A stretch of 64,000 nucleotides of DNA from Nocardioides mesophilus (GTDB lineage: Bacteria; Actinomycetota; Actinomycetes; Propionibacteriales; Nocardioidaceae). Numbering within the stretch: the first letter of the stretch is position 1; the number at the start of each line of letters is the position of its first letter. Below the pieces are notes generated by a model that did not search any database, had not been told where the DNA came from, and saw nothing but the letters and a program-made list of their open reading frames with translations. Location: NCBI RefSeq assembly GCF_014395785.1, contig NZ_CP060713.1, positions 4,306,501 to 4,370,500 on the forward strand. Reading direction: 5' to 3'. Made by a program: the position numbers and the translations under genes. Positions 1 to 64,000 of this stretch are shown in pieces.

Positions 1-151
1 CCCCGATCTCCGCGGCCACGGAGGCTGCCGCGTCCGCGTCGAGGTCGTTGACCACCACCCGGGCCCCTTCGGCCGCCATCCTCGCCGCGATCGCCCGGCC
101 GATGCCGTGGCCGGCGCCGGTCACCACGACCCCCGCACCGCGCACGTCCAC
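1..151 (-). CDS. SDR family oxidoreductase, N-terminal fragment (runs off left edge)
   Basis: Only the first 50 codons are in the window. The translation from GTG at 151 begins with a short beta strand followed by the Rossmann glycine motif TGAGHGIG (TGxxxGIG), then a strand ending VVVND, which is the classical short-chain dehydrogenase start with an acidic residue suggesting NAD preference. The start lies one base after the stop of the SDR at 153, so it is the last visible gene of the minus-strand acyl-CoA operon. Substrate cannot be judged; a 3-hydroxyacyl-CoA dehydrogenase role would fit the neighbours. Confidence 0.8.
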
Positions 152-152
152 C

Positions 153-907
153 TCAGGCACCACCGGTCAGGGTCACGCCGCCGTCGACCACGAGGATCTG
201 GCCGGTCATCCAGCCGGCGTCGTCGGAGAGCAGGAACGCGACGACGCTGCCGACGTCGTCGGGCACGCCGAGCCGCTTGAGGGGGTACGCCGAGGCGACC
301 TCCTCCTCACGCCCCTCGTAGAGCGCCGTGGCGAACCGGGTCTTCACGACAGCCGGTGCCACCGCGTTCACCCGGATGTCCGGGCCGAGCTCGACGGCGA
401 GCTCCTGGGTGAGGTGCGCGAGCATCGCCTTGCTCGCGCCGTAGAAGCCGATCCCCGGGGCCGGCCTGAGCCCGGCGACCGAGGAGACGTTCACGACGGA
501 TCCTCCGTGCTCGGCCATCCAGCCGCGGTGCACCTGCTGCACCCAGGACAGCGCGGCGAGACAGTTGACCTCGACGATCTTGCGGGCGGCGTCGAGGTCG
601 AGCTCGACGAGCGGACCGTAGACCGGGTTGATCCCGGTGTTGTTGACCAGCAGGTCCACGCTGCCGAACGCCTCCAGCGTCCGCTTGACCGTGTCGGCCT
701 GGTGCTCGACGTCGTCGCCCTTGCCGGCCACGGCGAGCGCGTGCTCCGCTCCCCGAGCCGCTGCACGGCCTCGTCGAGCGCCTCCTGCTTGCGGGCGGTG
801 ATCACCACCTTGGCCCCGTCGGCCACCAGCCGCTCGGCCACGCCGAGGCCGATGCCGCGACTGGCCCCGGTGACGATCGCGACCTTGCCCTCGAGCCGGC
901 CGCTCAC
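153..907 (-). pseudogene. SDR family oxidoreductase, reading frame broken by one base
   Basis: GTG at 907 overlaps the thiolase stop (GTGA). The first frame gives the cofactor motif TGASRGIG and runs to a QRLGE sequence near 755-760; a second frame then supplies the rest of a standard SDR: NNTG, the catalytic serine region VNVSSVAG, the catalytic YGASK (Y-x3-K) and a C-terminal MTGQILVVDGG. The span is 755 bases, one short of a 251-residue SDR, so a single deleted base near 745-762 explains everything. It is probably a 3-oxoacyl/3-hydroxyacyl reductase working with the adjacent thiolase and acyl-CoA dehydrogenase. Whether the shift is real or a sequencing error cannot be decided here; four other genes show the same defect. 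Confidence 0.8.
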
Positions 908-2121
908 GACAGCCGCTCCAGGACCATCGCCATCCCCTGGCCCCCGCCGACGCACATGGTCTCGAGACCGAACTGCTTGTCGTGCCACTGCAGCGAGTTG
1001 ATCAGCGTGCTCGTGAGCCGGGCACCGGTCATCCCGAAGGGGTGGCCGACGGCGATCGCGCCACCGTTGACGTTCAGCTTGTCGAAGTCGATCCCGAGCT
1101 CGCGGGCGGAGGGGATCACCTGCGCCGCGAACGCCTCGTTGATCTCGACCAGGTCGATGTCGTCGATGCTCATCCCCGCCCGGGCGAGCGCCTGCCTCGA
1201 GGCCTCGACCGGCCCCAGGCCCATGATCTCCGGCGACAGGCCGGTGACCCCGGTGGAGACGACCCGCGCCAGTGGCGTCAGCCCCAGCTCGGCGGCCTTG
1301 GTGTCCGACATGACCACCAGCGCGGCCGCGCCGTCGTTGAGCGCGCAGCAGTTGCCGGCGGTGACGGTGCCGTCCGGGCGGAACACCGGCTCGAGCTGCG
1401 AGACCTTCTCCAGGGTGACTCCCGCGCGGGGGCCGTCGTCGGTGGCGACCACGGTGCCGTCGGGCAGCGTCACCGGCGTGATGTCGCGCGCCCAGAAGCC
1501 GCTCGCGATCGCCTTCTCGGCGAGGTTCTGGCTCCGCACCCCGAACTCGTCCTGGTCCTGCCGGCTGACGCCCTTGAGCTGGGCGACGTTCTCGGCGGTC
1601 TGCCCCATCGCGATGTAGGCGTCGGGGAGCAGCCCGTCCTCGCGGGGGTCCGACCACGTGCCGCCGCCGGCTGCGAGCCGCTCGGTGCGCGACAGCGCCT
1701 CGGCGAACAGCGGGTTCCGGGTGTCCGGAAGGCTGTCGGAGCTGCCGCGGGAGAAGCGGCTGACGGTCTCGACACCGGCGGAGATGAACACCTCACCCTC
1801 GCCGGCCTTGATCGCGTGCATGGCCATCCGGGTGGTCTGCAGGCTCGAGGAGCAGTAGCGGGTGACGGTGGTGCCGGGCAGGTGGTCCATGCCGGCGAGC
1901 ACCGCGACGATCCGGCCCAGGTTGAAGCCCTGCTCGCCGCCGGGAAGGCCGCAGCCCAGCATCAGGTCGTCGATGTCGTGCGCGTCGAGGGCCGGGACCT
2001 TCGCGAGGGCGGCGTGCAGCATCTGCACGGTGAGGTCGTCGGGACGCATCTGCTTGAGCGATCCCTTGTGGGCACGACCGATCGGGGACCGGGCGGTGGC
2101 GACGATGACTGCTTCGGGCAT
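904..2121 (-). CDS. fadA: Acetyl-CoA C-acyltransferase (thiolase)
   Basis: 405 residues, the usual thiolase length. The nucleophilic cysteine is C90 in TRYCSSSLQ, the second active-site region is [11 protein letters not shown], and the C-terminal catalytic cysteine is in [10 protein letters not shown]. It cleaves 3-ketoacyl-CoA with CoA (or condenses acyl-CoAs), the last step of beta-oxidation. ATG at 2121 has an AAAGG ribosome site about 8 bases upstream. It sits 70 bases after the acyl-CoA dehydrogenase, and its stop overlaps the SDR start by GTGA. Degradative or biosynthetic direction is not determinable; the operon context favours degradation. Confidence 0.93.
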
Positions 2122-2191
2122 GGCGGTTGCCTTTCGGTGCGGCCGGCTGTCCCACGTGGCGGGGCAGCCGGGGCCGGGGTCTGGGTGCGGG

Positions 2192-3337
2192 TCAGAGTCC
2201 GAGGTCGCGGCCGATGAGCTCCTTCATGATCTCGTTGGAGCCGGCCCAGATCTTCGTCACGCGCGCGTCGCGCCAGGCCCGGGCGACCCGGTACTCGTTC
2301 ATGAAGCCGTAGCCGCCGTAGAGCTGGACGCAGGAGTCGAGCACGTCGTTCTGCACCTGGGCCGACCACCACTTCGCCTTGGCCGCGTCGACGGCCGTCA
2401 GCTCCCCGTCGGTGTGGGCGAGCACGCACTGGTCGACGTAGGCCCGGGAGACCTCGATCTTCGTCACCAGCTCGGCCAGCAGGAACTTGTTGTGCTGGAA
2501 GGCCCCGATCGGCTGCCCGAACGCCTTGCGCTCCTTGGCGTAGTCGATCGTCTCCTCGAGGATCTGCGCCGCGTGGGCGATGTTGGAGACCGCGGCACCG
2601 AGCCGCTCCTGCGGCAACCGCTCCATCATGTGGATGAAGCCCTGGTCCACCTCGCCGAGGACGTTCGCCTGCGGGACCCGGACGTCGTCGAAGAAGAGCT
2701 CGGCGGTGTCGGACTCGGTCTGCCCCACCTTGTCGAGCTTGCGGCCGCGCGTGAAGCCGGGCATCCCGGTCTCCACCGCGAACAGGGTGATCCCCCGGGC
2801 CTTCTTCTCCGGGCTGGTGCGTGCCGCGACCACCACCAGGTCGGCGGAGTAGCCGTTGGTGATGAACGTCTTCGACCCGTTGAGGATCCAGTCGTCACCG
2901 TCGCGGACCGCGGTGGTGCGCAGCGCCGCCAGGTCGGAGCCACCGGAGGGCTCCGTCATGCCGATGGCGGTGAGCAGCTCGCCGGTGCAGAAGCCCGGCA
3001 GCCAGCGCCGCTTCTGCTCCTCGGTGCACAGGTCCACGAGGTACGGCGCCACGATGTCGCCGTGGATGCCGAAGCAGGAGGACAGGGCCGCGGTGACCTT
3101 GGACAGCTCCTCGCCGAGCACGGCGTTGTAGCGGTAGTCGCCCGCGGCCGAGCCGCCGTACTCCTCGGGGACCTCCAGCCCGAGGAAGCCCTGCTTGCCC
3201 GCCTCGATCCACAGGTCCCGGGGGAACGCCCGGTTCTCGATGAACTCCTCGCCCCGCGGGCGCACCTGCCGGTCGAGGAACTCGCGGACCGAGTCGCGGA
3301 ACGACTCGTGGTCGGCGTCATAGATACGTCGTCGCAC
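2192..3337 (-). CDS. fadE: Acyl-CoA dehydrogenase
   Basis: 381 residues with the FAD-binding signatures AIGMTEPSGGSD (about residue 124) and the substrate/FAD region YGGYGFMNEY near the C-terminus. The usual catalytic Glu of medium-chain enzymes (YEGT) is replaced: this protein reads IWAGSNEI. It does carry ERL at residues 244-246, where isovaleryl-CoA and long-chain dehydrogenases place their catalytic base, so it is probably active and of that subfamily. The GTG start at 3337 follows GAGG. It is the first gene of the operon and divergent from a TetR gene across a 103-base gap carrying an inverted repeat, implying TetR control by an acyl-CoA ligand. Confidence 0.92.
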   Translation of the reverse strand: MRRRIYDADHESFRDSVREFLDRQVRPRGEEFIENRAFPRDLWIEAGKQGFLGLEVPEEYGGSAAGDYRYNAVLGEELSKVTAALSSCFGIHGDIVAPYLVDLCTEEQKRRWLPGFCTGELLTAIGMTEPSGGSDLAALRTTAVRDGDDWILNGSKTFITNGYSADLVVVAARTSPEKKARGITLFAVETGMPGFTRGRKLDKVGQTESDTAELFFDDVRVPQANVLGEVDQGFIHMMERLPQERLGAAVSNIAHAAQILEETIDYAKERKAFGQPIGAFQHNKFLLAELVTKIEVSRAYVDQCVLAHTDGELTAVDAAKAKWWSAQVQNDVLDSCVQLYGGYGFMNEYRVARAWRDARVTKIWAGSNEIMKELIGRDLGL

Positions 3338-3358
3338 GGGACCTCACTGTGGGGTGAC

Positions 3359-3372
3359 TAAGCGCTTGCTTA
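3359..3372. promoter_or_regulatory. Putative TetR operator TAAGC-GCTT-GCTTA
   Basis: Perfect 5-base inverted repeat with a 4-base spacer midway between the divergent acyl-CoA dehydrogenase and TetR genes. Size and position fit autoregulation plus operon repression by the neighbouring TetR protein. No binding evidence exists in the sequence itself. Confidence 0.55.
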
Positions 3373-3440
3373 CCTCAGCGCGTTGATTTAGCGTTCCCCA
3401 CGGACCACGTGCACGTCAACCCCACCCGCCGAGGACCGTC

Positions 3441-4046
3441 ATGAGCCAGATCACAGGCCGCCCGGACGACGGTGGGGCGCGCACGGATGCCCGCGACCGG
3501 CTGCTCGGAGCGGCGGTGGAGGCCTTCGCGGCGCGCGGGTTCCACGGCACCACGACCCGCGACATCGCAGCCGCGGCAGGGATGAGCCCGGCAGCGCTCT
3601 ACGTGCACCACCGGTCCAAGGAGGACCTGCTCTTCCTGATCTCGCGCAGCGGCCACGAGGCGACGCTGCAGCTGGTGCTCGACGCCCTGGCGAGCTCGGA
3701 GGACCCGGTGGAGCAGCTGGTCGCCGTGGTCCGGGCCTTCACCGCCCACCACGCGCGCGGGCACACCCGGGCCCGCATCGTGAACTACGAGCTCTCGGCG
3801 CTCAGCGTCGAGCACCTCGGCGAGATCGCGACGCTCCGGCGTGCCATCGAGCGGCACGTCCGTGAGCTCGTCGAGTCGGGAGTGGCGGCCGGCGTGTTCC
3901 GCACCCCGGACCCGCGGATGACCGCGTTGGCACTGCTGTCGTTGGGCGTCGACGTCGCCCGCTGGTACCGCGACGAGGGCGAGTGGACTCCGGAGGAGAT
4001 CGCCGAGCACTACTGCGGGCTGGCGCTGCGGATGGTCGGCCGCTGA
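3441..4046 (+). CDS. TetR/AcrR family transcriptional regulator
   Basis: 201 residues. The N-terminal helix-turn-helix is typical (AFAARGFHGTTTRDIAAAAG, then ALYVHHRSKEDLL). The C-terminal ligand domain resembles those of fatty-acid/acyl-CoA-responsive TetR proteins and ends EHYCGLALRMVGR. ATG at 3441 is preceded by GAGGA at good spacing. It is divergent from the acyl-CoA dehydrogenase/thiolase/SDR operon, so it most likely represses that operon and itself through the repeat at 3359-3372 until an acyl-CoA-type ligand binds. Confidence 0.92.
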   Translation: MSQITGRPDDGGARTDARDRLLGAAVEAFAARGFHGTTTRDIAAAAGMSPAALYVHHRSKEDLLFLISRSGHEATLQLVLDALASSEDPVEQLVAVVRAFTAHHARGHTRARIVNYELSALSVEHLGEIATLRRAIERHVRELVESGVAAGVFRTPDPRMTALALLSLGVDVARWYRDEGEWTPEEIAEHYCGLALRMVGR

Positions 4047-4048
4047 GG

Positions 4049-4068
4049 TCCGGGCGACGCGTCCCGGA
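4049..4068. terminator. Weak hairpin between convergent genes
   Basis: TCCGGG at 4049-4054 pairs with CCCGGA at 4063-4068 around an 8-base loop, in the 22-base gap between the TetR and SHOCT stops. There is no T-run. Possible bidirectional terminator. Confidence 0.3.
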
Positions 4069-4395
4069 TCAGGAACTCAGGACCCGTGCCTTCTGGGCGG
4101 CGAACTCCTCCTCGGTGAGGATGCCCTGCGCCTTGAGCTCGGCCAGGTCCTTGAGCTGCTGGATGGGGTCGACCGTCTGGGGCGGCGCCTCCCTCTGCCG
4201 GGGTGGTGCCACCGGCTCCTGGTAGGCCGGCTCCTGGTAGGTCTGCTCCTCGTAGGCCTGCTCGCGGTCGGCGGCGATCTGGGCGTCGCGGCCGGCGAAC
4301 TTCTCCGCCTGCCGGCGCTGCACGCGGCCGCTCACCGCCGTCGCGGTCCCGGCCACGACCGCCGTACGGGCGATTCCTCTCACAAGTCCTGGCAT
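4069..4395 (-). CDS. SHOCT domain-containing small protein
   Basis: 108 residues. The N-terminus is a short hydrophobic/basic segment, the middle is a Gln/Glu/Tyr/Pro linker with repeated YQEP, and the last ~30 residues form a SHOCT domain (LKDLAELKAQGILTEEEF followed by AAQKARVL). SHOCT domains are short helical modules found at protein C-termini, often oligomerising or interacting; no enzymatic function is known. It lies 13 bases downstream of the DUF6325 gene, likely cotranscribed. A second SHOCT-bearing protein is at 32557-32937. Confidence 0.85.
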   Translation of the reverse strand: MPGLVRGIARTAVVAGTATAVSGRVQRRQAEKFAGRDAQIAADREQAYEEQTYQEPAYQEPVAPPRQREAPPQTVDPIQQLKDLAELKAQGILTEEEFAAQKARVLSS

Positions 4396-4407
4396 CGTCT
4401 TCTCTCC

Positions 4408-4854
4408 TCAGGTGGTGGGTTCGAGGGCATCGAGGGCGGCCATGATGTCGGGGGCCGGGATGCGGGCGCTGGCGATGAGGTCGCCGCCGCTGTTACGGGC
4501 CGCCGCCACGAAGGGGATGGCCCAGCTGTTCTCGTAGACGATCAGCGCCGCCACCGTGTCCGGCTCCATCGCCTCGGCCGCCTCGCGCATGTCGTCGTCG
4601 CCGAGCAGACCGGAGCGGGCGCCGGAGAAGTAGGAGAAGCCACCCGCGTCGGAGCGCGGGTCGGTGAGCTCGAGGACCTCGATCGAGCCGTCGTGGTTCT
4701 TGCTCAGGACCATCAGGTCGTAGAGGCGGATGATGCCCCGGTCGACCAGGTCCACAAGCGCCTGGCCCGCCTCACCCGTGAGGCGGTCCTGCGGGAACTC
4801 GAGGAGGACGAAGTCGACGGGACCGTGGACGTTTGCCGTGGTGGTTGTGGTCAT
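4408..4854 (-). CDS. DUF6325 family protein
   Basis: 148 residues from ATG 4854, beginning MTTTTTANVHGPVDFVLLEF. The GPVDFVLLEF opening followed by LVDLVDRGIIRLYDLMVL is characteristic of DUF6325, an actinobacterial family of unknown function related to DUF1269-type proteins and often found with SHOCT proteins. An in-frame GTG at 4935 would add 27 residues and overlap the upstream protease stop as GTGA; I prefer 4854 because homologues start close to the GPVD motif. The gene sits between the site-2 protease and the SHOCT gene on the same strand, an apparent three-gene unit. Confidence 0.8.
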   Translation of the reverse strand: MTTTTTANVHGPVDFVLLEFPQDRLTGEAGQALVDLVDRGIIRLYDLMVLSKNHDGSIEVLELTDPRSDAGGFSYFSGARSGLLGDDDMREAAEAMEPDTVAALIVYENSWAIPFVAAARNSGGDLIASARIPAPDIMAALDALEPTT

Positions 4855-4931
4855 CACCCCACTGTCGGGTGCGGCGTCCGAAAGGGCCTCACCCGCAGGG
4901 GATGACCCGCCGACGCGGCGCACCTCGCCGG

Positions 4932-6071
4932 TCACGAGGTCCCGTCGCCGGCGCGGTGGGCCCGTGGCCGAGCCCGGCCCCGGGGCGGCGTCGCGACGGC
5001 ACGCGAGAGGTCGGAGGTGGAGACGAGCCCGACTACCTCCCGGCCGGCGCCGTCGCTCAGCACGATCGCGCGACCGGGTTCCCGGCCCAACGTCCGCGCG
5101 GCCGTGGTGACCTCGTCGTCCTCGTGGACGACCGGCACGTCCTCCCCGGTGAGCATCACGTCACCGACCCGCACCGAGCGGCGCTCCTCCATCGGGACCA
5201 CCCCCGCGCGGCGCAGCAGCAGGAGACCGACGAACCGCCCCTGGTCGAGCACCGGGTACGCCGGGTAGGAGGGCGTCCGCACGATCAGGTCACCGAACTC
5301 CTCGATGGTGCTGCCGACGTCCACCGTCACCGCCGCCGGCGTCATCACGTCCTTGACCCGCAGTCCGGCCAGCGCTCGGGCCGTCCGCGCCTCGCCCTCC
5401 TCCTGCCGGACCGCCTGCCACAGGAACCAGCCGATGAGCACGAACCAGATGCCTCCGTAGCCGTAGGCGCCGAACAGGCTGGCGACCCCGAGGGTGACCA
5501 GCACGACGGCAAAGGCGCGCCCGGCCCAGGCGGCGTAGATGGTCGCCGTCGCCGTGTCGCCGGTGCGGTGCCAGATCAGCGCATGCAGCAGCCGGCCGCC
5601 GTCCAGCGGCAGTGCCGGCACGATGTTGAAGACCAGCAGCAGCCCGTTGATCCGGGCCAGGTAGTCGGGCACCCCGGTCCAGGCGTCCGAGAGCCCTAGC
5701 GCGTGGCCGGCCGCGGCGACGGCCAGGAAGACGACGGCGAGGGCCGCGGACGCCAGCGGCCCGGCGATCACGACCCGGAACTCCGCCCCGGGGCCCGGCA
5801 GCGGCTCCTCAGCACGCGACACCCCACCGAACAGCCACAGCGTGATGTCGCGCACCGGTACTCCCTCGCGCAGCGAGCGCAAGGTGTGGCTGAGCTCGTG
5901 CACCAGGACCGAGGCGAAGAACAGCAGGGTGGCGGCGGCGGCCATGAGGAAGCAGGTCAGCGTCGAGAGAGCGGGGTAGGCGCTCGGGAACAGCCCCGTC
6001 GCCAGCGAGAAGAAGACCAGGGCCAGGATCACCAGCCAGCTCCAGTCGACCTTGACCGGCACGCCCTTCAC
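4932..6071 (-). CDS. Site-2 protease family zinc metalloprotease with CBS domains (Rip3-like)
   Basis: 379 residues, multi-pass membrane. The zinc site HExxH is HELSH, and the second site is N-x2-P-x-L-P-L-D-G-G (NIVPALPLDGG). After about residue 220 a CBS pair follows (DVMTPAAVTV, then VGDVMLTGEDVPVV). This layout matches Rip3-like S2P proteins of actinobacteria (M. tuberculosis Rv2625c), which cleave membrane substrates and are DosR-regulated there. GTG 6071 is the only standard in-frame start before a TGA. The codons just upstream would still read RLVVLFRV, resembling the family N-terminus, so the true start may be unusual. A DosR-like box lies at 6204-6217. Confidence 0.9.
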   Translation of the reverse strand: MKGVPVKVDWSWLVILALVFFSLATGLFPSAYPALSTLTCFLMAAAATLLFFASVLVHELSHTLRSLREGVPVRDITLWLFGGVSRAEEPLPGPGAEFRVVIAGPLASAALAVVFLAVAAAGHALGLSDAWTGVPDYLARINGLLLVFNIVPALPLDGGRLLHALIWHRTGDTATATIYAAWAGRAFAVVLVTLGVASLFGAYGYGGIWFVLIGWFLWQAVRQEEGEARTARALAGLRVKDVMTPAAVTVDVGSTIEEFGDLIVRTPSYPAYPVLDQGRFVGLLLLRRAGVVPMEERRSVRVGDVMLTGEDVPVVHEDDEVTTAARTLGREPGRAIVLSDGAGREVVGLVSTSDLSRAVATPPRGRARPRAHRAGDGTS

Positions 6072-6203
6072 CCGGAAGAGAACGACGAGCCTGCTCCCTG
6101 TTCGTCCTGCGGTCGACCGGCCGCCGCCGGGAGGCCGCCACTCCCCTCTTCACGCTAGGCCGGGTGCCGGACCTCTCCCACCGGCACAACGTCGTCGCCT
6201 GCC

Positions 6204-6217
6204 GGGACCTTGGGCCC
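6204..6217. promoter_or_regulatory. DosR/DevR-like box GGGACCTTGGGCCC
   Basis: The 14-base sequence differs at one position from GGGACCTTCGGCCC, a form close to the DosR consensus core (GGGACTWWAGTCCC, second half often GGCCC). It lies 133 bases upstream of the Rip3-like protease start, a gene type that belongs to the DosR regulon in M. tuberculosis. It is also upstream of the divergent metal-sensor operon. Confidence 0.5.
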
Positions 6218-6321
6218 GCGCCGGCCTTACCGGGTGCGTGTAAGGGACGCTGGAGTGCCGGGGGGATGGCCCGGCCGGTGCTGGGAGACCCGCATGCGAC
6301 CGACCAGGACGACGTGCGTGC

Positions 6322-6334
6322 GCGATAACATCGC
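6322..6334 (+). promoter_or_regulatory. Candidate leaderless promoter and operator for the metal-efflux operon
   Basis: GCGAT-AAC-ATCGC is a perfect 5-base inverted repeat ending 3 bases before ATG 6338. Within it TAACAT (6326-6331) fits a TAnnnT -10 element whose +1 would be the A of the start codon, so transcription may be leaderless and repressed by the ArsR protein binding over the -10. Confidence 0.4.
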
Positions 6335-6337
6335 AGC

Positions 6338-6715
6338 ATGGCGATGATAGAGACCCTGGTCGATGGTGTCGGAACGGGCGCCGAAGCCGCCGCGGTGACG
6401 GCAGCGGCCTGCTTGTTCCACGGGTTCAGCGACAAGTCCCGGCTCACCATCGTGCAGCACCTGGCCCTCGGTGAGCACCGGGTGGTCGACCTGACCCGAC
6501 ACCTCGGGCTGGCTCAGTCCACGGTGAGCAAGCATCTGGCCTGCCTGGCGGACTGCGGCATCGTCACGGCGCGCCCAGCGGGGCGGGCCTCGGTGTACTC
6601 GTTGAGCCATCCGGAGCAGACCCTGGATCTGCTGGCGGCCGCCGAGCGGCTGCTCGCAGTGACCGGGGATGCGGTCGTGCTGTGCCCACGCTTCGGGGAA
6701 GGAGCGGTTCGATGA
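6338..6715 (+). CDS. ArsR-family metal-sensing repressor, CmtR-like
   Basis: 125 residues. The winged helix-turn-helix spans about 45-90 (VVDLTRHLGLAQSTVSKHL). The recognition-helix region contains C69-x3-C73 (ACLADCG) and a further cysteine C116 lies near the C-terminus. This is the arrangement of the Cd(II)/Pb(II) sensor CmtR of M. tuberculosis (C57, C61, C102). The gene heads an operon with two CDF exporters; its stop overlaps the next ATG (ATGA). Metal binding would release DNA and derepress efflux. The exact metal is inferred from cysteine placement only. Confidence 0.88.
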   Translation: MAMIETLVDGVGTGAEAAAVTAAACLFHGFSDKSRLTIVQHLALGEHRVVDLTRHLGLAQSTVSKHLACLADCGIVTARPAGRASVYSLSHPEQTLDLLAAAERLLAVTGDAVVLCPRFGEGAVR

Positions 6716-7476
6716 CCCGCACGCTCGCCCACCCCCCAGACGTCACCACCGCGCGGCGTCGACAGCTGGGCCGCCGCGCCCAGCTGCTGGCCGGCGCCTC
6801 GGTCTCGTACAACGTCGTGGAGGCAGTGGTCTCGGTGGCCGCCGGAGCGGCGGCTTCTTCGGTCGCGCTGGTCGGCTTCGGTCTCGACTCGTTGGTCGAG
6901 GTGGGTTCCGGCCTGGTCATCTTGTGGCAGTTCCGTCACCCGTTGCCCGAGACCCGGGAACGGCAGGCGCTGAAGCTGATCGCGATCTCGTTCTTCGCGC
7001 TCGCCGCCTATGTGGGCGTGGAGTCCGCGCGGACCCTTCTCGGCGCGGGCGAACCTGAGACTTCGCGGCTCGGGATCGGGATCGCATTCGCCTCGCTGCT
7101 CGTGATGCCCGCCCTGTCGTGGGCGCAACGCCGAACCGGCCGGGAGCTGGGCTCGGGCAGCGTGGTCGCCGACTCCAAGCAGACGCTGCTGTGCACCTAC
7201 CTGTCCGCAGTGCTGCTGGTGGGGCTGCTGCTGAACGCCACGCTCGGCTGGGGCTGGGCGGACCCCGTCGCTGGGCTGATGATCGCCGCGGTCGCGGTCC
7301 GCGAGGGCTTGGAGGCGTGGCGCGGCGAGAACTGCGGCTGCGGCCCCGGGCCCGGGACCGGCGCCTTGGCCGAGGGCACCGAGCACTGCGTCGACGACTG
7401 CTGCTCGCCTTCAGACAAGGACGGCCACGCACCAGCGCCGCTCACCATCCCCACGTCCCCCGAGGAGCGGCACTGA
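6712..7476 (+). CDS. Cation diffusion facilitator-like transporter with Cys-rich tail
   Basis: 254 residues from ATG 6712, with GGAAGGAG upstream and an ATGA overlap with the repressor. Several membrane segments are visible (LLAGASVSYNVVEAVVSV, ALKLIAISFFALAAYVGV, YLSAVLLVGLLLNATLGWGW). The acidic intramembrane residues of CDF proteins appear in FGLDSLVEVGSG and in WADPVAGLM. The C-terminus carries CGCG, C and CC motifs with His, a probable metal-binding tail in the cytosol. Its pairing with a CmtR-like sensor suggests export of Cd, Pb or Zn. The next CDF gene overlaps its stop by one base (TGATG). Confidence 0.87.
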   Translation: MTRTLAHPPDVTTARRRQLGRRAQLLAGASVSYNVVEAVVSVAAGAAASSVALVGFGLDSLVEVGSGLVILWQFRHPLPETRERQALKLIAISFFALAAYVGVESARTLLGAGEPETSRLGIGIAFASLLVMPALSWAQRRTGRELGSGSVVADSKQTLLCTYLSAVLLVGLLLNATLGWGWADPVAGLMIAAVAVREGLEAWRGENCGCGPGPGTGALAEGTEHCVDDCCSPSDKDGHAPAPLTIPTSPEERH

Positions 7477-8390
7477 TGGGCGCCGACCACGGCCACGCGG
7501 CTGCCGACCTGGTCGACCACCGTGGCCGCCTCGCGGTGGTCCTCGGACTCACCGTGACCGTCCTGGTGGTCGAGGTGGTCGGCGCGTTGGTCTCCGGCAG
7601 CCTGGCACTGCTCGCGGACGCCGCGCACATGCTCACCGACGTGGCCGGCCTCACCCTGGGCCTGGTGGCCGCTGTGCTGATGCGCCGGCCCGCCACCGAC
7701 GCCCGCACCTGGGGCTACCGCCGCGCGGAAGTCCTCGCCGCGGCCGCCCAGGCCGCGGTCCTGCTCGCGGTCGGCATCTTCGTGCTCGTCGAGGCGGTCC
7801 GGCGCATGATCGACCCCCCGGACGTCACCTCCGGGGCGATGCTCCTCTTCGGTGCCATCGGGTTGGTCGCCAACCTGATCGGCCTGCTGGTCCTGCTGGG
7901 GGGGCGGTCCGCGAACCTGAACATGAGGGCCGCGTTCCTCGAGGTGCTCAACGACGCGTTGGGCTCCGTCGCGGTCCTGCTCGCCGCCGGCGTGATCGCC
8001 GTCAGCGGCTGGATGCGCGCCGACGCCGTCGCCTCCCTGGTCATCGGCCTGCTGATCATCCCGCGCACCTTCGCGCTGCTCCGCGAGGCCGTCGACGTAC
8101 TGCTGGAGTCCACCCCCAAGCACCTCGACCTCGCCGAGGTGCGCGAACGGATCCTCGCGCTGCCGCACGTGCAGGACGTGCACGACCTGCACGCCTCCCA
8201 GGTCGCCACCGGGCTGCCGGTGCTGACCGCGCACGTGGTGGTCGACGACTCCTGCTTCCACGACGGCCACCTCGGCTCGATGCTCGACGAGCTCCAGCAC
8301 GCCATCGACCGTGACTTCAACGTCGAGCACTCCACCATCCAGTTCGAGTCCGGCTCCCACGCCGACCACGAACACCAGACGCACGCCTGA
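7476..8390 (+). CDS. CDF family zinc/cadmium efflux transporter (CzcD/ZitB-like)
   Basis: 304 residues. A His-rich N-terminus (MGADHGHAAADLVDH) precedes six predicted membrane segments. The TM2 metal site is H-x3-D in AAHMLTD; in TM5 the corresponding position reads ELVND-like (EVLND), with Glu replacing the usual His. The cytosolic C-terminal domain has LPHVQDVHDLHASQV and ends in a His/Asp-rich tail. ATG 7476 overlaps the upstream stop, so the repressor and both exporters form one coupled operon. The H-to-E change could shift metal preference. A small inverted repeat (GACCG-ACA-CGGTC) just after the stop may help termination. Confidence 0.92.
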   Translation: MGADHGHAAADLVDHRGRLAVVLGLTVTVLVVEVVGALVSGSLALLADAAHMLTDVAGLTLGLVAAVLMRRPATDARTWGYRRAEVLAAAAQAAVLLAVGIFVLVEAVRRMIDPPDVTSGAMLLFGAIGLVANLIGLLVLLGGRSANLNMRAAFLEVLNDALGSVAVLLAAGVIAVSGWMRADAVASLVIGLLIIPRTFALLREAVDVLLESTPKHLDLAEVRERILALPHVQDVHDLHASQVATGLPVLTAHVVVDDSCFHDGHLGSMLDELQHAIDRDFNVEHSTIQFESGSHADHEHQTHA

Positions 8391-8515
8391 CCGACACGGT
8401 CACGGGGGAGGTACGCCAGGGTGGTGTTGATGGATGGTGTGGGTGTGCGACTTGTCGGACATGTGCCTCAGCCTCCGAACAGAACCGCCGCCCTCACCAT
8501 CGAGTTTCCGGCCGG

Positions 8516-10084
8516 TCAGAGTCGTGAGCCGATGGCCGCGAAGGCCGTGCACATGATCAGGAGCCCGACGATCAGCGGCGCGGTGAAGCGCAGCCACTGG
8601 TCGTAGCGCACCTTGGCGAGCGCCAGCCCACCCATGACCACCGCCGAGGTCGGGGTGATCAGGTTCACCACGCCGGAGGCCGACTGGTACGCCGTCACCA
8701 CCATCGCCCGGGAGACATTGGCGAAGTCGCCGAGCGGCGCCAGGATCGGCATCGCCAGCGCGGCATGGCCGGACGTCGAGGGCACCAGGAAGGCCAGCGG
8801 CAGGTTGATCAGGAACATCAGGCCCCCGAAGACCGCGGAGGAGGTGTTGCTCACGGCGTTCTCCATGGAGTGCAGCACCGTGTCGGTGATCTGGGAGTTG
8901 TTCATGATCACCGTGACCCCACGGGCGAGCACGATGATCAGCCCGACGCCGACGAAGTCGCCCGCCCCACGCACCAGCGTGTCGGTCAGCCGCTTCTCCC
9001 CCAGACCGCCGATGAGTCCGACCACGATCGACATCACGATGAAGAGGGCCGCCAGCTCCGGGAAGTACCAGTCCAGCTGCCAGCTGTAGCTCGTCGCGTC
9101 CGGGCCGTTGATCACCTGCGCCCACGGGACGATCGCGAAGATCATGAACGCGAAGGTGAGCGCGACGATCGTCAGCACGCTCTTGTGCTTGCGGGTGAGC
9201 GGCGGTGGCGTCCCGACCAGGTCGGGGTTCTTCTCCGCGAACTCCCCCTGCGTCCCGGCGCCTCGAGCCGCGAGCACCTGGTCCTCCGCCCGGAGGCCCA
9301 CCAGCGACTTCGACGGGTCCGCCTTGACCCGGCGGGCATAGCGGAGCACGAACAGGATGCTCAGCGGCACCAGGACGAGGTACATCACGAACCGGAACAC
9401 GATGCCGTCCCCGATCGAGATGCCGGCGGCGTCCGAGGCGACGCCGGTCGCGAAGGGATTCACGGTGGAGGCCAGCACCCCGACCCCCGCGCCGATCATG
9501 ATCGTGGCCGCGGCCACCATCCGGTCGTAGCCCAGGCTGAGGATGAGCGGTACGACGAGCGCGTAGAAGCCCAGCGTCTCCTCGGCCATCCCCTCGGTGG
9601 TCCCGCCGATCGAGAACAGCACCATCAGCATCACGATCACCAGCGCGCCCCGGTGCCCGTAGCGCTTGGCGACATGGGCGACGCCGCTGTCGATCGCACC
9701 GGTGGACATCGACATGGCGATGAAGATGCCGATCGCGATCACGAACATGAAGACGCCGGCAGCACCGAAGAGCTCGCCGGTCTCGTAGGGGCCGATGAAG
9801 CCGGTGTCACCACTGCGGATCCCGTAGAGCCCGTTGATCGGGCTCAGGAACAGCTGCATCAGTCGGTCGGTGAACGACAGCCCCGCGTCCACGGAGTGGT
9901 AGGTGCCGGGGACCGGTGCCCCGGTCTCGGGGTTCAGCTTGTAGGCCCCCGTGGGGATGATGAACGCCAGCACCCACACCAGCACGGTGACGCCGAAGAG
10001 CACGGTGAACGCGCTCGGGAAGGTGAACCTCTTCTTCTGGCCGGCTGGCTCCACGCCGGCCGACTGGACATCTGCGGTGGCCAC
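8516..10084 (-). CDS. YfcC family transporter, probable arginine/ornithine exchanger
   Basis: 522 residues from GTG 10084, preceded by GGGAAGGGA. About 11-12 membrane segments, with conserved family motifs FSIGGTTEGMAEET and VNLITPTSAVVMGG. YfcC proteins include the ArcD-type arginine/ornithine transporters of some arginine deiminase clusters. The gene is divergent from arcA-arcB-arcC, so exchange of arginine for ornithine is the most economical role. The family also contains C4-dicarboxylate-like and peptide-like transporters, so the substrate rests on context. An upstream in-frame start at 10222 is rejected because it would run through the structured intergenic region. Confidence 0.87.
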   Translation of the reverse strand: MATADVQSAGVEPAGQKKRFTFPSAFTVLFGVTVLVWVLAFIIPTGAYKLNPETGAPVPGTYHSVDAGLSFTDRLMQLFLSPINGLYGIRSGDTGFIGPYETGELFGAAGVFMFVIAIGIFIAMSMSTGAIDSGVAHVAKRYGHRGALVIVMLMVLFSIGGTTEGMAEETLGFYALVVPLILSLGYDRMVAAATIMIGAGVGVLASTVNPFATGVASDAAGISIGDGIVFRFVMYLVLVPLSILFVLRYARRVKADPSKSLVGLRAEDQVLAARGAGTQGEFAEKNPDLVGTPPPLTRKHKSVLTIVALTFAFMIFAIVPWAQVINGPDATSYSWQLDWYFPELAALFIVMSIVVGLIGGLGEKRLTDTLVRGAGDFVGVGLIIVLARGVTVIMNNSQITDTVLHSMENAVSNTSSAVFGGLMFLINLPLAFLVPSTSGHAALAMPILAPLGDFANVSRAMVVTAYQSASGVVNLITPTSAVVMGGLALAKVRYDQWLRFTAPLIVGLLIMCTAFAAIGSRL

Positions 10085-10150
10085 GGGGGTCCCTTCCCTT
10101 CTCGACGTCTGACACCTCAGGACAGCAGCGGGACGGTTGCTCGGACCGCT

Positions 10151-10196
10151 GCCCAACGGCCCCTCGCAGGGGGCCGTTGGGCCCTGAGTAGGGCCC
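10151..10196. promoter_or_regulatory. Overlapping hairpins and DosR-like box in the yfcC-arcA intergenic region
   Basis: A perfect 13-base inverted repeat (10151-10163 with 10170-10182, loop TCGCAG) is followed by GGGCCC repeated at 10179-10184 and 10191-10196. The second pair shares bases 10179-10182 with the first stem, so the two hairpins are mutually exclusive. The segment 10171-10184 (GGGCCGTTGGGCCC) also resembles a DosR box. Confidence 0.5.
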
Positions 10197-10206
10197 CGCC
10201 GACGGA

Positions 10207-10220
10207 GCACCCTTGGGCCC
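10207..10220 (+). promoter_or_regulatory. Second DosR-like box upstream of arcA (weaker)
   Basis: GCACCCTTGGGCCC matches GGGACCTTCGGCCC at about 10 of 14 positions, with the second half nearly intact. It lies 36 bases downstream of the box at 10171-10184 and 43 bases before the arcA start. Its value depends on the other boxes. Confidence 0.3.
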
Positions 10221-10263
10221 ACAGGCGCCTGCCCGAGGCTGCCTGCCCGAGAAGAGGTCGTCG

Positions 10264-11487
10264 ATGAGCATGCACGTGGACTCCGAGGTCGGACGACTCA
10301 AGCAGGTGATCCTGCACCGGCCGGACCTGGAGCTGAAGAGGCTGACCCCGACCAACAAGGACGCCTACCTCTTCGACGACGTCCTGTGGGTCAAACGGGC
10401 CAAGCAGGAGCATGACGCGTTCGCCGAGTCTCTGCGCGACCTCGACGTCACCGTGCACATGCTGGACACCCTCCTGCGCGAGACCGTGGCCGTCCCCGAG
10501 GCGAAGGACTACATCCTCCGGGCCTCCCTCGACGAGCGGGTCTACGGGCCGATGGCGCTCGACGCGCTGTTCGCGATGTTCACCGCGCTCGACGACGACA
10601 GCCTGGTGAAGTACCTCATCGGGGGGATCACCAAACGCGAGCTGCTGGACCATGTCGAGGAGCCGAAGTCGCTGGTCGTCCAGGCCCTCGACCTCGAGGA
10701 CATGCTGCTGCCGCCGCTGCCGAACCACATGTTCACCCGGGACACCTCGGCCTGGATCTACGACGGCGTCTCGATCAACTCGATGCGCAAGCGTGCTCGT
10801 GAGCGCGAGACGATCCACTACGAGGCGATCTACCGCTGGCACCCGCTCTTCGCCGATGCCGACTTCGAGGTGTGGTCCGAGGGCACCGTCAACGGCATCG
10901 CCACCACCGAGGGCGGCGACCTGCACGTGCTCGGGAACGGCGCGGTCCTGGTCGGGATGAGTGAGCGGACCACTGCGCAAGGCATCGAACGGCTCGCCGG
11001 CAGGCTCTTCGCCAAGGGTTCCGCGCAGCGGATCGTCGCGCTGGCGATGCCGCAGAAGCGGGCGTTCATGCACCTCGACACGGTGATGAGCATGGTCACC
11101 GAGGACACGTTCACCAAGTACGCCGGCCTCGGGATGCTGCCGTCGTACACGATCGAGCCGGGCGGCACGGAGAAGGAGCTGAAGATCACCGCGCACGCCC
11201 CCGAGGACATGCACCGCGCGATCGCGGACGCCCTCGGCGTGGAGCGGATCCGCGTGCTCACGCCCACCCAGGACGTGCACGCAGCGGAGCGCGAGCAGTG
11301 GGACGACGGCTGCAACGTGCTCGCGGTCCGTCCCGGCGTGGTCGTCGCCTACGAGCGGAACGTCACGACCAACACCTTCCTGCGCCGGGAGGGTGTCGAG
11401 GTGGTGACCATCCAGGGCAGCGAGCTCGGACGCGGCCGCGGCGGACCCCGCTGCATGACCTGCCCCATCGAGCGCGAAGGGATCTGA
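10264..11487 (+). CDS. arcA: Arginine deiminase
   Basis: 407 residues. It hydrolyses L-arginine to citrulline and ammonia, the first step of the ATP-yielding deiminase pathway. Visible motifs are the N-terminal [37 protein letters not shown] (catalytic His/Asp area) and the nucleophile C397 in GGPRCMTCP. Length matches bacterial enzymes. ATG 10264 is chosen because homologues begin just before the HVDSEVG-like motif. It is one base ahead of arcB and forms arcABC. The leader contains strong hairpins and DosR-like boxes, suggesting oxygen- or energy-responsive control. Confidence 0.96.
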
Positions 11488-11488
11488 C

Positions 11489-12490
11489 ATGGCCTTCAAC
11501 CTGCGGCATCGCAGCTTCGTCAAGGAGGTCGACTTCACCCCCAAGGAGTGGCGTTTCCTGCTCGACCTCGCGGCCGAGCTCAAGCTGGCCAAGTACGCCG
11601 GCTCCGAGCAGCCCAGGCTCGCGCGCAAGAACATCGCGCTGATCTTCGAGAAGACTTCGACCCGCACCCGGTGCGCCTTCGAGGTCGCCGCCTTCGACCA
11701 GGGCGCGCGCGTCACCTACCTGGACCCGTCGGGCTCCCAGATCGGGCACAAGGAGTCCATGGAGGACACCGCCCGCGTGCTGGGCCGGATGTACGACGGC
11801 ATCGAGTACCGCGGCTCGGCCCAGGAGAACGTCGAGGTCCTCGCCGCGTTCTCCGGGGTTCCGGTCTGGAACGGGCTGACCACCGAGTGGCACCCGACCC
11901 AGTCGCTGTGCGACATGCTGACGATGCGCGAGCACACGTACAAGCACGACGAGGAGATCTCGTTCGCCTTCCTCGGCGACGCCCACAACAACGTCGGCAA
12001 CTCGTTGCTGGTGGCCGGCGCGATGATGGGGATGGACGTCCGGATCGTCGCGCCCCGGGAGCTGTGGAACCACGACGGGGTGGTCAAGCAGGCCCGGGAC
12101 ATCGCCGCCGAGACCGGCGCCCGGATCACCCACACCGAGGACGTGGGCGAGGGCGTGGACGGCGTGGACTTCGTCTACACCGACGTCTGGGTCTCGATGG
12201 GCGAGCCCATGGAGACCTGGGAGGCGCGTATCGACCTGCTGCGGCCCTACCAGGTCAACCCGGACCTGCTGACGCTGACCGGGAACCCGCAGGTCAAGTT
12301 CATGCACTGCCTGCCCGGCTTCCACGACCGGCACACCAAGGTCGGCGAGGAGCTGTTCCAGAAGACCGGAATGACCGCCCTCGAGGTCACCGACGAGGTG
12401 TTCGAGTCGCGGCACTCGATCGTCTTCGACCAGGCCGAGAACCGGATGCACACCATCAAGGCCGTGCTGGTCGCGACGTTGGGCGGCTGA
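11489..12490 (+). CDS. arcB: Ornithine carbamoyltransferase (catabolic)
   Basis: 333 residues. The carbamoyl-phosphate site STRTR ([13 protein letters not shown]), HPTQ, and the ornithine/catalytic motif [10 protein letters not shown] are intact. In this operon it phosphorolyses citrulline to ornithine and carbamoyl phosphate; catabolic type is inferred from its position between arcA and arcC, one base from each neighbour. An anabolic ArgF would normally sit in an arginine biosynthesis cluster. Confidence 0.95.
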
Positions 12491-12491
12491 G

Positions 12492-13460
12492 GTGCGCATC
12501 GTGATCGCGCTCGGCGGCAACGCGCTGCTGCAGCGTGGCCAGCGGCCCGACTGCGACGTCCAGGAAGCCAACGTCGCCCGGGCGGTCGCCGCGCTGGCAC
12601 CGCTCGCCGCCCATCACGAGATCGTGATCACGCACGGCAACGGCCCCCAGGTGGGCGTGCTGGCGCTGCAGAGTGCCTCCGACCCGCACCTCACGACGCC
12701 GTACCCGTTCGACGTCTTGGGCGCCCAGACGCAGGGTATGATCGGCTACTGGCTGCTGCAGGCGATGCAGAACGCGCTCCCGGGCCGCCAGGTCGCGGCG
12801 ATCATCAACCAGACCCTGGTGGAGGCGAACGATCCCGCCTTCCAGTCCCCCAGCAAGTTCGTCGGGGAGGTGTACGACGAGGCCGAGGCGCACCGGCTCG
12901 CGGAGCTGCGGGGCTGGACCGTGCGACCCGATGGTGACGTGTGGCGGCGGGTGGTGGGCTCGCCGAAGCCCCGGCGGGTCGTGGAGACCCGGCTGATCCG
13001 GCTCCTCCTCACCAGCGGTGCCGTGGTGATCTGCGCCGGAGGCGGCGGGGTCCCGGTGATCCGCAACGAGCAGGGTCACCTCGAGGGGGTCGAGGCCGTC
13101 GTCGACAAGGACCTGACCACGTCGGTGCTCGCCGAGGCGCTCGAGGCCGACGCGATGCTCGTCCTGACCGACGTCGCCAACGTGGCGCGGCACTACGGCT
13201 CCCCGCAGGCCACGCCGATCCTGCGCGCCACCCCGGCGGCGCTGCGCCGGGAGTCGTTCCCGGCGGGCTCGATGGGTCCCAAGGTGGAGGCGGTGTGCCG
13301 CTTCGTGGAGGTCACCGGCGACATGGCGGCGATCGGCAGGCTCGAGGACGCCGTCGCCATCATCGAGGGAACGGCCGGCACCGTCGTGACCCCGGCCGGG
13401 GACTACGGCGGACCCGACGACCTCCGCCCCGGGAGGCCCGCACCGTCCGGGCCGGCCTGA
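12492..13460 (+). CDS. arcC: Carbamate kinase
   Basis: 322 residues from GTG 12492. The amino-acid-kinase start is RIVIALGGNALLQRG. Further family motifs are HGNGPQVG, ICAGGGGVPV, DKDLTTSVLA and the terminal FPAGSMGPKVEA with GTVVTP. It transfers the phosphate of carbamoyl phosphate to ADP, giving ATP, ammonia and CO2, and completes the deiminase pathway. The start is one base past the arcB stop. The C-terminal extension after GTVVTP is proline-rich and probably unstructured. Confidence 0.95.
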   Translation: MRIVIALGGNALLQRGQRPDCDVQEANVARAVAALAPLAAHHEIVITHGNGPQVGVLALQSASDPHLTTPYPFDVLGAQTQGMIGYWLLQAMQNALPGRQVAAIINQTLVEANDPAFQSPSKFVGEVYDEAEAHRLAELRGWTVRPDGDVWRRVVGSPKPRRVVETRLIRLLLTSGAVVICAGGGGVPVIRNEQGHLEGVEAVVDKDLTTSVLAEALEADAMLVLTDVANVARHYGSPQATPILRATPAALRRESFPAGSMGPKVEAVCRFVEVTGDMAAIGRLEDAVAIIEGTAGTVVTPAGDYGGPDDLRPGRPAPSGPA

Positions 13461-13510
13461 TCACGCACCGCGGGGCGCGCGCCGTCCGCACTCTCCGATA
13501 GCGTGACGCT

Positions 13511-15195
13511 GTGAGCCACCCGCACCCAGAACTCGCCCTGCCCCGAAACTGCCCCGCAACGGGCTCCGCGTCGTCGGACTCGGCGGGCTCGGTGAGATCG
13601 GCCGCAACATGACCGTCTTCGAGCACGCCGGAAAGCTCCTGATCGTCGACTGCGGCGTGCTCTTCCCCGAGGAGCACCAGCCCGGCATCGACGTGATCCT
13701 GCCCGACTTCAGCTGGATCCGGGACCGGCTCGACAGCATCGTCGCGGTGGTGCTGACCCACGGGCACGAGGACCACATCGGTGGCGTCCCCTACCTGCTG
13801 CGCGAGCGCGCGGACATCCCGGTGGTCGGGTCCCGCCTGACGCTGGCGCTGATCGACGCCAAGCTCAAGGAGCACCGGATCAAGCCGCGGCTGATGCCGG
13901 TCAAGGAGGGCGAGACCAAGAAGCTCGGCCCCTTCGACCTCGAGTTCCTCGCGGTCAACCACTCGATTCCGGACGGCCTGGCCGTCGCCATCCGCACCCC
14001 GGCGGGCGTGGTGCTGCACACCGGCGACTTCAAGATGGACCAGTTCCCGCTCGACGGCCGGATCACCGACCTGCGCGGTTTCGCGCGGCTCGGCGAGGAG
14101 GGCGTCGACCTGTTCATGGTCGACTCCACCAACGCCGAGGTGCCCGGATTCACGATGTCCGAGCGCGACCTCAGCCCGGCGATCGACACCGTGTTCCGCA
14201 CCGCACCCCGCCGCATCATCGTCTCCAGCTTCGCCAGCCACGTGCACCGCATCCAGCAGGTCCTCGACGCCGCGCACGCGCACGGCCGCAAGGTCGCCTT
14301 CGTCGGCCGTTCGATGGTGCGCAACATGGGGGTCGCCCGCGACCTCGGCTACCTCCGCGTCCCGGAGAACCTGATCGTGCCGCTCGAGCAGCTCGAGCGG
14401 ATGAAGGCCGACAAGGTCGCGCTGGTCTGCACCGGCTCCCAGGGCGAGCCGATGGCCGCGCTCTCCCGGATGGCCAACCGTGACCACAAGATCCGGGTCG
14501 GCGAGGGCGACACCGTGCTGATGGCCAGCTCGGTCATCCCGGGCAACGAGAACGCCATCTCCGGCGTGATCAACGGACTGACCCGGTGGGGCGCCAACGT
14601 GGTCCACAAGGGCAACGCCAAGGTCCACGTCTCCGGCCACGCGAGCGCGGGCGAGCTCGTCTACTGCTACAACATCGTCCGACCCGGCAACGTGATGCCG
14701 GTCCACGGCGAGTGGCGGCACCTGCGCGCCAACGGCGACCTCGCCATCAGCACCGGCATCGATCCTTCACGCGTGGTGCTCGCCGACGACGGGGTGGTCG
14801 TCGACCTGGTCGACGGGCGCGCCAAGATCACCGGGAAGGTGCCCGCGGGCAACGTCTACGTCGACGCCGCGACCGTCGGCGGCGCCACCGAGGCGTCGCT
14901 GCGGGACCGGCGGACGCTGGCCGAGGAGGGCGTCGTGACGGTGCTGGCGATCGTCGACGCCGACAGCGGCAAGCTGGCGGAGCCGCCGGACTTCCTGATC
15001 CGCGGCTTCGTCCACGACCAGGCGGCGTTCGAGGCCGCGGTGCCCGTGGTCGCCAAGACGCTGGAGCGTGCGGCACTCGAAGGGATCGGCGACTCCCACC
15101 AGCTCGAGCAGATGATCACCCGCGACGTGGGCCAGTGGGCGCACAAGAAGTTCCGTCGCAGCCCGCTGATCATCTCCATCGTCATCGACGCCTGA
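13511..15195 (+). CDS. rnj: Ribonuclease J, with a single-base frame break near the start
   Basis: Metallo-beta-lactamase/beta-CASP ribonuclease acting in RNA turnover and rRNA maturation. Zinc motif LTHGHEDHIGG, the beta-CASP segment and the C-terminal domain ending FRRSPLIISIVIDA are present. GTG 13511 reads VSHPHPELALP, the expected actinobacterial N-terminus, but the next conserved part LPRNGLRVVGLGGLGEIGRN is in another frame. One extra C in the CCCC run at 13550-13553 restores a 561-residue protein. As given, the longest uninterrupted product starts at ATG 13609 (528 residues) and lacks the first beta strand. Sequencing error is the likeliest cause because RNase J is usually important for growth. 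Confidence 0.88.
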
Positions 15196-15203
15196 GTCCG
15201 GGA

Positions 15204-15225
15204 CGCCACCCGTCGGCAGGTGGCG
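15204..15225. terminator. Hairpin between convergent RNase J and GDPD genes
   Basis: CGCCACC at 15204-15210 pairs with GGTGGCG at 15219-15225 around an 8-base loop in the 35-base gap. No T-run follows, as is common in actinobacteria; it can serve both strands. Confidence 0.5.
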
Positions 15226-15230
15226 CGACC

Positions 15231-16082
15231 TCAGCGCTGCCGGTCGCGGTAGCGGGCGAAGCCGGTGAGGTCGTCGGTGTTGATGTAGTCGACGCCGGCC
15301 TCGGTGAGCACAGCCCACAGGTTCTCCGCGTCCGGGGCGGTCGGCTGTGGTGCGCCGTACAGCCGGAGCCGGGTGCCGGCGGCGTGGACCGCGGCGACGA
15401 GCTTGTCCAGGCGGGCGCGTTGCGGTCCCGGCATCCGGCCGAGCCCGTTCCAGGCGAAGAACGTCCGCCAGCGGGCCGAGGCCAGCGGCGCGACGGCCTC
15501 ATCCAGGTGTCTGTCGTCGAACCTGCCGAGCGCGACGTCGTACCCGTAGTAGCGGACCTGGTCCCGGGCCGGCGGCTGCGGGGTCTCGTTGCCGCTGAGG
15601 ACGACACTGACCGGTCCCGGGGTGGCGACGCAGCCGCGGTACCCGGTGAGGATCTCGGTGTAGGCGGCGAGCAGGGGGTCGAGCAGGCCAAGCGTCTGGT
15701 GCGGGTCACCCTTCACGTCCAGGAGCAGCTGGACCGGGGCGAGGGTGCGCCCATCTGCCTGCGCAGCGCTGACCCGCCGGCGGAGGGGTTCGAGGTACAG
15801 GCTGGTCAGGGTGCGGCCGGGACGCGTCTGGTCGCGGGTGTGGCCGACCAGGAGTCGCCCGGCGACGGGCCAGATGTCGGCCTCGACGCTGTCGAACCCG
15901 GCAGCGAGCGCGTCGGTGAGCGGGTGCGGGTGCAGGTAGTCGTTGTGGGCGTGCCCGTCCGGGACGCCGCCCACCGTGACGGCGGCACAGTTGGTCGGCA
16001 GAGTCACCGGGGGTACCGCCATCAGGTCCAGGACGGTGGAGGTGCTGAGTGCGACGGCGCACAGCAGGATCCGGATCCGCAC
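15231..16082 (-). CDS. Secreted PI-PLC/glycerophosphodiester phosphodiesterase-like protein
   Basis: 283 residues from GTG 16082, with GGAAGGGAA upstream. A signal peptide is evident (RIRILLCAVALSTSTVLDLM). The mature part starts with GHAHNDYLHPHPL, then SVEADIW and LLVGHT, the His and acidic residues of the PI-PLC/GDPD barrel, and ends VDYINTDDLTGF. Such extracytoplasmic proteins hydrolyse phosphodiester head groups or glycerophosphodiesters. It is divergent from the luciferase-like gene and convergent with RNase J, apparently monocistronic. Substrate is unknown. Confidence 0.85.
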   Translation of the reverse strand: MRIRILLCAVALSTSTVLDLMAVPPVTLPTNCAAVTVGGVPDGHAHNDYLHPHPLTDALAAGFDSVEADIWPVAGRLLVGHTRDQTRPGRTLTSLYLEPLRRRVSAAQADGRTLAPVQLLLDVKGDPHQTLGLLDPLLAAYTEILTGYRGCVATPGPVSVVLSGNETPQPPARDQVRYYGYDVALGRFDDRHLDEAVAPLASARWRTFFAWNGLGRMPGPQRARLDKLVAAVHAAGTRLRLYGAPQPTAPDAENLWAVLTEAGVDYINTDDLTGFARYRDRQR

Positions 16083-16316
16083 CAGGTCGGTTCCCTTCCC
16101 CCCACGTCGTGGCTGAGTACGCCGCACACGGGGGTCTGACCCGAGGCAGGGCATGGGGAGGGTACCCACCTCGGCCGTATCCGATGCGACCGGCGGCGAT
16201 ACATCTGCGTCCGCTCCCCCGCGATGGGTGGGGGCCGCGGGTGCCATCGGATCCGACCGGCCTTGAGGACGCGCCGCGTGGCGACCCCGGCAGCGGCATT
16301 TCGGAGCAGACCCGAC

Positions 16317-17114
16317 ATGATCGGCGCCATGACCACGCGCCGCGGACTGTTCGTCGCCCCGTTCGATGCGCTCGCCGACCCCGGGCTTGTGGGCGACCTT
16401 GCCGCCAGCGCCGACGCGGCCGGCTGGGACGGCTTCTTCGTCTGGGACCACTTGCAGTACGGCGACCGCGTCAGCGCGATCGCCGACGTGTGGACCTGTT
16501 GCGCGGCTGTCGCGATGCGGACCGAGAAGCTGCTGTTCGGGCCGATGGTGACTCCGCTGGCGCGGCGCCGGCCGCAGGTCCTGGCTCGGCAGGCCGCGAG
16601 CCTGGCGGTGCTCTCGGGTGGCCGGTTCGTGCTCGGCCTGGGGCTGGGCGACGACTGGGTCGGAGAGTTCAGCTCCTTCCGCGACGAGCCCGATCCGAAG
16701 GTGCGCGGCCGGATGCTCGACGAGGGACTCGAGGTCCTGACCGCCCTGCTCTCCGGGGAGCAGGTGGACCACGACGGGAACCACTACACCGTGCACAGCG
16801 CCGGCTTCCACCCGGCGCCCTCGGTGCCGATCTGGCTGGCGGGGCGGTTCGGCAACCAGGCGCCACTGCGCCGGGCTGCGAGACATGACGGGTTCTTCGT
16901 CATCGGCCTGGACTCGCCCGGCGACCTCGGCGAGGTGAGCGCCGCCCTCTCCGAGCATGAACCGGCGCCCGGCTTCGAGCTGGTGATCGACCTCCAGCCC
17001 GAGCAGGCTCCGGTGCCGTGGCTCGACCGCGGCGCCTCCTGGGTGCTCACCCGGATCGGCCCGTTCGACCTCGACCTCACCGAGGTCCGGCGGATCGTCG
17101 AGGCGGGCCCCTGA
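16317..17114 (+). CDS. LLM class flavin-dependent oxidoreductase
   Basis: 265 residues from ATG 16317; GGAG about 10 bases upstream supports this start over ATG 16329. The luciferase-like fold is indicated by GLFVAPF, WDGFFVWDHLQYG, LLFGPMVTPLARRRP, QVLARQAASL, SGGRFVLGLGLGDD and VPIWLAGRFGNQAPLRRAARHDGFF. These enzymes use FMN or F420; which one cannot be told here. It is shorter than typical (~300), with a compact C-terminus. Alone on this strand and followed by a 257-base intergenic region with strong inverted repeats. Confidence 0.88.
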   Translation: MIGAMTTRRGLFVAPFDALADPGLVGDLAASADAAGWDGFFVWDHLQYGDRVSAIADVWTCCAAVAMRTEKLLFGPMVTPLARRRPQVLARQAASLAVLSGGRFVLGLGLGDDWVGEFSSFRDEPDPKVRGRMLDEGLEVLTALLSGEQVDHDGNHYTVHSAGFHPAPSVPIWLAGRFGNQAPLRRAARHDGFFVIGLDSPGDLGEVSAALSEHEPAPGFELVIDLQPEQAPVPWLDRGASWVLTRIGPFDLDLTEVRRIVEAGP

Positions 17115-17177
17115 GCCGCGCCACGTGAGCCGCGACCGCTGACCGGCGTCGCAACGTGCCTCCGCGACGGCGTGCCA

Positions 17178-17247
17178 GGGCCGAAGGACACCTGTCGGGG
17201 GTCCGTCGCGCAGCCTGCCGGCGGCGGCACGACGGACCTTCGGCCCC
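17178..17247. promoter_or_regulatory. Inverted pair of DosR-like boxes in a nested inverted repeat
   Basis: GGGCCGAAGG (17178-17187) is the exact reverse complement of CCTTCGGCCC (17237-17246). Inside, GGTCCGTCG (17200-17208) pairs with CGACGGACC (17230-17238). Read as binding sites, 17233-17246 is CGGACCTTCGGCCC (13 of 14 to GGGACCTTCGGCCC) and the complement of 17178-17191 is GTGTCCTTCGGCCC (12 of 14). The element lies 125 bases before the SDR/acyl-ACP-reductase-like pair. A terminator for the preceding gene is an alternative. Confidence 0.5.
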
Positions 17248-17371
17248 TTTCTGGGTCTGCGGTGCGCGGGGCGCCCGGACGCCTCCTCGAGGCACACCGT
17301 CGACCGGTCGGCGTGGGTAGCATCGAGTCCTCGGGGGGTGGTTCGCCGGTGGGCCGGAGGAGGCGTTTCGC

Positions 17372-18463
17372 GTGACGGTGCTGCTGATGACGGGTTTCCC
17401 CGGCTTCCTCGGCTCGGCGCTGCTCCCCCGGTTGCTCGCCCGCCGCGACGGCGTACGCGCCGTCTGCCTGGTGCAGGAGCAGCACTTGGCCGAGGCGCAC
17501 GGCAGGCTCCGCGCGATCGAGGCCACCCATCCGCACACGCACGGTCGGATCACGCTGGCGACCGGGGACATCACGGCTCCCGATCTCGGCCTGTCCGCCC
17601 CCGACCTCGCCGACCTCGAGGACGTCACCGAGGTCTGGCACCTCGCGGCGGTCTACGACCTCGCCGTCGCCGAGACCGTCGCCCGCCGGGTCAACGTGGA
17701 CGGGACGGCCCAGGTCCTCGCCTTCTGCCGGACCCGGCCGCACCTGACCCGGCTGCAGTACGTCAGCACCTGCTACGTCAGCGGCGAGTATGCCGGCGAG
17801 TTCGCCGAGGACGACCTGGACGTGGGGCAGACCTTCCGCAACCACTACGAGTCCACCAAGTTCCAGGCGGAGGAGCTGGTGCGGGCGGCCATGGACGACG
17901 GCCTGCCGGCGACCATCTACCGTCCGGGGATCGTGGTCGGGGACTCGCGCACCGGAGAGACGCAGAAGTACGACGGCCCCTACTTCCTCGCCGCGTTCCT
18001 GCGCCGGCAGCTGCCGGTCGCCGTGGTCCCCGCGGTCGGCAACCCCGACCGGGTCCGGGTGTGCCTGGTGCCCCGCGACTTCGTCGTCGAGGCGATGGAC
18101 CAGCTCTCGGTGCTCGACACCTCCCGGGGCCGGTGCTACGCGCTCACCGATCCCCACCCGCCCACGGTCCGTGCTCTCGTCGACACCTTCGCCCGGCACC
18201 TGGGCAAACGCGTGCTGTGGGTGCCGGTGCCGCTCGGCGCCACCCGGGCGGCGGTGGGACGCGTGCCGGGGCTCGAGTGGTTGCTGGGCCTGCCGGCCGA
18301 GGCGCTGGACTACTTCGCCTCACCGACCACCTACTCCACCGCCAACACGCTCGCCGACCTCGTCGGCACCGGCCTGACCTGCCCGCGGTTCGAGACCTAC
18401 GCCGACCGGTTGCTGGACTTCATGGCCGGCCACCCCGAGGTCGACGCCAAGGCGATGGTCTAG
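17372..18463 (+). CDS. FAR/thioester-reductase-like extended SDR
   Basis: 363 residues from GTG 17372, with a strong GGAGGAGG 8 bases upstream. The NAD(P) motif is TGFPGFLGSALL, the substrate region VWHLAAVYD, the active-site strand YVSTCYVSG and the catalytic YESTK (Y-x3-K). The C-terminal part resembles the NAD-binding_4 domain of fatty acyl-CoA reductases and carboxylic acid reductase R-domains. It therefore probably reduces an acyl thioester or a related carbonyl. It lies 43 bases before an acyl-ACP-reductase-like gene on the same strand, behind DosR-like boxes. Substrate unproven. Confidence 0.85.
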   Translation: MTVLLMTGFPGFLGSALLPRLLARRDGVRAVCLVQEQHLAEAHGRLRAIEATHPHTHGRITLATGDITAPDLGLSAPDLADLEDVTEVWHLAAVYDLAVAETVARRVNVDGTAQVLAFCRTRPHLTRLQYVSTCYVSGEYAGEFAEDDLDVGQTFRNHYESTKFQAEELVRAAMDDGLPATIYRPGIVVGDSRTGETQKYDGPYFLAAFLRRQLPVAVVPAVGNPDRVRVCLVPRDFVVEAMDQLSVLDTSRGRCYALTDPHPPTVRALVDTFARHLGKRVLWVPVPLGATRAAVGRVPGLEWLLGLPAEALDYFASPTTYSTANTLADLVGTGLTCPRFETYADRLLDFMAGHPEVDAKAMV

Positions 18464-18506
18464 CAGGCAACGAGGTCAGCGCCACACCGCACACCAGGGA
18501 GTCACC

Positions 18507-20573
18507 ATGCCGACCCGGACAGCGTCCACCGCACTCGTGGTCAACGTCAGCCTGACCAGCTCGCAGCGCGACTACGACGAGCACGTCACCTTCCTCGACA
18601 AGGACTTCCGCATCGTCCGGGTCGGTACGGACGGGGACGTCACCGCCGCCGAGGCGGCCGTGCGGACCTGGGCGGCCGAGGCGGACGCGATCGCGGTCAC
18701 GGGCATCCGCGAGGCTCGGGCCGCCGGGCTGTACGACGGCGAGCTCGCCGCCATCGAGCAGGTCCGCCGGGCCACGTCGCAGGTGCCGGTCGCCGACGGG
18801 CACGCCCTGCGCGACGTGCTCCAGGAGTGGGCGATCCGGCACGTTCAGAACGAGATGCCCGGCTTCTTCAACAACGCCCGCACGGTCGTGCTCGGTGGCA
18901 TGAACCACGGTCGGGCCACTCGCGTGCTGCGCGAGTACACCCAGAACCTGCAGTTCGCCGACCCGTTGCTGCGGCTCGACCTGCCGGCCAAGCTGGACTC
19001 GCACCCGGTTCTCGGGCTGGCGGCGCAGGCGGGCCTGTGGCCGGTCAAGATGCTTCCGGGAGCGGTGAAGTCCCAGATCAAGACCCCGGGCACCCGGATC
19101 AGCAACGCGCTGGCACGCCAGGCCGCCCACGACTGCGACGTCGTGGTCGCGACCTTCGAGGAGCTGCTCGGGTTCGGGCTGGAGGACCTCGCCGGGAAGA
19201 CGGTGATCACCTCCTCGGTCTCCGACGAACAGCTCGCCGAGCTGGCCAGGCGTGACGTGGACATGGTCCTCGACACGACTCCCCAGCCGTTCCAGGTGAC
19301 CGTCCAGGCGGCGGTGCTCGAGGCGATGATGCTGGCCTCGGTCCCCGGCAGCGGTGCCCTGACCAACGACGACCTCCTGGACATGATCGTCGCCGCCGGT
19401 CTCGAGCCGCGGGTGCTGTACCCGAACGGGCCGCGCCGCAAGAGCCGGTTCGCCTTCGTCATCCACCCGTTGTCGACGAAGTTCTTCCGCAACGTGGAGC
19501 CCCTCGGCACCGTCGCCAAGGTGGCGCCACCGGTGATGCTCGACGTCCTGGAGAAGACGCTCGCCTATGCGCCGCCCTTCACCTACAGCCACGTCACGGG
19601 GATCAAGTCCGCCACCGGGGCGGAGGCCGAAGGCTGGTTGATCACCGTGGGCGGCACACCGAAGGAGCTGATGGCGCACAGCCCGGAGTTCACCTACGCG
19701 CGGCTGCTCGCCGCTGCCGAGATGGCCCGGAAGCTCGGGGCCCAGGTGATGGGACTCGGCGCGTTCACCAAGGTCGTCGGGGACGCCGGGGTGACCGTGG
19801 CCAAGCAGGCGCCGCTGCCGATCACCACCGGGAACAGCTACAGCGCCTCGGGAGCGTTGTGGGCGGCCCACGAGGCGCTTGACCGGCTCGGGATCGCCGA
19901 GCTCGACGAACAGGGGCGGATCAGGGGCAAGGCCATGGTGGTCGGCGCGTCCGGCTCCATCGGCTCGGTCTGCGCGCGGCTGCTCGCGCTCTCCAGCGAC
20001 GAGCTCTGGCTGGTCTCACCGGAGTCGGCCAAGCTGCTCGCGCTCAAGCACGACATCGAGCGGGGCGACCACCGGGCGCGCATCCAGGTCGCGGCCACGC
20101 CCGACGATCACCTCTCGGACATGGACCTGATCGTCACCGCGACCTCGGGAGCCGGCAAGCGGGTCCTCGACATCATGGCGGTGAAGCCGGGCTGCGTGAT
20201 CACCGACGTCGCACGTCCGCTGGACCTGTCGGCGGAGGAGGTGGCCAAGCGCCCGGACGTGCTGGTGATCGAGTCCGGCGAGATCGAGCTGCCCGGTGAC
20301 GTGCACATGAAGAACATCGGGCTGCCTCCCGGTGTGGCCTACGCCTGCATGGCTGAGACCGTCGTCCTGGCCCTGGAGGGCCGCTACGAGACGTTCACCG
20401 TCGGCCGCGACATCGAGTGGGAGAAGGTGAAGGAGATCTACCGGCTCGGGCTCAAGCACGGGATGAAGCTCGCCGCGATCTCCGGGGTCAACGGGGTGTT
20501 CACCGACGAGGACTTCGAGCGGATCCGCGGCCTCGCCCTCGAGCACCGAGCGCCGGCCGACGCCGCGGTCTGA
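18507..20573 (+). CDS. Large dehydrogenase with acyl-ACP reductase-like C-terminal half
   Basis: 688 residues. From about 440 onward it follows the cyanobacterial aldehyde-forming acyl-ACP reductase (AAR): TTGNSYSASG, a Rossmann motif VVGASGSIGSVCARLLA, VIESGEIELPGD, then AYACMAETVVLALEG, whose C614 matches the AAR thioester-forming cysteine, and YETFTVGRDIEWEKV. AAR is only ~340 residues; the first ~330 residues here form an extra domain I do not recognise (conserved-looking FFNNARTVVLGGMNHGR and VVVATFEELLGFGLEDL). The probable reaction is acyl thioester to aldehyde, perhaps coupled to the SDR upstream. ATG 18507 follows GGAG. Confidence 0.75.
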   Translation: MPTRTASTALVVNVSLTSSQRDYDEHVTFLDKDFRIVRVGTDGDVTAAEAAVRTWAAEADAIAVTGIREARAAGLYDGELAAIEQVRRATSQVPVADGHALRDVLQEWAIRHVQNEMPGFFNNARTVVLGGMNHGRATRVLREYTQNLQFADPLLRLDLPAKLDSHPVLGLAAQAGLWPVKMLPGAVKSQIKTPGTRISNALARQAAHDCDVVVATFEELLGFGLEDLAGKTVITSSVSDEQLAELARRDVDMVLDTTPQPFQVTVQAAVLEAMMLASVPGSGALTNDDLLDMIVAAGLEPRVLYPNGPRRKSRFAFVIHPLSTKFFRNVEPLGTVAKVAPPVMLDVLEKTLAYAPPFTYSHVTGIKSATGAEAEGWLITVGGTPKELMAHSPEFTYARLLAAAEMARKLGAQVMGLGAFTKVVGDAGVTVAKQAPLPITTGNSYSASGALWAAHEALDRLGIAELDEQGRIRGKAMVVGASGSIGSVCARLLALSSDELWLVSPESAKLLALKHDIERGDHRARIQVAATPDDHLSDMDLIVTATSGAGKRVLDIMAVKPGCVITDVARPLDLSAEEVAKRPDVLVIESGEIELPGDVHMKNIGLPPGVAYACMAETVVLALEGRYETFTVGRDIEWEKVKEIYRLGLKHGMKLAAISGVNGVFTDEDFERIRGLALEHRAPADAAV

Positions 20574-20658
20574 CTCCGCGAGCTCGTCCCCCGTGGGGGA
20601 TGCGCGTCCTTCCGTGCCGTCGCACGGTGGGACCAGCCGCACGAAGGGAGCCGTCGCG

Positions 20659-22109
20659 ATGAACGACGACGTCAACGAGGTCGAACGTCTACGGGCGCGG
20701 GTCGCCGAGCTCGAGAACCAACCCTCCGCCCACGGCGCCGGTGGGACGCCGGCCCGTCGGACGGGGCACCGGTCCGCCTGGTGGGCGGTCTCCTCCGCGG
20801 TGCTGCTCACCCTCGCGTGCGTGCTCGCGCCGCTCTCGGCCGTGGCGGTGTGGGCCAACGCGCAGATCTCCGACACCGACGCCTACGTCCAGACGGTGGC
20901 GCCGTTGGCCGAGGACCCCGCGGTGCAGAGCGCGGTGGCCGACAAGGTCACGGTGCTGATCTTCGACAACCTCGACATCGAGCAGATCACCACGGACGCG
21001 CTCAACACGCTGGCGGAGCAGCCGAACGTCCCGCCCCGGGCTGCCGCGCTGCTACCCGGGCTGGCCGTGCCCATCACCGACGGCGTCAAGAGCTTCACCC
21101 GCGACCAGGTCGGTGCCTTCGTCGCCAGCCCGCAGTTCGCCCGGATCTGGGAGGAGGTCAACCGCGCAGCGCACACCCAGGTGGACAAGCTCCTGTCCGG
21201 CAACGAGGGCGGGGCGGTGAGCGCGCAGGGCGACACCATCACGCTCAACCTCGGACCGATCGTGGCGCAGGTCAAGGACCGGTTGGTCGCCCAGGGCTTC
21301 TCGCTGGCCCAGAACATCCCGCCCGTCGACCAGTCCTTCGTGCTCGTCCAGTCCGACGCGATCACCTCGGCCCAGAGCTTCTACCAGCTGCTGAACAACC
21401 TGGGCTTCTGGCTGCCGGTGATCGTCGTCGTCCTCTTCGTCGGTGGCGTGATGCTCGCCCGCGACCGTCGCCGGGCGCTGCTCAAGGGAGCCCTCGGGCT
21501 CACCGGAGCCATGATCGTCCTCGGCGTGCTCCTGGCACTGGCGCGATCGTGGTACGTCGGCGCCACACCCGCCGACATCCTCACCGAGAACGCCGCGGGC
21601 AGCGTCTTCGACACCCTCGTGCGCTTCCTGCGGACGGCGCTGCGGGCCACCGCAGTGCTGGGGCTGGTGCTGGCGCTGGCTGCCTTCCTGACCGGACCGG
21701 CCTCCGGTGCCGTCCGGACGCGTTCGGCCTTCTCGGCGGGATCGGCAGTCTCCGGGCGGGGGCCCAGGAGGCCGGCTGGAGCACGGGCCGCTTCGGTGTC
21801 TGGGTCTACGCCCACCGCGCCGCGCTGCGCATCGGCGTACTGCTGCTGGCCGGGCTCGTGCTGATGTTCTGGACCCGACCCTCCGGGATGGTCGTGGTCG
21901 GTGTCGCGATCGCCGCCGTCGTGGTGCTGGCTCTCCTCGAGTTCCTCGCCGCTCCGCCGCGGCCGACCCCGGCCACCGCGGGGCCGGTCCCGGCCAGGCC
22001 CACGCTCCCCCGCCAGCGGCCGCCGGAGCCGGCGGACCAGGCCGAGCCCGCGGCGCCGGCCACGACGGAGGGCGCACCCGAGCCCGAGCATGCGCCGGAG
22101 CAGCGCTGA
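20659..22109 (+). pseudogene. Multi-pass membrane protein, frame broken by one base
   Basis: ATG 20659 follows GAAGGGAG. The N-terminus has a short coiled segment (EVERLRARVAELE), a membrane helix (AVLLTLACVLAPLSAVAVW) and a ~220-residue extracytoplasmic part, then more helices from about residue 250. After RTRSAFSAG the frame is lost; the other frame continues IGSLRAGAQEAGW, a helix FWTRPSGMVVVGVAIAAVVVLALLEFL and a Pro/Ala/Glu tail. The span is 1451 bases, one short of a 483-residue protein; a missing G in the run at 21738-21740 explains it. Family members are common in Nocardioides but without known function. Confidence 0.75.
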
Positions 22110-22193
22110 GCGCCGGCGGACCGATGCCGAGTCCCCCTGGACACCGACGGCCGTCAGGGCCACGCTGCACCGGAGCGAGCCGAGGAGCAGCGC

Positions 22194-22544
22194 ATGGACG
22201 ACGACATCGACGTGACGGTGGCACCGAGCGGCACCGGTTGCCTGGACTGCGACGCCGCCGATCCGCCGGGCTGGTGGATGCACCTGCGCCGGTGCGCGGC
22301 CTGCGGCCACATCGGGTGCTGCGACTCCTCGCCGGCCCAGCACGCCAGCGCGCACGCCAGAGCCACCTCGCACCGGTACATCCAGAGCTTCGAGCCGGGC
22401 GAGACCTGGTGGTTCGACTACAGGTCCGGGCAGATGCTGAGCGGCCCGGAGCTGGCGGCTCCCACGTCACGCCCCGACGGGCAGCCGTCACCGGGCCCCC
22501 AGGGCCGGGTCCCGCCAGACTGGCGGGACCACCTCCACGGGTGA
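22194..22544 (+). CDS. UBP-type zinc finger domain protein
   Basis: 116 residues. The Cys/His pattern CLDC...CAACGHIGCCDSSPAQHASAH...H with SFEPGETWWFDY is the bacterial form of the ZnF-UBP domain, normally binding three zinc ions in eukaryotic ubiquitin hydrolases. Bacterial copies are stand-alone small proteins whose partner is unknown. GAGGAG precedes ATG 22194. The tail after the domain is Pro/Gly-rich. It may be cotranscribed with the upstream membrane protein (84-base gap). Confidence 0.88.
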   Translation: MDDDIDVTVAPSGTGCLDCDAADPPGWWMHLRRCAACGHIGCCDSSPAQHASAHARATSHRYIQSFEPGETWWFDYRSGQMLSGPELAAPTSRPDGQPSPGPQGRVPPDWRDHLHG

Positions 22545-22644
22545 GCCGCCGGCAGGCAGCACCGGAGTGCGCAGCCGGGCCGGAGACCGGGCCGGGTCTG
22601 CGCAATCTGCGGTCAGCCGCCCCGACCGCTGCCTATGGTGGAGC

Positions 22645-22671
22645 AGCGGTGACCCGGCAAGGGTCACCGCT
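22645..22671. repeat. Perfect 11-base inverted repeat
   Basis: AGCGGTGACCC (22645-22655) and GGGTCACCGCT (22661-22671) flank GGCAA, 42 bases before the next start. With no T-run it could be a terminator for the zinc-finger gene or a palindromic operator for the membrane-protein gene; its core GGTGACCC-N5-GGGTCACC has the size of a dimeric regulator site. Confidence 0.55.
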
Positions 22672-22712
22672 CACCCGATCCGCATCCAGCCGCGGTCCAG
22701 CGGGAGGAAGAC

Positions 22713-23153
22713 ATGCCGTCCTACACGCACGAGGCCCCTCCGCCCAGCGTGGTGCCCACGCGCACCCAGCTGCAGGTCCATGCCATGCGGACCCTGGCCG
22801 GAGCCGCCCTGGTCGTCCTCGCGGCTGCGCTGGTGCACCGGGCCGGCCACCTCGATCAGCAGTGGCAGTACGTCGCGATCGCCGCCGCTCTGCTCCCGCA
22901 GTTCGCCGTCGACGCCCTCGCGGTCGGTGATGAGGACCGGCGCTCCCGGCTCCGCACGTCCCGGCGTCCCGCGCTCGTGCCGCTGCTCGCGGCCGGCGTC
23001 CTCGTCGTGGTCGCGATGACGGCCTCGATCTCCTTGGCCGCGACCGCCTCCGCCCTGGTGGCGGCCGCCGGACTCGCGGTCGCCGGCGCACCGGCCACGG
23101 TCGTCACCCCGGCCACCCGCCGTCCCGGCGCCGGTCGCCCGAGCCCTCGCTGA
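22713..23153 (+). CDS. Hypothetical membrane protein
   Basis: 146 residues from ATG 22713, supported by GGGAGGAAG directly upstream. Three to four hydrophobic segments are visible (AGAALVVLAAALVHRAG, YVAIAAALLPQFAVDALAV, PLLAAGVLVVVAMTASISLAAT, ALVAAAGLAVAG) separated by an Arg-rich loop. No family recognised. It lies among other small membrane proteins on the same strand. Confidence 0.65.
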   Translation: MPSYTHEAPPPSVVPTRTQLQVHAMRTLAGAALVVLAAALVHRAGHLDQQWQYVAIAAALLPQFAVDALAVGDEDRRSRLRTSRRPALVPLLAAGVLVVVAMTASISLAATASALVAAAGLAVAGAPATVVTPATRRPGAGRPSPR

Positions 23154-23299
23154 CCCGCGGTCCCGGGACCGTCCACGACTCTCCGGGACCGGCCCTCGTC
23201 CTCGCCCCCCGGGTTCCTCATCCTCTGCGGGTGATGCCGCGCGGACCGCTCCGGCGGATCGTTCAGGGAGAAGCAGAGTCCCGTCTCCCAGGAGTGGAC

Positions 23300-23767
23300 A
23301 TGAGCGAAATGAGAGAGCAGGCACCCGCCTCCACCACCCGCGTCCCGCAGCCTCGGGCCGGGGAGGCACGAGCGCCGCAACCGACGGCGTGGACCGGATG
23401 GGTCCTGTTCGGCGCCGTCATGATGGTCCTGCTCGGGTCCTTCCAGGTCATCGCCGGTCTGGTGGCCCTGTTCGACGACGGCTACTACCTCGTGGTCAGC
23501 GACCAGCTGATGGTCAACGTCGACTACAACGCCTGGGGCACGGCGCACCTGGTGATCGGCCTGATCGCCCTCGCCGCGGGCTTCGGCCTGATGACCGGCG
23601 CGATGTGGGCACGGGTGACCGGCATCGTCGTGGCGGTCATCAGCGCCCTGGTGAACCTGGCGTTCATCCCGGCGTTCCCCATCTGGGCCGTCACCATGAT
23701 CGCCCTCGACGTGATCGTCATCTACGCCATCACCGCCCACGGCGGAGAGCTCAAGACCCAGAGGTGA
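23300..23767 (+). CDS. DUF7144 family membrane protein
   Basis: 155 residues from ATG 23300, with AGGAG 5 bases upstream. After a ~30-residue Pro-rich N-terminus there are four membrane helices; the sequence WVLFGAVMMVLLGSFQVIAGLVALFDDGYYLV and the following WGTAHLVIGLIAL are hallmark parts of this actinobacterial family. Function unknown. A strong intrinsic terminator follows at 23796-23819. Confidence 0.85.
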   Translation: MSEMREQAPASTTRVPQPRAGEARAPQPTAWTGWVLFGAVMMVLLGSFQVIAGLVALFDDGYYLVVSDQLMVNVDYNAWGTAHLVIGLIALAAGFGLMTGAMWARVTGIVVAVISALVNLAFIPAFPIWAVTMIALDVIVIYAITAHGGELKTQR

Positions 23768-23795
23768 CGCGGGCCGCCGGGTCCGCCGAGCCGTC

Positions 23796-23819
23796 GGGGC
23801 ACCTGCACGCAGGTGCCCC
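23796..23819 (+). terminator. Strong intrinsic terminator
   Basis: GGGGCACCTG (23796-23805) pairs perfectly with CAGGTGCCCC (23810-23819) around CACG, followed by a pyrimidine stretch CTCCCTTTCT. It separates the DUF7144 gene from the GH15 operon. Confidence 0.75.
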
Positions 23820-23849
23820 GCTCCCTTTCTGCGAAGGAGCAGCGCCACC

Positions 23850-25778
23850 ATGACCTACCCCAACATCGCCGACCACGGCCTGATCGGCGACCTCCAGACG
23901 GCGGCCCTCGTCGCCGGCGACGGATCCATCGACTGGTTCTGCTCGCCTCGCTTCGACTCGCCGAGCATCTTCGGCTCGCTCCTGGACGAGGGCCGCGGCG
24001 GTCACTTCCGGGCGCGGCCCGTCGATGACGGCTACACCAGCAAGCAGCTGTACCTGCCCGGCACGGCCATCCTGATCACGCGGTTCATGACCGAGGGCGG
24101 TGCCGCCGAGGTGGTGGACTTCATGCCGGTCAGCAGCAGCCGCGTGGCGACGGACCGACACCGCATCGTGCGGATGGTCCGCTGCGTGCGCGGACAGTTC
24201 CGGCTGGCTCTCGACATCGCGCCCCGGTTCGACTACGGACGTGGGCGGCACGAGGCCCAGCTGACCGCGGACGGGTGCGTCTTCCGCTCCGGGCAGGAGG
24301 CCGTGACCGTCAACGTCGTGCGTGAGCCGGACGACGACCGGGTCGCCCGAGTCCACCTCGACGATCACGGGGACCTGCATGCGGAGGTGCTCCTCACCGC
24401 CGGCCAGACCCGCGGGATGGTGTTGGAGACCGCGAGCGCCGGCCCGCCGCGAGCCTTCCGCGCCGCCGAGGTCCGCGGCCTCTTCGACGAGACGGTGGCT
24501 TTCTGGAAGGACTGGGTGGCCCAGTCGACGTACGTCGGTCGCTGGCGGGAGCAGCTGATCCGCTCCGCGATCACCCTGAAGCTGATGACCTACGCGCCCA
24601 CCGGTGGCCTCGTCGCGGCCCCGACGGCCGGTCTCCCCGAGCAGATCGGCGGGGAACGGAACTGGGACTACCGCTACACGTGGATCCGGGACTCGTCCTT
24701 CTCCGTCTACTCCCTGCTCGGCATGGGCTTCACCGAGGAGGCGGCCGCGTTCACGGGCTGGCTCCGGGACCGCGTACAGGAGCAGGTGGGCGGCGGGGAG
24801 GGCCCGCTGAAGATCATGTACCGAGTCGACGGATCCTCGGACCTGGTCGAGGAGACCCTCGACCACTGGGAGGGCTACCGCGGCTCGCGGCCCGTCCGGA
24901 TCGGAAACGGAGCCTCCGACCAGCTGCAGCTCGACATCTACGGGGAGGCCCTCGACAGCATCTACTTCGCCGACCAGCGGGGTCTGCAGATGGGCCACCA
25001 GGGTTGGCGTGCGGTCTCCGGCCTGCTGGACTGGCTGGTCGAGCACTGGGACCAGCCCGAGGAGGGGATCTGGGAGACCCGGGGAGGTCGCAAGAACTTC
25101 ACCTACGGTCGGCTGATGAGCTGGGTGGCGTTCGACCGGGGCATCCGGCTCGCCACCAGCCACGCCCGGCCGGCGCACCTCGGTCGCTGGACCGAGCACC
25201 GGGATGCCATCTACGAGCAGATCATGACGAGGGGGTGGAACGCCGAGCGCGGAGCCTTCGTCCAGGAGTACGACAACACCGTCCTGGACTCGTCGCTGCT
25301 GCGGATGTCGAGCCTCGGGTTCATCACGCCCACGGACCCGCTGTGGTCCTCGACCCTGAAGGCGATGGACGCAGAGCTCGTGACGGACAGCCTCGTCTAC
25401 CGCTACAACCCCGAGGCCTCCCCCGACGGGCTGCGCGGCTCCGAGGGCACCTTCTCGCTGTGCACGTTCGCGTACGTCGATGCCCTGGCGCGGGCCGGCC
25501 GCCTCGACGAGGCCGCACTCACGTTCGAGAAGATGCTCACCTACGCCAACCACGTCGGGCTGTTCTCCGAGGAGATCGCACTGACCGGCGAGCAGATCGG
25601 GAACTTCCCGCAGGCCTTCACCCACCTCTCGCTGATCGACGCCGCGATCACCCTGAACGCCCAGCTCGACCTCGCGGCCTCAGGTGCCGTCCCGGTGCGT
25701 GCCGTGCAGATCCCGGTGCAGCGAGCGGCGTCGGGGATGGTCGCCGGCACCGCCGTCTCGCAGCCGACCGGCTCGTAA
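23850..25778 (+). CDS. Glycoside hydrolase family 15 protein (glucoamylase/trehalase-like)
   Basis: 642 residues. The N-terminal super-beta-sandwich begins IADHGLIGDLQTAALVAGDGSIDWFCSPRFDSPS, the usual opening of bacterial GH15 proteins; the (alpha/alpha)6 barrel has GGERNWDYRYTWIRDSSF, EEGIWETRGG (catalytic acid region) and EGTFSLCTFAYVDALARAG. These enzymes release glucose from alpha-glucans or cleave trehalose; many actinobacterial ones of this type are trehalases. No signal peptide, so intracellular. It is 4 bases before a DUF2252 gene and heads a tight cluster with BrkB and PH-domain genes. Confidence 0.92.
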   Translation: MTYPNIADHGLIGDLQTAALVAGDGSIDWFCSPRFDSPSIFGSLLDEGRGGHFRARPVDDGYTSKQLYLPGTAILITRFMTEGGAAEVVDFMPVSSSRVATDRHRIVRMVRCVRGQFRLALDIAPRFDYGRGRHEAQLTADGCVFRSGQEAVTVNVVREPDDDRVARVHLDDHGDLHAEVLLTAGQTRGMVLETASAGPPRAFRAAEVRGLFDETVAFWKDWVAQSTYVGRWREQLIRSAITLKLMTYAPTGGLVAAPTAGLPEQIGGERNWDYRYTWIRDSSFSVYSLLGMGFTEEAAAFTGWLRDRVQEQVGGGEGPLKIMYRVDGSSDLVEETLDHWEGYRGSRPVRIGNGASDQLQLDIYGEALDSIYFADQRGLQMGHQGWRAVSGLLDWLVEHWDQPEEGIWETRGGRKNFTYGRLMSWVAFDRGIRLATSHARPAHLGRWTEHRDAIYEQIMTRGWNAERGAFVQEYDNTVLDSSLLRMSSLGFITPTDPLWSSTLKAMDAELVTDSLVYRYNPEASPDGLRGSEGTFSLCTFAYVDALARAGRLDEAALTFEKMLTYANHVGLFSEEIALTGEQIGNFPQAFTHLSLIDAAITLNAQLDLAASGAVPVRAVQIPVQRAASGMVAGTAVSQPTGS

Positions 25779-25782
25779 GACG

Positions 25783-27192
25783 GTGAACGCAAACGCGCCC
25801 GGGACCAGCGCTCCCTGGTTGACCCCCGAGGATCGCGCCTGCCTCGGCCGGGAGGCGCGGGACCAGGTCCCGCCGGAGGCGCACGCCGAGCTCGTGCGGG
25901 CGGCCGGCCGGGACCCCGTGCAGGTGCTGGTCGCCGAGGATGCGTCACGGCTGCCGGATCTGGTGCCTCTCCGGCACGCCCGGATGCTCGCCTCGCCGTT
26001 CGCGTTCTTCCGCGGCGCCGCCGGCGTGATGGCCGCCGACCTGGCGCGCACCCCGAAGTCGGGGCTGACCGTCCAGCTGTGCGGGGACGCCCACCTGTCC
26101 AACTTCGGCATGTTCGCCTCGCCTGAGCGCAACCTGCTCTTCGACATCAACGACTTCGACGAGACGATCCCCGGTCCCTGGGAGTGGGACGTCAAGCGGC
26201 TGAGCGCCAGCCTGGTCATCGCCGCCCATGACAACGGCTTCACCCCGCGTCAGGCACGCAAGATCGCGCTGGCCGCCGTACGCCGCTACCAGGCGTCGAT
26301 GGCCGAGCTCGCCGCCCTGGGCAACCTGGAGGTCTGGTACACGAAGCTGGACGTCGCCGAGGCACGCCGTCAGATCGGTGACCAGATAGACGCACGCACC
26401 GGAAAGCGGCTGGACCGGGCGATCGCCAAGGCCCGCAGCCGCGACCACCGGCGCTCGCTGCAGAAGCTGACCGCGATCGTCGACGGACGCCGCCGCATCG
26501 TCGGCGACCCCCCGCTGGTGGTCCCGATCTCCGACCTCGCCCCGGAGACAGCGCCCGACGCGATCGAGAGCGCCGTCGGGGATCTGCTGGAGCGGTACTC
26601 CCAGACACTCCCGGTGGGGTTCCGGGAGCTGGTGCGCAGCTACCGGTTCGTGGACATGGCCCGCAAGGTCGTCGGTGTCGGCAGCGTCGGCACCCGCTGC
26701 TGGATCGTGCTGATGGTCGGCCGCGACGAGGACGACCCGCTGTTCCTGCAGGTGAAGGAGGCCGGCCGGTCGGCCCTGGCCGACCACCTCGGCGACACCA
26801 GCAGCATCCCGCACGGGGAGCGGGTGGTCACCGGACAGCGGCTCATGCAGGCCGCCGGGGACCCGTTCCTGGGCTACCAGACCACAATCGGGCTCGATGG
26901 GCGGAGCAGAGACTTCTACGTACGTCAGCTCGCCGACTGGAAGGGCTCCGCCGACGTCGCCACCATGCTGCCGCGGATGCTGCGGTCCTACGGACAGCTG
27001 TGCGCGTGGTCGCTCGCCCGGGCGCATGCCCGCTCCGGCGACCGGATCGCCATCGCGGCCTACCTCGGTACCGACGACGTGTTCGCCCAGGCGGTGACCG
27101 CCTTCGCCGAGGGGTACGCCGAACTGAACTCACTCGACCACGCCGCGATGCGAGCCGCCGTGGAGGCCGGTCTGGTGCGGAGCCAGGGGTGA
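25783..27192 (+). CDS. DUF2252 domain-containing protein
   Basis: 469 residues from GTG 25783, 4 bases after the GH15 stop. The signature LASPFAFFRGAAGVMAADL, CGDAHLSNFGMF and FDINDFDETIPGPWEWDVKRL has the look of a kinase-like fold (DAHLSNFG resembling the catalytic HGDLHxxN, NDFDE resembling DFD), as in aminoglycoside-phosphotransferase relatives; no substrate is known. Its stop overlaps the next start (GTGA). A second, diverged DUF2252 gene lies at 50376-51698. Confidence 0.9.
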   Translation: MNANAPGTSAPWLTPEDRACLGREARDQVPPEAHAELVRAAGRDPVQVLVAEDASRLPDLVPLRHARMLASPFAFFRGAAGVMAADLARTPKSGLTVQLCGDAHLSNFGMFASPERNLLFDINDFDETIPGPWEWDVKRLSASLVIAAHDNGFTPRQARKIALAAVRRYQASMAELAALGNLEVWYTKLDVAEARRQIGDQIDARTGKRLDRAIAKARSRDHRRSLQKLTAIVDGRRRIVGDPPLVVPISDLAPETAPDAIESAVGDLLERYSQTLPVGFRELVRSYRFVDMARKVVGVGSVGTRCWIVLMVGRDEDDPLFLQVKEAGRSALADHLGDTSSIPHGERVVTGQRLMQAAGDPFLGYQTTIGLDGRSRDFYVRQLADWKGSADVATMLPRMLRSYGQLCAWSLARAHARSGDRIAIAAYLGTDDVFAQAVTAFAEGYAELNSLDHAAMRAAVEAGLVRSQG

Positions 27193-28031
27193 GCGCCGGC
27201 GGTGGCGGGACGACGCTCTTCCCTGCCTTCCCGGCCGCGCACCGGCTGGTGTCGGAGCTCGCACGCATCGAGCTGATCGACCGTTCGCTCGCGATCGGCG
27301 CGCAGGCCTTGCTCGCCCTGATCCCGCTGCTGGTCCTGGTCGGCGCCCTGCTGCCGGACGACGCCGGGACGACCCTGCTGAACCAGGTGCGTGACGTGAT
27401 GGGCGTGCACAACGACGTCATGCAACCCCTGCGCGACGCAGGGGTCTCCCCCGACACCCAGGTGCAGGCGGGTGCGCTCAGCCTCGTGGTGGCGGTCGGC
27501 TCTGCGACCAGCTTCTCCCGGGCGCTGCAACGCATGTACGCACGGGTGTGGGAGCTGCCGACGTTCCGGGGCGTCCGTGCGGTGCGCGGCAGCCTGCTGT
27601 GGCTCCTCGGATGGGTGGCGACGCTCCAGATCAGCGCGCTCCTGCTGCGCAGCCTCACCGGTCTGCCGCTGGTGCGGATGGCGCACCTGGGGATCCAGCT
27701 CGTGGTCAACGTGCTGCTCTGGTGGTGGACCGCACGGCTGCTGCTCGGCGGAAGGGTCTCGTGGCGGTTGCTCTTCCCGGGGGCTCTCGTGTCCGGGGTG
27801 CTGGTGGTGCTGCTGGCCTACGCCTCCCAGCTGTTCATGCCTCGCTTCGCGTCCGCACAGCTCACGCAGTTCGGCGCTCTCGGGGTGGTGTTCGCCATCG
27901 CCTCCTGGCTGGTCCTGTTCGGCGGCACCCTGGTCGTCTCGGCCGTCCTCGGCCGGCTGATCACCTCACCTGCAGGGGGTGAGGCCGGTGGCCCGGCCGA
28001 CGACGATGCTGGAGGCAAGGACCAGTCGTGA
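27189..28031 (+). CDS. YihY/virulence factor BrkB family membrane protein
   Basis: 280 residues from GTG 27189, overlapping the DUF2252 stop. Membrane helices alternate with conserved polar spots: LALIPLLVLVGALLP, ATSFSRALQRMYARVWEL, LLWLLGWVATLQISALL, LLFPGALVSGVLVVLLAYASQLFM and LGVVFAIASWLVLFGGTLVVSAVLGRL. The family was once mis-called ribonuclease BN; its role is unknown. Translational coupling suggests a shared function with DUF2252. Confidence 0.85.
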   Translation: MSAGGGGTTLFPAFPAAHRLVSELARIELIDRSLAIGAQALLALIPLLVLVGALLPDDAGTTLLNQVRDVMGVHNDVMQPLRDAGVSPDTQVQAGALSLVVAVGSATSFSRALQRMYARVWELPTFRGVRAVRGSLLWLLGWVATLQISALLLRSLTGLPLVRMAHLGIQLVVNVLLWWWTARLLLGGRVSWRLLFPGALVSGVLVVLLAYASQLFMPRFASAQLTQFGALGVVFAIASWLVLFGGTLVVSAVLGRLITSPAGGEAGGPADDDAGGKDQS

Positions 28032-28047
28032 GAGCCGGAGGTGCGAC

Positions 28048-28542
28048 ATGGGCATCCCTGCAGATCAGCTCGGGGCGCAGGAGCACGTCGTCATGGAGCT
28101 TCGGGAGCACTGGAAGAGACTGCTCGTGCCGGGGCTGATCTGTGCCGCAGCCCTGGTCGGACTGCTGGTCGTGCTCGCGGTCGCACCCGATTCGGGTGCC
28201 TTCTCCTGGCTGGACACGCTCGGCTGGATCGCGTTCCTCGGCGTGCTGGCGGTCTTCGGTCTCTGGCCGTACCTCCGGTGGCGGGGGCGCACCTACACGA
28301 TCACCAACGAGCGACTGTTGACACGCCGGGGCGTCGTACGCCGCCACGGTCGCGACATACCGCTGTCGCGGATCAACGACGTGGCCTTCGAGCAGGGGAT
28401 GTTCGACCGGATGTCCGGAGCGGGAACCCTCAAGGTCTCGGCGGCCAGCGAGGAGGGGACCGTGGTCCTCCACGACGTGCCCAACATCCACGAGGTGACC
28501 CGCACGCTCAACGCGTTGACCCGCGACGCCGGCTCAGCCTGA
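28048..28542 (+). CDS. PH domain-containing membrane protein (bPH2/DUF304)
   Basis: 164 residues from ATG 28048 with GGAGG upstream. Two membrane helices (LLVPGLICAAALVGLLVVLAV and LGWIAFLGVLAVFGLWPYL) precede a bacterial PH domain beginning YTITNERLLTRRGVVRRHGRDIPLSRINDVAFEQGMFDRM and ending with the helix VTRTLNAL. Bacterial PH domains of this type bind unknown ligands at the membrane. It is the last gene of the GH15-DUF2252-BrkB cluster and convergent with the small gene at 28547. Confidence 0.9.
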   Translation: MGIPADQLGAQEHVVMELREHWKRLLVPGLICAAALVGLLVVLAVAPDSGAFSWLDTLGWIAFLGVLAVFGLWPYLRWRGRTYTITNERLLTRRGVVRRHGRDIPLSRINDVAFEQGMFDRMSGAGTLKVSAASEEGTVVLHDVPNIHEVTRTLNALTRDAGSA

Positions 28543-28546
28543 CCGC

Positions 28547-28777
28547 TCACCTGGCCGGAACGCTCGAGATCTCGTCGATCTCGAGACCCTCGTTCTCGAG
28601 GAGTGCCACCAGCTCCGGCACGCCCGGCCCCGACGCGGCGGGGCGGACCCGCAGGATGGTCTGCTCGCGCAGCGTCGCGGTCACGCCGGGGCCGAGTGCG
28701 TGCGTCAGGACCGGCCCTAGTCGCCCCGCGATCGCGAGCTCGTAGACGAGCGCCCGTCCGGGCCGGCTGCGCGTCAT
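28547..28777 (-). CDS. Small single-domain protein (paralog C of a trio)
   Basis: 76 residues from ATG 28777, whose start overlaps the stop of the next upstream gene (ATGA). The pattern VYELAIAGRLGPVL, then QTILRVRP, then LVALLENEGLEIDEIS suggests a beta-alpha-beta-beta-alpha-beta fold. The same pattern occurs in the products at 28774-29070 and 33610-33939. No enzymatic motif; a ligand-binding or protein-interaction role is possible. Not recognised as a named family. Confidence 0.75.
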   Translation of the reverse strand: MTRSRPGRALVYELAIAGRLGPVLTHALGPGVTATLREQTILRVRPAASGPGVPELVALLENEGLEIDEISSVPAR

Positions 28778-29070
28778 GCGTGTGCGCTCCCGGGATCGGT
28801 GGGCCAGACGAGCGTGGGCGTCACGACCCGACGGACATCGATCACCTCGATCCCCTGGGACCTGAGCAGGTCCAGCGGAAGGTGCAGGCCGCCTGCGCGG
28901 CTGACACGCACCCGGAGCACCGTGCACAGCTCGTAGCCGACGTGGCAGACTCCCTCGATCTGGTCCAGGACGGCCGTCACGGGCACGAGACCGAGCACCC
29001 GCGCCTGGTAGGGCTGGTCGGGCTGGTCGGGCTGCTCGGGCTGCTCGGGCTGCTCGGTGTGGTCGGTCAT
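28774..29070 (-). CDS. Small single-domain protein with QPE/QPD repeat (paralog B)
   Basis: 98 residues from ATG 29070. After a short N-terminal tract of five QPE/QPD triplets (encoded by a 9-base tandem repeat) comes the ~65-residue domain: YQARVLGLVP, then CTVLRVRVS, then LLRSQGIEVIDVRRV. It is coupled by ATGA to paralog C. Both lie just upstream, in transcription order, of no other gene on this strand until the MalT-type regulator cluster; comparable small proteins often accompany MalT-like LuxR regulators in actinobacteria, which is an impression rather than a tested claim. Confidence 0.75.
   Translation of the reverse strand: MTDHTEQPEQPEQPDQPDQPYQARVLGLVPVTAVLDQIEGVCHVGYELCTVLRVRVSRAGGLHLPLDLLRSQGIEVIDVRRVVTPTLVWPTDPGSAHA
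29011..29055. repeat. 9-base tandem repeat, five copies
   Basis: Units of the type GGGCTGGTC/GGGCTGCTC repeat five times in frame within the gene at 28774, encoding Gln-Pro-Glu/Asp triplets. Such tracts can vary in copy number. Confidence 0.75.
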
Positions 29071-29148
29071 AGCGGGTGCCTCCCGTGCGGAGGGTGGATC
29101 TCCAGCACACCGCGCCGGTGGGGCGACCACCTCCTCCGCAGCAGACGA

Positions 29149-29490
29149 TTAGGCCGTGTCGCTCGAGGTCTGGGGATCGGTGAACGAGATCGGCTTGCCG
29201 GCGGCGTGGGCGTAGGCGATCTCCCTGCTCGTGGACTCGCCGACGTACCCACCTGGGTTGACGACCAGGACCCGGTCAGCCAGATCGATCTTGCGCAGGT
29301 GCAGAGCGGCCAGCGCGGTCTTCTGCTCGTTCGTGACCGACTCGTCTGCTTCATGACCTTCGGCGCGCCGAAACACGCCTGGCGCGACGACGATGACACC
29401 TGCGAAGGTCAGATCACGGTTCGCCGCGCTCATCTCGTCCACGAACCGGGTGGAGCCGCAGAGGCAGACGATCTCAGGTCGGTCGGGCAC
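29149..29490 (-). CDS. Nucleoside 2-deoxyribosyltransferase-like protein
   Basis: 113 residues. It opens IVCLCGSTRF, the motif of the nucleoside 2-deoxyribosyltransferase/DUF4406 superfamily, and continues with HLRKIDLADRVLVVNPGGYVGESTSREIAYAHAAGKPI, which holds the usual Asp-Glu catalytic area (S-x2-E). Such proteins cleave N-glycosidic bonds of (deoxy)nucleotides or act as nucleotide-binding effectors. Short compared with the ~150-residue enzymes. Apparently monocistronic. Confidence 0.8.
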   Translation of the reverse strand: MPDRPEIVCLCGSTRFVDEMSAANRDLTFAGVIVVAPGVFRRAEGHEADESVTNEQKTALAALHLRKIDLADRVLVVNPGGYVGESTSREIAYAHAAGKPISFTDPQTSSDTA

Positions 29491-29608
29491 CGCTCAGTCC
29501 TTCGGCTCGCACGGGAGAACATCGGTGTGCGCGTAGACGGCACAAGGCCCACAGTCTAGGCAGCGCCACCACGCGGCTGCCTGGCGCTCCGGCGCATCAG
29601 GCTGCCGC

Positions 29609-32287
29609 TCAGGACCCCAGGATCCCGATCTCCCGGGCCCTTCTCACCGCAGCGTTGCGGCGGTTGACGCCGAGCTTGCGCAGTATGCTCCGCACGTGGG
29701 TCCGCACGGTGTTCACCGACACGAACATCTTCTCCGCGATCTCGTCGGTGGACAGGAGTGCCTCGAGGTGGCCGAGCACCTCGAGCTCGCGAGGAGTCAG
29801 CCGCTCGAGCACCTCGGGCCGGACCGGCTCGGCCGTCGATGGCGAAGCCGAGACCTTCGTCGCGGCCCGCGGACCCGGACCGGCGAACCAAGGCTGCTCG
29901 GCCAGCAGCCGGGGCTCGGAGGCGATCAGCTGCCGCACCGCCGGTGCCGCCTCGTGGAACGGACGACGTAGCTGCTCGCGGGACGCGAGCCGGAGAGCGC
30001 GGTCGAGGGTGCCGCGCGCCCGGTCGGGCGCCGAGGTCCGCAGCTCCGTCGCCACCTGGGCCAACAGCCTCGACACCTGGTCGGCCGGGGCGAGCGCCGT
30101 CTCCTCCACCTGGGCGAGGGAGAGCCTGGCAGCACTCGCGTCCCCCTGCTCCGCCTGTGCCTGCGCGAGCACGAGCGACCGGTCCGCGTGCGGGGTCGAG
30201 GTGACCGCCGCCAGCTCGTGCACCGCGGCCTGCGGCTTGGCCGCGCTCAGCAGGACCCGGGCCGCCTCGACCCGGAGGCCCTCGGCCAGCCACGAGTCGA
30301 GCGCGCTGAGCCGCGCAGAGGCTGTCTCGAGGCGTGCCAGCGCGGCGACCGGATGGCCGCTCGCCGCTTGGAGCCCGGCAGACACACTCTCGCCCAGGCA
30401 GAGCGAGACCCCGTCCTCCGCGTGGTCCACCCCGACTCTGACGGCCGTCACCTGCTCCTGGGAGGCGCGGAGGTCGTAGCGGTCCAGTGCGATCCGCGCC
30501 AGCGCCAGCCGTGCCACCAGGACCGGACTCCGTGCCACCCCGGGGGCCTCGGTGCGCCCCGCAAGGCTGATCGCCTCCTCGGCGCCCGCCCGGGCCCGGG
30601 AGAGCCGACCCTGCCAGGCCTCCACGACCGACTGGTAGGCCAGACACTCCGCACGGAAGCCGGGGTGCTGTGCCGCCGTACCGGTCCTCGAAGCCCCGGC
30701 GAGTGCTTGACGGGCCGGCTCCAGGTCCCCGCGTCGCAGTCGGGCGACACCCTTGCTGAGAAGGACCAGGGCTCGCATCTCCGCGCCTGCCGGCGGCAGG
30801 GCCCGCACCGGATCAGGTCGAAGCACCGCGTCCGCGGCATCGACCGCCGCGTTGGCGGCGTCGACCCCGTCGTGCCGACTCGCCCGCACCGCGTCGAGCA
30901 TCCGCACGGTCTGCCACAACGGCGAGGTCGCCTCGGTCTCCGTCGACGGCTGCCGAGGGAGGCCGGCCAGCTCCTCGGCACACCGCAGGTGGTCTCCCGC
31001 GGCAAGCGCTACCGCTGCCCGGGCCGCGACCACCTCTGGGCGGACCAGCTCGGAGGGGAGCCGGCCGGCGAGCTCGGCCAGTGCGGAGCCCGGCCCTTCG
31101 ACCAGCAACCGCCCCGTCAGCCGATCCTCGACGAGCTGGATGGCGAGCGAGTCCCACGCCCCCAGCCGGGCGAGCTGGATCAGGGACTCCACTGCATGTC
31201 CGCGCAGTCGCAACCACCGGGCGGTCCTGCGGTGCAGCTTCGTCCTGGCCCGGGGACTCTCGTAGGCGAGCTGTGCCCGGAGCAGGTCACGGAAGAAGGG
31301 GTAGTAGCGGTAGGAGCCCGGTTGGCCGGGAACCTCTTCGATGAAGGCGTTGGCCCGGGCCAGGTCCGCGAGGAGGTGCGGGGCCCGTGGTCCTCCGAGC
31401 TCCTCGGCGAGGCCGGCACAGAGGACGTCGGGCACGCAAGTGTCCAGCATGAGCCGCCGCACCTGGGGCGGGTGAGCGTCGAGCACCTCACCGACGAGGT
31501 ACTCGTTGATGTCGTGGGTCTGGCTGACCACCTCAGCCACCCTCTCTTCCGCGTCCGGCCGGTCCACCAGAGCGCGACCTGCGAAGCGGAGGCCCGCCAC
31601 CCAACCCTTGGTCCGGTCGTTGAGATCGCGCACCGCCGATGGGCTCAGGTGCACAGCCAGACGCGTCAACAGCTCCGCGGCCTCGTCGTCGTCGAAGGCG
31701 AGGTCGCTCACCCGGACCTCCACCAGCTGGTCCTCGAGCCGGTAGCGGTAGAGCGGCAGAACCGGATCCACCCGTCCGACCACCACCAGCCGTAGCCGGC
31801 CGAGGCTGTGTCGCAGCACGAAGTCCAGGTCGTGCGCGACGTCCAGGCTCGCGAGCTCGTAGCCGTCCAGCACGATCGTCAGCCGGCGGGGGGCCCGCGC
31901 CAGCCGGGTGGCGAGGCCGAGCAGCCAGTCGCGGTGGTCGGGCGCCGTGCCGTCGGTGCGACCGACCTCGCGCTCCACCGGCACCCCGAGCCGGTCCAGG
32001 CTGGCGAGAAGGTGCGCCCAGAGGTCGGTGTCCCCGTCCTCCAGGCTCACCCAGCCGGTCGACGACGCCGAGCCCGAGCAGCGCACCCACTCGGCGACCA
32101 ACGTGGTCTTGCCCGTTCCGGCCGGGGCGCTCACCACGACCAGCGGCAGCGTCTCCGAGCGTCCGAGCACGGCCAGCAGGCGAGGCCGCCTGACGTGGGC
32201 CGAGGGCAGGTCCGGGATCTGGTACCGCACGCTCGGCAGGAGATCGTCCCCTGCCGGAATCGCAGAGGAGCTCGAGTACGACGACAT
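29609..32287 (-). CDS. MalT-type LuxR family transcriptional regulator (ATP-binding)
   Basis: 892 residues from ATG 32287. Order: N-terminal segment, Walker A APAGTGKTTL (about residue 50), a Walker-B-like strand RLTIVLDGYEL, a NACHT/winged region, a long helical TPR-like sensor domain and a C-terminal LuxR helix-turn-helix (LTPRELEVLGHLEALLSTDEIAEKMF then SVNTVRTHV). This is the STAND architecture of MalT: inducer binding and ATP trigger oligomerisation and activation. An upstream in-frame start at 32407 would run into the terminator hairpin at 32394-32424, so 32287 is preferred; GTG 32296 is also possible. Target and inducer unknown. Confidence 0.9.
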   Translation of the reverse strand: MSSYSSSSAIPAGDDLLPSVRYQIPDLPSAHVRRPRLLAVLGRSETLPLVVVSAPAGTGKTTLVAEWVRCSGSASSTGWVSLEDGDTDLWAHLLASLDRLGVPVEREVGRTDGTAPDHRDWLLGLATRLARAPRRLTIVLDGYELASLDVAHDLDFVLRHSLGRLRLVVVGRVDPVLPLYRYRLEDQLVEVRVSDLAFDDDEAAELLTRLAVHLSPSAVRDLNDRTKGWVAGLRFAGRALVDRPDAEERVAEVVSQTHDINEYLVGEVLDAHPPQVRRLMLDTCVPDVLCAGLAEELGGPRAPHLLADLARANAFIEEVPGQPGSYRYYPFFRDLLRAQLAYESPRARTKLHRRTARWLRLRGHAVESLIQLARLGAWDSLAIQLVEDRLTGRLLVEGPGSALAELAGRLPSELVRPEVVAARAAVALAAGDHLRCAEELAGLPRQPSTETEATSPLWQTVRMLDAVRASRHDGVDAANAAVDAADAVLRPDPVRALPPAGAEMRALVLLSKGVARLRRGDLEPARQALAGASRTGTAAQHPGFRAECLAYQSVVEAWQGRLSRARAGAEEAISLAGRTEAPGVARSPVLVARLALARIALDRYDLRASQEQVTAVRVGVDHAEDGVSLCLGESVSAGLQAASGHPVAALARLETASARLSALDSWLAEGLRVEAARVLLSAAKPQAAVHELAAVTSTPHADRSLVLAQAQAEQGDASAARLSLAQVEETALAPADQVSRLLAQVATELRTSAPDRARGTLDRALRLASREQLRRPFHEAAPAVRQLIASEPRLLAEQPWFAGPGPRAATKVSASPSTAEPVRPEVLERLTPRELEVLGHLEALLSTDEIAEKMFVSVNTVRTHVRSILRKLGVNRRNAAVRRAREIGILGS

Positions 32288-32393
32288 GGCGCCCACCAGT
32301 ACCTGTCTTTCAACCCCCGCGGATCCTTCTCTGTCGAGGGGGCGGCCCTTGTCCGTGCTGCCGCCACCCGTCTTCGAGGCTAGGGCGCCGAAA

Positions 32394-32424
32394 GACCCCC
32401 CGGACATGGCGAGACCGGGGGGTC
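32394..32424 (-). terminator. Intrinsic terminator downstream of the SHOCT membrane gene
   Basis: GACCCCCCGG (32394-32403) pairs with CCGGGGGGTC (32415-32424), 11-base loop. On the minus strand the stem is followed by TTTC. It separates the SHOCT gene from the LuxR gene. The 269-base gap 32288-32556 otherwise contains only a GGACC-GGT-GGTCC palindrome near 32463-32475. Confidence 0.6.
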
Positions 32425-32556
32425 CGTTTGGGGTCCTACGACCCGTAGCAGAGGCAGTGCGCGGACCGGTGGTCCAAGCCCAACAAGGCCGAGCGGCCCG
32501 AACCGGTCACGAAGGACAGAACCATCGTCACCGGGCGGGCCGCACATCGACAGGGC

Positions 32557-32937
32557 TCAGACCAGCGCCTTCTCCTTGAGACGGTCGTACTCCGCCTGTG
32601 AGATGACTCCGGCGTCGAGCATGGCCTTGGCCTCGGCGATCTGCTCGGTCGGCGCCTTCGAGCCGCCGGCGACCTCCTTGATGTAGGCGTCCTGCCGGGC
32701 CTTCGCCTCGAGCGCGCTGGCCTCGGCGCGCTCCGACATACCTCCTCCACGCGCCACCAGGTAGACCAGTGCCGTGATCAGCGGCAGGAAGATCAGGGCG
32801 ACGATCCACACCGCTTTGACCACCCCTGACGTCTCCCGGTCGCGGAAGAGGTCGGTGATGATCGAGAACATCACCATGAGGTAGGCCACGAAGGCGAAAC
32901 TGATGAAGATGAACCACACAATGTCCCAGAACGACAT
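32557..32937 (-). CDS. Membrane protein with PLDc_N-like helices and C-terminal SHOCT domain
   Basis: 126 residues from ATG 32937. Two membrane helices (IVWFIFISFAFVAYLMVMFSIITDL and VVKAVWIVALIFLPLITALVYL, the latter with the W-x5-FLP pattern of the PLDc_N domain) are followed by a basic/Ala linker and a SHOCT domain (IAEAKAMLDAGVISQAEYDRLKEKAL). This arrangement is a common actinobacterial small membrane protein, probably stress-related, but without assigned function. Confidence 0.87.
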   Translation of the reverse strand: MSFWDIVWFIFISFAFVAYLMVMFSIITDLFRDRETSGVVKAVWIVALIFLPLITALVYLVARGGGMSERAEASALEAKARQDAYIKEVAGGSKAPTEQIAEAKAMLDAGVISQAEYDRLKEKALV

Positions 32938-33025
32938 CCCAGGATCCTTTCGTAGGGTTTTCCTTCGCTCACGATGCACCGAGCCGGCGTGCCACCGCGT
33001 CGTCCCTGCGGGATGACCTTGTCGC

Positions 33026-33436
33026 TCAACAGGTGCCGCTGACGGCGTCGCCGAGCCGGGCGACCGACGAGCCGAGCGCCTTGACGTCGTCGCGCACCGC
33101 GGTGAGAGTCGCGGCGGAGGGAGTGCTGACCGCCGCCGTGAGGCTGGCCCCGAGCGCGTCGACGGCATCCCGGATCGCCGCAACCTCGGAGGAGTACTGG
33201 TCCGAGGCGTCGTCGGCCAGCTGCTGGAGGTCGGAGCGGATCGCCTCCAGCTGCTTCTGGAGCTGGGCCAGGCCGCCCTGGCCGATGTCGATGTTCTGCA
33301 GGTCCTGGATCGAGGATCGGAGAGAGTCCGTGTCGCTGCACACGGCCGGGTCTCCCCCACATGCGCTGGTTCCCGCGCCCAGGATCGTCATGATCGCCAG
33401 CCCGGCCAGCGCCCTTCTGCCTCTGCGGTGGTTCAT
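33026..33436 (-). CDS. Putative small lipoprotein with coiled coil
   Basis: 136 residues from ATG 33436. A basic N-terminus and hydrophobic segment (ALAGLAIMTILGAG) end in TSAC-GG, a loose lipobox whose Cys would be lipidated. The mature part is a Gln/Leu/Asp-rich helical region (GGLAQLQKQLEAIRSDLQQLADD) likely forming a coiled coil. The final residue is Cys. No family recognised. It lies 88 bases upstream of the SHOCT membrane gene and may be cotranscribed. Confidence 0.7.
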   Translation of the reverse strand: MNHRRGRRALAGLAIMTILGAGTSACGGDPAVCSDTDSLRSSIQDLQNIDIGQGGLAQLQKQLEAIRSDLQQLADDASDQYSSEVAAIRDAVDALGASLTAAVSTPSAATLTAVRDDVKALGSSVARLGDAVSGTC

Positions 33437-33523
33437 GTGCCCATGTTGGGCGGCGCACCGGCCGCCGGTATCCCCCCCGGCGCATGATCCTCGTCGTGGC
33501 TGCGCGACCGCCCGGGCCCACCG

Positions 33524-33542
33524 GTCATCCGGTCCGGATGAC
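33524..33542. repeat. 7-base inverted repeat in divergent intergenic region
   Basis: GTCATCC (33524-33530) and GGATGAC (33536-33542) flank GGTCC in the 173-base gap between the divergent lipoprotein and small-domain genes. Possible regulator site. Confidence 0.4.
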
Positions 33543-33609
33543 GCGGCGGCCGTCGCAGTGGGCTGGGATGGAGGTCTGACCAGACGTTCGTGACGCAGAG
33601 GAGGCCGAG

Positions 33610-33939
33610 ATGACCGCGGCCGATCCAAGCCCGTCCGATCGGTGGCCCGAGGTCGTGCCCCCGGGCGACGACGGCATGACCAGCGACCCCGAGGACCGGG
33701 TCTACGAGCTACGAGTGAGCGGCCTGGTGCCGCCCGAGCTCCTCTCCGAACGCCCGGCAGGCACCGAGGTCGTGGGGCACGAGGTGCGGACCGTGGTGTC
33801 CGGACGGTTCGAGGACCAGGCGGCCCTCCACGGCTTCCTCAACCGGCTCCGCGCCTTCGGGCTCGAGCTGCTCGAGATCCGGCGGGTCGCCGCCGCCGAC
33901 GAGGACGACGAGGACGACGAGGATCCGGACCGACCATGA
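33610..33939 (+). CDS. Small single-domain protein with acidic tail (paralog A)
   Basis: 109 residues; GAGGAGG precedes ATG 33610. The domain (about residues 33-93) reads YELRVSGLVPPELL, then RTVVSGRFEDQAALHGFLNRLRAFGLELLEIRRV, matching the pattern of the pair at 28547/28774 in order and spacing. The C-terminus is a run of Asp/Glu. The DQAAL-x-G-x-L-x-RL-x-x-x-GLELLE segment is the best conserved part. Function unknown; no catalytic residues stand out. Confidence 0.78.
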   Translation: MTAADPSPSDRWPEVVPPGDDGMTSDPEDRVYELRVSGLVPPELLSERPAGTEVVGHEVRTVVSGRFEDQAALHGFLNRLRAFGLELLEIRRVAAADEDDEDDEDPDRP

Positions 33940-33963
33940 CAGCCGGGAGGGCACGGCTGTCGG

Positions 33964-34473
33964 TCAGCCGACCCGTGGCTCCCCGGTCTGCCAGTCGTAG
34001 ATCACCGACGTGCCCAGGATGATGTCCTGCACCGACCGGTTCCTCCGGTTGATCCCCACCCAGAGCAGCCCGATCGGGAACAGACCGCACAGCATCGCTC
34101 GCAGCAGGGCCCGGACGAACGCCGGGCTGGCTCCCCCGCCGTCGACCACCCGAAGGCCCATCACGAGGCAGCCGTAGCTGCGGCCGGAGGACCACCAGCT
34201 CAGCGTCAGGTACACGACCAGCACGACGAGTCCCAGCAGTGCGCTGGCGAACAGGCTGCCGCTCGGCATCCGGAAGCCGCGGGGATCGATCATGAACAGC
34301 AGCGCCGCCCAGCCGGCATAGGCTCCGGCCAGGATCAGGAAGGTCACCAGCGCGTCGATCGAGGCAGCGACCAGGCGGGTCACCAGGCCGGCCCGGCGTC
34401 CCTGGAACCCGCGTGCGGCCCGCGGGAGCGGGGACGGCCCACTCCTCGCCGCGCCCGCGTCAGGGCTGCTCAT
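33964..34473 (-). CDS. RDD family membrane protein
   Basis: 169 residues from ATG 34473. RDD hallmarks: AGLVTRLVAASIDALVTFLILAGAYAG with the Arg-x3-Ala-x-x-Asp pattern, a second helix pair, and GRSYGCLVMGLRVVDGGGASPAFVRALLRAML with NRSVQDIILGTSVIYDW at the end. RDD proteins are integral membrane proteins, some linked to Na+/H+ antiport. It overlaps the upstream repeat-protein gene by 14 bases, so the two are translationally linked and may form a complex. Confidence 0.9.
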   Translation of the reverse strand: MSSPDAGAARSGPSPLPRAARGFQGRRAGLVTRLVAASIDALVTFLILAGAYAGWAALLFMIDPRGFRMPSGSLFASALLGLVVLVVYLTLSWWSSGRSYGCLVMGLRVVDGGGASPAFVRALLRAMLCGLFPIGLLWVGINRRNRSVQDIILGTSVIYDWQTGEPRVG

Positions 34474-35323
34474 TGCGCGCCGGCTGCCCCCGGAAGAAGA
34501 TCCGGTCGCGAGCACGAGCGATCGCTTCGTCGGCCGCGACGCCGCGCATCCGGGCGCCACGCACGGTGTCGGTGGCCATCGCACCCGAGGAGTCGCGGAT
34601 GATCTCCGGCAGGTCGATCCCCTCCACCACCATCTCGGCCAGGGCCAGCAGCTGCTGCTCCTCCACGTGGGCGAGGACTGCCGCCACCACTCGGTCGAGG
34701 TCCACCCTGTCCAGCACCACGGAGGTCACATCGAGCCGGTTCACGACGGCGTCCACGTCCACTCGTCCCACCACCGCGTCCACGTCGAGCCGGTTCACGA
34801 CGGCGTCCAGGTCCGCGCGCGCCACCACCGCGTCGACGTCCAGCCGGGCCGCGACCGCGTCCAGGTCCGCCCGCGCCACCACCGCGTCCACGTCCAACCG
34901 GGCCGCGACCGCGTCCACGTCCAACCGGGCTGCGACCGCGTCCAGGTCGACAGCTGCGACGACCGCGTCGAGGTCGACGTCGCGCACGAGGAGCTCGGTC
35001 AGCCGCCCTCTGCGGACCAGCTCGGCGAGCAGGCCGGGGAGCAGCACGTCGACCCGGCTCACGAGCTCGCGGACGAGCCGCTCCCGCAGCGTGGCGCCGG
35101 CACGATCCAGCGACAGGACGAGGCGTTCCGGCCGCCACCGCCGCGGCAGCACGGGTGCGCGCAGACCCCACCTCAGGAGCGGGCCGACGGCAGGGGTGAG
35201 GCGACGACTTGCCGACGAGACGGCCGTGAGCGTCGCTCCGCTCGCCCCCAGCAGCACGTTGGCAACCGTCTCACCGGCGACGACCGACCGACGAGAGGCG
35301 TCGGTCTGTTGCGTGCTGCTCAC
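34460..35323 (-). CDS. Protein with 9-residue tandem repeat array
   Basis: 287 residues from GTG 35323. Residues 116-215 are eleven units of nine residues with consensus [VLA]-D-[LV]-D-A-V-[VA]-[AN]-R, the tenth being degenerate and one residue longer. Predicted as a regular solenoid with buried Val/Ala and a ladder of Asp at two positions. N-terminal residues 1-110 are basic/Leu-rich, and the C-terminus (EGIDLPEIIRDSSGAMATDTVRGARMRGVAADEA) looks conserved. Coupled to an RDD membrane protein. Resembles pentapeptide-like periodic folds but with period nine; function unknown. Confidence 0.85.
   Translation of the reverse strand: MSSTQQTDASRRSVVAGETVANVLLGASGATLTAVSSASRRLTPAVGPLLRWGLRAPVLPRRWRPERLVLSLDRAGATLRERLVRELVSRVDVLLPGLLAELVRRGRLTELLVRDVDLDAVVAAVDLDAVAARLDVDAVAARLDVDAVVARADLDAVAARLDVDAVVARADLDAVVNRLDVDAVVGRVDVDAVVNRLDVTSVVLDRVDLDRVVAAVLAHVEEQQLLALAEMVVEGIDLPEIIRDSSGAMATDTVRGARMRGVAADEAIARARDRIFFRGQPARNEQP
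34679..34978. repeat. 27-base tandem repeats encoding the solenoid
   Basis: Eleven imperfect 27-base units lie in frame within the gene at 34460-35323. Adjacent units are closely similar at DNA level (for example the alternating GCCACCACCGCGTC and GCCGCGACCGCGTC blocks), implying recent expansion by duplication. Confidence 0.8.
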
Positions 35324-35508
35324 ACCCTGATGCTCGTGCCTCGGGCTCGCGAACGCCTCGCCCCGCGCGGATGATCCCGGAGCGCCGTGAGCGGCCCCAC
35401 AGGATTCGACCGGCGCATCACCGGGTACATGCGCTTACGCAACTGTTTGGGTGCGCGCTCTCAGAGGTGCGCGAGACGCGCTCCGCGGAGACGAGAGGGG
35501 ACGACCGG

Positions 35509-36585
35509 GTGGACGACGTGCTGCCGGTGCTCGCCGGTGTCCTCGTCGTCTTCCTGGTTCTCTCCGACGTCTTCTTGACCGTGCTCTTCCCGGCCAGTGG
35601 TCACGGGCCGCTGCGGGAGCCACTGTCGCGATCGACCTGGCGCGCGATGGCGGTCGTGGCCCGCCGGCTGCCCCCGACCCGTCGTCGTGCCCTCCTCGCC
35701 TACAGCGGGCCGGTCCTCATCTCCGCGACCATCATCGTCTGGCTGACGCTGCTGGTCCTCGGGTGGGCGCTGGTCCTCCTGCCCGGCCTCGGCGGCGGCA
35801 TCGTGGCCGCGACCGGCGAGACGGACACCGGCTTCGCCACCGCCGTCTATGTCAGCGGCTTCACGCTGACCACCCTGGGGACCGGCGACGTGGTGCCGGT
35901 CGCCGACGGCTACCGGCTGCTCACCGTGGTCGAGGCCGCGATCGGGTTCAGCGTCTTCACCCTCGCACTGACGTACTTCCTCTCCATCTACAGCGCGATC
36001 ACGGCGCGGCGCACCTTCGCCTCGACACTGCACCAGCAGACCTTCGGCTCCGGGTCGGCCGCACTGCTGCTGATCGGGCTGGCCGACGACGGCGGCCTCC
36101 CGGGTGCGGAGCAGCAGCTGGCGTCGTTGGCAGGCTTCCTCACGCACACGTTCGAGACCCACAGCTCGTACCCGGTGCTGCGGTACTTCCACTACCGTCA
36201 CGACCGCTACGCCCTCCCGCGGGTGCTGCTTATCGCCTTGGAGACCGCGGCGCTGGTCCGGACCTCCCTGTGCCCGCGGCGCTACCGCAGCCTGATCCGG
36301 TCCGCGGGCCTCCACCAGCTGGAGTCCGCCGCGATGCAGCTCCTGGACGAGCTCATCCCCGAGGCGCACCCCGGTGCCGTCGACGACGAGCAGCGTCGGG
36401 CCTGGGAGGAACGCTTCCACCGGTCGAGGAGCGCGCTCGCCCGGGCAGGCCTGGAGGTGGTGGACGACGAGGACCGGGGGGCCCGGGAGTACGTCGCCCG
36501 CCGGGCCGACTGGGACAACTCGCTACGAGCGCTGGCGCACGCCGGCGTCTACGACTGGGACAGGATCGAGGCATCGCCGACATGA
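35509..36585 (+). CDS. Potassium channel family protein
   Basis: 358 residues from GTG 35509, preceded by GAGAGGGG. N-terminal helix VLPVLAGVLVVFLVLSDVFLTVLF, a second helix VLISATIIVWLTLLVLGWAL, then a pore-like loop TLTTLGTGDVVPVAD (compare T-x-G-[YF]-G-D), then helix LLTVVEAAIGFSVFTLALTYFLS, the Ion_trans_2 layout. The long cytosolic C-terminus (~200 residues) is helical and not a RCK domain. The TLGTGD filter departs from canonical GYG/GFG, so ion selectivity is uncertain. ATGA overlap with the DUF2254 gene. Confidence 0.82.
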   Translation: MDDVLPVLAGVLVVFLVLSDVFLTVLFPASGHGPLREPLSRSTWRAMAVVARRLPPTRRRALLAYSGPVLISATIIVWLTLLVLGWALVLLPGLGGGIVAATGETDTGFATAVYVSGFTLTTLGTGDVVPVADGYRLLTVVEAAIGFSVFTLALTYFLSIYSAITARRTFASTLHQQTFGSGSAALLLIGLADDGGLPGAEQQLASLAGFLTHTFETHSSYPVLRYFHYRHDRYALPRVLLIALETAALVRTSLCPRRYRSLIRSAGLHQLESAAMQLLDELIPEAHPGAVDDEQRRAWEERFHRSRSALARAGLEVVDDEDRGAREYVARRADWDNSLRALAHAGVYDWDRIEASPT

Positions 36586-37907
36586 GCCAGCACCGCAACC
36601 GTGCAGAGGTCTCGCAACGGACCGGGCGCCTCGCCCTGCGCGCGGTCCGGGAGTTCGCCTTCGTGCCGAGCATCGTGGTGGCGGCCTTCATCGTCCTCGC
36701 GGTGATCGCGATCCTTGCCGACCAGACCCACCTGGCCCTGTTCGACGGACTGCGCAGCCTGTTCGGAACCGTCATCGGCGCCGACGCCTCCACGGCCGCG
36801 CTGCAGTCGATCGCCACCGGGCTGCTGACCGTCACCTCGATCACCTTCTCGGTGCTGCTGCTGGCGGTCCAGCAGACGGCGTCCAACTTGTCACCGGTCG
36901 TCTTCGACCAGTTCGTGCGACGGCGGATCAACCAGCTGTTGCTCGGCTTCTTCGTCGGGCTCTCCCTGTTCGCCTACGTCGTGATGGTGGCCGTGAAGGA
37001 CTCCATGCCTCCCATCGTGGGCGCCGGGATCGCCACGGTGCTGACCGTCGTGGGCATGCTGCTGCTGCTGGTGCTGGTCTACGTCACCGTCGACCAGATG
37101 CGCCCCTCGAACGTCGTCCGGCAGATCCACGACCGCACCCTGGCTGCCCGCGACGCGCAGCGACCTCTGCGGGAGCGGACCCGACGCTGCGCCGGGTCGG
37201 ACCAGACGGTCCGAGCGACCTGCCACTCGGTGCTGACCGGCTACGTCACCGCGATCGACCTGGACCGGCTGGAGGCGGCCCTCGCGGACGCCCCCGACGC
37301 AGAGATCCGGCTGGAGGTCCAGCTCGGTGGCGGCATCACGTACGGCGACGTGATCGCCACCGTCGCCGACGGTGACACCGCCACCGCGGAGCGCCTGGCC
37401 GACGCCGTGAGCGACTCGGTCGTCATCGACCGCCGCCGCGACATCGACCGGGACGCCACCACCGGGGTGCACGAGCTCGTGAACATCGCCTGGACCAGCG
37501 GCTCCACCTCGAAGCAGAGCCCGGAGGTGGCACTCGAAGGGCTCGACATGCTCAGGGACCTCGCTTCCCGGTGGATGGCGGACCCGCAGCCGGACGGGCC
37601 CTCGGAAGGGACACTGGCAGTCGTGTACCGCGACGACGACCTCGACCAGGTGATGCAAGCGCTGTTCTCGTTGATGGTGGTCGCGCACGAGTCGCACCAG
37701 CACCTGACGGCGGCGCGGGTCCTCGACGCCTACCGGTCACTGCTCGGGCGCGCGGAGCCCGGGCTGCGTGACCGCATGCTGGAGGACATCGAGCGGATGC
37801 AGGACCTGCTGGAGCAGCTTCCGTCCTCGGGAATGCTGGAGAAGTCGCGCGCCGACCTCGCCGCGGCCGTGCGATCGGCCGGCGGCCGGCAGCGGGCCGG
37901 CGCCTGA
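36582..37907 (+). CDS. DUF2254 family membrane protein
   Basis: 441 residues from ATG 36582, overlapping the channel stop. Four membrane helices in the first ~190 residues, with the family motif SIATGLLTVTSITFSVLLLAVQQTASNLSPVVFDQFVRRR, followed by a large cytosolic or periplasmic domain. Function unknown. Overlap with a channel-like gene suggests they act together, for example in osmotic or ion homeostasis. Confidence 0.9.
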   Translation: MSQHRNRAEVSQRTGRLALRAVREFAFVPSIVVAAFIVLAVIAILADQTHLALFDGLRSLFGTVIGADASTAALQSIATGLLTVTSITFSVLLLAVQQTASNLSPVVFDQFVRRRINQLLLGFFVGLSLFAYVVMVAVKDSMPPIVGAGIATVLTVVGMLLLLVLVYVTVDQMRPSNVVRQIHDRTLAARDAQRPLRERTRRCAGSDQTVRATCHSVLTGYVTAIDLDRLEAALADAPDAEIRLEVQLGGGITYGDVIATVADGDTATAERLADAVSDSVVIDRRRDIDRDATTGVHELVNIAWTSGSTSKQSPEVALEGLDMLRDLASRWMADPQPDGPSEGTLAVVYRDDDLDQVMQALFSLMVVAHESHQHLTAARVLDAYRSLLGRAEPGLRDRMLEDIERMQDLLEQLPSSGMLEKSRADLAAAVRSAGGRQRAGA

Positions 37908-37919
37908 CCCCCGGTCGGG

Positions 37920-38944
37920 TCAGACCTCTCGGGGCGGCGCGTAACGGTGCCCCGGGACGAACTCCTCGACGTCGGGGCGGGTGAGCTCGACGACCACCCG
38001 GCAACCCGGGTCGCCGACCGCGATCCGCTCCTCCAGGAGCACGGTCACCGGCTCGCCGGTGTTGCGGGCCGCGATCCCCCGAACACGCTCGAGGTCATCC
38101 GGCACAGCGACGGCGCCCGGCGCACGGCCTCACCGAAGGGACAACGGGTGTTCCCGAGCACGATGCGCTCCTCGGAGACGTCGATGACGTAGAACCCGCC
38201 GTCGATCGCGTGCTTGAGCCGCACGTAGCAGGCGGCCATCTGCTCGGGGGTCATCGTGCCGACGATCCGCTCCGCGACGCGGAACTCCTCCTCCATCTGA
38301 CCGCCGACGTCGGCGCCGACCTGCGCGACCGCGGCTTCCGCCGCGTCGGGGCCGTGCTGGAACTCCAACGTCTGGGCCATCTGCACGACCAGAGCGCGCA
38401 GGAACGTCTCGCGGCCGAAGCCACCCTCGGCCTGTGCCTCGTCCACGCTGGGAAGGCTGCCGGTGGTGCGTCGCGGTGGGTCGTAGCTCGCCTCCGGCCT
38501 GCGCACCACCGGGAGCGTCACCGAGACGCGCATGCCGGAGGTCGCACGCTGGACGGCCTGCATCGCCGGGGCGAGGTGGTTGATCAGGAACAGCCCGCGC
38601 CCGGACTCCTGCAGCGGGTCGATGTCGCGGCCGTCCGCCTCGACCACCTGCGCAGGGTCGAAGCCCGGTCCCAGGTCGCTGACGGTGAGCACGGGCGAGC
38701 TGGCCTGCCAGGCGAGGGTCACCCAGACCGGGCCGGCCGCGTGCCGGGCGGTGTTGCCGAGAAGCTCGCTGACCACCAGCTCCGCGTCATCGATCTCGCC
38801 CCCGGTGGCAGCATGGCGTCGCAGGTAATCGGCCACCTCGCGTCGCAACGCCGACACGGCGCCGGCGTCGTCGCCGTCCAGATACCAGTCCACCGGGTCA
38901 TTGTGCTCCCTGCGCCCTGAAAACGGCTGCTTGGGGGCGGACAC
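37920..38944 (-). pseudogene. HATPase plus methanogen-output-like domain protein, frame broken by one base
   Basis: From GTG 38944: an anti-sigma-type histidine-kinase-like ATPase (ELVVSELLGNTARHA, LTVSDLGPGFDP, SGRGLFLINHLA; about residues 25-150), a helical linker, then a Cys-containing output domain (GNTRCPFGEAVRRAPSLCRMTSSVFGG). There the frame breaks; the alternate frame continues IAARNTGEPVTVLLEERIAVGDPGCRVVVEL to the stop at 37920. The span is 1025 bases, one short of 341 residues; one missing base in the C run at 38076-38080 restores it. Probably binds ATP and modulates an anti-sigma/partner-switch pathway; an in-frame GTG at 38893 is an alternative start. Confidence 0.78.
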
Positions 38945-38993
38945 GCCGCACGCCGGCTGCCGGCGCCGCCAGAACTGCCGGCGGCAGGCGGGG

Positions 38994-39887
38994 TCAGCCC
39001 GTCAGGCCGGCCAGGAGTCCGGGGGCCCGGCACGGGATCTCCCGGGCCAGGAAGCCGATCGGTCCCACGTCGGCGGCCAGCCGGTCACCGGCCGCCCCGT
39101 GCAGGAACGCGCCCCAGACCGCGGCCTGGGCCGGATCGGCGCCGCGGGCGAGCAAGCCGGTGACGAAGCCGGCCTGTACGTCGCCGGAGCCGGCCACGCC
39201 GAGACCGGGTCCTCCGGCGAGCACCTGCCAGAGCTGACCCTGCGGCGTCGCCACGACCTTGCGGCTGCCACCGCAGACGACCACCGCTCGCAGCCGCTTC
39301 GCCAGCTCGACGGTCGTCGCCTCCTGGTCGCGCTCGACCTCCTCGTCGTCGACGTGCAACGTCCTGGCGAGCTCGCCCGGGTTGACGGTCACCACGCACC
39401 GTCCGTCGAGGTGGTGCAGGCCCTCCGGGTTCTCGGTCAGGTAGGCAGAGCCCAGCGCGTCGACGACGACCGTCGAGGACAGCTGTGGCACCAGCGCTCC
39501 AAGCAGCGCCTGCGCCGTCGCCGGGGTCTGGATGCCGGGCCCGAGCAGGGCCACCTCCGCGTCCCGGGCGAGCTCGACGAGGCGGTCGACGTCCTCGGTG
39601 GTCAGCTCGCCCTCGTCGTCCTCGGCGAGCGCCATCACGAGCGCCTCGGGCACGGCCGGCCCGACCTGGCTGGTGACGGTGCGTGCCGTGGCCACCTGCA
39701 GCTTGCCGCCGCCCACCCGGAGAGCCGCCTCACCGGCGAGCACCACCGCTCCCGCCGTCCGGCCGCTGCCGCCGACCACGAGGACGACCCCTCGTGCCTC
39801 CTTGTCCGAACCTGGCTCGGGCAGCTGCCAGCCGCGCAGCAGCTCGGGCGTCACGGTCGTCGGCTCAGCCACCGCTCTCACCGCCAC
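38994..39887 (-). CDS. nnrD: ADP-dependent NAD(P)H-hydrate dehydratase
   Basis: 297 residues. Ribokinase-like carbohydrate-kinase-related fold with VVLVVGGSGRTAGAVVLAGEAALRVGGG, VTVNPGELARTL (N-x-x-E-metal site) and GSGDVQAGFVTGLLARG (GxGD base). It repairs damaged NAD(P)HX using ADP. It lacks the epimerase (YjeF_N) half, which must be elsewhere. GTG candidates at 39887, 39881 and 39872 all overlap the upstream phosphatase gene, indicating translational coupling. Confidence 0.92.
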   Translation of the reverse strand: MAVRAVAEPTTVTPELLRGWQLPEPGSDKEARGVVLVVGGSGRTAGAVVLAGEAALRVGGGKLQVATARTVTSQVGPAVPEALVMALAEDDEGELTTEDVDRLVELARDAEVALLGPGIQTPATAQALLGALVPQLSSTVVVDALGSAYLTENPEGLHHLDGRCVVTVNPGELARTLHVDDEEVERDQEATTVELAKRLRAVVVCGGSRKVVATPQGQLWQVLAGGPGLGVAGSGDVQAGFVTGLLARGADPAQAAVWGAFLHGAAGDRLAADVGPIGFLAREIPCRAPGLLAGLTG

Positions 39888-40629
39888 GACCCTCGCGTCG
39901 CCCGGACGGCTCGTTGGTGACGTCGGCCTCGGTGTCCTCGAGGACGGAGGCGTCGGCGAACCGTTCGAGGACGAGCCCGGCGCCGTCGTGCCGGTAGGTG
40001 GTCAGCGAGCAGTTCGCGATGTCAGAGGACTTGTCGATGTCGAGCAGCTCCTGCTCGGTGAGCCCCTCCAGCACGTAGCGGAAGCTCATGATCACGGCCT
40101 GGTGGGTGAACATCCACACCCGGGCGTCCTGGTGGCCGTGCCGGAGGTCCTGCAGCAGCGAGCGGACCCGCAGCACCACGTCGGCCCAGCTCTCCCCCGA
40201 CGGCGGCTGGTAGTAGAACTTGCCCACCCGGCTCCGCCGCTCCGCCTCGCCGGCGTACTCGGTCCGGATGCCCTGGCCGGTGAGCCCGTCGAACAGGCCG
40301 AGGTCGCGCTCGCGCAGCCGCTCGTCCAGCACCACCTCGATGCCCAGCTCGGACATCACCTCGGTGGCGGTGCGGAAGGCGCGTTCGTAGGGGGAGCTGA
40401 CGACCAGGGTCGGCCGCTCGTGGCCCGTGAGCCACCGCCCCAGTGCCTGGGCCTGCTCGTAGCCGGTGTCGGAGAGCTTCACGTCGGCGTCGCGCGCCTT
40501 GAGGTCGAGGCGGTCGGCGCCGGCGTCCCGGGCAGCCGCGTCCGCCAGGTTGCCGAGGCTCTGGCCGTGCCGCGCCAGGGTCAGCTCGCGAGGACCGTCA
40601 TGGAGTCCGACCAGCCGGGCGGGTGCCAT
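39865..40629 (-). CDS. Histidine phosphatase family protein
   Basis: 254 residues. Phosphoglycerate-mutase-like: LARHGQSLGN (catalytic His), VVSSPYERAFRTA, LRERDLGLFDGL (acid) and WMFTHQAVIMSFRYVL (second His). Such enzymes dephosphorylate small molecules or proteins; substrate not evident. The C-terminus is Gly/Glu-rich. Overlaps nnrD by 23 bases. Confidence 0.88.
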   Translation of the reverse strand: MAPARLVGLHDGPRELTLARHGQSLGNLADAAARDAGADRLDLKARDADVKLSDTGYEQAQALGRWLTGHERPTLVVSSPYERAFRTATEVMSELGIEVVLDERLRERDLGLFDGLTGQGIRTEYAGEAERRSRVGKFYYQPPSGESWADVVLRVRSLLQDLRHGHQDARVWMFTHQAVIMSFRYVLEGLTEQELLDIDKSSDIANCSLTTYRHDGAGLVLERFADASVLEDTEADVTNEPSGRREGRGGESGG

Positions 40630-40856
40630 CGTGTCCTCCTGGATCTCGATCCTGCGTCTTCATGCTCGCACCGGGCGCGAGGCTCGGAGCTCGTCTCTCC
40701 CAGCCCGGTACCCCACGGGCCTCGAGGCTCAAACCCTGCGCGGACCGGTCCCCCGTGCCGCGTGGTGCCGCGAAGGCGCCGGTGTCCTGCCGCCGGGTGG
40801 TGGAGCCGCGGACCGGCTGGTTCACTGGTGCGGAACCGTTCGAGAGGGAGAGACCT

Positions 40857-41378
40857 GTGACCAGTGCTGCCACCGACCTGCTCATCGATGCCCTCGACCG
40901 GGTCCGGGAGGGGGTCCACGAGGTCGTCGACGGGCTCGACCGGGGCCAGCTCGCCGCACGGGTCGACGACGGCGCCAACTCGATCGCGTGGCTCGTCTGG
41001 CACCTCACCCGGATCGAGGACGACCACGTCGCCGGCGTCGCCGGCACCGACCAGGTCTGGCACACGGAGGGTTGGTACGACCGCTTCGGGCTGCCGCTCC
41101 CCCGCCACGACCACGGCTACGGGCACACCGCCGAGCAGGTGGCCTCCGTGGTCGTCGAGCCGGACCTCCTGCTCGGTTACCACGATGCGACCCACGCGGC
41201 CGCGGTCGCCTACCTGCGGACCCTCGAGGACGCCGAGATGAGCCGTGTGGTGGACACGCGCTGGGACCCGCCGGTGACGCTGGCGGTGCGGCTGGTGAGC
41301 GTGGTCAACGACTGCACGCAGCACGTCGGCCAGGCCGCGTTCGCCCGCGGAATCCTGCAACGACGTACCCAGGGGTGA
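40857..41378 (+). CDS. DinB family protein
   Basis: 173 residues from GTG 40857, with AGGGAG upstream. DinB/DUF664 four-helix bundle with the metal ligands in AWLVWHLTRIEDDH, LLGYHDATHAA and NDCTQHVGQAAFARGIL (the three His of the superfamily). Members include mycothiol-dependent enzymes in actinobacteria. The LysR-substrate-like gene begins 3 bases after its stop. Confidence 0.88.
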   Translation: MTSAATDLLIDALDRVREGVHEVVDGLDRGQLAARVDDGANSIAWLVWHLTRIEDDHVAGVAGTDQVWHTEGWYDRFGLPLPRHDHGYGHTAEQVASVVVEPDLLLGYHDATHAAAVAYLRTLEDAEMSRVVDTRWDPPVTLAVRLVSVVNDCTQHVGQAAFARGILQRRTQG

Positions 41379-41380
41379 GC

Positions 41381-42109
41381 GTGCACCCCGCCTTCACCGT
41401 CGCCTTCGTCCCGGGCGTCACTCCGGACAAGTGGGTACGGCGGTGGGCCGACCGGCACCCGGACCGCCCCCTGCGGGTCCGCCAGGTCGAGGTGCCGGAG
41501 CAGCTCGACGTGGTGCGGGACGGGCACGCCTCGATGGCGTTCGTCCGCGACCTGTCCCGGCCGGACGACCTGCACCTGATCCCGCTCTACGAGGAGGTGC
41601 CGGTGGCGGTGGTCCACCACGAGCACCCTGCGGCCGCCTTCGACGAGATCGACCTCGACGACCTCGTCGACGAGCCGTTGTTCCTCGACCCGGACATCCC
41701 CGCCTGGCGGGACCTGGCCCCCGACCTGACCGGCGGCTCCCGTCCGACGCTGCCACCGATGACCCTGCGTCAGGCGGTCGAGACGGTCGGCGCCGGCACC
41801 GGCGTGGTGGTGACGGTGCTGTCGGTGGCCAGGCTCCACCAGCGCAAGGACGTGGTGGCGGTCCCGCTGCTGGGGCTGCCCGGCTCGGCGGTGGGGCTCG
41901 CGTGGCGGCGCGCGGACGACGACGACCGGCTCGAGACGTTCGTCGGCATCGTCCGCGGGCGGACCGAGCGCAGCTCCCGCGGCGAGGGGGCCGCCGCAGC
42001 ACCGGAGCAGCCCCCTGCGAAGCCGGAGCCTCGGCGGTCGTCGGCGCGTACGTCGTCGCCGGCTCGAACCGGACGGTCGGGCCGGTCCGGCCGCTCCCGC
42101 CGCCGGTAG
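41381..42109 (+). CDS. LysR-type substrate-binding domain protein lacking the DNA-binding domain
   Basis: 242 residues from GTG 41381. It covers only the periplasmic-binding-like effector domain of LysR regulators (FTVAFVPGVTPDKWVRRWADRHPD..., VAVVHHEHPAAAFDEIDLDDLVDEPLFL, LRQAVETVGAGTGVVVTVLSVARLH). No helix-turn-helix precedes it, and none is missing through a frameshift because the DinB gene ends 3 bases upstream. The C-terminus is a Ser/Arg/Lys/Pro-rich basic tail ending RSGRSRRR, possibly nucleic-acid binding. Widespread in Nocardioides-like genomes. Confidence 0.88.
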   Translation: MHPAFTVAFVPGVTPDKWVRRWADRHPDRPLRVRQVEVPEQLDVVRDGHASMAFVRDLSRPDDLHLIPLYEEVPVAVVHHEHPAAAFDEIDLDDLVDEPLFLDPDIPAWRDLAPDLTGGSRPTLPPMTLRQAVETVGAGTGVVVTVLSVARLHQRKDVVAVPLLGLPGSAVGLAWRRADDDDRLETFVGIVRGRTERSSRGEGAAAAPEQPPAKPEPRRSSARTSSPARTGRSGRSGRSRRR

Positions 42110-42150
42110 GTGCGGCCACGGGAACGGGGACCCGGCCTCCAGTGCTGCGC

Positions 42151-43080
42151 TCAGCTCCCCGTCGTGGTGAGCCGGAGCGTCGCAGCGTCCTCGCCCTCGG
42201 CCGCGTGGTGGATCGGGACGACCTCCACGGGGCAGTGGGTCTCGCGAATCAGGGTCCGGGTGACGGAGCCGAGGTAGAAGCCCAGCGGTGCGCCGCGGCT
42301 GTGCCGGCCCACCAGCATCAGGTCCGCGCGCGCCGAGGCCTCCACCAGCGCCGCCGCCGGAGGCTCGTGGCGGATGTCCGCCTCCACGTGCACCTCGGGG
42401 TAGCGCAGGCGCAGGTCGGCCATCGACTGCTCGAGCCGGCGGGAGGCCTCCCGCTGCCACTCCTCACCGTGGGTGCGCGCGGTGATGATGTCGTCGTAGG
42501 GACTCGGCAGCTTCCACGCGTGCAGGACGGTCAGGCGCGACCGGCGCCGGGCAGCGGTGCTGAACGCCGTCTCCAGCGGCTCGCCCGGGTGGTCGACGTC
42601 CTCCACCCCCACCAGCACGCACGAATGGGGGCTCGTGGGCTCCCAGTCCGCGGGCACGCAGACCACCGGGCAGTGCGCGCGCAGGGCGACGCCACTGGTG
42701 GTCGAGGCGGTCAGCACCCGTTGGACGGCGCTGCGGCGTCGATGACCCAGCACCACCGTCCGGGCCTGGTCGCTGAGCTGGACCATGAAGTGCACCCGCG
42801 AGCCGATCCGCATCGTCTCCTCGATGTCCAGGGAGCGCTCCGCCAGCTGGTCGGCGCTGCGGTGCGCGACGCGCAGGATCCGGCGTCCGGTCTCCTCGAG
42901 AGTCTCGGAGCCGACCAGAGGCAGCATCGGCGTCATCGGCACCACCTCGGGCACCGCGTGCGCCAGCACGAGCTTGCAGTCGTGGCGCCGCGCCTCGGCG
43001 ACGGCGTACGCGAGCGCCTTCATGCTCTCCTCGCTGCCGTCGATGCCGACGACGACGGGCAGCTGCCCTCCAGTGGTCAT
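42151..43080 (-). CDS. Universal stress protein, two tandem Usp domains
   Basis: 309 residues from ATG 43080. Domain 1 begins VVVGIDGSEESMKALAYAVAEA and contains the switch region VVLGHRRRSAVQRVLTASTTSGVALRAHCPVVCVP; domain 2 begins CVLVGVEDVDHPGEPLETAF and ends DLMLVGRHSRGAPLGFYLGSVTRTLIRETHCPVEVVP. The G-x2-G-x9-G[ST] ATP motif is clear in domain 2 and changed in domain 1. Double-Usp proteins such as Rv2623 in M. tuberculosis bind ATP and belong to the DosR regulon. Convergent with the LysR-substrate gene. Confidence 0.92.
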   Translation of the reverse strand: MTTGGQLPVVVGIDGSEESMKALAYAVAEARRHDCKLVLAHAVPEVVPMTPMLPLVGSETLEETGRRILRVAHRSADQLAERSLDIEETMRIGSRVHFMVQLSDQARTVVLGHRRRSAVQRVLTASTTSGVALRAHCPVVCVPADWEPTSPHSCVLVGVEDVDHPGEPLETAFSTAARRRSRLTVLHAWKLPSPYDDIITARTHGEEWQREASRRLEQSMADLRLRYPEVHVEADIRHEPPAAALVEASARADLMLVGRHSRGAPLGFYLGSVTRTLIRETHCPVEVVPIHHAAEGEDAATLRLTTTGS

Positions 43081-43395
43081 GGTCCGCACCTTCCTCCTGG
43101 TCCCACTGTGACCCTGGGTCGGAGCCGGGTCAGGGGCCTGCGGTCCCCGCCGGGCGGGCCGGAGGACCCGAAACCGCCAGCCTCCGCCAGCCTCGCCGAA
43201 GCACGCCGGTGCCCGCACCGCGAACACACCCGCCGAACCGCCCGGAGCGCCCGAATCATGTGAAATGCCTCGCACCACGAGGCATCGGACACGTCTGTCG
43301 GTTCGACATCGGCACCCGGACTCTGGTGTGGTCGTGGGGCCCAGTGACCAACCGACGGAACGGAGGAGCGCCGCCCACCCGCGGCGTGAACCTGA
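43081..43395. other. 315-base divergent intergenic region (usp - BCCT)
   Basis: No gene seen. It holds a perfect inverted repeat ATGCCTCG (43265-43272)/CGAGGCAT (43278-43285) with a CACCA loop, and GGGCCCAGTGACCA at 43337-43350, whose complement is a weak DosR-like box (about 9-10 of 14). Promoters for both the universal stress protein and the BCCT transporter must lie here. Confidence 0.6.
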
Positions 43396-45171
43396 GTGAG
43401 CATCGACACCCGCCCCGAGAGCCGGACCCCCGACGGGTCCACCCCACCGACAGACGGGCCGAGCCCCCACCCCGCCCTCGAGCCGACTGCGACCGAGGCG
43501 GTCGCGCACGGCACCAAGATCGACAACGTCGTCTTCGGCGTCACGGCAGTGATCGCGCTGGCCTTCGTCGCGTGGGGCTTCCTGTCCACCGATTCCCTCG
43601 GCAGCGCCTCCGACAGCGCGCTGACCTGGACGGTGCACAACATGGGCTGGATGTTCGTCGTCCTCGCCTCTGCGTTCGTCGTCTTCGTCATCTGGCTGGC
43701 CGCCGGCCGCTTCGGCAACATCCCGCTCGGCCGTGACGACGAGGAGCCGGAGTTCCGGACCAGCTCGTGGATCGCGATGATGTTCAGCGCCGGCATGGGG
43801 ATCGGCCTGATGTTCTACGGCGTGTCCGAGCCGGTGTCGCACTTCGTCACCCCGCCTCCGGGCACCGGCGAGGCCGGTGCCCCGGGCGCGGTGCAGACCG
43901 CGATGGCCACCACGCTGTTCCACTGGACGTTGCACCCGTGGGCGATCTACGCCGTGGTCGGCATCGCGATCGCCTACGGCGTCTTCCGCCGCGGTCGCAC
44001 CCAGCTGATCTCCTCGGCCTTCGCGCCGCTGATCGGCGAGCGGCGCGCCGCCGGCACCGCGGGCCGGGTCATCGACATCCTGGCCATCTTCGCGACCCTC
44101 TTCGGGTCTGCGGCCTCACTGGGCCTCGGCGCGCTGCAGATCGGCAGCGGCCTGGAGATCGTCACCGGCATCGGCGAGATCGGCAACGGCGTGCTCGTCG
44201 GCGTCATCGCCCTCCTCACGATCGCGTTCATCTTCTCCGCGGTCTCCGGGGTGGCCAAGGGCATCCAGTGGCTGTCCAACATCAACATGGTGCTCGCGAT
44301 CGCGTTGGCGGCGTTCGTCTTCGTGGTGGGCCCGACGGTCTTCATCCTCAACCTCGTGCCCACCGCGGTCGGCAGCTACTTCCAGGACCTGGCGATGATG
44401 TCGGCGCGGACCGACGCCGCCGGCGGCGACGGGATGGCGGAGTGGCTCGCGGGCTGGACGGTCTTCTACTGGGCCTGGTGGCTGTCGTGGACGCCGTTCG
44501 TCGGCATGTTCATCGCCCGGATCTCCCGCGGCCGCACCATCCGTCAGTTCGTCACCGGCGTGCTGCTCGTGCCGAGCGTGGTGAGCCTGGTCTGGTTCGC
44601 GATCTTCGGCGGTGCCGGCATCCACGCCCAGCAGAACGGCACCGACATCGCCGGCGCCGCCTCGCCCGAGGCGCAGCTGTTCAGCCTGCTCGACACCATG
44701 CCGATGGCCACGGTGACCAGCGTGCTGGTGATGGTGCTGGTGGCGATCTTCTTCGTCTCCGGCGCGGACGCCGCCTCGATCGTGATGGGCACGCTGTCGC
44801 AGCGTGGCACCCTCGAGCCGAGCCGTCTCAACGTCGTCTTCTGGGGAGTCGTCACGGGTGCTGTGGCTGCGGTCATGCTGCTCGTCGGTGGGGACTCCGC
44901 GCTGACCGGGCTGCAGAACATCACGATCGTCGCCGCACTGCCGTTCGCCGTGGTGATGATCGGCCTGGCGTGGGCACTGGTGAAGGACTTGCGAAGCGAC
45001 CCGCTGATGGTGCGCCGACGCTACGCCCAGGCGGCCGTGGAGAAGGCCGTGGTCGCCGGTGCCACCGAGCACGGTGACGACTTCGCGCTGACGGTCGAGC
45101 ACGCAGACGAGCCACTGCTCACCGAGGGCGACACCAGGCCCAGCGAGTCCTCGGGCATCGCTCGCGACTGA
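43396..45171 (+). CDS. BCCT family betaine/choline/carnitine transporter
   Basis: 591 residues, twelve membrane helices. The family signature WAWWLSWTPFVGMFIARIS is intact, as are SSWIAMMFSAGMGIGLMFYGVSEP and FHWTLHPWAIYAVVGIAIAYG. It imports glycine betaine or a related trimethylamine compound using Na+ or H+. The N-terminal ~35 residues are Pro/Thr-rich and the C-terminal tail acidic; such tails sense osmolarity in some homologues. The GTG start lacks a clear ribosome site. Monocistronic, followed by a strong hairpin. Confidence 0.94.
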   Translation: MSIDTRPESRTPDGSTPPTDGPSPHPALEPTATEAVAHGTKIDNVVFGVTAVIALAFVAWGFLSTDSLGSASDSALTWTVHNMGWMFVVLASAFVVFVIWLAAGRFGNIPLGRDDEEPEFRTSSWIAMMFSAGMGIGLMFYGVSEPVSHFVTPPPGTGEAGAPGAVQTAMATTLFHWTLHPWAIYAVVGIAIAYGVFRRGRTQLISSAFAPLIGERRAAGTAGRVIDILAIFATLFGSAASLGLGALQIGSGLEIVTGIGEIGNGVLVGVIALLTIAFIFSAVSGVAKGIQWLSNINMVLAIALAAFVFVVGPTVFILNLVPTAVGSYFQDLAMMSARTDAAGGDGMAEWLAGWTVFYWAWWLSWTPFVGMFIARISRGRTIRQFVTGVLLVPSVVSLVWFAIFGGAGIHAQQNGTDIAGAASPEAQLFSLLDTMPMATVTSVLVMVLVAIFFVSGADAASIVMGTLSQRGTLEPSRLNVVFWGVVTGAVAAVMLLVGGDSALTGLQNITIVAALPFAVVMIGLAWALVKDLRSDPLMVRRRYAQAAVEKAVVAGATEHGDDFALTVEHADEPLLTEGDTRPSESSGIARD

Positions 45172-45236
45172 CGCGCGGCCGCCACGGCCGCCACGGCCGC
45201 CTGCGCATCCGGTGGCCGCGCGTCCGGCCGGACGGG

Positions 45237-45261
45237 CTGCCGCTCCCCTAGGGAGCGGCAG
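45237..45261. terminator. Bidirectional hairpin terminator
   Basis: CTGCCGCTCCC (45237-45247) pairs perfectly with GGGAGCGGCAG (45251-45261) around CTA, between the convergent BCCT and guaB1 stops. No T-run. Confidence 0.65.
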
Positions 45262-45290
45262 CCTGTCGCACGCTCAGCCGGCGGCGCGGC

Positions 45291-46775
<1,485 letters not shown>

Positions 46776-47231
46776 TCAGCCCTCGCGCAGCGCCGCCAGT
46801 GCCTGGTCGGCGTGCACGTCCATGCTCAGCTCGCTGGCGACCACCTTGCGGATGGTGCGGTCGGGGTCGATCACGAAGGTGGCCCGCTTGACCGGGGTGA
46901 TCAGCCGCCGCCGTACGCCGTAGGCCACGGCCACCTCGCCGGACTCGTCGGAGAGCAGCGGATAGTCGAACCCGTGGAGGTCCGTGAACTGCTTCTGCCG
47001 GGCGACCGGGTCGGTGCTGATGCCGAGGCGCTGGGCGCCGGCCTCCTTGAACTCGGTGGCCAGGTCCCGGAAGTGGCAGGCCTCCTTGGTGCAGCCGCCG
47101 GTCATCGCGCCGGGGTAGAAGAACAGCACGACGGGGCCGTCCTGGAGCCGCTCGCTGAGCCGCACCGGACGTCCGTTCTCGTCCGGGAGCTCGAAGTCGG
47201 GCGCCTGCGCGCCGTCGGTGAGGGTCTTCAT
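46776..47231 (-). CDS. bcp: Peroxiredoxin, Bcp/PrxQ type
   Basis: 151 residues from ATG 47231, whose start overlaps the upstream DUF1295 stop (ATGA). Catalytic loop FYPGAMTGGCTKEACHFRD with peroxidatic C47 and resolving C52, the alpha2 C-x4-C arrangement of PrxQ. It reduces hydrogen and lipid peroxides with thioredoxin. Position at the end of the Cfa/DUF1295 operon suggests protection of modified membrane lipids. Confidence 0.92.
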   Translation of the reverse strand: MKTLTDGAQAPDFELPDENGRPVRLSERLQDGPVVLFFYPGAMTGGCTKEACHFRDLATEFKEAGAQRLGISTDPVARQKQFTDLHGFDYPLLSDESGEVAVAYGVRRRLITPVKRATFVIDPDRTIRKVVASELSMDVHADQALAALREG

Positions 47232-48052
47232 CCGCGGTCCTCTCCGGGAGTCCGTGACTTGGGCGGCAGCGGGAAGAACCCGCTGGTGCGGTTGACGTAG
47301 TCCACGTAGCCGGGCCGTCGGGACGCCATGTCCTTCTCCAGCAGCGGCTTGCCGGTGCCCTTCGCGAGCAACCACGTCATGAGCACCGGCGACAGCAGCG
47401 TCAGGATCCCCGGCCAGGCGCTGAAGGCGATCAGCGACAGCCCCCACCAGACGCAGGCATCGCCGAAGTAGTTCGGGTGACGCGTGTAGCGCCACAGCCC
47501 GGTGTCGAGCACCTGCCCCTTCGAGGCGGGGTCGTTGCGGAACCGGTCCAGCTGGTAGTCGCCCCCGGCCTCGAAGAACAGACCGACGGCCCAGACGGCG
47601 ACACCGACCCACACCAGCCAGGACGTGCCCGATGTCTCGAACGAGCCGACCTGGACCGGCAGCGAGACGAACCACATGATCGCGCCCTGGGTGAGGTAGA
47701 CCGTGCGCAGGGCGTAGAGCTGCGGGTTGCCGGGCGCCTTCGCCATCAGCTCCGCGTAGCGCGGGTCCTCCCCCTTGCCCCGGGAGCGCCGCCAGATGTG
47801 CCAGGCCAGCCGGCACCCCCAGACCGCGGTGAGCACCAGCAGCAGCCAGCGGCGTACGTCGTCGCCCTCACCGGCCGAGGCCAGGAAGGAGACCAGCGCG
47901 ATGGCGACGAAGCCGAGGCCCCAGGCGACGTCGACGACGGCCTGCTTGCCGACCCGCAGCGCGACCAGGAACGTCGTGCCGAGCACCACGACCACGGCGA
48001 GGGCGGTGAACGGGAGGGAGCGGGCGAGGGCGGCCCAGTCGTAGTCGGCCAT
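47228..48052 (-). CDS. DUF1295 family membrane protein (steroid 5-alpha-reductase-like)
   Basis: 274 residues. Several helices and the conserved C-terminal motif GLWRYTRHPNYFGDACVWWGLSL, typical of DUF1295 and related to isoprenylcysteine methyltransferase and steroid 5-alpha-reductase families (NADPH-binding R-x-x-R-H-P-x-Y-F). Start overlaps the cfa stop by one base. In actinobacteria this family often follows cfa-like genes; a role in reducing or modifying the acyl chain is plausible but unproven. Confidence 0.9.
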   Translation of the reverse strand: MADYDWAALARSLPFTALAVVVVLGTTFLVALRVGKQAVVDVAWGLGFVAIALVSFLASAGEGDDVRRWLLLVLTAVWGCRLAWHIWRRSRGKGEDPRYAELMAKAPGNPQLYALRTVYLTQGAIMWFVSLPVQVGSFETSGTSWLVWVGVAVWAVGLFFEAGGDYQLDRFRNDPASKGQVLDTGLWRYTRHPNYFGDACVWWGLSLIAFSAWPGILTLLSPVLMTWLLAKGTGKPLLEKDMASRRPGYVDYVNRTSGFFPLPPKSRTPGEDRG

Positions 48053-49356
48053 CAGAGCTCCCGCACGCGCGGCAGCCCGCTGCTGCCGTCCGGCAACGGC
48101 TTGACCATCAGGATCTGGTCGACGCCCATCCGGCCCTCCTCGAAGGCCAGCGCGCCGCCCACCAGGTACAGCCGCCACACCCGGGCGACCTCCTCGCCGA
48201 CGAGCCCGACGACCCGGTCCCAGTTCTCCTCGAAGGTGGCGTACCACGCGTCGACGGTCCACACGTAGTGCTCGCGCAGCGCGTGCACGTCGCGGACCTC
48301 CAGGCCGGCCTGCTCGATGAGGTCGACGGTCTCCCCGACCGGACGCATGTGCATGTCCGGGGCGATGAACGCCTCGATGAAGGGCCCGCCGCCGGGGCGG
48401 GTGGTCCGCGACATCTGCTGGACCAGCGCCCGACCGCCCTCGCGCAGCAGCCGGTGGATGCCGCCGGTGAAGACCGGGTAGTTCTTCTCGCCGACGTGCT
48501 CGCCCATCTCGATCGAGGAGATCGTGTCGAAGGGGCCGTCGGCGACGTCGCGGTAGTCCTGCAGCCGGATCTCGACCCGGTCGGCGAGGCCCCGCTCGGC
48601 GATCCGCTGGTCGATGAAGGCCTTCTGCTCCGCCGCGATGGTGACGCCGACGACCTGCACGCCGTACTGCTCCGCCGCGTGCAGCGAGAGCGATCCCCAG
48701 CCGCAGCCGATGTCGAGGTGCCGGTGGCCGGGCTTTGCCCGGTCGAGGCCGAGCTTGCGGCAGACCAGGTCGAGCTTGTCCCGCTGGGCGTCCTCGAGGG
48801 TGTAGTCCGGGGCGTCGCTGGTGAAGTAGGCGCACGAGTAGGCCATGTGCGGGTCCAGGATCAGCGCGTAGAACTCGTTGGAGAGGTCGTAGTGGTGCGA
48901 GATCGCCTGCCGGTCCCGCAGCGCGGAGTGCAGCCTTCCGCGCAGCCTCGCCTGGCTGGACGGGGGCGCCGGCGGCAGGCCGAGCGCCCCGAGGCGTACG
49001 GCGGTGCGCAGCCCGGCCGCGACGGTGGCCGGGGACAGCTTCGGGGAGGCCCCCCGCTCGCGGACCGCCTGCCAGACCCGTCGGAAGCCGTCCAGCAGGT
49101 CGCCCTCGACGTCGATCTCGCCGGTGACGTAGGCCTGGGCGAGCCCGAGCTCCCCGGGGTGGAAGAGCAGACGGCGCAGCGCACCGGCGTCGCGGAGCAC
49201 CACCACCGGGACCCCGTCGGGGCCGGCCTCGCTGCCGTCCCAGGCGCGGATCCGCACCGGCAGCTCGCCGGCGAAGAGGGGCGTGACCACCGCCGCCAGC
49301 TGGTCGGCGGCACCGGAGACCCGGGAGGCGTTCGTGGGTGCGGTGGTGAGCGTCAT
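48052..49356 (-). CDS. cfa: Cyclopropane-fatty-acyl-phospholipid synthase-like methyltransferase
   Basis: 434 residues from ATG 49356. The SAM site is HLDIGCGWGSLSLHAAEQYGVQVVGVT, the lipid-site regions are AISHHYDLSNEFYALILDPHMAYSCAYF and ISSIEMGEHVGEKNYPVFF-like (SIEMGEHVGEKNYPVFTGG). It methylates unsaturated phospholipid acyl chains, giving cyclopropane or methyl-branched products. First gene of the three-gene unit with DUF1295 and Bcp; the chain overlaps indicate one transcript. Confidence 0.92.
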   Translation of the reverse strand: MTLTTAPTNASRVSGAADQLAAVVTPLFAGELPVRIRAWDGSEAGPDGVPVVVLRDAGALRRLLFHPGELGLAQAYVTGEIDVEGDLLDGFRRVWQAVRERGASPKLSPATVAAGLRTAVRLGALGLPPAPPSSQARLRGRLHSALRDRQAISHHYDLSNEFYALILDPHMAYSCAYFTSDAPDYTLEDAQRDKLDLVCRKLGLDRAKPGHRHLDIGCGWGSLSLHAAEQYGVQVVGVTIAAEQKAFIDQRIAERGLADRVEIRLQDYRDVADGPFDTISSIEMGEHVGEKNYPVFTGGIHRLLREGGRALVQQMSRTTRPGGGPFIEAFIAPDMHMRPVGETVDLIEQAGLEVRDVHALREHYVWTVDAWYATFEENWDRVVGLVGEEVARVWRLYLVGGALAFEEGRMGVDQILMVKPLPDGSSGLPRVREL

Positions 49357-49439
49357 CGGGTCCTTCCCCGGTCGGGTGCGGTGGTCACGCAGAGGCGTTC
49401 GTCGCCCGGTGACCGCTGGATGGGTGGTCTCGTCATGGC

Positions 49440-49817
49440 TCATGGCAACAGGTCCGCCCGGCCGAACATGGCCGCCGTCTGGCGCGCCGACGGCGTCCCG
49501 GCGCCCGGGTCGGCGCCGGCGGCGAGGAGGGCCTGCACGACCGCGCCCTCCCCCTTGAACACGGCGCCCGCGAGCGGGGTCTGGCCGCGGTCGTTGGGCC
49601 GGTCCACCGCCGCACCCCGTGCGGCCAGGGCGAGCACCGTGTCGGCCTGCCCGTGGTAGGCGGCGAGCATCAGCAGCGTGTTGCCGGCCGCGTCGGTGAG
49701 GTCCACCGGCACCCCGGCGTCGACGTAGGCAGCGAGCCGTTCGGCGTCTCCCGCCCGGGCCAGGTCGAACATCTGGTGGGCCAGCTCGACCAGCTGCTCC
49801 TCGGAGGCATCGGACAT
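49440..49817 (-). CDS. Ankyrin repeat protein
   Basis: 125 residues with two to three ankyrin repeats (AGNTLLMLAAYHGQADTVLALAARGAAVD, then RGQTPLAGAVFKGEGAVVQALLAAGADPG) preceded by a helix. A protein-interaction adaptor; partner unknown. It lies 83 bases upstream of cfa on the same strand and is divergent from the RsbRD-like gene. Confidence 0.9.
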   Translation of the reverse strand: MSDASEEQLVELAHQMFDLARAGDAERLAAYVDAGVPVDLTDAAGNTLLMLAAYHGQADTVLALAARGAAVDRPNDRGQTPLAGAVFKGEGAVVQALLAAGADPGAGTPSARQTAAMFGRADLLP

Positions 49818-49914
49818 GAGTGAAGTGTTGCAAAGTCTGTCTGGCTGCTCACGTCCCCGGGCGAGGACCGCGCCTCGGTGGCACCATGGCAGCGGAGGGG
49901 GAGAGGAGCTCTCG

Positions 49915-50370
49915 ATGGATCTGGACAGCCTGCTCTCGGAGTCGGAGGCCGCCGTGCTCGACGAGGCCTACACCGCACTCCACCATGCGCACCTGGCCCA
50001 CTACGAGGCAGCGGGCGAGCACCTCACCCGGCAGCGCCTCGCCGACCTCTTCGAGCTGGTCGCGTCCGCCATCCGCAGCCGGGACCTCGCTGCGCTGAGC
50101 GCCTACACCGAGAAGCTCGCCGAGGAGCGGTTCGGCGAGGGCTTCGACATCTCCGAGGTGCAGGCCGCGTTCAACGCCCTCGAGCTGGCCCTGTGGCGCC
50201 GCGTGGTCGCCGCCGCGCCGCCCGGCGAGCTCGCCGAGGCGATCGGGCTGATGTCCACCGTCGTGGGCTACGGCAAGGACACCCTCGCCCGCACCTACGT
50301 CTCGCTCGCCTCCCAGCGGCACGTGCCGTCGCTGGACCTGTCGGCGCTGTTCGCCGGCGTGGAGTCCTGA
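49915..50370 (+). CDS. RsbRD N-terminal-like helical domain protein
   Basis: 151 residues from ATG 49915 with GAGGAG upstream. The sequence YEAAGEHLTRQRLADLFELVASAIRSRDLAALSAYTEKLAEERFGEGFDISEVQAAFNALE matches the globin-like N-terminal sensor domain of RsbR-type stressosome proteins (RsbRD_N), but no STAS domain follows. It could be a stand-alone sensor or partner in sigma-factor control. Function uncertain. Confidence 0.8.
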   Translation: MDLDSLLSESEAAVLDEAYTALHHAHLAHYEAAGEHLTRQRLADLFELVASAIRSRDLAALSAYTEKLAEERFGEGFDISEVQAAFNALELALWRRVVAAAPPGELAEAIGLMSTVVGYGKDTLARTYVSLASQRHVPSLDLSALFAGVES

Positions 50371-50375
50371 GGCGC

Positions 50376-51698
50376 TCAGGTGGAGCTGACGCCGCCGATC
50401 CGCCCCTCCCGGAACGCGTCGACGAACAGCGCGTGGTCGGCGCGGACGGTCCCGGCGTACTCCATCGCGAAGTCGGTGAGGTCGGCGACGAACTCCTTGC
50501 GGCGGCCCTCCAGGACGGTCCTGATCGCCTCCTCGGTCTGGAAAGTGACCAGGCTCTGCTCGCTGTCCTCGTCCGAGGCGCAGTGCACCTTGGCGGTGGC
50601 CTGGCCGAGGGCCTTGACCACCGAGGTCATGTCGTCGGGCTCGGTCAGCGGGTCCCAGTCCAGGTCGGCCTCGTAGGGCGAGATCTCGGCGACGACGTAC
50701 CCGGTGCCGTCCACGGTGGTCCAGCCGAGCAGCGGGTCGGTGTGCACCTGCAGCGCGCGCTGGCTGACCACGGTGCGGTGCCCCTCGTTCTCGAAGTACT
50801 TCGCGACGGCGGCGGAGTCGACGAACCGGCTCACCGCCGGCACGTTTGCCTGCTTCATCGACAGCACCACGTCGTTGTCGAGCGACTGGCTGTAGCCCTC
50901 GACGAGGATGTTGTACGCCGGCAGCCCGGCGCTGCCGATGCCGAACCCGGCCTTGCCGACGACGTCGCGGACGTCGTAGAACAGGTCGCGGTCGTAGCGC
51001 TTGTCCTCGGGAATCGTCTCGAGGTACTCCCCGAACGCCTTCTCGACCTTGCGCCGTTCCGCCCGCCCGAGCCGACGGACCGAGGCGTCCTCGGTGAACA
51101 CCCGGGTCGCGTCCTCGAGGTGGGTCATCGAGTCGAGCATCGTGACCCTGCTGTGCAGCCGGGCCTGCACCAGCACGTCGTGCACGGGACCGTCGGTGTT
51201 GCCCAGGTGCAGCGCGAAGTCGTGGTCGTCGTCCTCGCCCACGTAGTGGTTGACCTGACTCAGGTAGGAGCGGAGGTAGGTGCCCACGAGCGAGCGCACG
51301 GTGTCCTCGGGCAGGGCCTTCTGCCAGCCGATCAGTGCCAGGCTGGCGACGAAGCGCCGCAGGTCCCAGGAGAAGTGGCCGACGTAGGCCTCGTCGAAGT
51401 CGTTGACGTCGAAGACCAGCCTGCCGTCGGAGTTCATGTAGGTGCCGAAGTTCTCCGCGTGCAGGTCGCCGTGGATCCACACCCGGCTGGTCCGGTCGTC
51501 GGCCCACTGGTCCTCGGTGCTGGTGACGTCGGCGTAGAACAGGCAGGCCGACCCGCGGTAGAACGCGAACGGGTCGGAAGCCATCTTGCGGAACTTGCCG
51601 CGGAACGCCCGCGGGTTCGCGGTCATCAGGTCCGCGAACGCCTCTTCGAGGGTCTCGACGATGAGCTTCTGACGGGAGTCGCGGGAGTGGTCCACCAT
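50376..51698 (-). CDS. DUF2252 family protein (second copy)
   Basis: 440 residues. The same core as the gene at 25783 but diverged: DPFAFYRGSACLFYADV, WIHGDLHAENFGTY (a clear HGDLHxxN kinase-like catalytic loop), LVFDVNDFDEAYVGHFSWDLRRF. The HGDLHAEN/DVNDFDE pair supports a kinase-like fold. Function unknown. Convergent with the RsbRD-like gene, 5 bases apart. Confidence 0.9.
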   Translation of the reverse strand: MVDHSRDSRQKLIVETLEEAFADLMTANPRAFRGKFRKMASDPFAFYRGSACLFYADVTSTEDQWADDRTSRVWIHGDLHAENFGTYMNSDGRLVFDVNDFDEAYVGHFSWDLRRFVASLALIGWQKALPEDTVRSLVGTYLRSYLSQVNHYVGEDDDHDFALHLGNTDGPVHDVLVQARLHSRVTMLDSMTHLEDATRVFTEDASVRRLGRAERRKVEKAFGEYLETIPEDKRYDRDLFYDVRDVVGKAGFGIGSAGLPAYNILVEGYSQSLDNDVVLSMKQANVPAVSRFVDSAAVAKYFENEGHRTVVSQRALQVHTDPLLGWTTVDGTGYVVAEISPYEADLDWDPLTEPDDMTSVVKALGQATAKVHCASDEDSEQSLVTFQTEEAIRTVLEGRRKEFVADLTDFAMEYAGTVRADHALFVDAFREGRIGGVSST

Positions 51699-51738
51699 GC
51701 CGGTCCCCTACCCCGCCGGGAGGGTGGCGAACCGGCGC

Positions 51739-52563
51739 TCAGGCCACGTGGTCGGGGTGCGGTCCGACCCGGAGGCCCCGGTCCAGCCCGTCGATGCGGC
51801 GCAGGTCCTCCTCGTCGAGCTCGAAGCCCAGCGCGTCGAGGTTCTCCTCCATCCGGCTCGGCGTCACCGACTTCGGGATCACGACCGTGTCGTGGTCCAG
51901 GTGCCAGCGCAGGACCACCTGGGCCGGAGTCCGCTCGTGCTTGCGGGCGATCCGGGTGATCACCGGGTCGCCGAGGAGCTCACCGCCCTTGGCCAGCGGG
52001 CTCCACGCCTCGGTGACGATGCCGTGCGCGGCGTTCGCGGCCCGCACCTCGTGCTGCTGCAGGTAGGGGTGCAGCTCGACCTGGTTGACCGCCGGGACCA
52101 CCTCCACCCGGTCGAGCAGCCGCTGCAGGTGGTGCGGCTCGAAGTTGGACACGCCGATCGCCCGGACCCGGCCGTCGAGGTAGAGCCGTTCGAGGGCCCG
52201 CCAGGTCTGGGTGGTCAGGCCACGCCCACCGGCCGGCCAGTGGATGAGGTAGAGGTCGAGCACCTCGAAGCCGAGCTTGGCCATGCTGGTGTCGAACGCC
52301 CGCAGGGTGGCGTCGTACCCCTGGTCGTCGTTCCACACCTTGCTGGTCACGAAGACGGCGTCCCGGTCCAGGCCGGACTCCCGGACCGCCTGGCCGACGC
52401 CCTCCTCGTTGCCGTAGAGCGAGGCGGTGTCCACGTGCCGGTAGCCGAGCTCCAGCGCCCGGGCGACGACCTCACGGGCCCGGGCGGCCGGGACCCGCCA
52501 CACCCCCATCCCGATCTGCGGGATCTCGACGCCGTTGTTCAGCAGCACCTGCGGGACGCTCAT
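51739..52563 (-). CDS. Aldo/keto reductase
   Basis: 274 residues. The tetrad is visible: Asp in RHVDTASLYGNE, Tyr of SLYGNE, Lys of TSKVWND and His of LYLIHWP; NADPH site IPKSVTPSRMEENL. It reduces aldehydes and ketones with NADPH; members of this size resemble 2,5-diketo-D-gluconate reductase. Start overlaps the upstream membrane gene by ATGA. Confidence 0.93.
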   Translation of the reverse strand: MSVPQVLLNNGVEIPQIGMGVWRVPAARAREVVARALELGYRHVDTASLYGNEEGVGQAVRESGLDRDAVFVTSKVWNDDQGYDATLRAFDTSMAKLGFEVLDLYLIHWPAGGRGLTTQTWRALERLYLDGRVRAIGVSNFEPHHLQRLLDRVEVVPAVNQVELHPYLQQHEVRAANAAHGIVTEAWSPLAKGGELLGDPVITRIARKHERTPAQVVLRWHLDHDTVVIPKSVTPSRMEENLDALGFELDEEDLRRIDGLDRGLRVGPHPDHVA

Positions 52564-53213
52564 GGCTCCATCCTGCCCACCGCGCCGGGCGCCGACCCGT
52601 CGGGACCCTCACGTGGCGGCGCCAGTCCGGCGTCCCGCAGCTCCAGCACCGCCAGCGCGCGCACGACCCCCGGGTCGCGGGCCCGCCAGGCGCCGGCCGG
52701 GTCGGGCGAGATGCGGGCCAGGCGGTGCAGCGGCTGGTGGGCCATGGCCCGCAGCGCGAACAGGTCGAGGTCGTGGCCCGAGTCGACGAACCGCTGCCCG
52801 GCGGTGGCCTCCCGCACGAACCGCCATCGCAGGGGCAGGTAGACCGCCAGCGCGACCAGCACCGGGATCGCGCCCACCGCCAGGGCCAGCCAGAACGCCA
52901 GGGTGTGCACCGCGTCCGCCTGCGCGGTCCCCGCGGCCGCGATCCGGTCCGCGGCGTCGCCGGCCCCGTCGAACGGTGCGCGGACCTCGTCGCCGACCAG
53001 CGGGATCCCCTCCACGCCGGAGCCGGCGTCGCGCAGCCGTTGCGCCAACCCCGCGCCGGCCTCCTGGAGCTGCTCCCCGGGGACGGCCAGGGCGTTCGTC
53101 GCGTCGTGCACGACTCCGGCGAGCTGGACCCAGACCAGCACCCACAGCAGCACCAGCAGGTCCCCGACGACCTGCCGGCCACGACGAGCGGAGGTGTCCG
53201 CGTAGAGCTTCAT
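52560..53213 (-). CDS. Hypothetical membrane protein
   Basis: 217 residues from ATG 53213. Helix LLVLLWVLVWVQLAGVV near the N-terminus, an Ala/Gly-rich amphipathic stretch, a second helix TLAFWLALAVGAIPVLVALAVYLPL, then a soluble Arg/Ala-rich tail. Family is common in Nocardioidaceae but I know of no function. Coupled to the aldo/keto reductase. Confidence 0.75.
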   Translation of the reverse strand: MKLYADTSARRGRQVVGDLLVLLWVLVWVQLAGVVHDATNALAVPGEQLQEAGAGLAQRLRDAGSGVEGIPLVGDEVRAPFDGAGDAADRIAAAGTAQADAVHTLAFWLALAVGAIPVLVALAVYLPLRWRFVREATAGQRFVDSGHDLDLFALRAMAHQPLHRLARISPDPAGAWRARDPGVVRALAVLELRDAGLAPPREGPDGSAPGAVGRMEP

Positions 53214-53269
53214 GCCGCCATGCTGCCCCGGGAGCCGGGTCGGCACTCGACCGGGCGACGAGATCCCGG

Positions 53270-54124
53270 TCAGCTCCAGTGCGCCGGGCGCTCGAGACCG
53301 GCCGGAAGCCTGGTCCGCGCGTCGCCCCTGGCCGCCCCGACCTGCGACCGGGTGAGGAACAGCGCGCCAGTCAGGTTCGCGCCGGTCAGGTCGGCGTCGC
53401 GAAGGTCGGCCCCGAGCAGGTCCGCCCGGCGCAGGTCCGCGTCCCGCAGGTCCGCCGCGATCAGGCAGGCGCCGCGCAGGTCGGCGCAGCGTAGGTCGGC
53501 GCCGGCCAGGGTGGCTCCTGCGAAGTCGGCCCGCGCGTGGCTCGCCGGTACGGCGTCCTCCCGGCCGCGTGCCTCCTGGCTGACCGCCGTCAGCAGCGCA
53601 CCGACGTGGACCCGGACCGGGCCGACGTCGACGTCGGCCGGGCGTCCGACGGCGGCCGCCGCCAGCCGCTCCACGTCCTCCAGCGCCTCCTGCAGCCGGG
53701 CGCGCAGCGACGGCACGCCGGCGAGCGACAGAGACTCGGTGAGGTACCACAGCAGCTCGTGCAGCTGCCGGACCACCGGCAGCGCTGCGGACATCCAGGG
53801 CGCCCTCGCGAGCGCGCCGGTGGGCGCCGCACGTCCGCCCGCTCCGGCGGGGACCGGGCCGGTGCCCGACCCGGCGCCGCGGGAGATGCGCTGACCGGCG
53901 CCGAAGCAGTCGAAGGCCACGCACCCCGGCATCCCGGCCTCCCGGAGCCGCTCGTGGATGCCACAGCCGAAGTCCGCTCCCAGGTGCCTGCACGGCTCCC
54001 CGGCCGCCTTGTCGAAGCCGAAGTCGGCGGAGCGGGTGAACGGCAGCGCGACACAGCACAGGCCGACGCAGCTCGAGCAGTCTGCGCGCAGGTGCTCCCG
54101 CGCCACGGTCGTCTCCCCGGCCAT
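53270..54124 (-). CDS. Pentapeptide repeat protein with N-terminal Cys cluster
   Basis: 284 residues. Residues 16-73 hold CSSCVGLCC and six further... Cys positions (EPCRHLGADFGCGIHERL, MPGCVAFDCFG), arranged like a zinc or iron-sulfur binding module. The C-terminal ~75 residues are A[DN]LxX pentapeptide repeats (FAGATLAGADLRCADLRG and onward to NLTGALF), forming a right-handed quadrilateral helix. A helical linker with GVPSLRARLQEALEDVERL separates them. Function unknown; similar two-part proteins are frequent in actinobacteria. Confidence 0.87.
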   Translation of the reverse strand: MAGETTVAREHLRADCSSCVGLCCVALPFTRSADFGFDKAAGEPCRHLGADFGCGIHERLREAGMPGCVAFDCFGAGQRISRGAGSGTGPVPAGAGGRAAPTGALARAPWMSAALPVVRQLHELLWYLTESLSLAGVPSLRARLQEALEDVERLAAAAVGRPADVDVGPVRVHVGALLTAVSQEARGREDAVPASHARADFAGATLAGADLRCADLRGACLIAADLRDADLRRADLLGADLRDADLTGANLTGALFLTRSQVGAARGDARTRLPAGLERPAHWS

Positions 54125-54191
54125 GGCTCGACCCTAGTGCGGTCCGCCGGTCATGCCCGTCCGCCCCTGCGACCCCGGGGCCCTCGGGGTG

Positions 54192-54347
54192 TCAGAGCCG
54201 GCGGCGCAGCGGCATTTCGCGACGCTCGCCGACCGCGAAGGCCACGCCGAGCTCGCGGTCCCAGGCGGCGACCCGGCGGCGGCGGAACGCGACAAGGCCG
54301 CACCCGACGGCCAGCAGCAGGACACCCAGCAGCAGCAATGTGGTCAT
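54192..54347 (-). CDS. Small single-pass membrane protein
   Basis: 51 residues from ATG 54347, with a strong GGAGGGG 5 bases upstream. One helix (TLLLLGVLLLAVGCGLVAF) followed by a basic stretch RRRR and a short cytosolic tail ending in PLRRRL. Supported mainly by the ribosome site and the clean membrane profile. No family recognised. Confidence 0.6.
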   Translation of the reverse strand: MTTLLLLGVLLLAVGCGLVAFRRRRVAAWDRELGVAFAVGERREMPLRRRL

Positions 54348-54465
54348 GAGACCCCTCCGACGAACCCGGAGCTGCGGCGATCCGCCACGGCTCCCCCCGA
54401 CCACGACGGTACGCGCCCCCCGTGCGGTGCGTGCGGCTTTTGTCCGTCCTGCCCCTGTTCGCGCC

Positions 54466-55680
54466 TCACTTCAGGTCCGCAGAGGTCTTGCCCAGCAGCC
54501 GTCGCGCGACGATGAGCTGCTGGATCTGCTGGGTGCCCTCGAAGATGTCGAGGATCTTGGAGTCGCGCGCCCACTTCTCGAGCAGGTCGTGCTCGCTGTA
54601 GCCGAGGCTGCCGGCCAGCTCGACGCAGCGCAGCGTGATGTCGCTACCGGTCCGGCCGGCCTTCGCCTTCGCCATCGACGCCTCGAGCGAGTTCGGCCGG
54701 CGGTTGTCGGCCATCCAGGCGGCCTGCAGGGTGAGCAGGTACGCCGCCTCCCAGTCCGCCTCCATCTGCAGGTACGTCGCCGCCGCTGCTGACTGGGTCA
54801 GCGCCGGCCGGTCGTAGTCGATCTGCACGCCCGCCTGCTCGAGCAGGTCGCGGGTGAGCTCGAGCGACGCCCGGGAGCAGCCGAGCGCCATCGCGGCCAC
54901 GAGCGGGCGGGTGTTGTCGAAGGTCGCCATCGCGCCGGCGAACCCCTGGTCGGCGTCCACCCCGGGGCTGCCCAGCAGGTTCTCCCGGGGCACCCGGCAG
55001 TTCTCGAGGAGGATCGTCGCGGTGTCGGAGGCACGGATCCCGAGCTTGCGCTCCAGCCGTTCCACCCGCATGCCGGGCGTGCCCTTGGGGACCACGAAGG
55101 ACTTGATCGCAGCGCGTCCCATGGCGGGGTCGAGGGTGGCCCAGACGACGACCGCGTCGGACCGATCGCCCGCGGTGACGTAGATCTTCTCGCCGTTGAG
55201 CACGTAGTGGTCGCCGTCGGGCACCGCGGTCGTCCGGATGCTCGCGGTGTCCGAGCCGCAGCCGGGCTCGGTGATCGCCATCGACGCCCACACGCCCGCG
55301 AACCGCTTCGCCTGCTCCTCGTCGGCCACGGAGGCGATCGCCGAGTTGCCCAGCCCCTGCCGCGGCATCGACAGCAGCAGCCCGACGTCGCCCCAGCACA
55401 TCTCCAGGATCGAGAGGACCGAGGCCAGGTGCGTGCCGTTCCTGGTGCCGGTGCCGTCCTCCTCCTCCGCGGGCCGCCGTACTCCGGAGGCGCCCGCTCC
55501 GCTGGCCTGGCCGGACTCCGCGAGCCCGTCGATCAGGGCCGCGAGCATGTCGAGCTCCTTGGGGTACTCGTGCTCGGCGAGGTCGTACTTGCGGGAGTTC
55601 GGGCGCAGCAGGTTCATGGCCACCTGGTGCGCGTTGCCGATGAGCGGCCGGAACTTGCGGGGGGTCTCGAGGTTGATCAT
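54466..55680 (-). CDS. fadE: Acyl-CoA dehydrogenase
   Basis: 404 residues. FAD motif MAITEPGCGSDTASI and the canonical catalytic Glu in IFEGTQQIQQL, as in medium-chain enzymes. It oxidises acyl-CoA to trans-2-enoyl-CoA. It follows another acyl-CoA dehydrogenase by 49 bases, and the two may form a hetero-oligomer or act in sequence, as with paired FadE proteins of actinobacterial steroid and fatty acid catabolism. Confidence 0.92.
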   Translation of the reverse strand: MINLETPRKFRPLIGNAHQVAMNLLRPNSRKYDLAEHEYPKELDMLAALIDGLAESGQASGAGASGVRRPAEEEDGTGTRNGTHLASVLSILEMCWGDVGLLLSMPRQGLGNSAIASVADEEQAKRFAGVWASMAITEPGCGSDTASIRTTAVPDGDHYVLNGEKIYVTAGDRSDAVVVWATLDPAMGRAAIKSFVVPKGTPGMRVERLERKLGIRASDTATILLENCRVPRENLLGSPGVDADQGFAGAMATFDNTRPLVAAMALGCSRASLELTRDLLEQAGVQIDYDRPALTQSAAAATYLQMEADWEAAYLLTLQAAWMADNRRPNSLEASMAKAKAGRTGSDITLRCVELAGSLGYSEHDLLEKWARDSKILDIFEGTQQIQQLIVARRLLGKTSADLK

Positions 55681-55729
55681 CGGCGGCTTCCCGTCGTCGG
55701 TGCGGAGGTGCCGGGCTGCGTGGCGACGT

Positions 55730-57103
55730 TCACACGAGCACGCCCCCCTCGATCACGGCGATCGCCCGCAGGTCGCGGTACCACCGCTCCACCGGGTGCT
55801 CCTTGACGAAGCCGTGACCGCCGAGCAGCTGGACCCCGTCGCTGCCGATCTTCATGCCGCGCTCGGCGCAGAGCCGGCGGGCCAGTGCCACCTCCCGACC
55901 CACCGACCTGCCCCGTCCGGCGCGCGAGGCGGCGCGGTAGGTGACCAGGCGCATGCCCTGCAGCTCGATCCCGATGTCGGCGACCATGAACGCCACCGCC
56001 TGCCGGTTGCTGATCGGCTCGCCGAAGGCGTGGCGCTCGTTGACGTAGGGCACGACGTGGTCGAGCACCGCCTGGGCCGTCCCGACGGCCAGGGCGCACC
56101 AGCCCAACCGGGCCAGCCGGACGCACTCGAGGTGGTCCTCCCGGGAGCCGAGCAGGGACGACCCGCTCACGTGCACCCCGCGCAGGACCAGTCGGGTCAG
56201 CTCGGCGGCGCGCAGGCCCATCGAGGGCTCGGCCTCGATCTCGACGCCGGGAGTCCCGGACTCCACCAGGAACAGCCGGGGCTCACCGTCGAGCTCGGCG
56301 CCGACGACGAACAGCTCGGCCGCTGCGCCCCGCGGCACCATCGACTTGACCCCGTCGAGGACGAACCCGGCCCCGTCGGGGCGCGCCCGGGTCGCCGGCC
56401 GCAGCGGGTCGAACAGCACCGCGGGCTCGGTGAGCGCGAGCGCCGCGGCGGGAACGTCGTCACCGGTGAACGCGGGCAGGTACGTCGCCTGCTGCTCCTC
56501 GTCGCCCCACAGCGACAGCGCGGTGGCCACCGCCCCCGGCGCCAGCGAGGCGACGGCCAGACCCATGTCGCCGCGGGCCAGGGCCTCGGCCACCAGGGTC
56601 GCGGCCATCGTGGACCGCTCGGTCGCGATGCCGCCCAGCTCCTCGGGGACGCCGATCAGCGGGAGCCCGATCTGGCGACCCGCACGGAGCACCTCCGCCG
56701 GCGCCGCAGTCGCGTCGTCGGCCGCGGCGGCCGCCGGGCGGACCACCTCGTCGGCGAACGCGCGGACCACGTCGAGCAGCAGCTGCTCGTCCTCGGTCGG
56801 GGTGAGGTCGAAGCGCCCGGTCGCCGGTGCGTGCGGCAGCCGGGCCGGGCCGGAGCCGATCCGGCCGGCCCGGGCGAACTGCCGGCTGACCGCCCCCGCC
56901 GTGCGGAACCCGGCGCGGGTCGCCTCGAAGACCACCCGTTCGGCAGGCCGGCGCAGCCCGAGCCGGTCCAGCGCTGAGGTCTGGGCGAGCCGGTTCAGCG
57001 CGGCGACCGCGTAGCCGATCGGGTCGGTGCGCTCGCGGGAGGACAGCCCGTGACGAGGCGGGCGCCTGGTGTCGCGACGGGCAGCAGGCGTGGGGAGCGA
57101 CAT
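55730..57103 (-). CDS. Acyl-CoA dehydrogenase family protein
   Basis: 457 residues, longer than usual, with an ~85-residue N-terminal Arg/Ala-rich extension before the dehydrogenase domain starts at DLTPTEDEQLLLDVV. The FAD region is changed to LALTEPAVLFDP, and the C-terminus ends RAIAVIEGGVLV with a possible catalytic Glu but lacks the usual final helix. Altered FAD motif and truncated end suggest it could be a partner subunit to the canonical enzyme downstream. A 17-base palindrome lies 9 bases before the start. Confidence 0.85.
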   Translation of the reverse strand: MSLPTPAARRDTRRPPRHGLSSRERTDPIGYAVAALNRLAQTSALDRLGLRRPAERVVFEATRAGFRTAGAVSRQFARAGRIGSGPARLPHAPATGRFDLTPTEDEQLLLDVVRAFADEVVRPAAAAADDATAAPAEVLRAGRQIGLPLIGVPEELGGIATERSTMAATLVAEALARGDMGLAVASLAPGAVATALSLWGDEEQQATYLPAFTGDDVPAAALALTEPAVLFDPLRPATRARPDGAGFVLDGVKSMVPRGAAAELFVVGAELDGEPRLFLVESGTPGVEIEAEPSMGLRAAELTRLVLRGVHVSGSSLLGSREDHLECVRLARLGWCALAVGTAQAVLDHVVPYVNERHAFGEPISNRQAVAFMVADIGIELQGMRLVTYRAASRAGRGRSVGREVALARRLCAERGMKIGSDGVQLLGGHGFVKEHPVERWYRDLRAIAVIEGGVLV

Positions 57104-57111
57104 GACCTCAC

Positions 57112-57128
57112 TGTAACTAGCAGTTACA
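57112..57128. promoter_or_regulatory. 17-base palindromic operator TGTAACT-AGC-AGTTACA
   Basis: Perfect 7-base half sites with a 3-base centre, the only AT-rich stretch in the gap between the acyl-CoA dehydrogenase pair and peptide deformylase. Typical of a TetR-type operator over a promoter. The cognate regulator is not adjacent. Confidence 0.6.
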
Positions 57129-57206
57129 CACGCCGCGCCGGGCCGCTCCCGGGAGGGTCCTCACCCGATCCGGCCCGTCCGTCGCCGCTTTCCTAGGATG
57201 GCCGCC

Positions 57207-57788
57207 ATGTCCGAACCGACCCCCGTCCCGCCCGAGCTCCCCGACGGTGGCACCGTCCGTCCCATCACCCGGTGGGGCGAGGATGTGATGCACCGGGTGC
57301 AGGAGCCGGTCACCGAGTTCGACGACGACCTGCGCCGGCTGGCGGCGGACATGGTCGCCACGATGTACGCCGCCGACGGGGTCGGTCTCGCCGCGTGCCA
57401 GATCGGCGTGGACCGGTCGATCTTCGTCTTCGACTGCCCCGACGACACCGGGGTCCACCACCGGGGCGTGGTGTGCAACCCGGTCATCCTGTTGCCGGAG
57501 GGCCGGGACCGGCGCCTCGACGACGACGACGAGGGCTGCCTGTCGTTGCCCGGCGCGTTCGTGCCGCTGGCCCGGCCCGACTACGCCGCGGTGGACGGCC
57601 AGGACCTCGACGGCCGCCCCGTGCGCTTCGCCGGCCACGGGTTGCTGGCCCGGTGCCTCCAGCACGAGACCGACCACTGTCAGGGCACGGTCTTCGGCGA
57701 CCGGCTCAACCGGCGCGCCCGCAAGAAGCTCTACAAGGAGCACGACGAGCACACCGACGAGTACCCACCCGGTTGGCCTGTTTCCTGA
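57207..57788 (+). CDS. def: Peptide deformylase
   Basis: 193 residues. The three metal motifs are GVGLAACQIG, EGCLSLPG and QHETDHCQG (HExxH). It removes the formyl group from nascent proteins, Fe2+ or Zn2+-dependent. ATG 57207 is preferred over 57198 because AGG sits 8-9 bases upstream. Short acidic C-terminal tail. Genomes of this group usually carry a second def. Confidence 0.95.
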   Translation: MSEPTPVPPELPDGGTVRPITRWGEDVMHRVQEPVTEFDDDLRRLAADMVATMYAADGVGLAACQIGVDRSIFVFDCPDDTGVHHRGVVCNPVILLPEGRDRRLDDDDEGCLSLPGAFVPLARPDYAAVDGQDLDGRPVRFAGHGLLARCLQHETDHCQGTVFGDRLNRRARKKLYKEHDEHTDEYPPGWPVS

Positions 57789-57862
57789 CTGTTCACCTGT
57801 TTTGACTCGGATGCCTGATTCCCCGCGACAGAATGTCCCCGTTCGCACAAGGGGGAGGGAAC

Positions 57863-59616
57863 ATGGCTACGACGCGCCGGCGCGCCGGAATCCGCACCGG
57901 GGTGGGACTGGTGCTGGCAGGCATGCTCGGGGTGCTCGTCGGCATGGGCCTGGACCGAGACACCACGGCAACCGCGAGCAGCGACCTGTTCGCCGGGGCC
58001 CTGCCGGCCGTCCCGCACTACGCCGGACCCCCGGCGAAGCGGCCGAACGTGGTCGTGGTGATGGCCGATGACATGCGCACCGACGACCTGCGCTTCATGC
58101 CCTCGGTGCGGCGGCTGATGGGCCGCACCGGGCTGACCTTCCGCAACTCGTTCAGCCCCGACCCGCTGTGCTGTCCGGCCCGGGCCTCGTTCCTCACCGG
58201 CGATTACTCCCACAACCACGGGGTCCTCTCGCACGCCGCGCCGTGGGGGTTCCAGGCCTTCGACGACCACGCGACGCTGGCGACGGCGTTGCGTGGTGGC
58301 GGCTACCGCACTGCCTTCGTCGGGAAGTACCTCAACGGCTACGGCCGCATGCGCTCCAAGGTCACCGGCGGACCGTCGTTCCGCTACGTCCCCGCGGGCT
58401 GGACCGACTGGATCGGCGCCGTGGAGCGGCCGCCGGACAGCGGCTACAGCTCTGGCGGCACCTACGACTACTTCCACACGCTCTTCAACGTCAACGGCCG
58501 CATCGACGACACCCACAAGGGGCAGTACCAGACCAACGTGCTGGGCACCCTCGCCCGCAACCTGGTCACCAAGTACAGCCGCGGCCGCGCCCCGTTCTTC
58601 CTGTACCTCTCCTCCGTCGCGCCGCACCACGGCGGTCCTTCGGAGGCCGGCGACCCGATGGGGATCCGTTCCTCGGGCGGCGGCACCATCGACCTGGTCA
58701 CCCCGGCCCGGCCTGACTGGGTGAAGGGCCGCTTCGACGCGCGCCTGACCCGCGCCCCCGGTCTGCCCGCCGACGGCGGCCCGGCCGAGGCGGACCTGTC
58801 CGACAAGCCCCGGCCGCTGCGCCACAAGGAGGAACCGAACCGGGCCGAACGGGCCGGGATGCTCAACGCCGCGCGTCAGCGGGCGGAGGCCCTCTTGGTC
58901 CTGGACCAGGAGGTCGGCCGACTGGTCACCCGGTTGAAGCGCACCGACGAGTGGCGCAACACCGTGCTGGTGTTCACCTCCGACAACGGCTACTTCCTCG
59001 GCGAGCACCGGATCCGCCAGGGCAAGATCAAGGCCTACGAGCCGTCGTTGCGGGTGCCGTTCCTCGTCACCGGGGCGGGCATCCCCCACGGCAGACGCTT
59101 CGACCCCGTCACGACCGTCGACCTGACCGCCACCATCGCCGACCTCGCCCGGGTGGAGTCGGCCATGCCCTACGCCGCTGACGGCCACTCCGTCGCGCGC
59201 AGCTTCCAGGCCGACCGGGGCTGGACCGTGCCGATCGTCACCGAGGGCCACGAGGGCGAGCAGGGCACCACCTTCTTCCCTGCCGGCGGTGAGCCGAAGG
59301 CAGCCGGCTTCAACGACGGCCGGACGACGATCGGGATCCGCACCCCCAGTTCAAGTACGTCCGCTACTCCAACGGCGAGGCCGAGCTCTACGACCTCGAC
59401 CGCGACCCGAACGAGCTCGAGAACGTCATCGACAGCGCCGACTACGTGGAGGCCAGGACCGCGCTGCAGAAGCTGTGGTGGGGTTACCGCAACTGCGCCG
59501 GGCCCGCCTGCCAGCTCCCGCTGCCCGCGGCGCTGCAGCGGGCGCCCCGGGAGAACCAGGCGGCGACCAACCTGCAGTCGCGCGGCGTGGAGTCGGTCTA
59601 CGGCTACTTCCGCTGA
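57863..59616 (+). pseudogene. Secreted sulfatase, frame broken by one base
   Basis: GGGGGAGGGA precedes ATG 57863. Signal peptide GVGLVLAGMLGVLVGMGL. Sulfatase features: metal-site MADDMRTDDL, the formylglycine motif C103-C-P-A-R (CxPxR), GKYLNGYG and FTSDNGYFLGEH. After GIRTP the frame is lost; the alternate frame reads QFKYVRYSNGEAELYDLDRDPNE, the standard C-terminus, to a stop at 59616. The span is 1754 bases, one short of 584 residues; one C missing in the CCCCC run at 59343-59347 explains it. It would hydrolyse a sulfate ester outside the cell; an anaerobic or FGE maturase is needed. Confidence 0.85.
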
Positions 59617-59664
59617 GGAAGGAGGGCGCGGCGGCCGCCGGGCACGGCGACCCCCGGGGGACGC

Positions 59665-60468
59665 TCAGCGGCGCTGCAGTGCGTAGCAGGCGACCGCGGC
59701 CGCGGCGGCCACGTTGAGGCTGTCGATGCCCGGACGCATCGGGATGATCGCCCGCCGGTCCGCGCTGGCCTGCCACCGCGGCGAGAGGCCGTGCCCCTCG
59801 CCGCCGAGCACCAGCGCGACCCGGTCGAGTCCGGCCACCGCCTGCTCCAGCGGCTCGGCGTCCGGCGTCAGGGTCATCGCCACGGTGGTGAACCCCTGTG
59901 CGGAGAGGTCGGGCAGCGCGTCGTACCAGTCCGGCAGCCGGGTCCAGGGCAGCGCGAACACCGCACCCATGGCGACCTTCACCGCGCGCCGGTACAACGG
60001 GTCGGCGCACCGCGGGGAGAGCAGCACGGCGTCGACGTCCAGCGCAGCCGCGGAGCGCAGCACGGCTCCGACGTTCGTGTGGTCGACGATGTCCTCGAGG
60101 ACCAGCACGGTCCGGGCCCCCTGCAGCACCTCGGCCACCGCGGGCAGCGGCCGCCGGCACAGCGAGGCCAGCGCACCGCGATGCACGTGGAAGCCGGTGA
60201 CCTGCTCCGCGAGCGCCTCGGAGACCACGAAGCAGGGGGCGTCGCTGCGCCCGAGCACGTCGGAGAGCCCGTCGAGCCAGCGCGGCGCCATCAGGAAGGA
60301 CCTCGGCTCGTAGCCGCCCTCGACCGCGCGGCGCACGACCTTCTCCCCCTCCGCCAGGAAGAGCCCGTGCTCGGTCTCGAGGTGCTTGCGCAGCTCGACG
60401 TCGCGCAGGGCGCGGTAGTCACCGAGCCGCGGGTCGTCGGGATCCTCGATCGTGATCAGGCGAGCCAC
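59665..60468 (-). CDS. TrmH/SpoU family RNA 2'-O-methyltransferase
   Basis: 267 residues from GTG 60468, overlapping the siroheme synthase stop by 13 bases. SpoU motifs NVGAVLRSAAALDVDAVLLS, VALVLGGEGHGLS and IPMRPGIDSLNVAAAAAVACYAL form the trefoil-knot SAM site; an N-terminal substrate-binding domain (LAEGEKVVRRAVEGGYEP) is present. Target is tRNA or rRNA 2'-O-ribose. Confidence 0.92.
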   Translation of the reverse strand: MARLITIEDPDDPRLGDYRALRDVELRKHLETEHGLFLAEGEKVVRRAVEGGYEPRSFLMAPRWLDGLSDVLGRSDAPCFVVSEALAEQVTGFHVHRGALASLCRRPLPAVAEVLQGARTVLVLEDIVDHTNVGAVLRSAAALDVDAVLLSPRCADPLYRRAVKVAMGAVFALPWTRLPDWYDALPDLSAQGFTTVAMTLTPDAEPLEQAVAGLDRVALVLGGEGHGLSPRWQASADRRAIIPMRPGIDSLNVAAAAAVACYALQRR

Positions 60469-61706
60469 GGGTACCGGTCCGGGTGCGCGACGGCCACGAC
60501 CGGTCCGACGACCACGATCGCGGGCGCGCGGACCCGCTCCCGCGCCACGTCCTCGCCGACCTCGCCCAGGGTGGAGAGCAGGGTGCGCTCCCCCGGCATC
60601 GTGCCCTCGGAGATGACGGCCACCGGGGTGTCGGCCTCCCGGCCGTCCTTCTGCAGGGCCTCCGCGATCGCGGACAGGTTCTGCACCGCCATCAGCAGGA
60701 CGACGGTGCCGCGCAGCCGGGCCACCGCCGGCCACTCCACCAGCGAGTCCGCGTGACCGGGTGGCAGGTGCCCCGAGACCACCGTGAAGTCGTGGGCCAC
60801 CCCGCGATGCGTGACCGGGATCCCGGCCGCGGCCGGCACCGCGATCGCGCTGGTGATGCCGGGCACGACCCGGCACGGTACGCCGGCCGCCGCGCAGGCC
60901 AGCGCCTCCTCGTAGCCGCGGCCGAAGACGAAGGAGTCGCCGCCCTTGAACCGGACCACCCGCTTGCCGGCCCGCGCGTGCTCCACGATGACCCGGTTGA
61001 TCTCCTCCTGCGCCGCCGACCGGCCGCGCGGCAGCTTGGCCACGTCGACGATCTCCACGTCCGGGGACAGCTCGTTGAGCAGCTCGCGGGGCGCCAGCCG
61101 GTCGGCCACCACGACGTCGGCCTCGGCCAGGGCCCGGCGGGCCGCGACGGTGACGAGCTCCGGGTCACCGGGGCCTCCGCCGACGAGCACCACGCCCGGC
61201 TCCCGCTCGTGGTCGTGCGGCGCCACGATCGCCCCGTCGCGGAGCCCGGCCACCACCGCGTCGCGCACCGCTGCCGAGCGCCGGGGCTCACGGTTGGCGA
61301 GCACCGCGACGGTGACGCCGGCGTGCCGCCCGACGGCCGGCGTCCAGGCGGTGGCCTTCGGAGCGTCGTCGGCCCGCACACAGAAGATCCTCCGGGCCTC
61401 GGCCTCGGCGCCGACCAGCTCGTTGACCTCGCTGTCGTCGGTGGCGGCGAGGACGTACCACGCGTCGTCGAGGTCCGCGGCGACGAAGCCGCGCTGGTGC
61501 CAGGTGACCTCCCCGGCGCCGGCCAGACCCTCGACGGCGGGCGTGGTCTGCGGCGCCACCACGACCACGTCGGCACCCGCGGCCACCAGCCCGGGGATCC
61601 GGCGCTGGGCCACCAGCCCGCCGCCGACCACCAGGACCCGCCGGCCGGCGAGCCGGAGTCCCACCGGGTAGGGCGGGTGGGGTTCCACGCCGGAGTCGTC
61701 GCTCAT
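60456..61706 (-). CDS. cysG: Siroheme synthase: precorrin-2 dehydrogenase fused to uroporphyrinogen-III C-methyltransferase
   Basis: 416 residues from ATG 61706. Residues ~15-160 are the NAD-dependent precorrin-2 dehydrogenase/ferrochelatase part (VLVVGGGLVAQRRIPGLVAAGADVVVVAP); ~165-416 are SUMT (VVLVGGGPGDPELVTVAARRAL, FKGGDSFVFGRGYEEA, VVPGITSAIAVPAAAGIPVTHRG). It makes siroheme for sulfite and nitrite reductases. No assimilatory genes are in view. Confidence 0.94.
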   Translation of the reverse strand: MSDDSGVEPHPPYPVGLRLAGRRVLVVGGGLVAQRRIPGLVAAGADVVVVAPQTTPAVEGLAGAGEVTWHQRGFVAADLDDAWYVLAATDDSEVNELVGAEAEARRIFCVRADDAPKATAWTPAVGRHAGVTVAVLANREPRRSAAVRDAVVAGLRDGAIVAPHDHEREPGVVLVGGGPGDPELVTVAARRALAEADVVVADRLAPRELLNELSPDVEIVDVAKLPRGRSAAQEEINRVIVEHARAGKRVVRFKGGDSFVFGRGYEEALACAAAGVPCRVVPGITSAIAVPAAAGIPVTHRGVAHDFTVVSGHLPPGHADSLVEWPAVARLRGTVVLLMAVQNLSAIAEALQKDGREADTPVAVISEGTMPGERTLLSTLGEVGEDVARERVRAPAIVVVGPVVAVAHPDRYPWLA

Positions 61707-61803
61707 CGCCCCATTCTCACCGCCGGTCGCACCAGCCTGGAACGCGCCCACTGGGCGGACTAGGGTCGAGGACGACCGTGTCCCGTGATGTAACGGAGGA
61801 TCG

Positions 61804-62325
61804 ATGAGCCTGGAGCGCCCCGTCAGCCCGAACCCCTACGACCTGCTCCCGCAGGTCCCGTCGTTCTCCGTCACCAGCACCGACGTGCAGGACGGGCAGC
61901 CGCTCTCCGACGCGCAGGTCGCCTCCGGCGGCAACACCTCGCCCCAGCTCAGCTGGTCGGGGGCGCCCGAGGGCACCAAGAGCTACACCGTCACCTGCTT
62001 CGACCCCGACGCGCCGACCCCGTCCGGGTTCTGGCACTGGGTGCTCGTCGACATCCCCGCGGACGTGACGTCGCTGGACACCGGTGCCGCGTCGAAGGAC
62101 CTGCCCGGCAAGGCGTTCCAGTGCTGCAACGACGGCGGTGAGCCCGGCTTCATGGGGGCGGCGCCGCCGAAGGGCGACCAGGTGCACCGCTACTTCTTCG
62201 TCGTGCACGCCGTCGGTGAGGAGAGCCTGGGCGTCGACGCGGACGCGTCGCCGGCGGTGGTCTCGTTCAACCTGGCCTTCAAGACGCTGGGCCGCGCGGT
62301 CCTGCAGGGCACCTACCAGCACTGA
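61804..62325 (+). CDS. YbhB/YbcL family Raf kinase inhibitor-like protein (PEBP)
   Basis: 173 residues, GGAGG before ATG 61804. PEBP-like motifs: [42 protein letters not shown] and GYMG-like [23 protein letters not shown]. Ligand-binding protein; bacterial role unclear. Divergent from siroheme synthase. Confidence 0.93.
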
Positions 62326-62331
62326 GGCGTG

Positions 62332-62359
62332 GAGCCGGTCGGCGCCCGCCGACCGGCTC
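62332..62359. terminator. Perfect 12-base hairpin terminator
   Basis: GAGCCGGTCGGC (62332-62343) pairs with GCCGACCGGCTC (62348-62359), loop GCCC, between the convergent PEBP and NUDIX stops; it overlaps the NUDIX stop codon. Confidence 0.65.
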
Positions 62360-62837
62360 AGCCCTTGAGCCGGGCGTAGTCCTCGCTCTCGAGGAACCGG
62401 GGCAGCAGGTACGCCGTGCCCGGCGTCAGGTCGAGCTCGCCGAGCCGCGCCGGGTCCACGAAGACGATCTGGCGGCCCTCGCCGACCTCGATGTCGTCGT
62501 CCCCGAGCTCGGTCGCGCCGACCCAGACCTTCCACCGGTCGGCCAGGTGCGTGGAGACCTTCGGGGAGTGCTGGACGACCTCGTCGAACCACAGCTCGAG
62601 ACCGTCCAGGCGCAGCCCGGTCTCCTCGAGCAGCTCCCGGTGCAGCGCCTCCTCCCAGCCCTCCCCCGGGTCGAGGTGGCCCCCGACCAGGCCCCACTGC
62701 TCCGGAGCGACCGCGGCGTGCTCGTCGCGCTCCTGGAGCAGCAGCCAGCCGCGACGGTCGACGAGCAGGACGCTGGCCAGCAGGCAGTTGCGCTCCTCGC
62801 AGGCGGGCGGGTCGGTGGTGACGGCGGGCTCGGTCAT
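62358..62837 (-). CDS. NUDIX hydrolase
   Basis: 159 residues from ATG 62837. Nudix box GGHLDPGEGWEEALHRELLEETGL fits G-x5-E-x7-REUxEExGU. An N-terminal tail with ACEERNC precedes the fold. It hydrolyses a nucleoside diphosphate derivative; substrate unknown. Confidence 0.9.
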   Translation of the reverse strand: MTEPAVTTDPPACEERNCLLASVLLVDRRGWLLLQERDEHAAVAPEQWGLVGGHLDPGEGWEEALHRELLEETGLRLDGLELWFDEVVQHSPKVSTHLADRWKVWVGATELGDDDIEVGEGRQIVFVDPARLGELDLTPGTAYLLPRFLESEDYARLKG

Positions 62838-62960
62838 GCAGCTCCTCGGGTCGACGGTTCTCGGCAGCGTTCCCAGCACCGGCGGCGCGCCGACGCGGTT
62901 TGCCCCGGTGGACGCCGTACTGCACACTGGCTCACCCACAATCTCACAGCGACGCCCGAC

Positions 62961-62987
62961 ACCCCCGGCCCACCATGGTCCGGGGGT
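62961..62987. repeat. 8-base inverted repeat upstream of ABC permease
   Basis: ACCCCCGG (62961-62968) and CCGGGGGT (62980-62987) enclose the palindrome ACCATGGT (62972-62979), 42 bases before the ABC permease start. Possible operator or leader hairpin in the 191-base divergent gap. Confidence 0.4.
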
Positions 62988-63028
62988 CTCGTAGCGTCCG
63001 CGACCAGACGCCCACGAAGGAGGAGCAG

Positions 63029-63826
63029 GTGCTGTACGTCGCCGTGGCGACCCGCTCCTTCCGGCGCTACTCGACCTACGTCGCGGCGACCCTGGCAGGC
63101 ATCTTCACCAACAGTGTCTTCGGGGTGATCATCTGCTTCGTCTACACCGCGGTCTGGCAGCAGAACCCCGACGCGGGCGGCTACGACGTCACCGACGCGT
63201 TGACCTACGCATGGATCGGGCAGGCGCTGATCGTGACCGTGGCGATCTGGGGAGGTGGTGCGACCGACGAGGTGGCCGCCCGGATCCGGACCGGGGACGT
63301 CGCCATCGACCTCTACCGGCCGGTGAGCCTGCTCGGCTGGTACCTCTCGGCCGATCTCGGCCGCGCGGCGTACCACCTGCTCACCCGCGGCGTGGCCCCC
63401 ACGATCGTCGGTGCTCTGCTCTTCGACCTGCGGGCCCCGGCCGGTCCGGTCGCCTGGCTGCTCTTCCTGGTCGCGGTGACGCTGGCGGTCGTGGTCTCCT
63501 TCGGGCTGCGGATGCTGGTGGCCTGCTCCACGTTCTGGCTGATGGACGACACCGGGGTGAAGAACCTGGCAGCAGTGCTGGCGATGTTCCTCTCCGGCCT
63601 GGTGGTGCCGCTCGTGCTGTTCCCCGGCTGGAGCCGCGACCTGGCGATGGCGCTGCCGTGGTCGTCGTTCCTGCAGGTGCCGGCCGACATCTGGCTGGGC
63701 CGCCGGGCCGGCACCGACGCACTCGCGGCGCTGGCGTTCCAGGCCGGCTGGGCGCTGGTGCTGCTGGGCGCCTGCGCCGCGGTGATCGCCCGCGCCCGGC
63801 ACAAGGTGGTGGTCCAGGGTGGCTGA
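63029..63826 (+). CDS. ABC-2 family transporter permease
   Basis: 265 residues from GTG 63029, with GAAGGAGGAG upstream. Six membrane segments, with RSFRRYSTYVAATLAGIFTNSVFG at the start and FLSGLVVPLVLFPGWSRDLAMALPWSSFLQVPADIWLG near the end, as in ABC-2 permeases of the daunorubicin/exporter type that work as a heterodimer with a second permease. The next permease overlaps its stop by 8 bases. The ATPase should lie beyond the right edge. Confidence 0.88.
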   Translation: MLYVAVATRSFRRYSTYVAATLAGIFTNSVFGVIICFVYTAVWQQNPDAGGYDVTDALTYAWIGQALIVTVAIWGGGATDEVAARIRTGDVAIDLYRPVSLLGWYLSADLGRAAYHLLTRGVAPTIVGALLFDLRAPAGPVAWLLFLVAVTLAVVVSFGLRMLVACSTFWLMDDTGVKNLAAVLAMFLSGLVVPLVLFPGWSRDLAMALPWSSFLQVPADIWLGRRAGTDALAALAFQAGWALVLLGACAAVIARARHKVVVQGG

Positions 63827-64000
63827 CCGGCTGCTGTGGGGGCTGCGCGCCTACCTGCTGCTGTCCTGGATGTGGATCCGGGTGTCGCTGACCTATCGCA
63901 CCTCCTTCGCGATGCTGACCCTCGGCCAGCTCCTGGTCACCGGCCTGGACTTCCTGGGGATCGTGGTGATGTTCTCCGCCGTCGACGCGCTCGGCGGCTT
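63819..64000 (+). CDS. ABC-2 family permease, N-terminal fragment (runs off right edge)
   Basis: 60 codons visible from GTG 63819, overlapping the preceding permease by 8 bases. The translation (LLWGLRAYLLLSWMWIRVSLTYRTSFAMLTLGQLLVTGLDFLGIVVMF) has a basic-flanked membrane helix and resembles the second subunit of this permease type. Incomplete. Confidence 0.8.
   Translation, partial: MADRLLWGLRAYLLLSWMWIRVSLTYRTSFAMLTLGQLLVTGLDFLGIVVMFSAVDALGG

Follow-up and report, generated by a model that had tools for sequence, protein, structure and literature searches.

What two adjacent genes of Nocardioides mesophilus, one encoding an SDR and the other an AAR-like protein, might make together was addressed by analysis of a window comprising the whole 64-kb stretch of DNA around them (NZ_CP060713.1) and of related loci. 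On balance, the pair appears to constitute a two-gene fatty-alcohol-forming module that often supplies wax esters. The SDR gene (17372..18463, + strand; 363 aa, GTG start) was assigned to PF07993 (NAD_binding_4) from the ORF list and profile matches. The second gene (18507..20573, + strand; 688 aa, ATG start) encodes a fused N-domain and AAR domain and is a putative aldehyde-forming acyl-thioester reductase. As stated in the preliminary description, the SDR gene lies 5' of its partner on the same strand at a distance of 43 bases (18464-18506), its product contains both TGFPGFLGSALL and YESTK, and ribosome-binding-site-like sequences precede both genes: GGAGGAGG (17356..17363, +), 8 nt 5' of the GTG at 17372, and AGGGAG (18496..18501, +), 5 nt 5' of the ATG at 18507, each read directly from the sequence. 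Scans for promoters and terminators (17050-20750) and against Rfam (17000-20800) returned nothing. The outer neighbours in the window encode an LLM-class oxidoreductase and a membrane protein.

The C-terminal AAR domain of the 688-aa protein (residues 314-688; 19446..20570, +) carries the NADPH motif G480xxG483xxG486. Cyanobacterial AAR (6jzq) matched residues 354-659 (E 9e-14) and, by structure comparison, was aligned with the domain over 326 residues (Z 33.2, rmsd 3.1 Å). The best match of the domain was the N-terminal reductase domain of PigE, which aligned with residues 314-653 (E 1.5e-30). Against the acyl-ACP reductase model TIGR04058 the protein scored 70.6 bits, below the curated equivalog cut-off of 449.7; the AAR fold and GxxGxxG nucleotide motif of that family were both found, and a Cys was aligned at the putative catalytic position. 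This residue, Cys614 (codon 20346..20348, +), aligns with AAR C294 and PigE C296. In published work the equivalent Cys accepts the acyl group in AAR, and a like role is proposed for it in PigE/TamH. C614 was kept in 78/78 single or first copies and in 18/18 stand-alone AARs, and GxxGxxG in 89/89; L066, which does have the Cys, was omitted from the Cys count because it matches only residues 312-678.

The window protein thus has in common with cyanobacterial AAR (TIGR04058; 6jzq, 6jzy) a fold (residues 314-672), an NADPH motif and a Cys at the catalytic position, but differs in its length of 688 aa, its extra N-domain, its SDR partner and the lack of ADO in the genome. That no ADO was in view had been remarked on earlier, and this extended to the whole genome at the sensitivity of the search, as PF11266 gave 0 matches there and the same search was positive in a Synechococcus control. 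PigE and TamH are bifunctional thioester reductase-aminotransferases, whereas the window pair is without an aminotransferase; PF00202 (class III aminotransferase) matched neither window protein, and a fusion of the PigE/TamH type was therefore not found.

The earlier label AAR-like is justified by the AAR homology and leaves out much of the protein, which is twice the length of AAR and in which residues 1-313 (18507..19445, +) form a domain of their own that belongs to no known family. Sequence searches with this N-domain against Pfam, NCBIfam and PDB gave no match, the best E value of its profile against PDB was at chance level (0.14), and the Foldseek and VIA-align rows were taken up by the AAR domain. 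Derivation of the N-domain from a decayed AAR by internal duplication was rejected at the sensitivity of an hhalign comparison of the two halves (probability 0.5%). Since the PigE match begins at PigE residue 1-2, PigE is without such a domain. The N-domain is the usual partner of the window-type AAR, and may dock the acyl donor or hand on the aldehyde; L066 has an AAR of the window type and no N-domain in the 8 kb of sequence at its locus. In other Actinomycetota, N-domain and AAR were encoded by separate adjacent genes in 18/18 fetched of 45 loci. A class III aminotransferase lay between them in 7/18 of these split operons, an assembly of N-domain, aminotransferase and AAR that recalls PigE/TamH, and alcohol is therefore not the universal product.

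The SDR matched PF07993 by Pfam search (E 9.7e-49), and its best family match was the N-terminal half of AcrB (E 8.1e-76). Over nearly its full length it aligns with this half of AcrB (PRK07201; Maqu_2507, Mtb FCR1), covering positions 4-353 of 657 of the profile (NF005539, PRK07201) at 256.1 bits, under the cut-off of 549. Conserved residues comprise G8/G11/G14, S132/T133, Y159 and K163. The Acr1-like C-terminal half of AcrB is absent from the SDR, beside which an AAR-type protein is encoded instead; the overall conversion is probably the same. In AcrB the aldehyde is formed by the C-terminal, Acr1-like half; as the SDR matches the other half, it is by elimination the presumptive aldehyde reductase. 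A C-terminal Sterile domain is a defining feature of FarA-type FAR; the window pair gave no Pfam match to Sterile, HMGR or adh_short at E up to 1, and in this respect is not of the FarA type. A full-length AcrB of 672 aa is also encoded in this genome and shares 32% identity with the SDR in its N-half; its presence counts against the proposed alcohol-forming role of the pair.

Gene-neighbourhood conservation, which the preliminary description had put forward as its own test, was determined in 53 non-redundant actinobacterial loci, window included. L100, L102, L103, L105, L106, L107 and L110 were treated as duplicates of named loci because their contigs were of equal length, and L118 (G247) and G162 were excluded as weak matches to different proteins. 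The SDR gene was directly upstream of the AAR-like gene on the same strand in 46/53 loci, and in the 45 relatives 4-93 bases separated the end of its match from the AAR match. This recurrence argues that the pair is not a product of chance and leaves the proposed interpretation unrefuted. Divergence of the SDR and of the AAR was correlated (r 0.87, 46 pairs), with 0/2000 permutations giving a value as high. Three of the seven loci lacking the SDR (L038, L115, L117), which form one clade nested inside SDR-bearing ones, have an adh_short SDR directly downstream. No replacement was seen in the other four (L004, L006, L015, L101), two of which have <500 bp of downstream sequence.

A wax synthase had been reported as not in view, which is true of the window and not of the genome, where four WS/DGAT matches were found, all outside the window. 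WS/DGAT was present in 292/294 genomes of the family, in which it can serve TAG; mere presence is therefore uninformative, and copy number and linkage were used. In genus g7 the mean number of WS/DGAT matches was 5.8 in 14 carriers vs 3.3 in 154 non-carriers (p 7e-8), shared descent being ignored in this and the other co-occurrence counts. Linkage of the kind suited to alcohol supply for wax esters was found in relatives, WS/DGAT adjoining the pair in 13/53 actinobacterial loci; it was not seen beside the pair in the remaining 40, which include the window and 7 relatives with <1.5 kb of downstream sequence. Neighbours were tallied in two sets (A4 and A5) of 39 sequences each, picked from 52 and 47 called neighbours, A5 also holding two added window genes. 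WS/DGAT was downstream in 7/39 members, a figure inflated by up to two because L013 and L020 were hand-placed at tblastn WS/DGAT hits in A5. The Condensation model, to which WS/DGAT proteins give matches as well, was found in 4/39, and other families in at most 3/39 members, among the matches listed.

In Desulfobacterales, WS/DGAT was matched in 44/50 genomes carrying a long AAR vs 5/241 non-carriers, with 6/50 carriers giving no match, and was located ≤10 kb from the long AAR on the same contig in 19/50 carriers. A tandem AAR copy has been added in 11 loci of this order, and the Cys was lost in 11/11 such copies. The window-kind SDR was not seen in the tandem loci, and in 11/11 the next gene after the tandem AAR genes encodes an alpha/beta hydrolase segment, the contig ending within this gene in L046.

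We infer the reactions and their direction, together with the fatty-acyl substrate and the use of the product, as follows. The 688-aa protein would bind an acyl thioester (acyl-ACP or acyl-CoA), the acyl group would move onto Cys614, and the acyl-enzyme would be reduced by NAD(P)H to give a free aldehyde, whose release is modelled on AAR and on proposals for PigE and TamH. The SDR would turn the aldehyde into an alcohol, to be esterified by a WS/DGAT, whose gene adjoins the pair in some relatives and lies at other sites in this genome. The earlier suggestion that one gene forms an aldehyde and the other reduces it is favoured by homology, by conservation of the catalytic residues, by replacement of the partner and by linkage to WS/DGAT.

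The aldehyde or alcohol might instead be destined for ether lipids, amines or a specialised metabolite. Such a use would agree with the aminotransferase of the split operons, as in amine formation by PigE/TamH, with the lack of a WS/DGAT adjacent to the window pair, and with the statement in PMC11948995 that alcohol-forming reductases can supply ether lipids. It is nonetheless unlikely given the linkage to WS/DGAT in both Actinomycetes and Desulfobacterales, and an alkyl-DHAP synthase was not recognised next to the pair. A candidate ether lipid link through the FAD oxidase of L003 was dropped, its nearest family, GlcD, being matched at 121.5 of 567.9 bits, far under the cut-off.

Both chemistries are reversible in principle, so that the module could run oxidatively in wax or alcohol breakdown, the SDR oxidising fatty alcohols and the AAR-like enzyme converting aldehyde to acyl-CoA; the hydrolase gene of the tandem loci could then encode a wax ester hydrolase. 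Against this direction, which is judged quite unlikely, AAR, PigE and TamH are described in the literature as thioester-reducing, and the recurrent neighbour WS/DGAT is a synthetic enzyme. Among the matches listed, moreover, no acyl-CoA dehydrogenase family was matched by at least two of the 39 neighbours, and enoyl-CoA hydratase was matched by 1/39 in each tally.

Among solved structures, the SDR is closest in fold to thioester reductase domains (MxaA 4w4t, Z 35.0, 343 residues, 3.2 Å), giving it the R-domain fold of NRPS/CAR thioester reductases, and the thioester reductase model TIGR01746 matched it at E 2.1e-39, under its cut-off. On these grounds each protein might work independently as a thioester reductase, the two differing in their acyl donor (e.g. 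ACP and CoA). The SDR is a one-domain protein that is not in a carrier-protein, NRPS or CAR module. Its better match to the AcrB N-half, and its replacement at three loci with an adh_short SDR, which suits an aldehyde/alcohol step better, render two such reductases improbable. That the genes are unrelated neighbours without joint function would be in keeping with the window's outer neighbours, which do not recur in the tallies among the matches listed, and is very improbable, being already contradicted by the 46/53 pairing, the congruent divergence and the replacement by another SDR.

The favoured fatty-alcohol-forming module was compared with other known routes, which in PMC11948995 comprise Acr1 with an aldehyde reductase, FarA and the HMGR-like FcrA. 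Conversion of an acyl thioester to an alcohol for wax esters, the overall reaction proposed for the pair, is held in common with these, and the pair is set apart from them by having no HMGR, Sterile or adh_short match at E up to 1. Its enzyme combination matches none of the described routes found, and recurs in distantly related bacteria. Of the wax-ester-synthase bacteria surveyed in the same source, 1% have FarA, 31% AcrB and 26% FcrA, so that many seem to be without any of the three; the partner aldehyde reductase of Acr1 is called unknown in PMC11948995 and unidentified in PMC8401914. The module offers a specific candidate to fill part of this alcohol-forming gap, as a defined family with a new domain, and could help in engineering the production of fatty alcohols or waxes.

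More tentatively, the loci could represent a further, undescribed fatty-alcohol route for wax esters in Actinomycetota and Desulfobacterales, in which an N-domain/AAR-type Cys reductase forms the aldehyde and the second step is filled in three ways. The AcrB-N-like SDR would be the first and the adh_short SDR the second. The third, in Desulfobacterales, would be an AAR that turned into an aldehyde reductase after duplication and loss of the catalytic Cys; hydride transfer to a free aldehyde could still take place without this residue. Elsewhere in Actinomycetota, the N-domain/AAR core would supply an aminotransferase instead. The module also offers a natural experiment, with one putative aldehyde-forming core, interchangeable second enzymes and a Cys-less paralogue. 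Counting against wax ester supply, the SDR neighbour was present in a Bdellovibrionota relative (L068) whose genome gave no WS/DGAT match.

A simple ORF script called the 363-aa SDR gene at 17372-18463 (plus strand, GTG start) and, after a gap of 43 bases, the 688-aa AAR-like gene at 18507-20573 (plus strand, ATG start), in agreement with the positions and gap of the preliminary description. The SDR start is preceded by GGAGGAGG and the AAR-like start by AGGGAG. The genome around the window comprises one contig of 4.49 Mb. A luciferase-like (PF00296) oxidoreductase gene at 16224-17114, 257 bp upstream of the SDR gene, did not recur among the families listed in the neighbour tallies of homologous loci. 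Positions 8516-13460 hold an arginine deiminase pathway cluster comprising, in order, a DcuC-type carrier (minus strand), arginine deiminase, ornithine carbamoyltransferase and an amino acid kinase-family gene, followed by RNase J at 13609.

The AAR-like protein matched the PigE reductase domain with residues 314-653 (E 1.5e-30) and cyanobacterial AAR with residues 354-659 (E 9e-14). The predicted structure of the 688-aa protein had a mean pLDDT of 83.0, and its AAR part fitted the AAR structure 6jzq over 326 residues (Z 33.2). Cys614 aligns with C294 of AAR and C296 of PigE; in the accessible parts of PMC8341465 and PMC9594044, the AAR cysteine at this position is acyl-accepting, and the same is proposed for PigE and TamH. 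Both the fold and the residues give good support to the prediction that the AAR domain would convert an acyl thioester, through acyl-Cys614, to an aldehyde. The SDR would then convert the aldehyde to an alcohol, a predicted step supported by family likeness and by partner replacement, and a wax ester synthase (WS/DGAT) would esterify the alcohol, a predicted use supported by WS/DGAT linkage in relatives. Residues 1-313 (the N-domain) matched no Pfam or NCBIfam family and, by sequence, no PDB entry. That the N-domain is a copy of the second half of the protein was rejected by hhalign of the two halves.

The SDR matched PF07993 in Pfam (E 9.7e-49). Its best NCBIfam model was PRK07201 (AcrB; E 8.1e-76), which was matched only at positions 4-353 of 657 and scored 256.1 bits, below its cut-off of 549; the SDR corresponds to the N-terminal half of AcrB, whereas the C-terminal half is absent. 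The nearest structures to the predicted SDR model (mean pLDDT 90.5) were thioester reductase domains (4w4t at Z 35.0) and a plant FAR (7eoz at Z 32.3). In an alignment of 31 sequences G8, G11, G14, Tyr159 and Lys163 were invariant, and Ser132 and Thr133 were conserved in 30.

Alcohol routes given in the accessible part of PMC11948995 are FarA, AcrB, Acr1 plus an unknown aldehyde reductase, and the HMGR-like FcrA. The pair lacks a defining feature of FarA and also one of AcrB, and a domain search of its proteins returned no HMGR or adh_short match. In PMC3522743, FCR2 and the AcrB-type enzyme FCR1 are reported to reduce acyl-CoA, giving aldehyde and alcohol, and to supply wax esters; the likeness to acyl-CoA reductase is placed in the C-terminal part of FCR1. 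A title and abstract search of the open-access literature, with subscription journals mostly outside its scope and absence thus unproven, found no paper treating this combination. In the text available, acyl-ACP reductase appears in PMC8401914 solely as a heterologous enzyme, 'reductase' does not occur in PMC4520822, and 'acyl-ACP' does not occur in PMC10351704. This genome also codes for a full-length canonical AcrB of 672 aa (L119:8156-10174; PRK07201, 937.7 bits), so that two alcohol-forming systems may coexist.

One scan of genome contigs returned 67 loci, of which 41 were actinobacterial; the 26 others included L066 and L068 and were otherwise nearly all named as Desulfobacterales or Deltaproteobacteria. 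Many loci come from metagenome bins, in which contamination is possible. A family search matched 21 of 294 genomes (19 at full length) and contributed 11 additional non-redundant actinobacterial loci, giving 53 with the window. The preliminary description had asked whether this neighbourhood is conserved across actinobacteria, and the pairing was indeed kept in 46 of the 53, with the SDR directly upstream on the same strand. The SDR match ended 4-93 bases before the AAR match in 45 relatives; at locus L021 the SDR match was in two pieces. Divergence of the two proteins was correlated (r 0.87, 46 pairs; none of 2000 permutations reached this value), as co-inheritance would give. The pair had no match in any of the six other genomes of the same genus in the sample, and this patchy spread suggests transfer or repeated loss. 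A PF07993 SDR again adjoins the AAR-like gene in L068 (Bdellovibrionota, 33% identity).

The SDR is absent in the seven remaining actinobacterial loci. In three of these (L038, L115 and L117), the AAR-like gene is instead followed immediately by an adh_short SDR. These SDRs share 72-76% mutual identity, those of L115 and L117 were assigned to short-chain dehydrogenases, and the three loci form one clade nested among SDR-bearing loci in a quick phylogenetic tree (SH-aLRT 100). That another type of reductase has refilled the place is an argument that the product of the 688-aa enzyme undergoes a second step. No replacement reductase was found in the sequence examined for L004, L006, L015 and L101, which for L004 and L006 included less than 500 bp downstream.

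In 13 of the 53 loci a WS/DGAT gene adjoins the pair at a distance of up to about 200 bp (12 same strand, 1 convergent); this may be an undercount because seven relatives have less than 1.5 kb downstream. These genes are found on either side of the pair and fall into several diverged subtypes. In the neighbour tallies WS/DGAT was the commonest downstream family (7 of 39, of which two had been placed by hand); upstream it was matched by 2 of 39, against 3 for TetR. In one genus of the family sample (g7, probably Nocardioides), scored to a maximum of 8 matches per genome, the 14 carriers had a mean of 5.8 WS/DGAT matches and the 154 others 3.3 (p 7e-8; p 1.2e-5 once the adjacent copy was subtracted, both ignoring shared descent). 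All four WS/DGAT matches of this genome lie outside the window, and no ADO (aldehyde decarbonylase/deformylating oxygenase) was found in it. A 1060-aa frame in one g7 genome (L118:7986-11168, minus strand) combines a class III aminotransferase at residues 234-628 with weak AAR likeness and may be a TamH-like fusion.

The N-domain profile matched 48 of 396 Actinomycetota genomes. Three matches were long fused frames, this genome among them; the other 45, all outside its class and in genomes of 0.8-2.8 Mb, were shorter frames, mostly near 310 aa. Eighteen of the 45 were examined, and in every one a stand-alone AAR with the Cys follows the N-domain gene on the same strand, directly in 11 and after a class III aminotransferase in 7; in L145, the one aminotransferase-type locus analysed for this, the aminotransferase is accompanied by a Polyketide_cyc/lipid-transport protein. 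In 15 of the 18 the N-domain gene is preceded by a gene for a conserved protein whose HTH match is weak and sub-threshold. The gene set of these small-genome loci (L136-L153) comprises a regulator-like protein, the N-domain protein of no family, an aminotransferase in some, and AAR; coaX-, greA- and lysS-like genes were seen nearby by eye in the loci displayed. Since N-domain and AAR adjoin as separate genes, they look like functional partners later fused. Aldehyde from the N-domain/AAR core would thus be able to pass to an aminotransferase, as in PigE and TamH, or to a reductase. L066:877-2007 encodes a 376-aa AAR, 59% identical to the C-terminal domain in the window, with a RimK-like ligase upstream and no N-domain in the 8 kb examined, so the N-domain is a usual and not an obligate partner.

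First AAR-like copies of Desulfobacterales were 49-53% identical to the window protein (61% for one partial match). Of the 26 genomes from which the non-actinobacterial loci came, 23 had WS/DGAT (missing in those of L044, L066 and L068); in a phylum sample of 297 genomes, one of the 26 included, 13 had it. Among 291 genomes sampled at order level, 50 had the long AAR (one as a fragment only), 49 had WS/DGAT (48 over cut-off) and 44 had both (Fisher p 8.5e-40); without the 15 genomes behind our own loci the table was 30, 5, 5, 236 (p 7.7e-30), neither value being phylogeny-corrected. WS/DGAT lay on the same contig within 10 kb in 19 of the 50 carriers and within 5 kb in 16.

A second AAR-like gene stands in tandem in 11 of the 26 loci (L041-L048, L061, L063 and L064). 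The Cys was kept in all 78 single or first copies counted and replaced in all 11 second copies (Gly in 10, Ser in 1), which retain the NADPH glycines and form one clade (support 100). We read the second copy as a duplicate that probably lost acyl transfer; aldehyde reduction by this copy is a guess. By tree groups, 13 of 24 Desulfobacterales loci are single-copy and lack both the SDR and a tandem copy, though further AAR copies may be present elsewhere in their genomes, as in most carriers of the order-level search. Two Desulfobacterales genomes (G1201 and G1265) have extra N-domain-only frames. In all 11 tandem loci the AAR genes are followed by a gene for a protein of roughly 570-700 aa (L043:10121-11839 and equivalents; partial in L046) that has an alpha/beta hydrolase segment and only weak PDB matches; the single-copy locus L049 has a homologue on the opposite strand.
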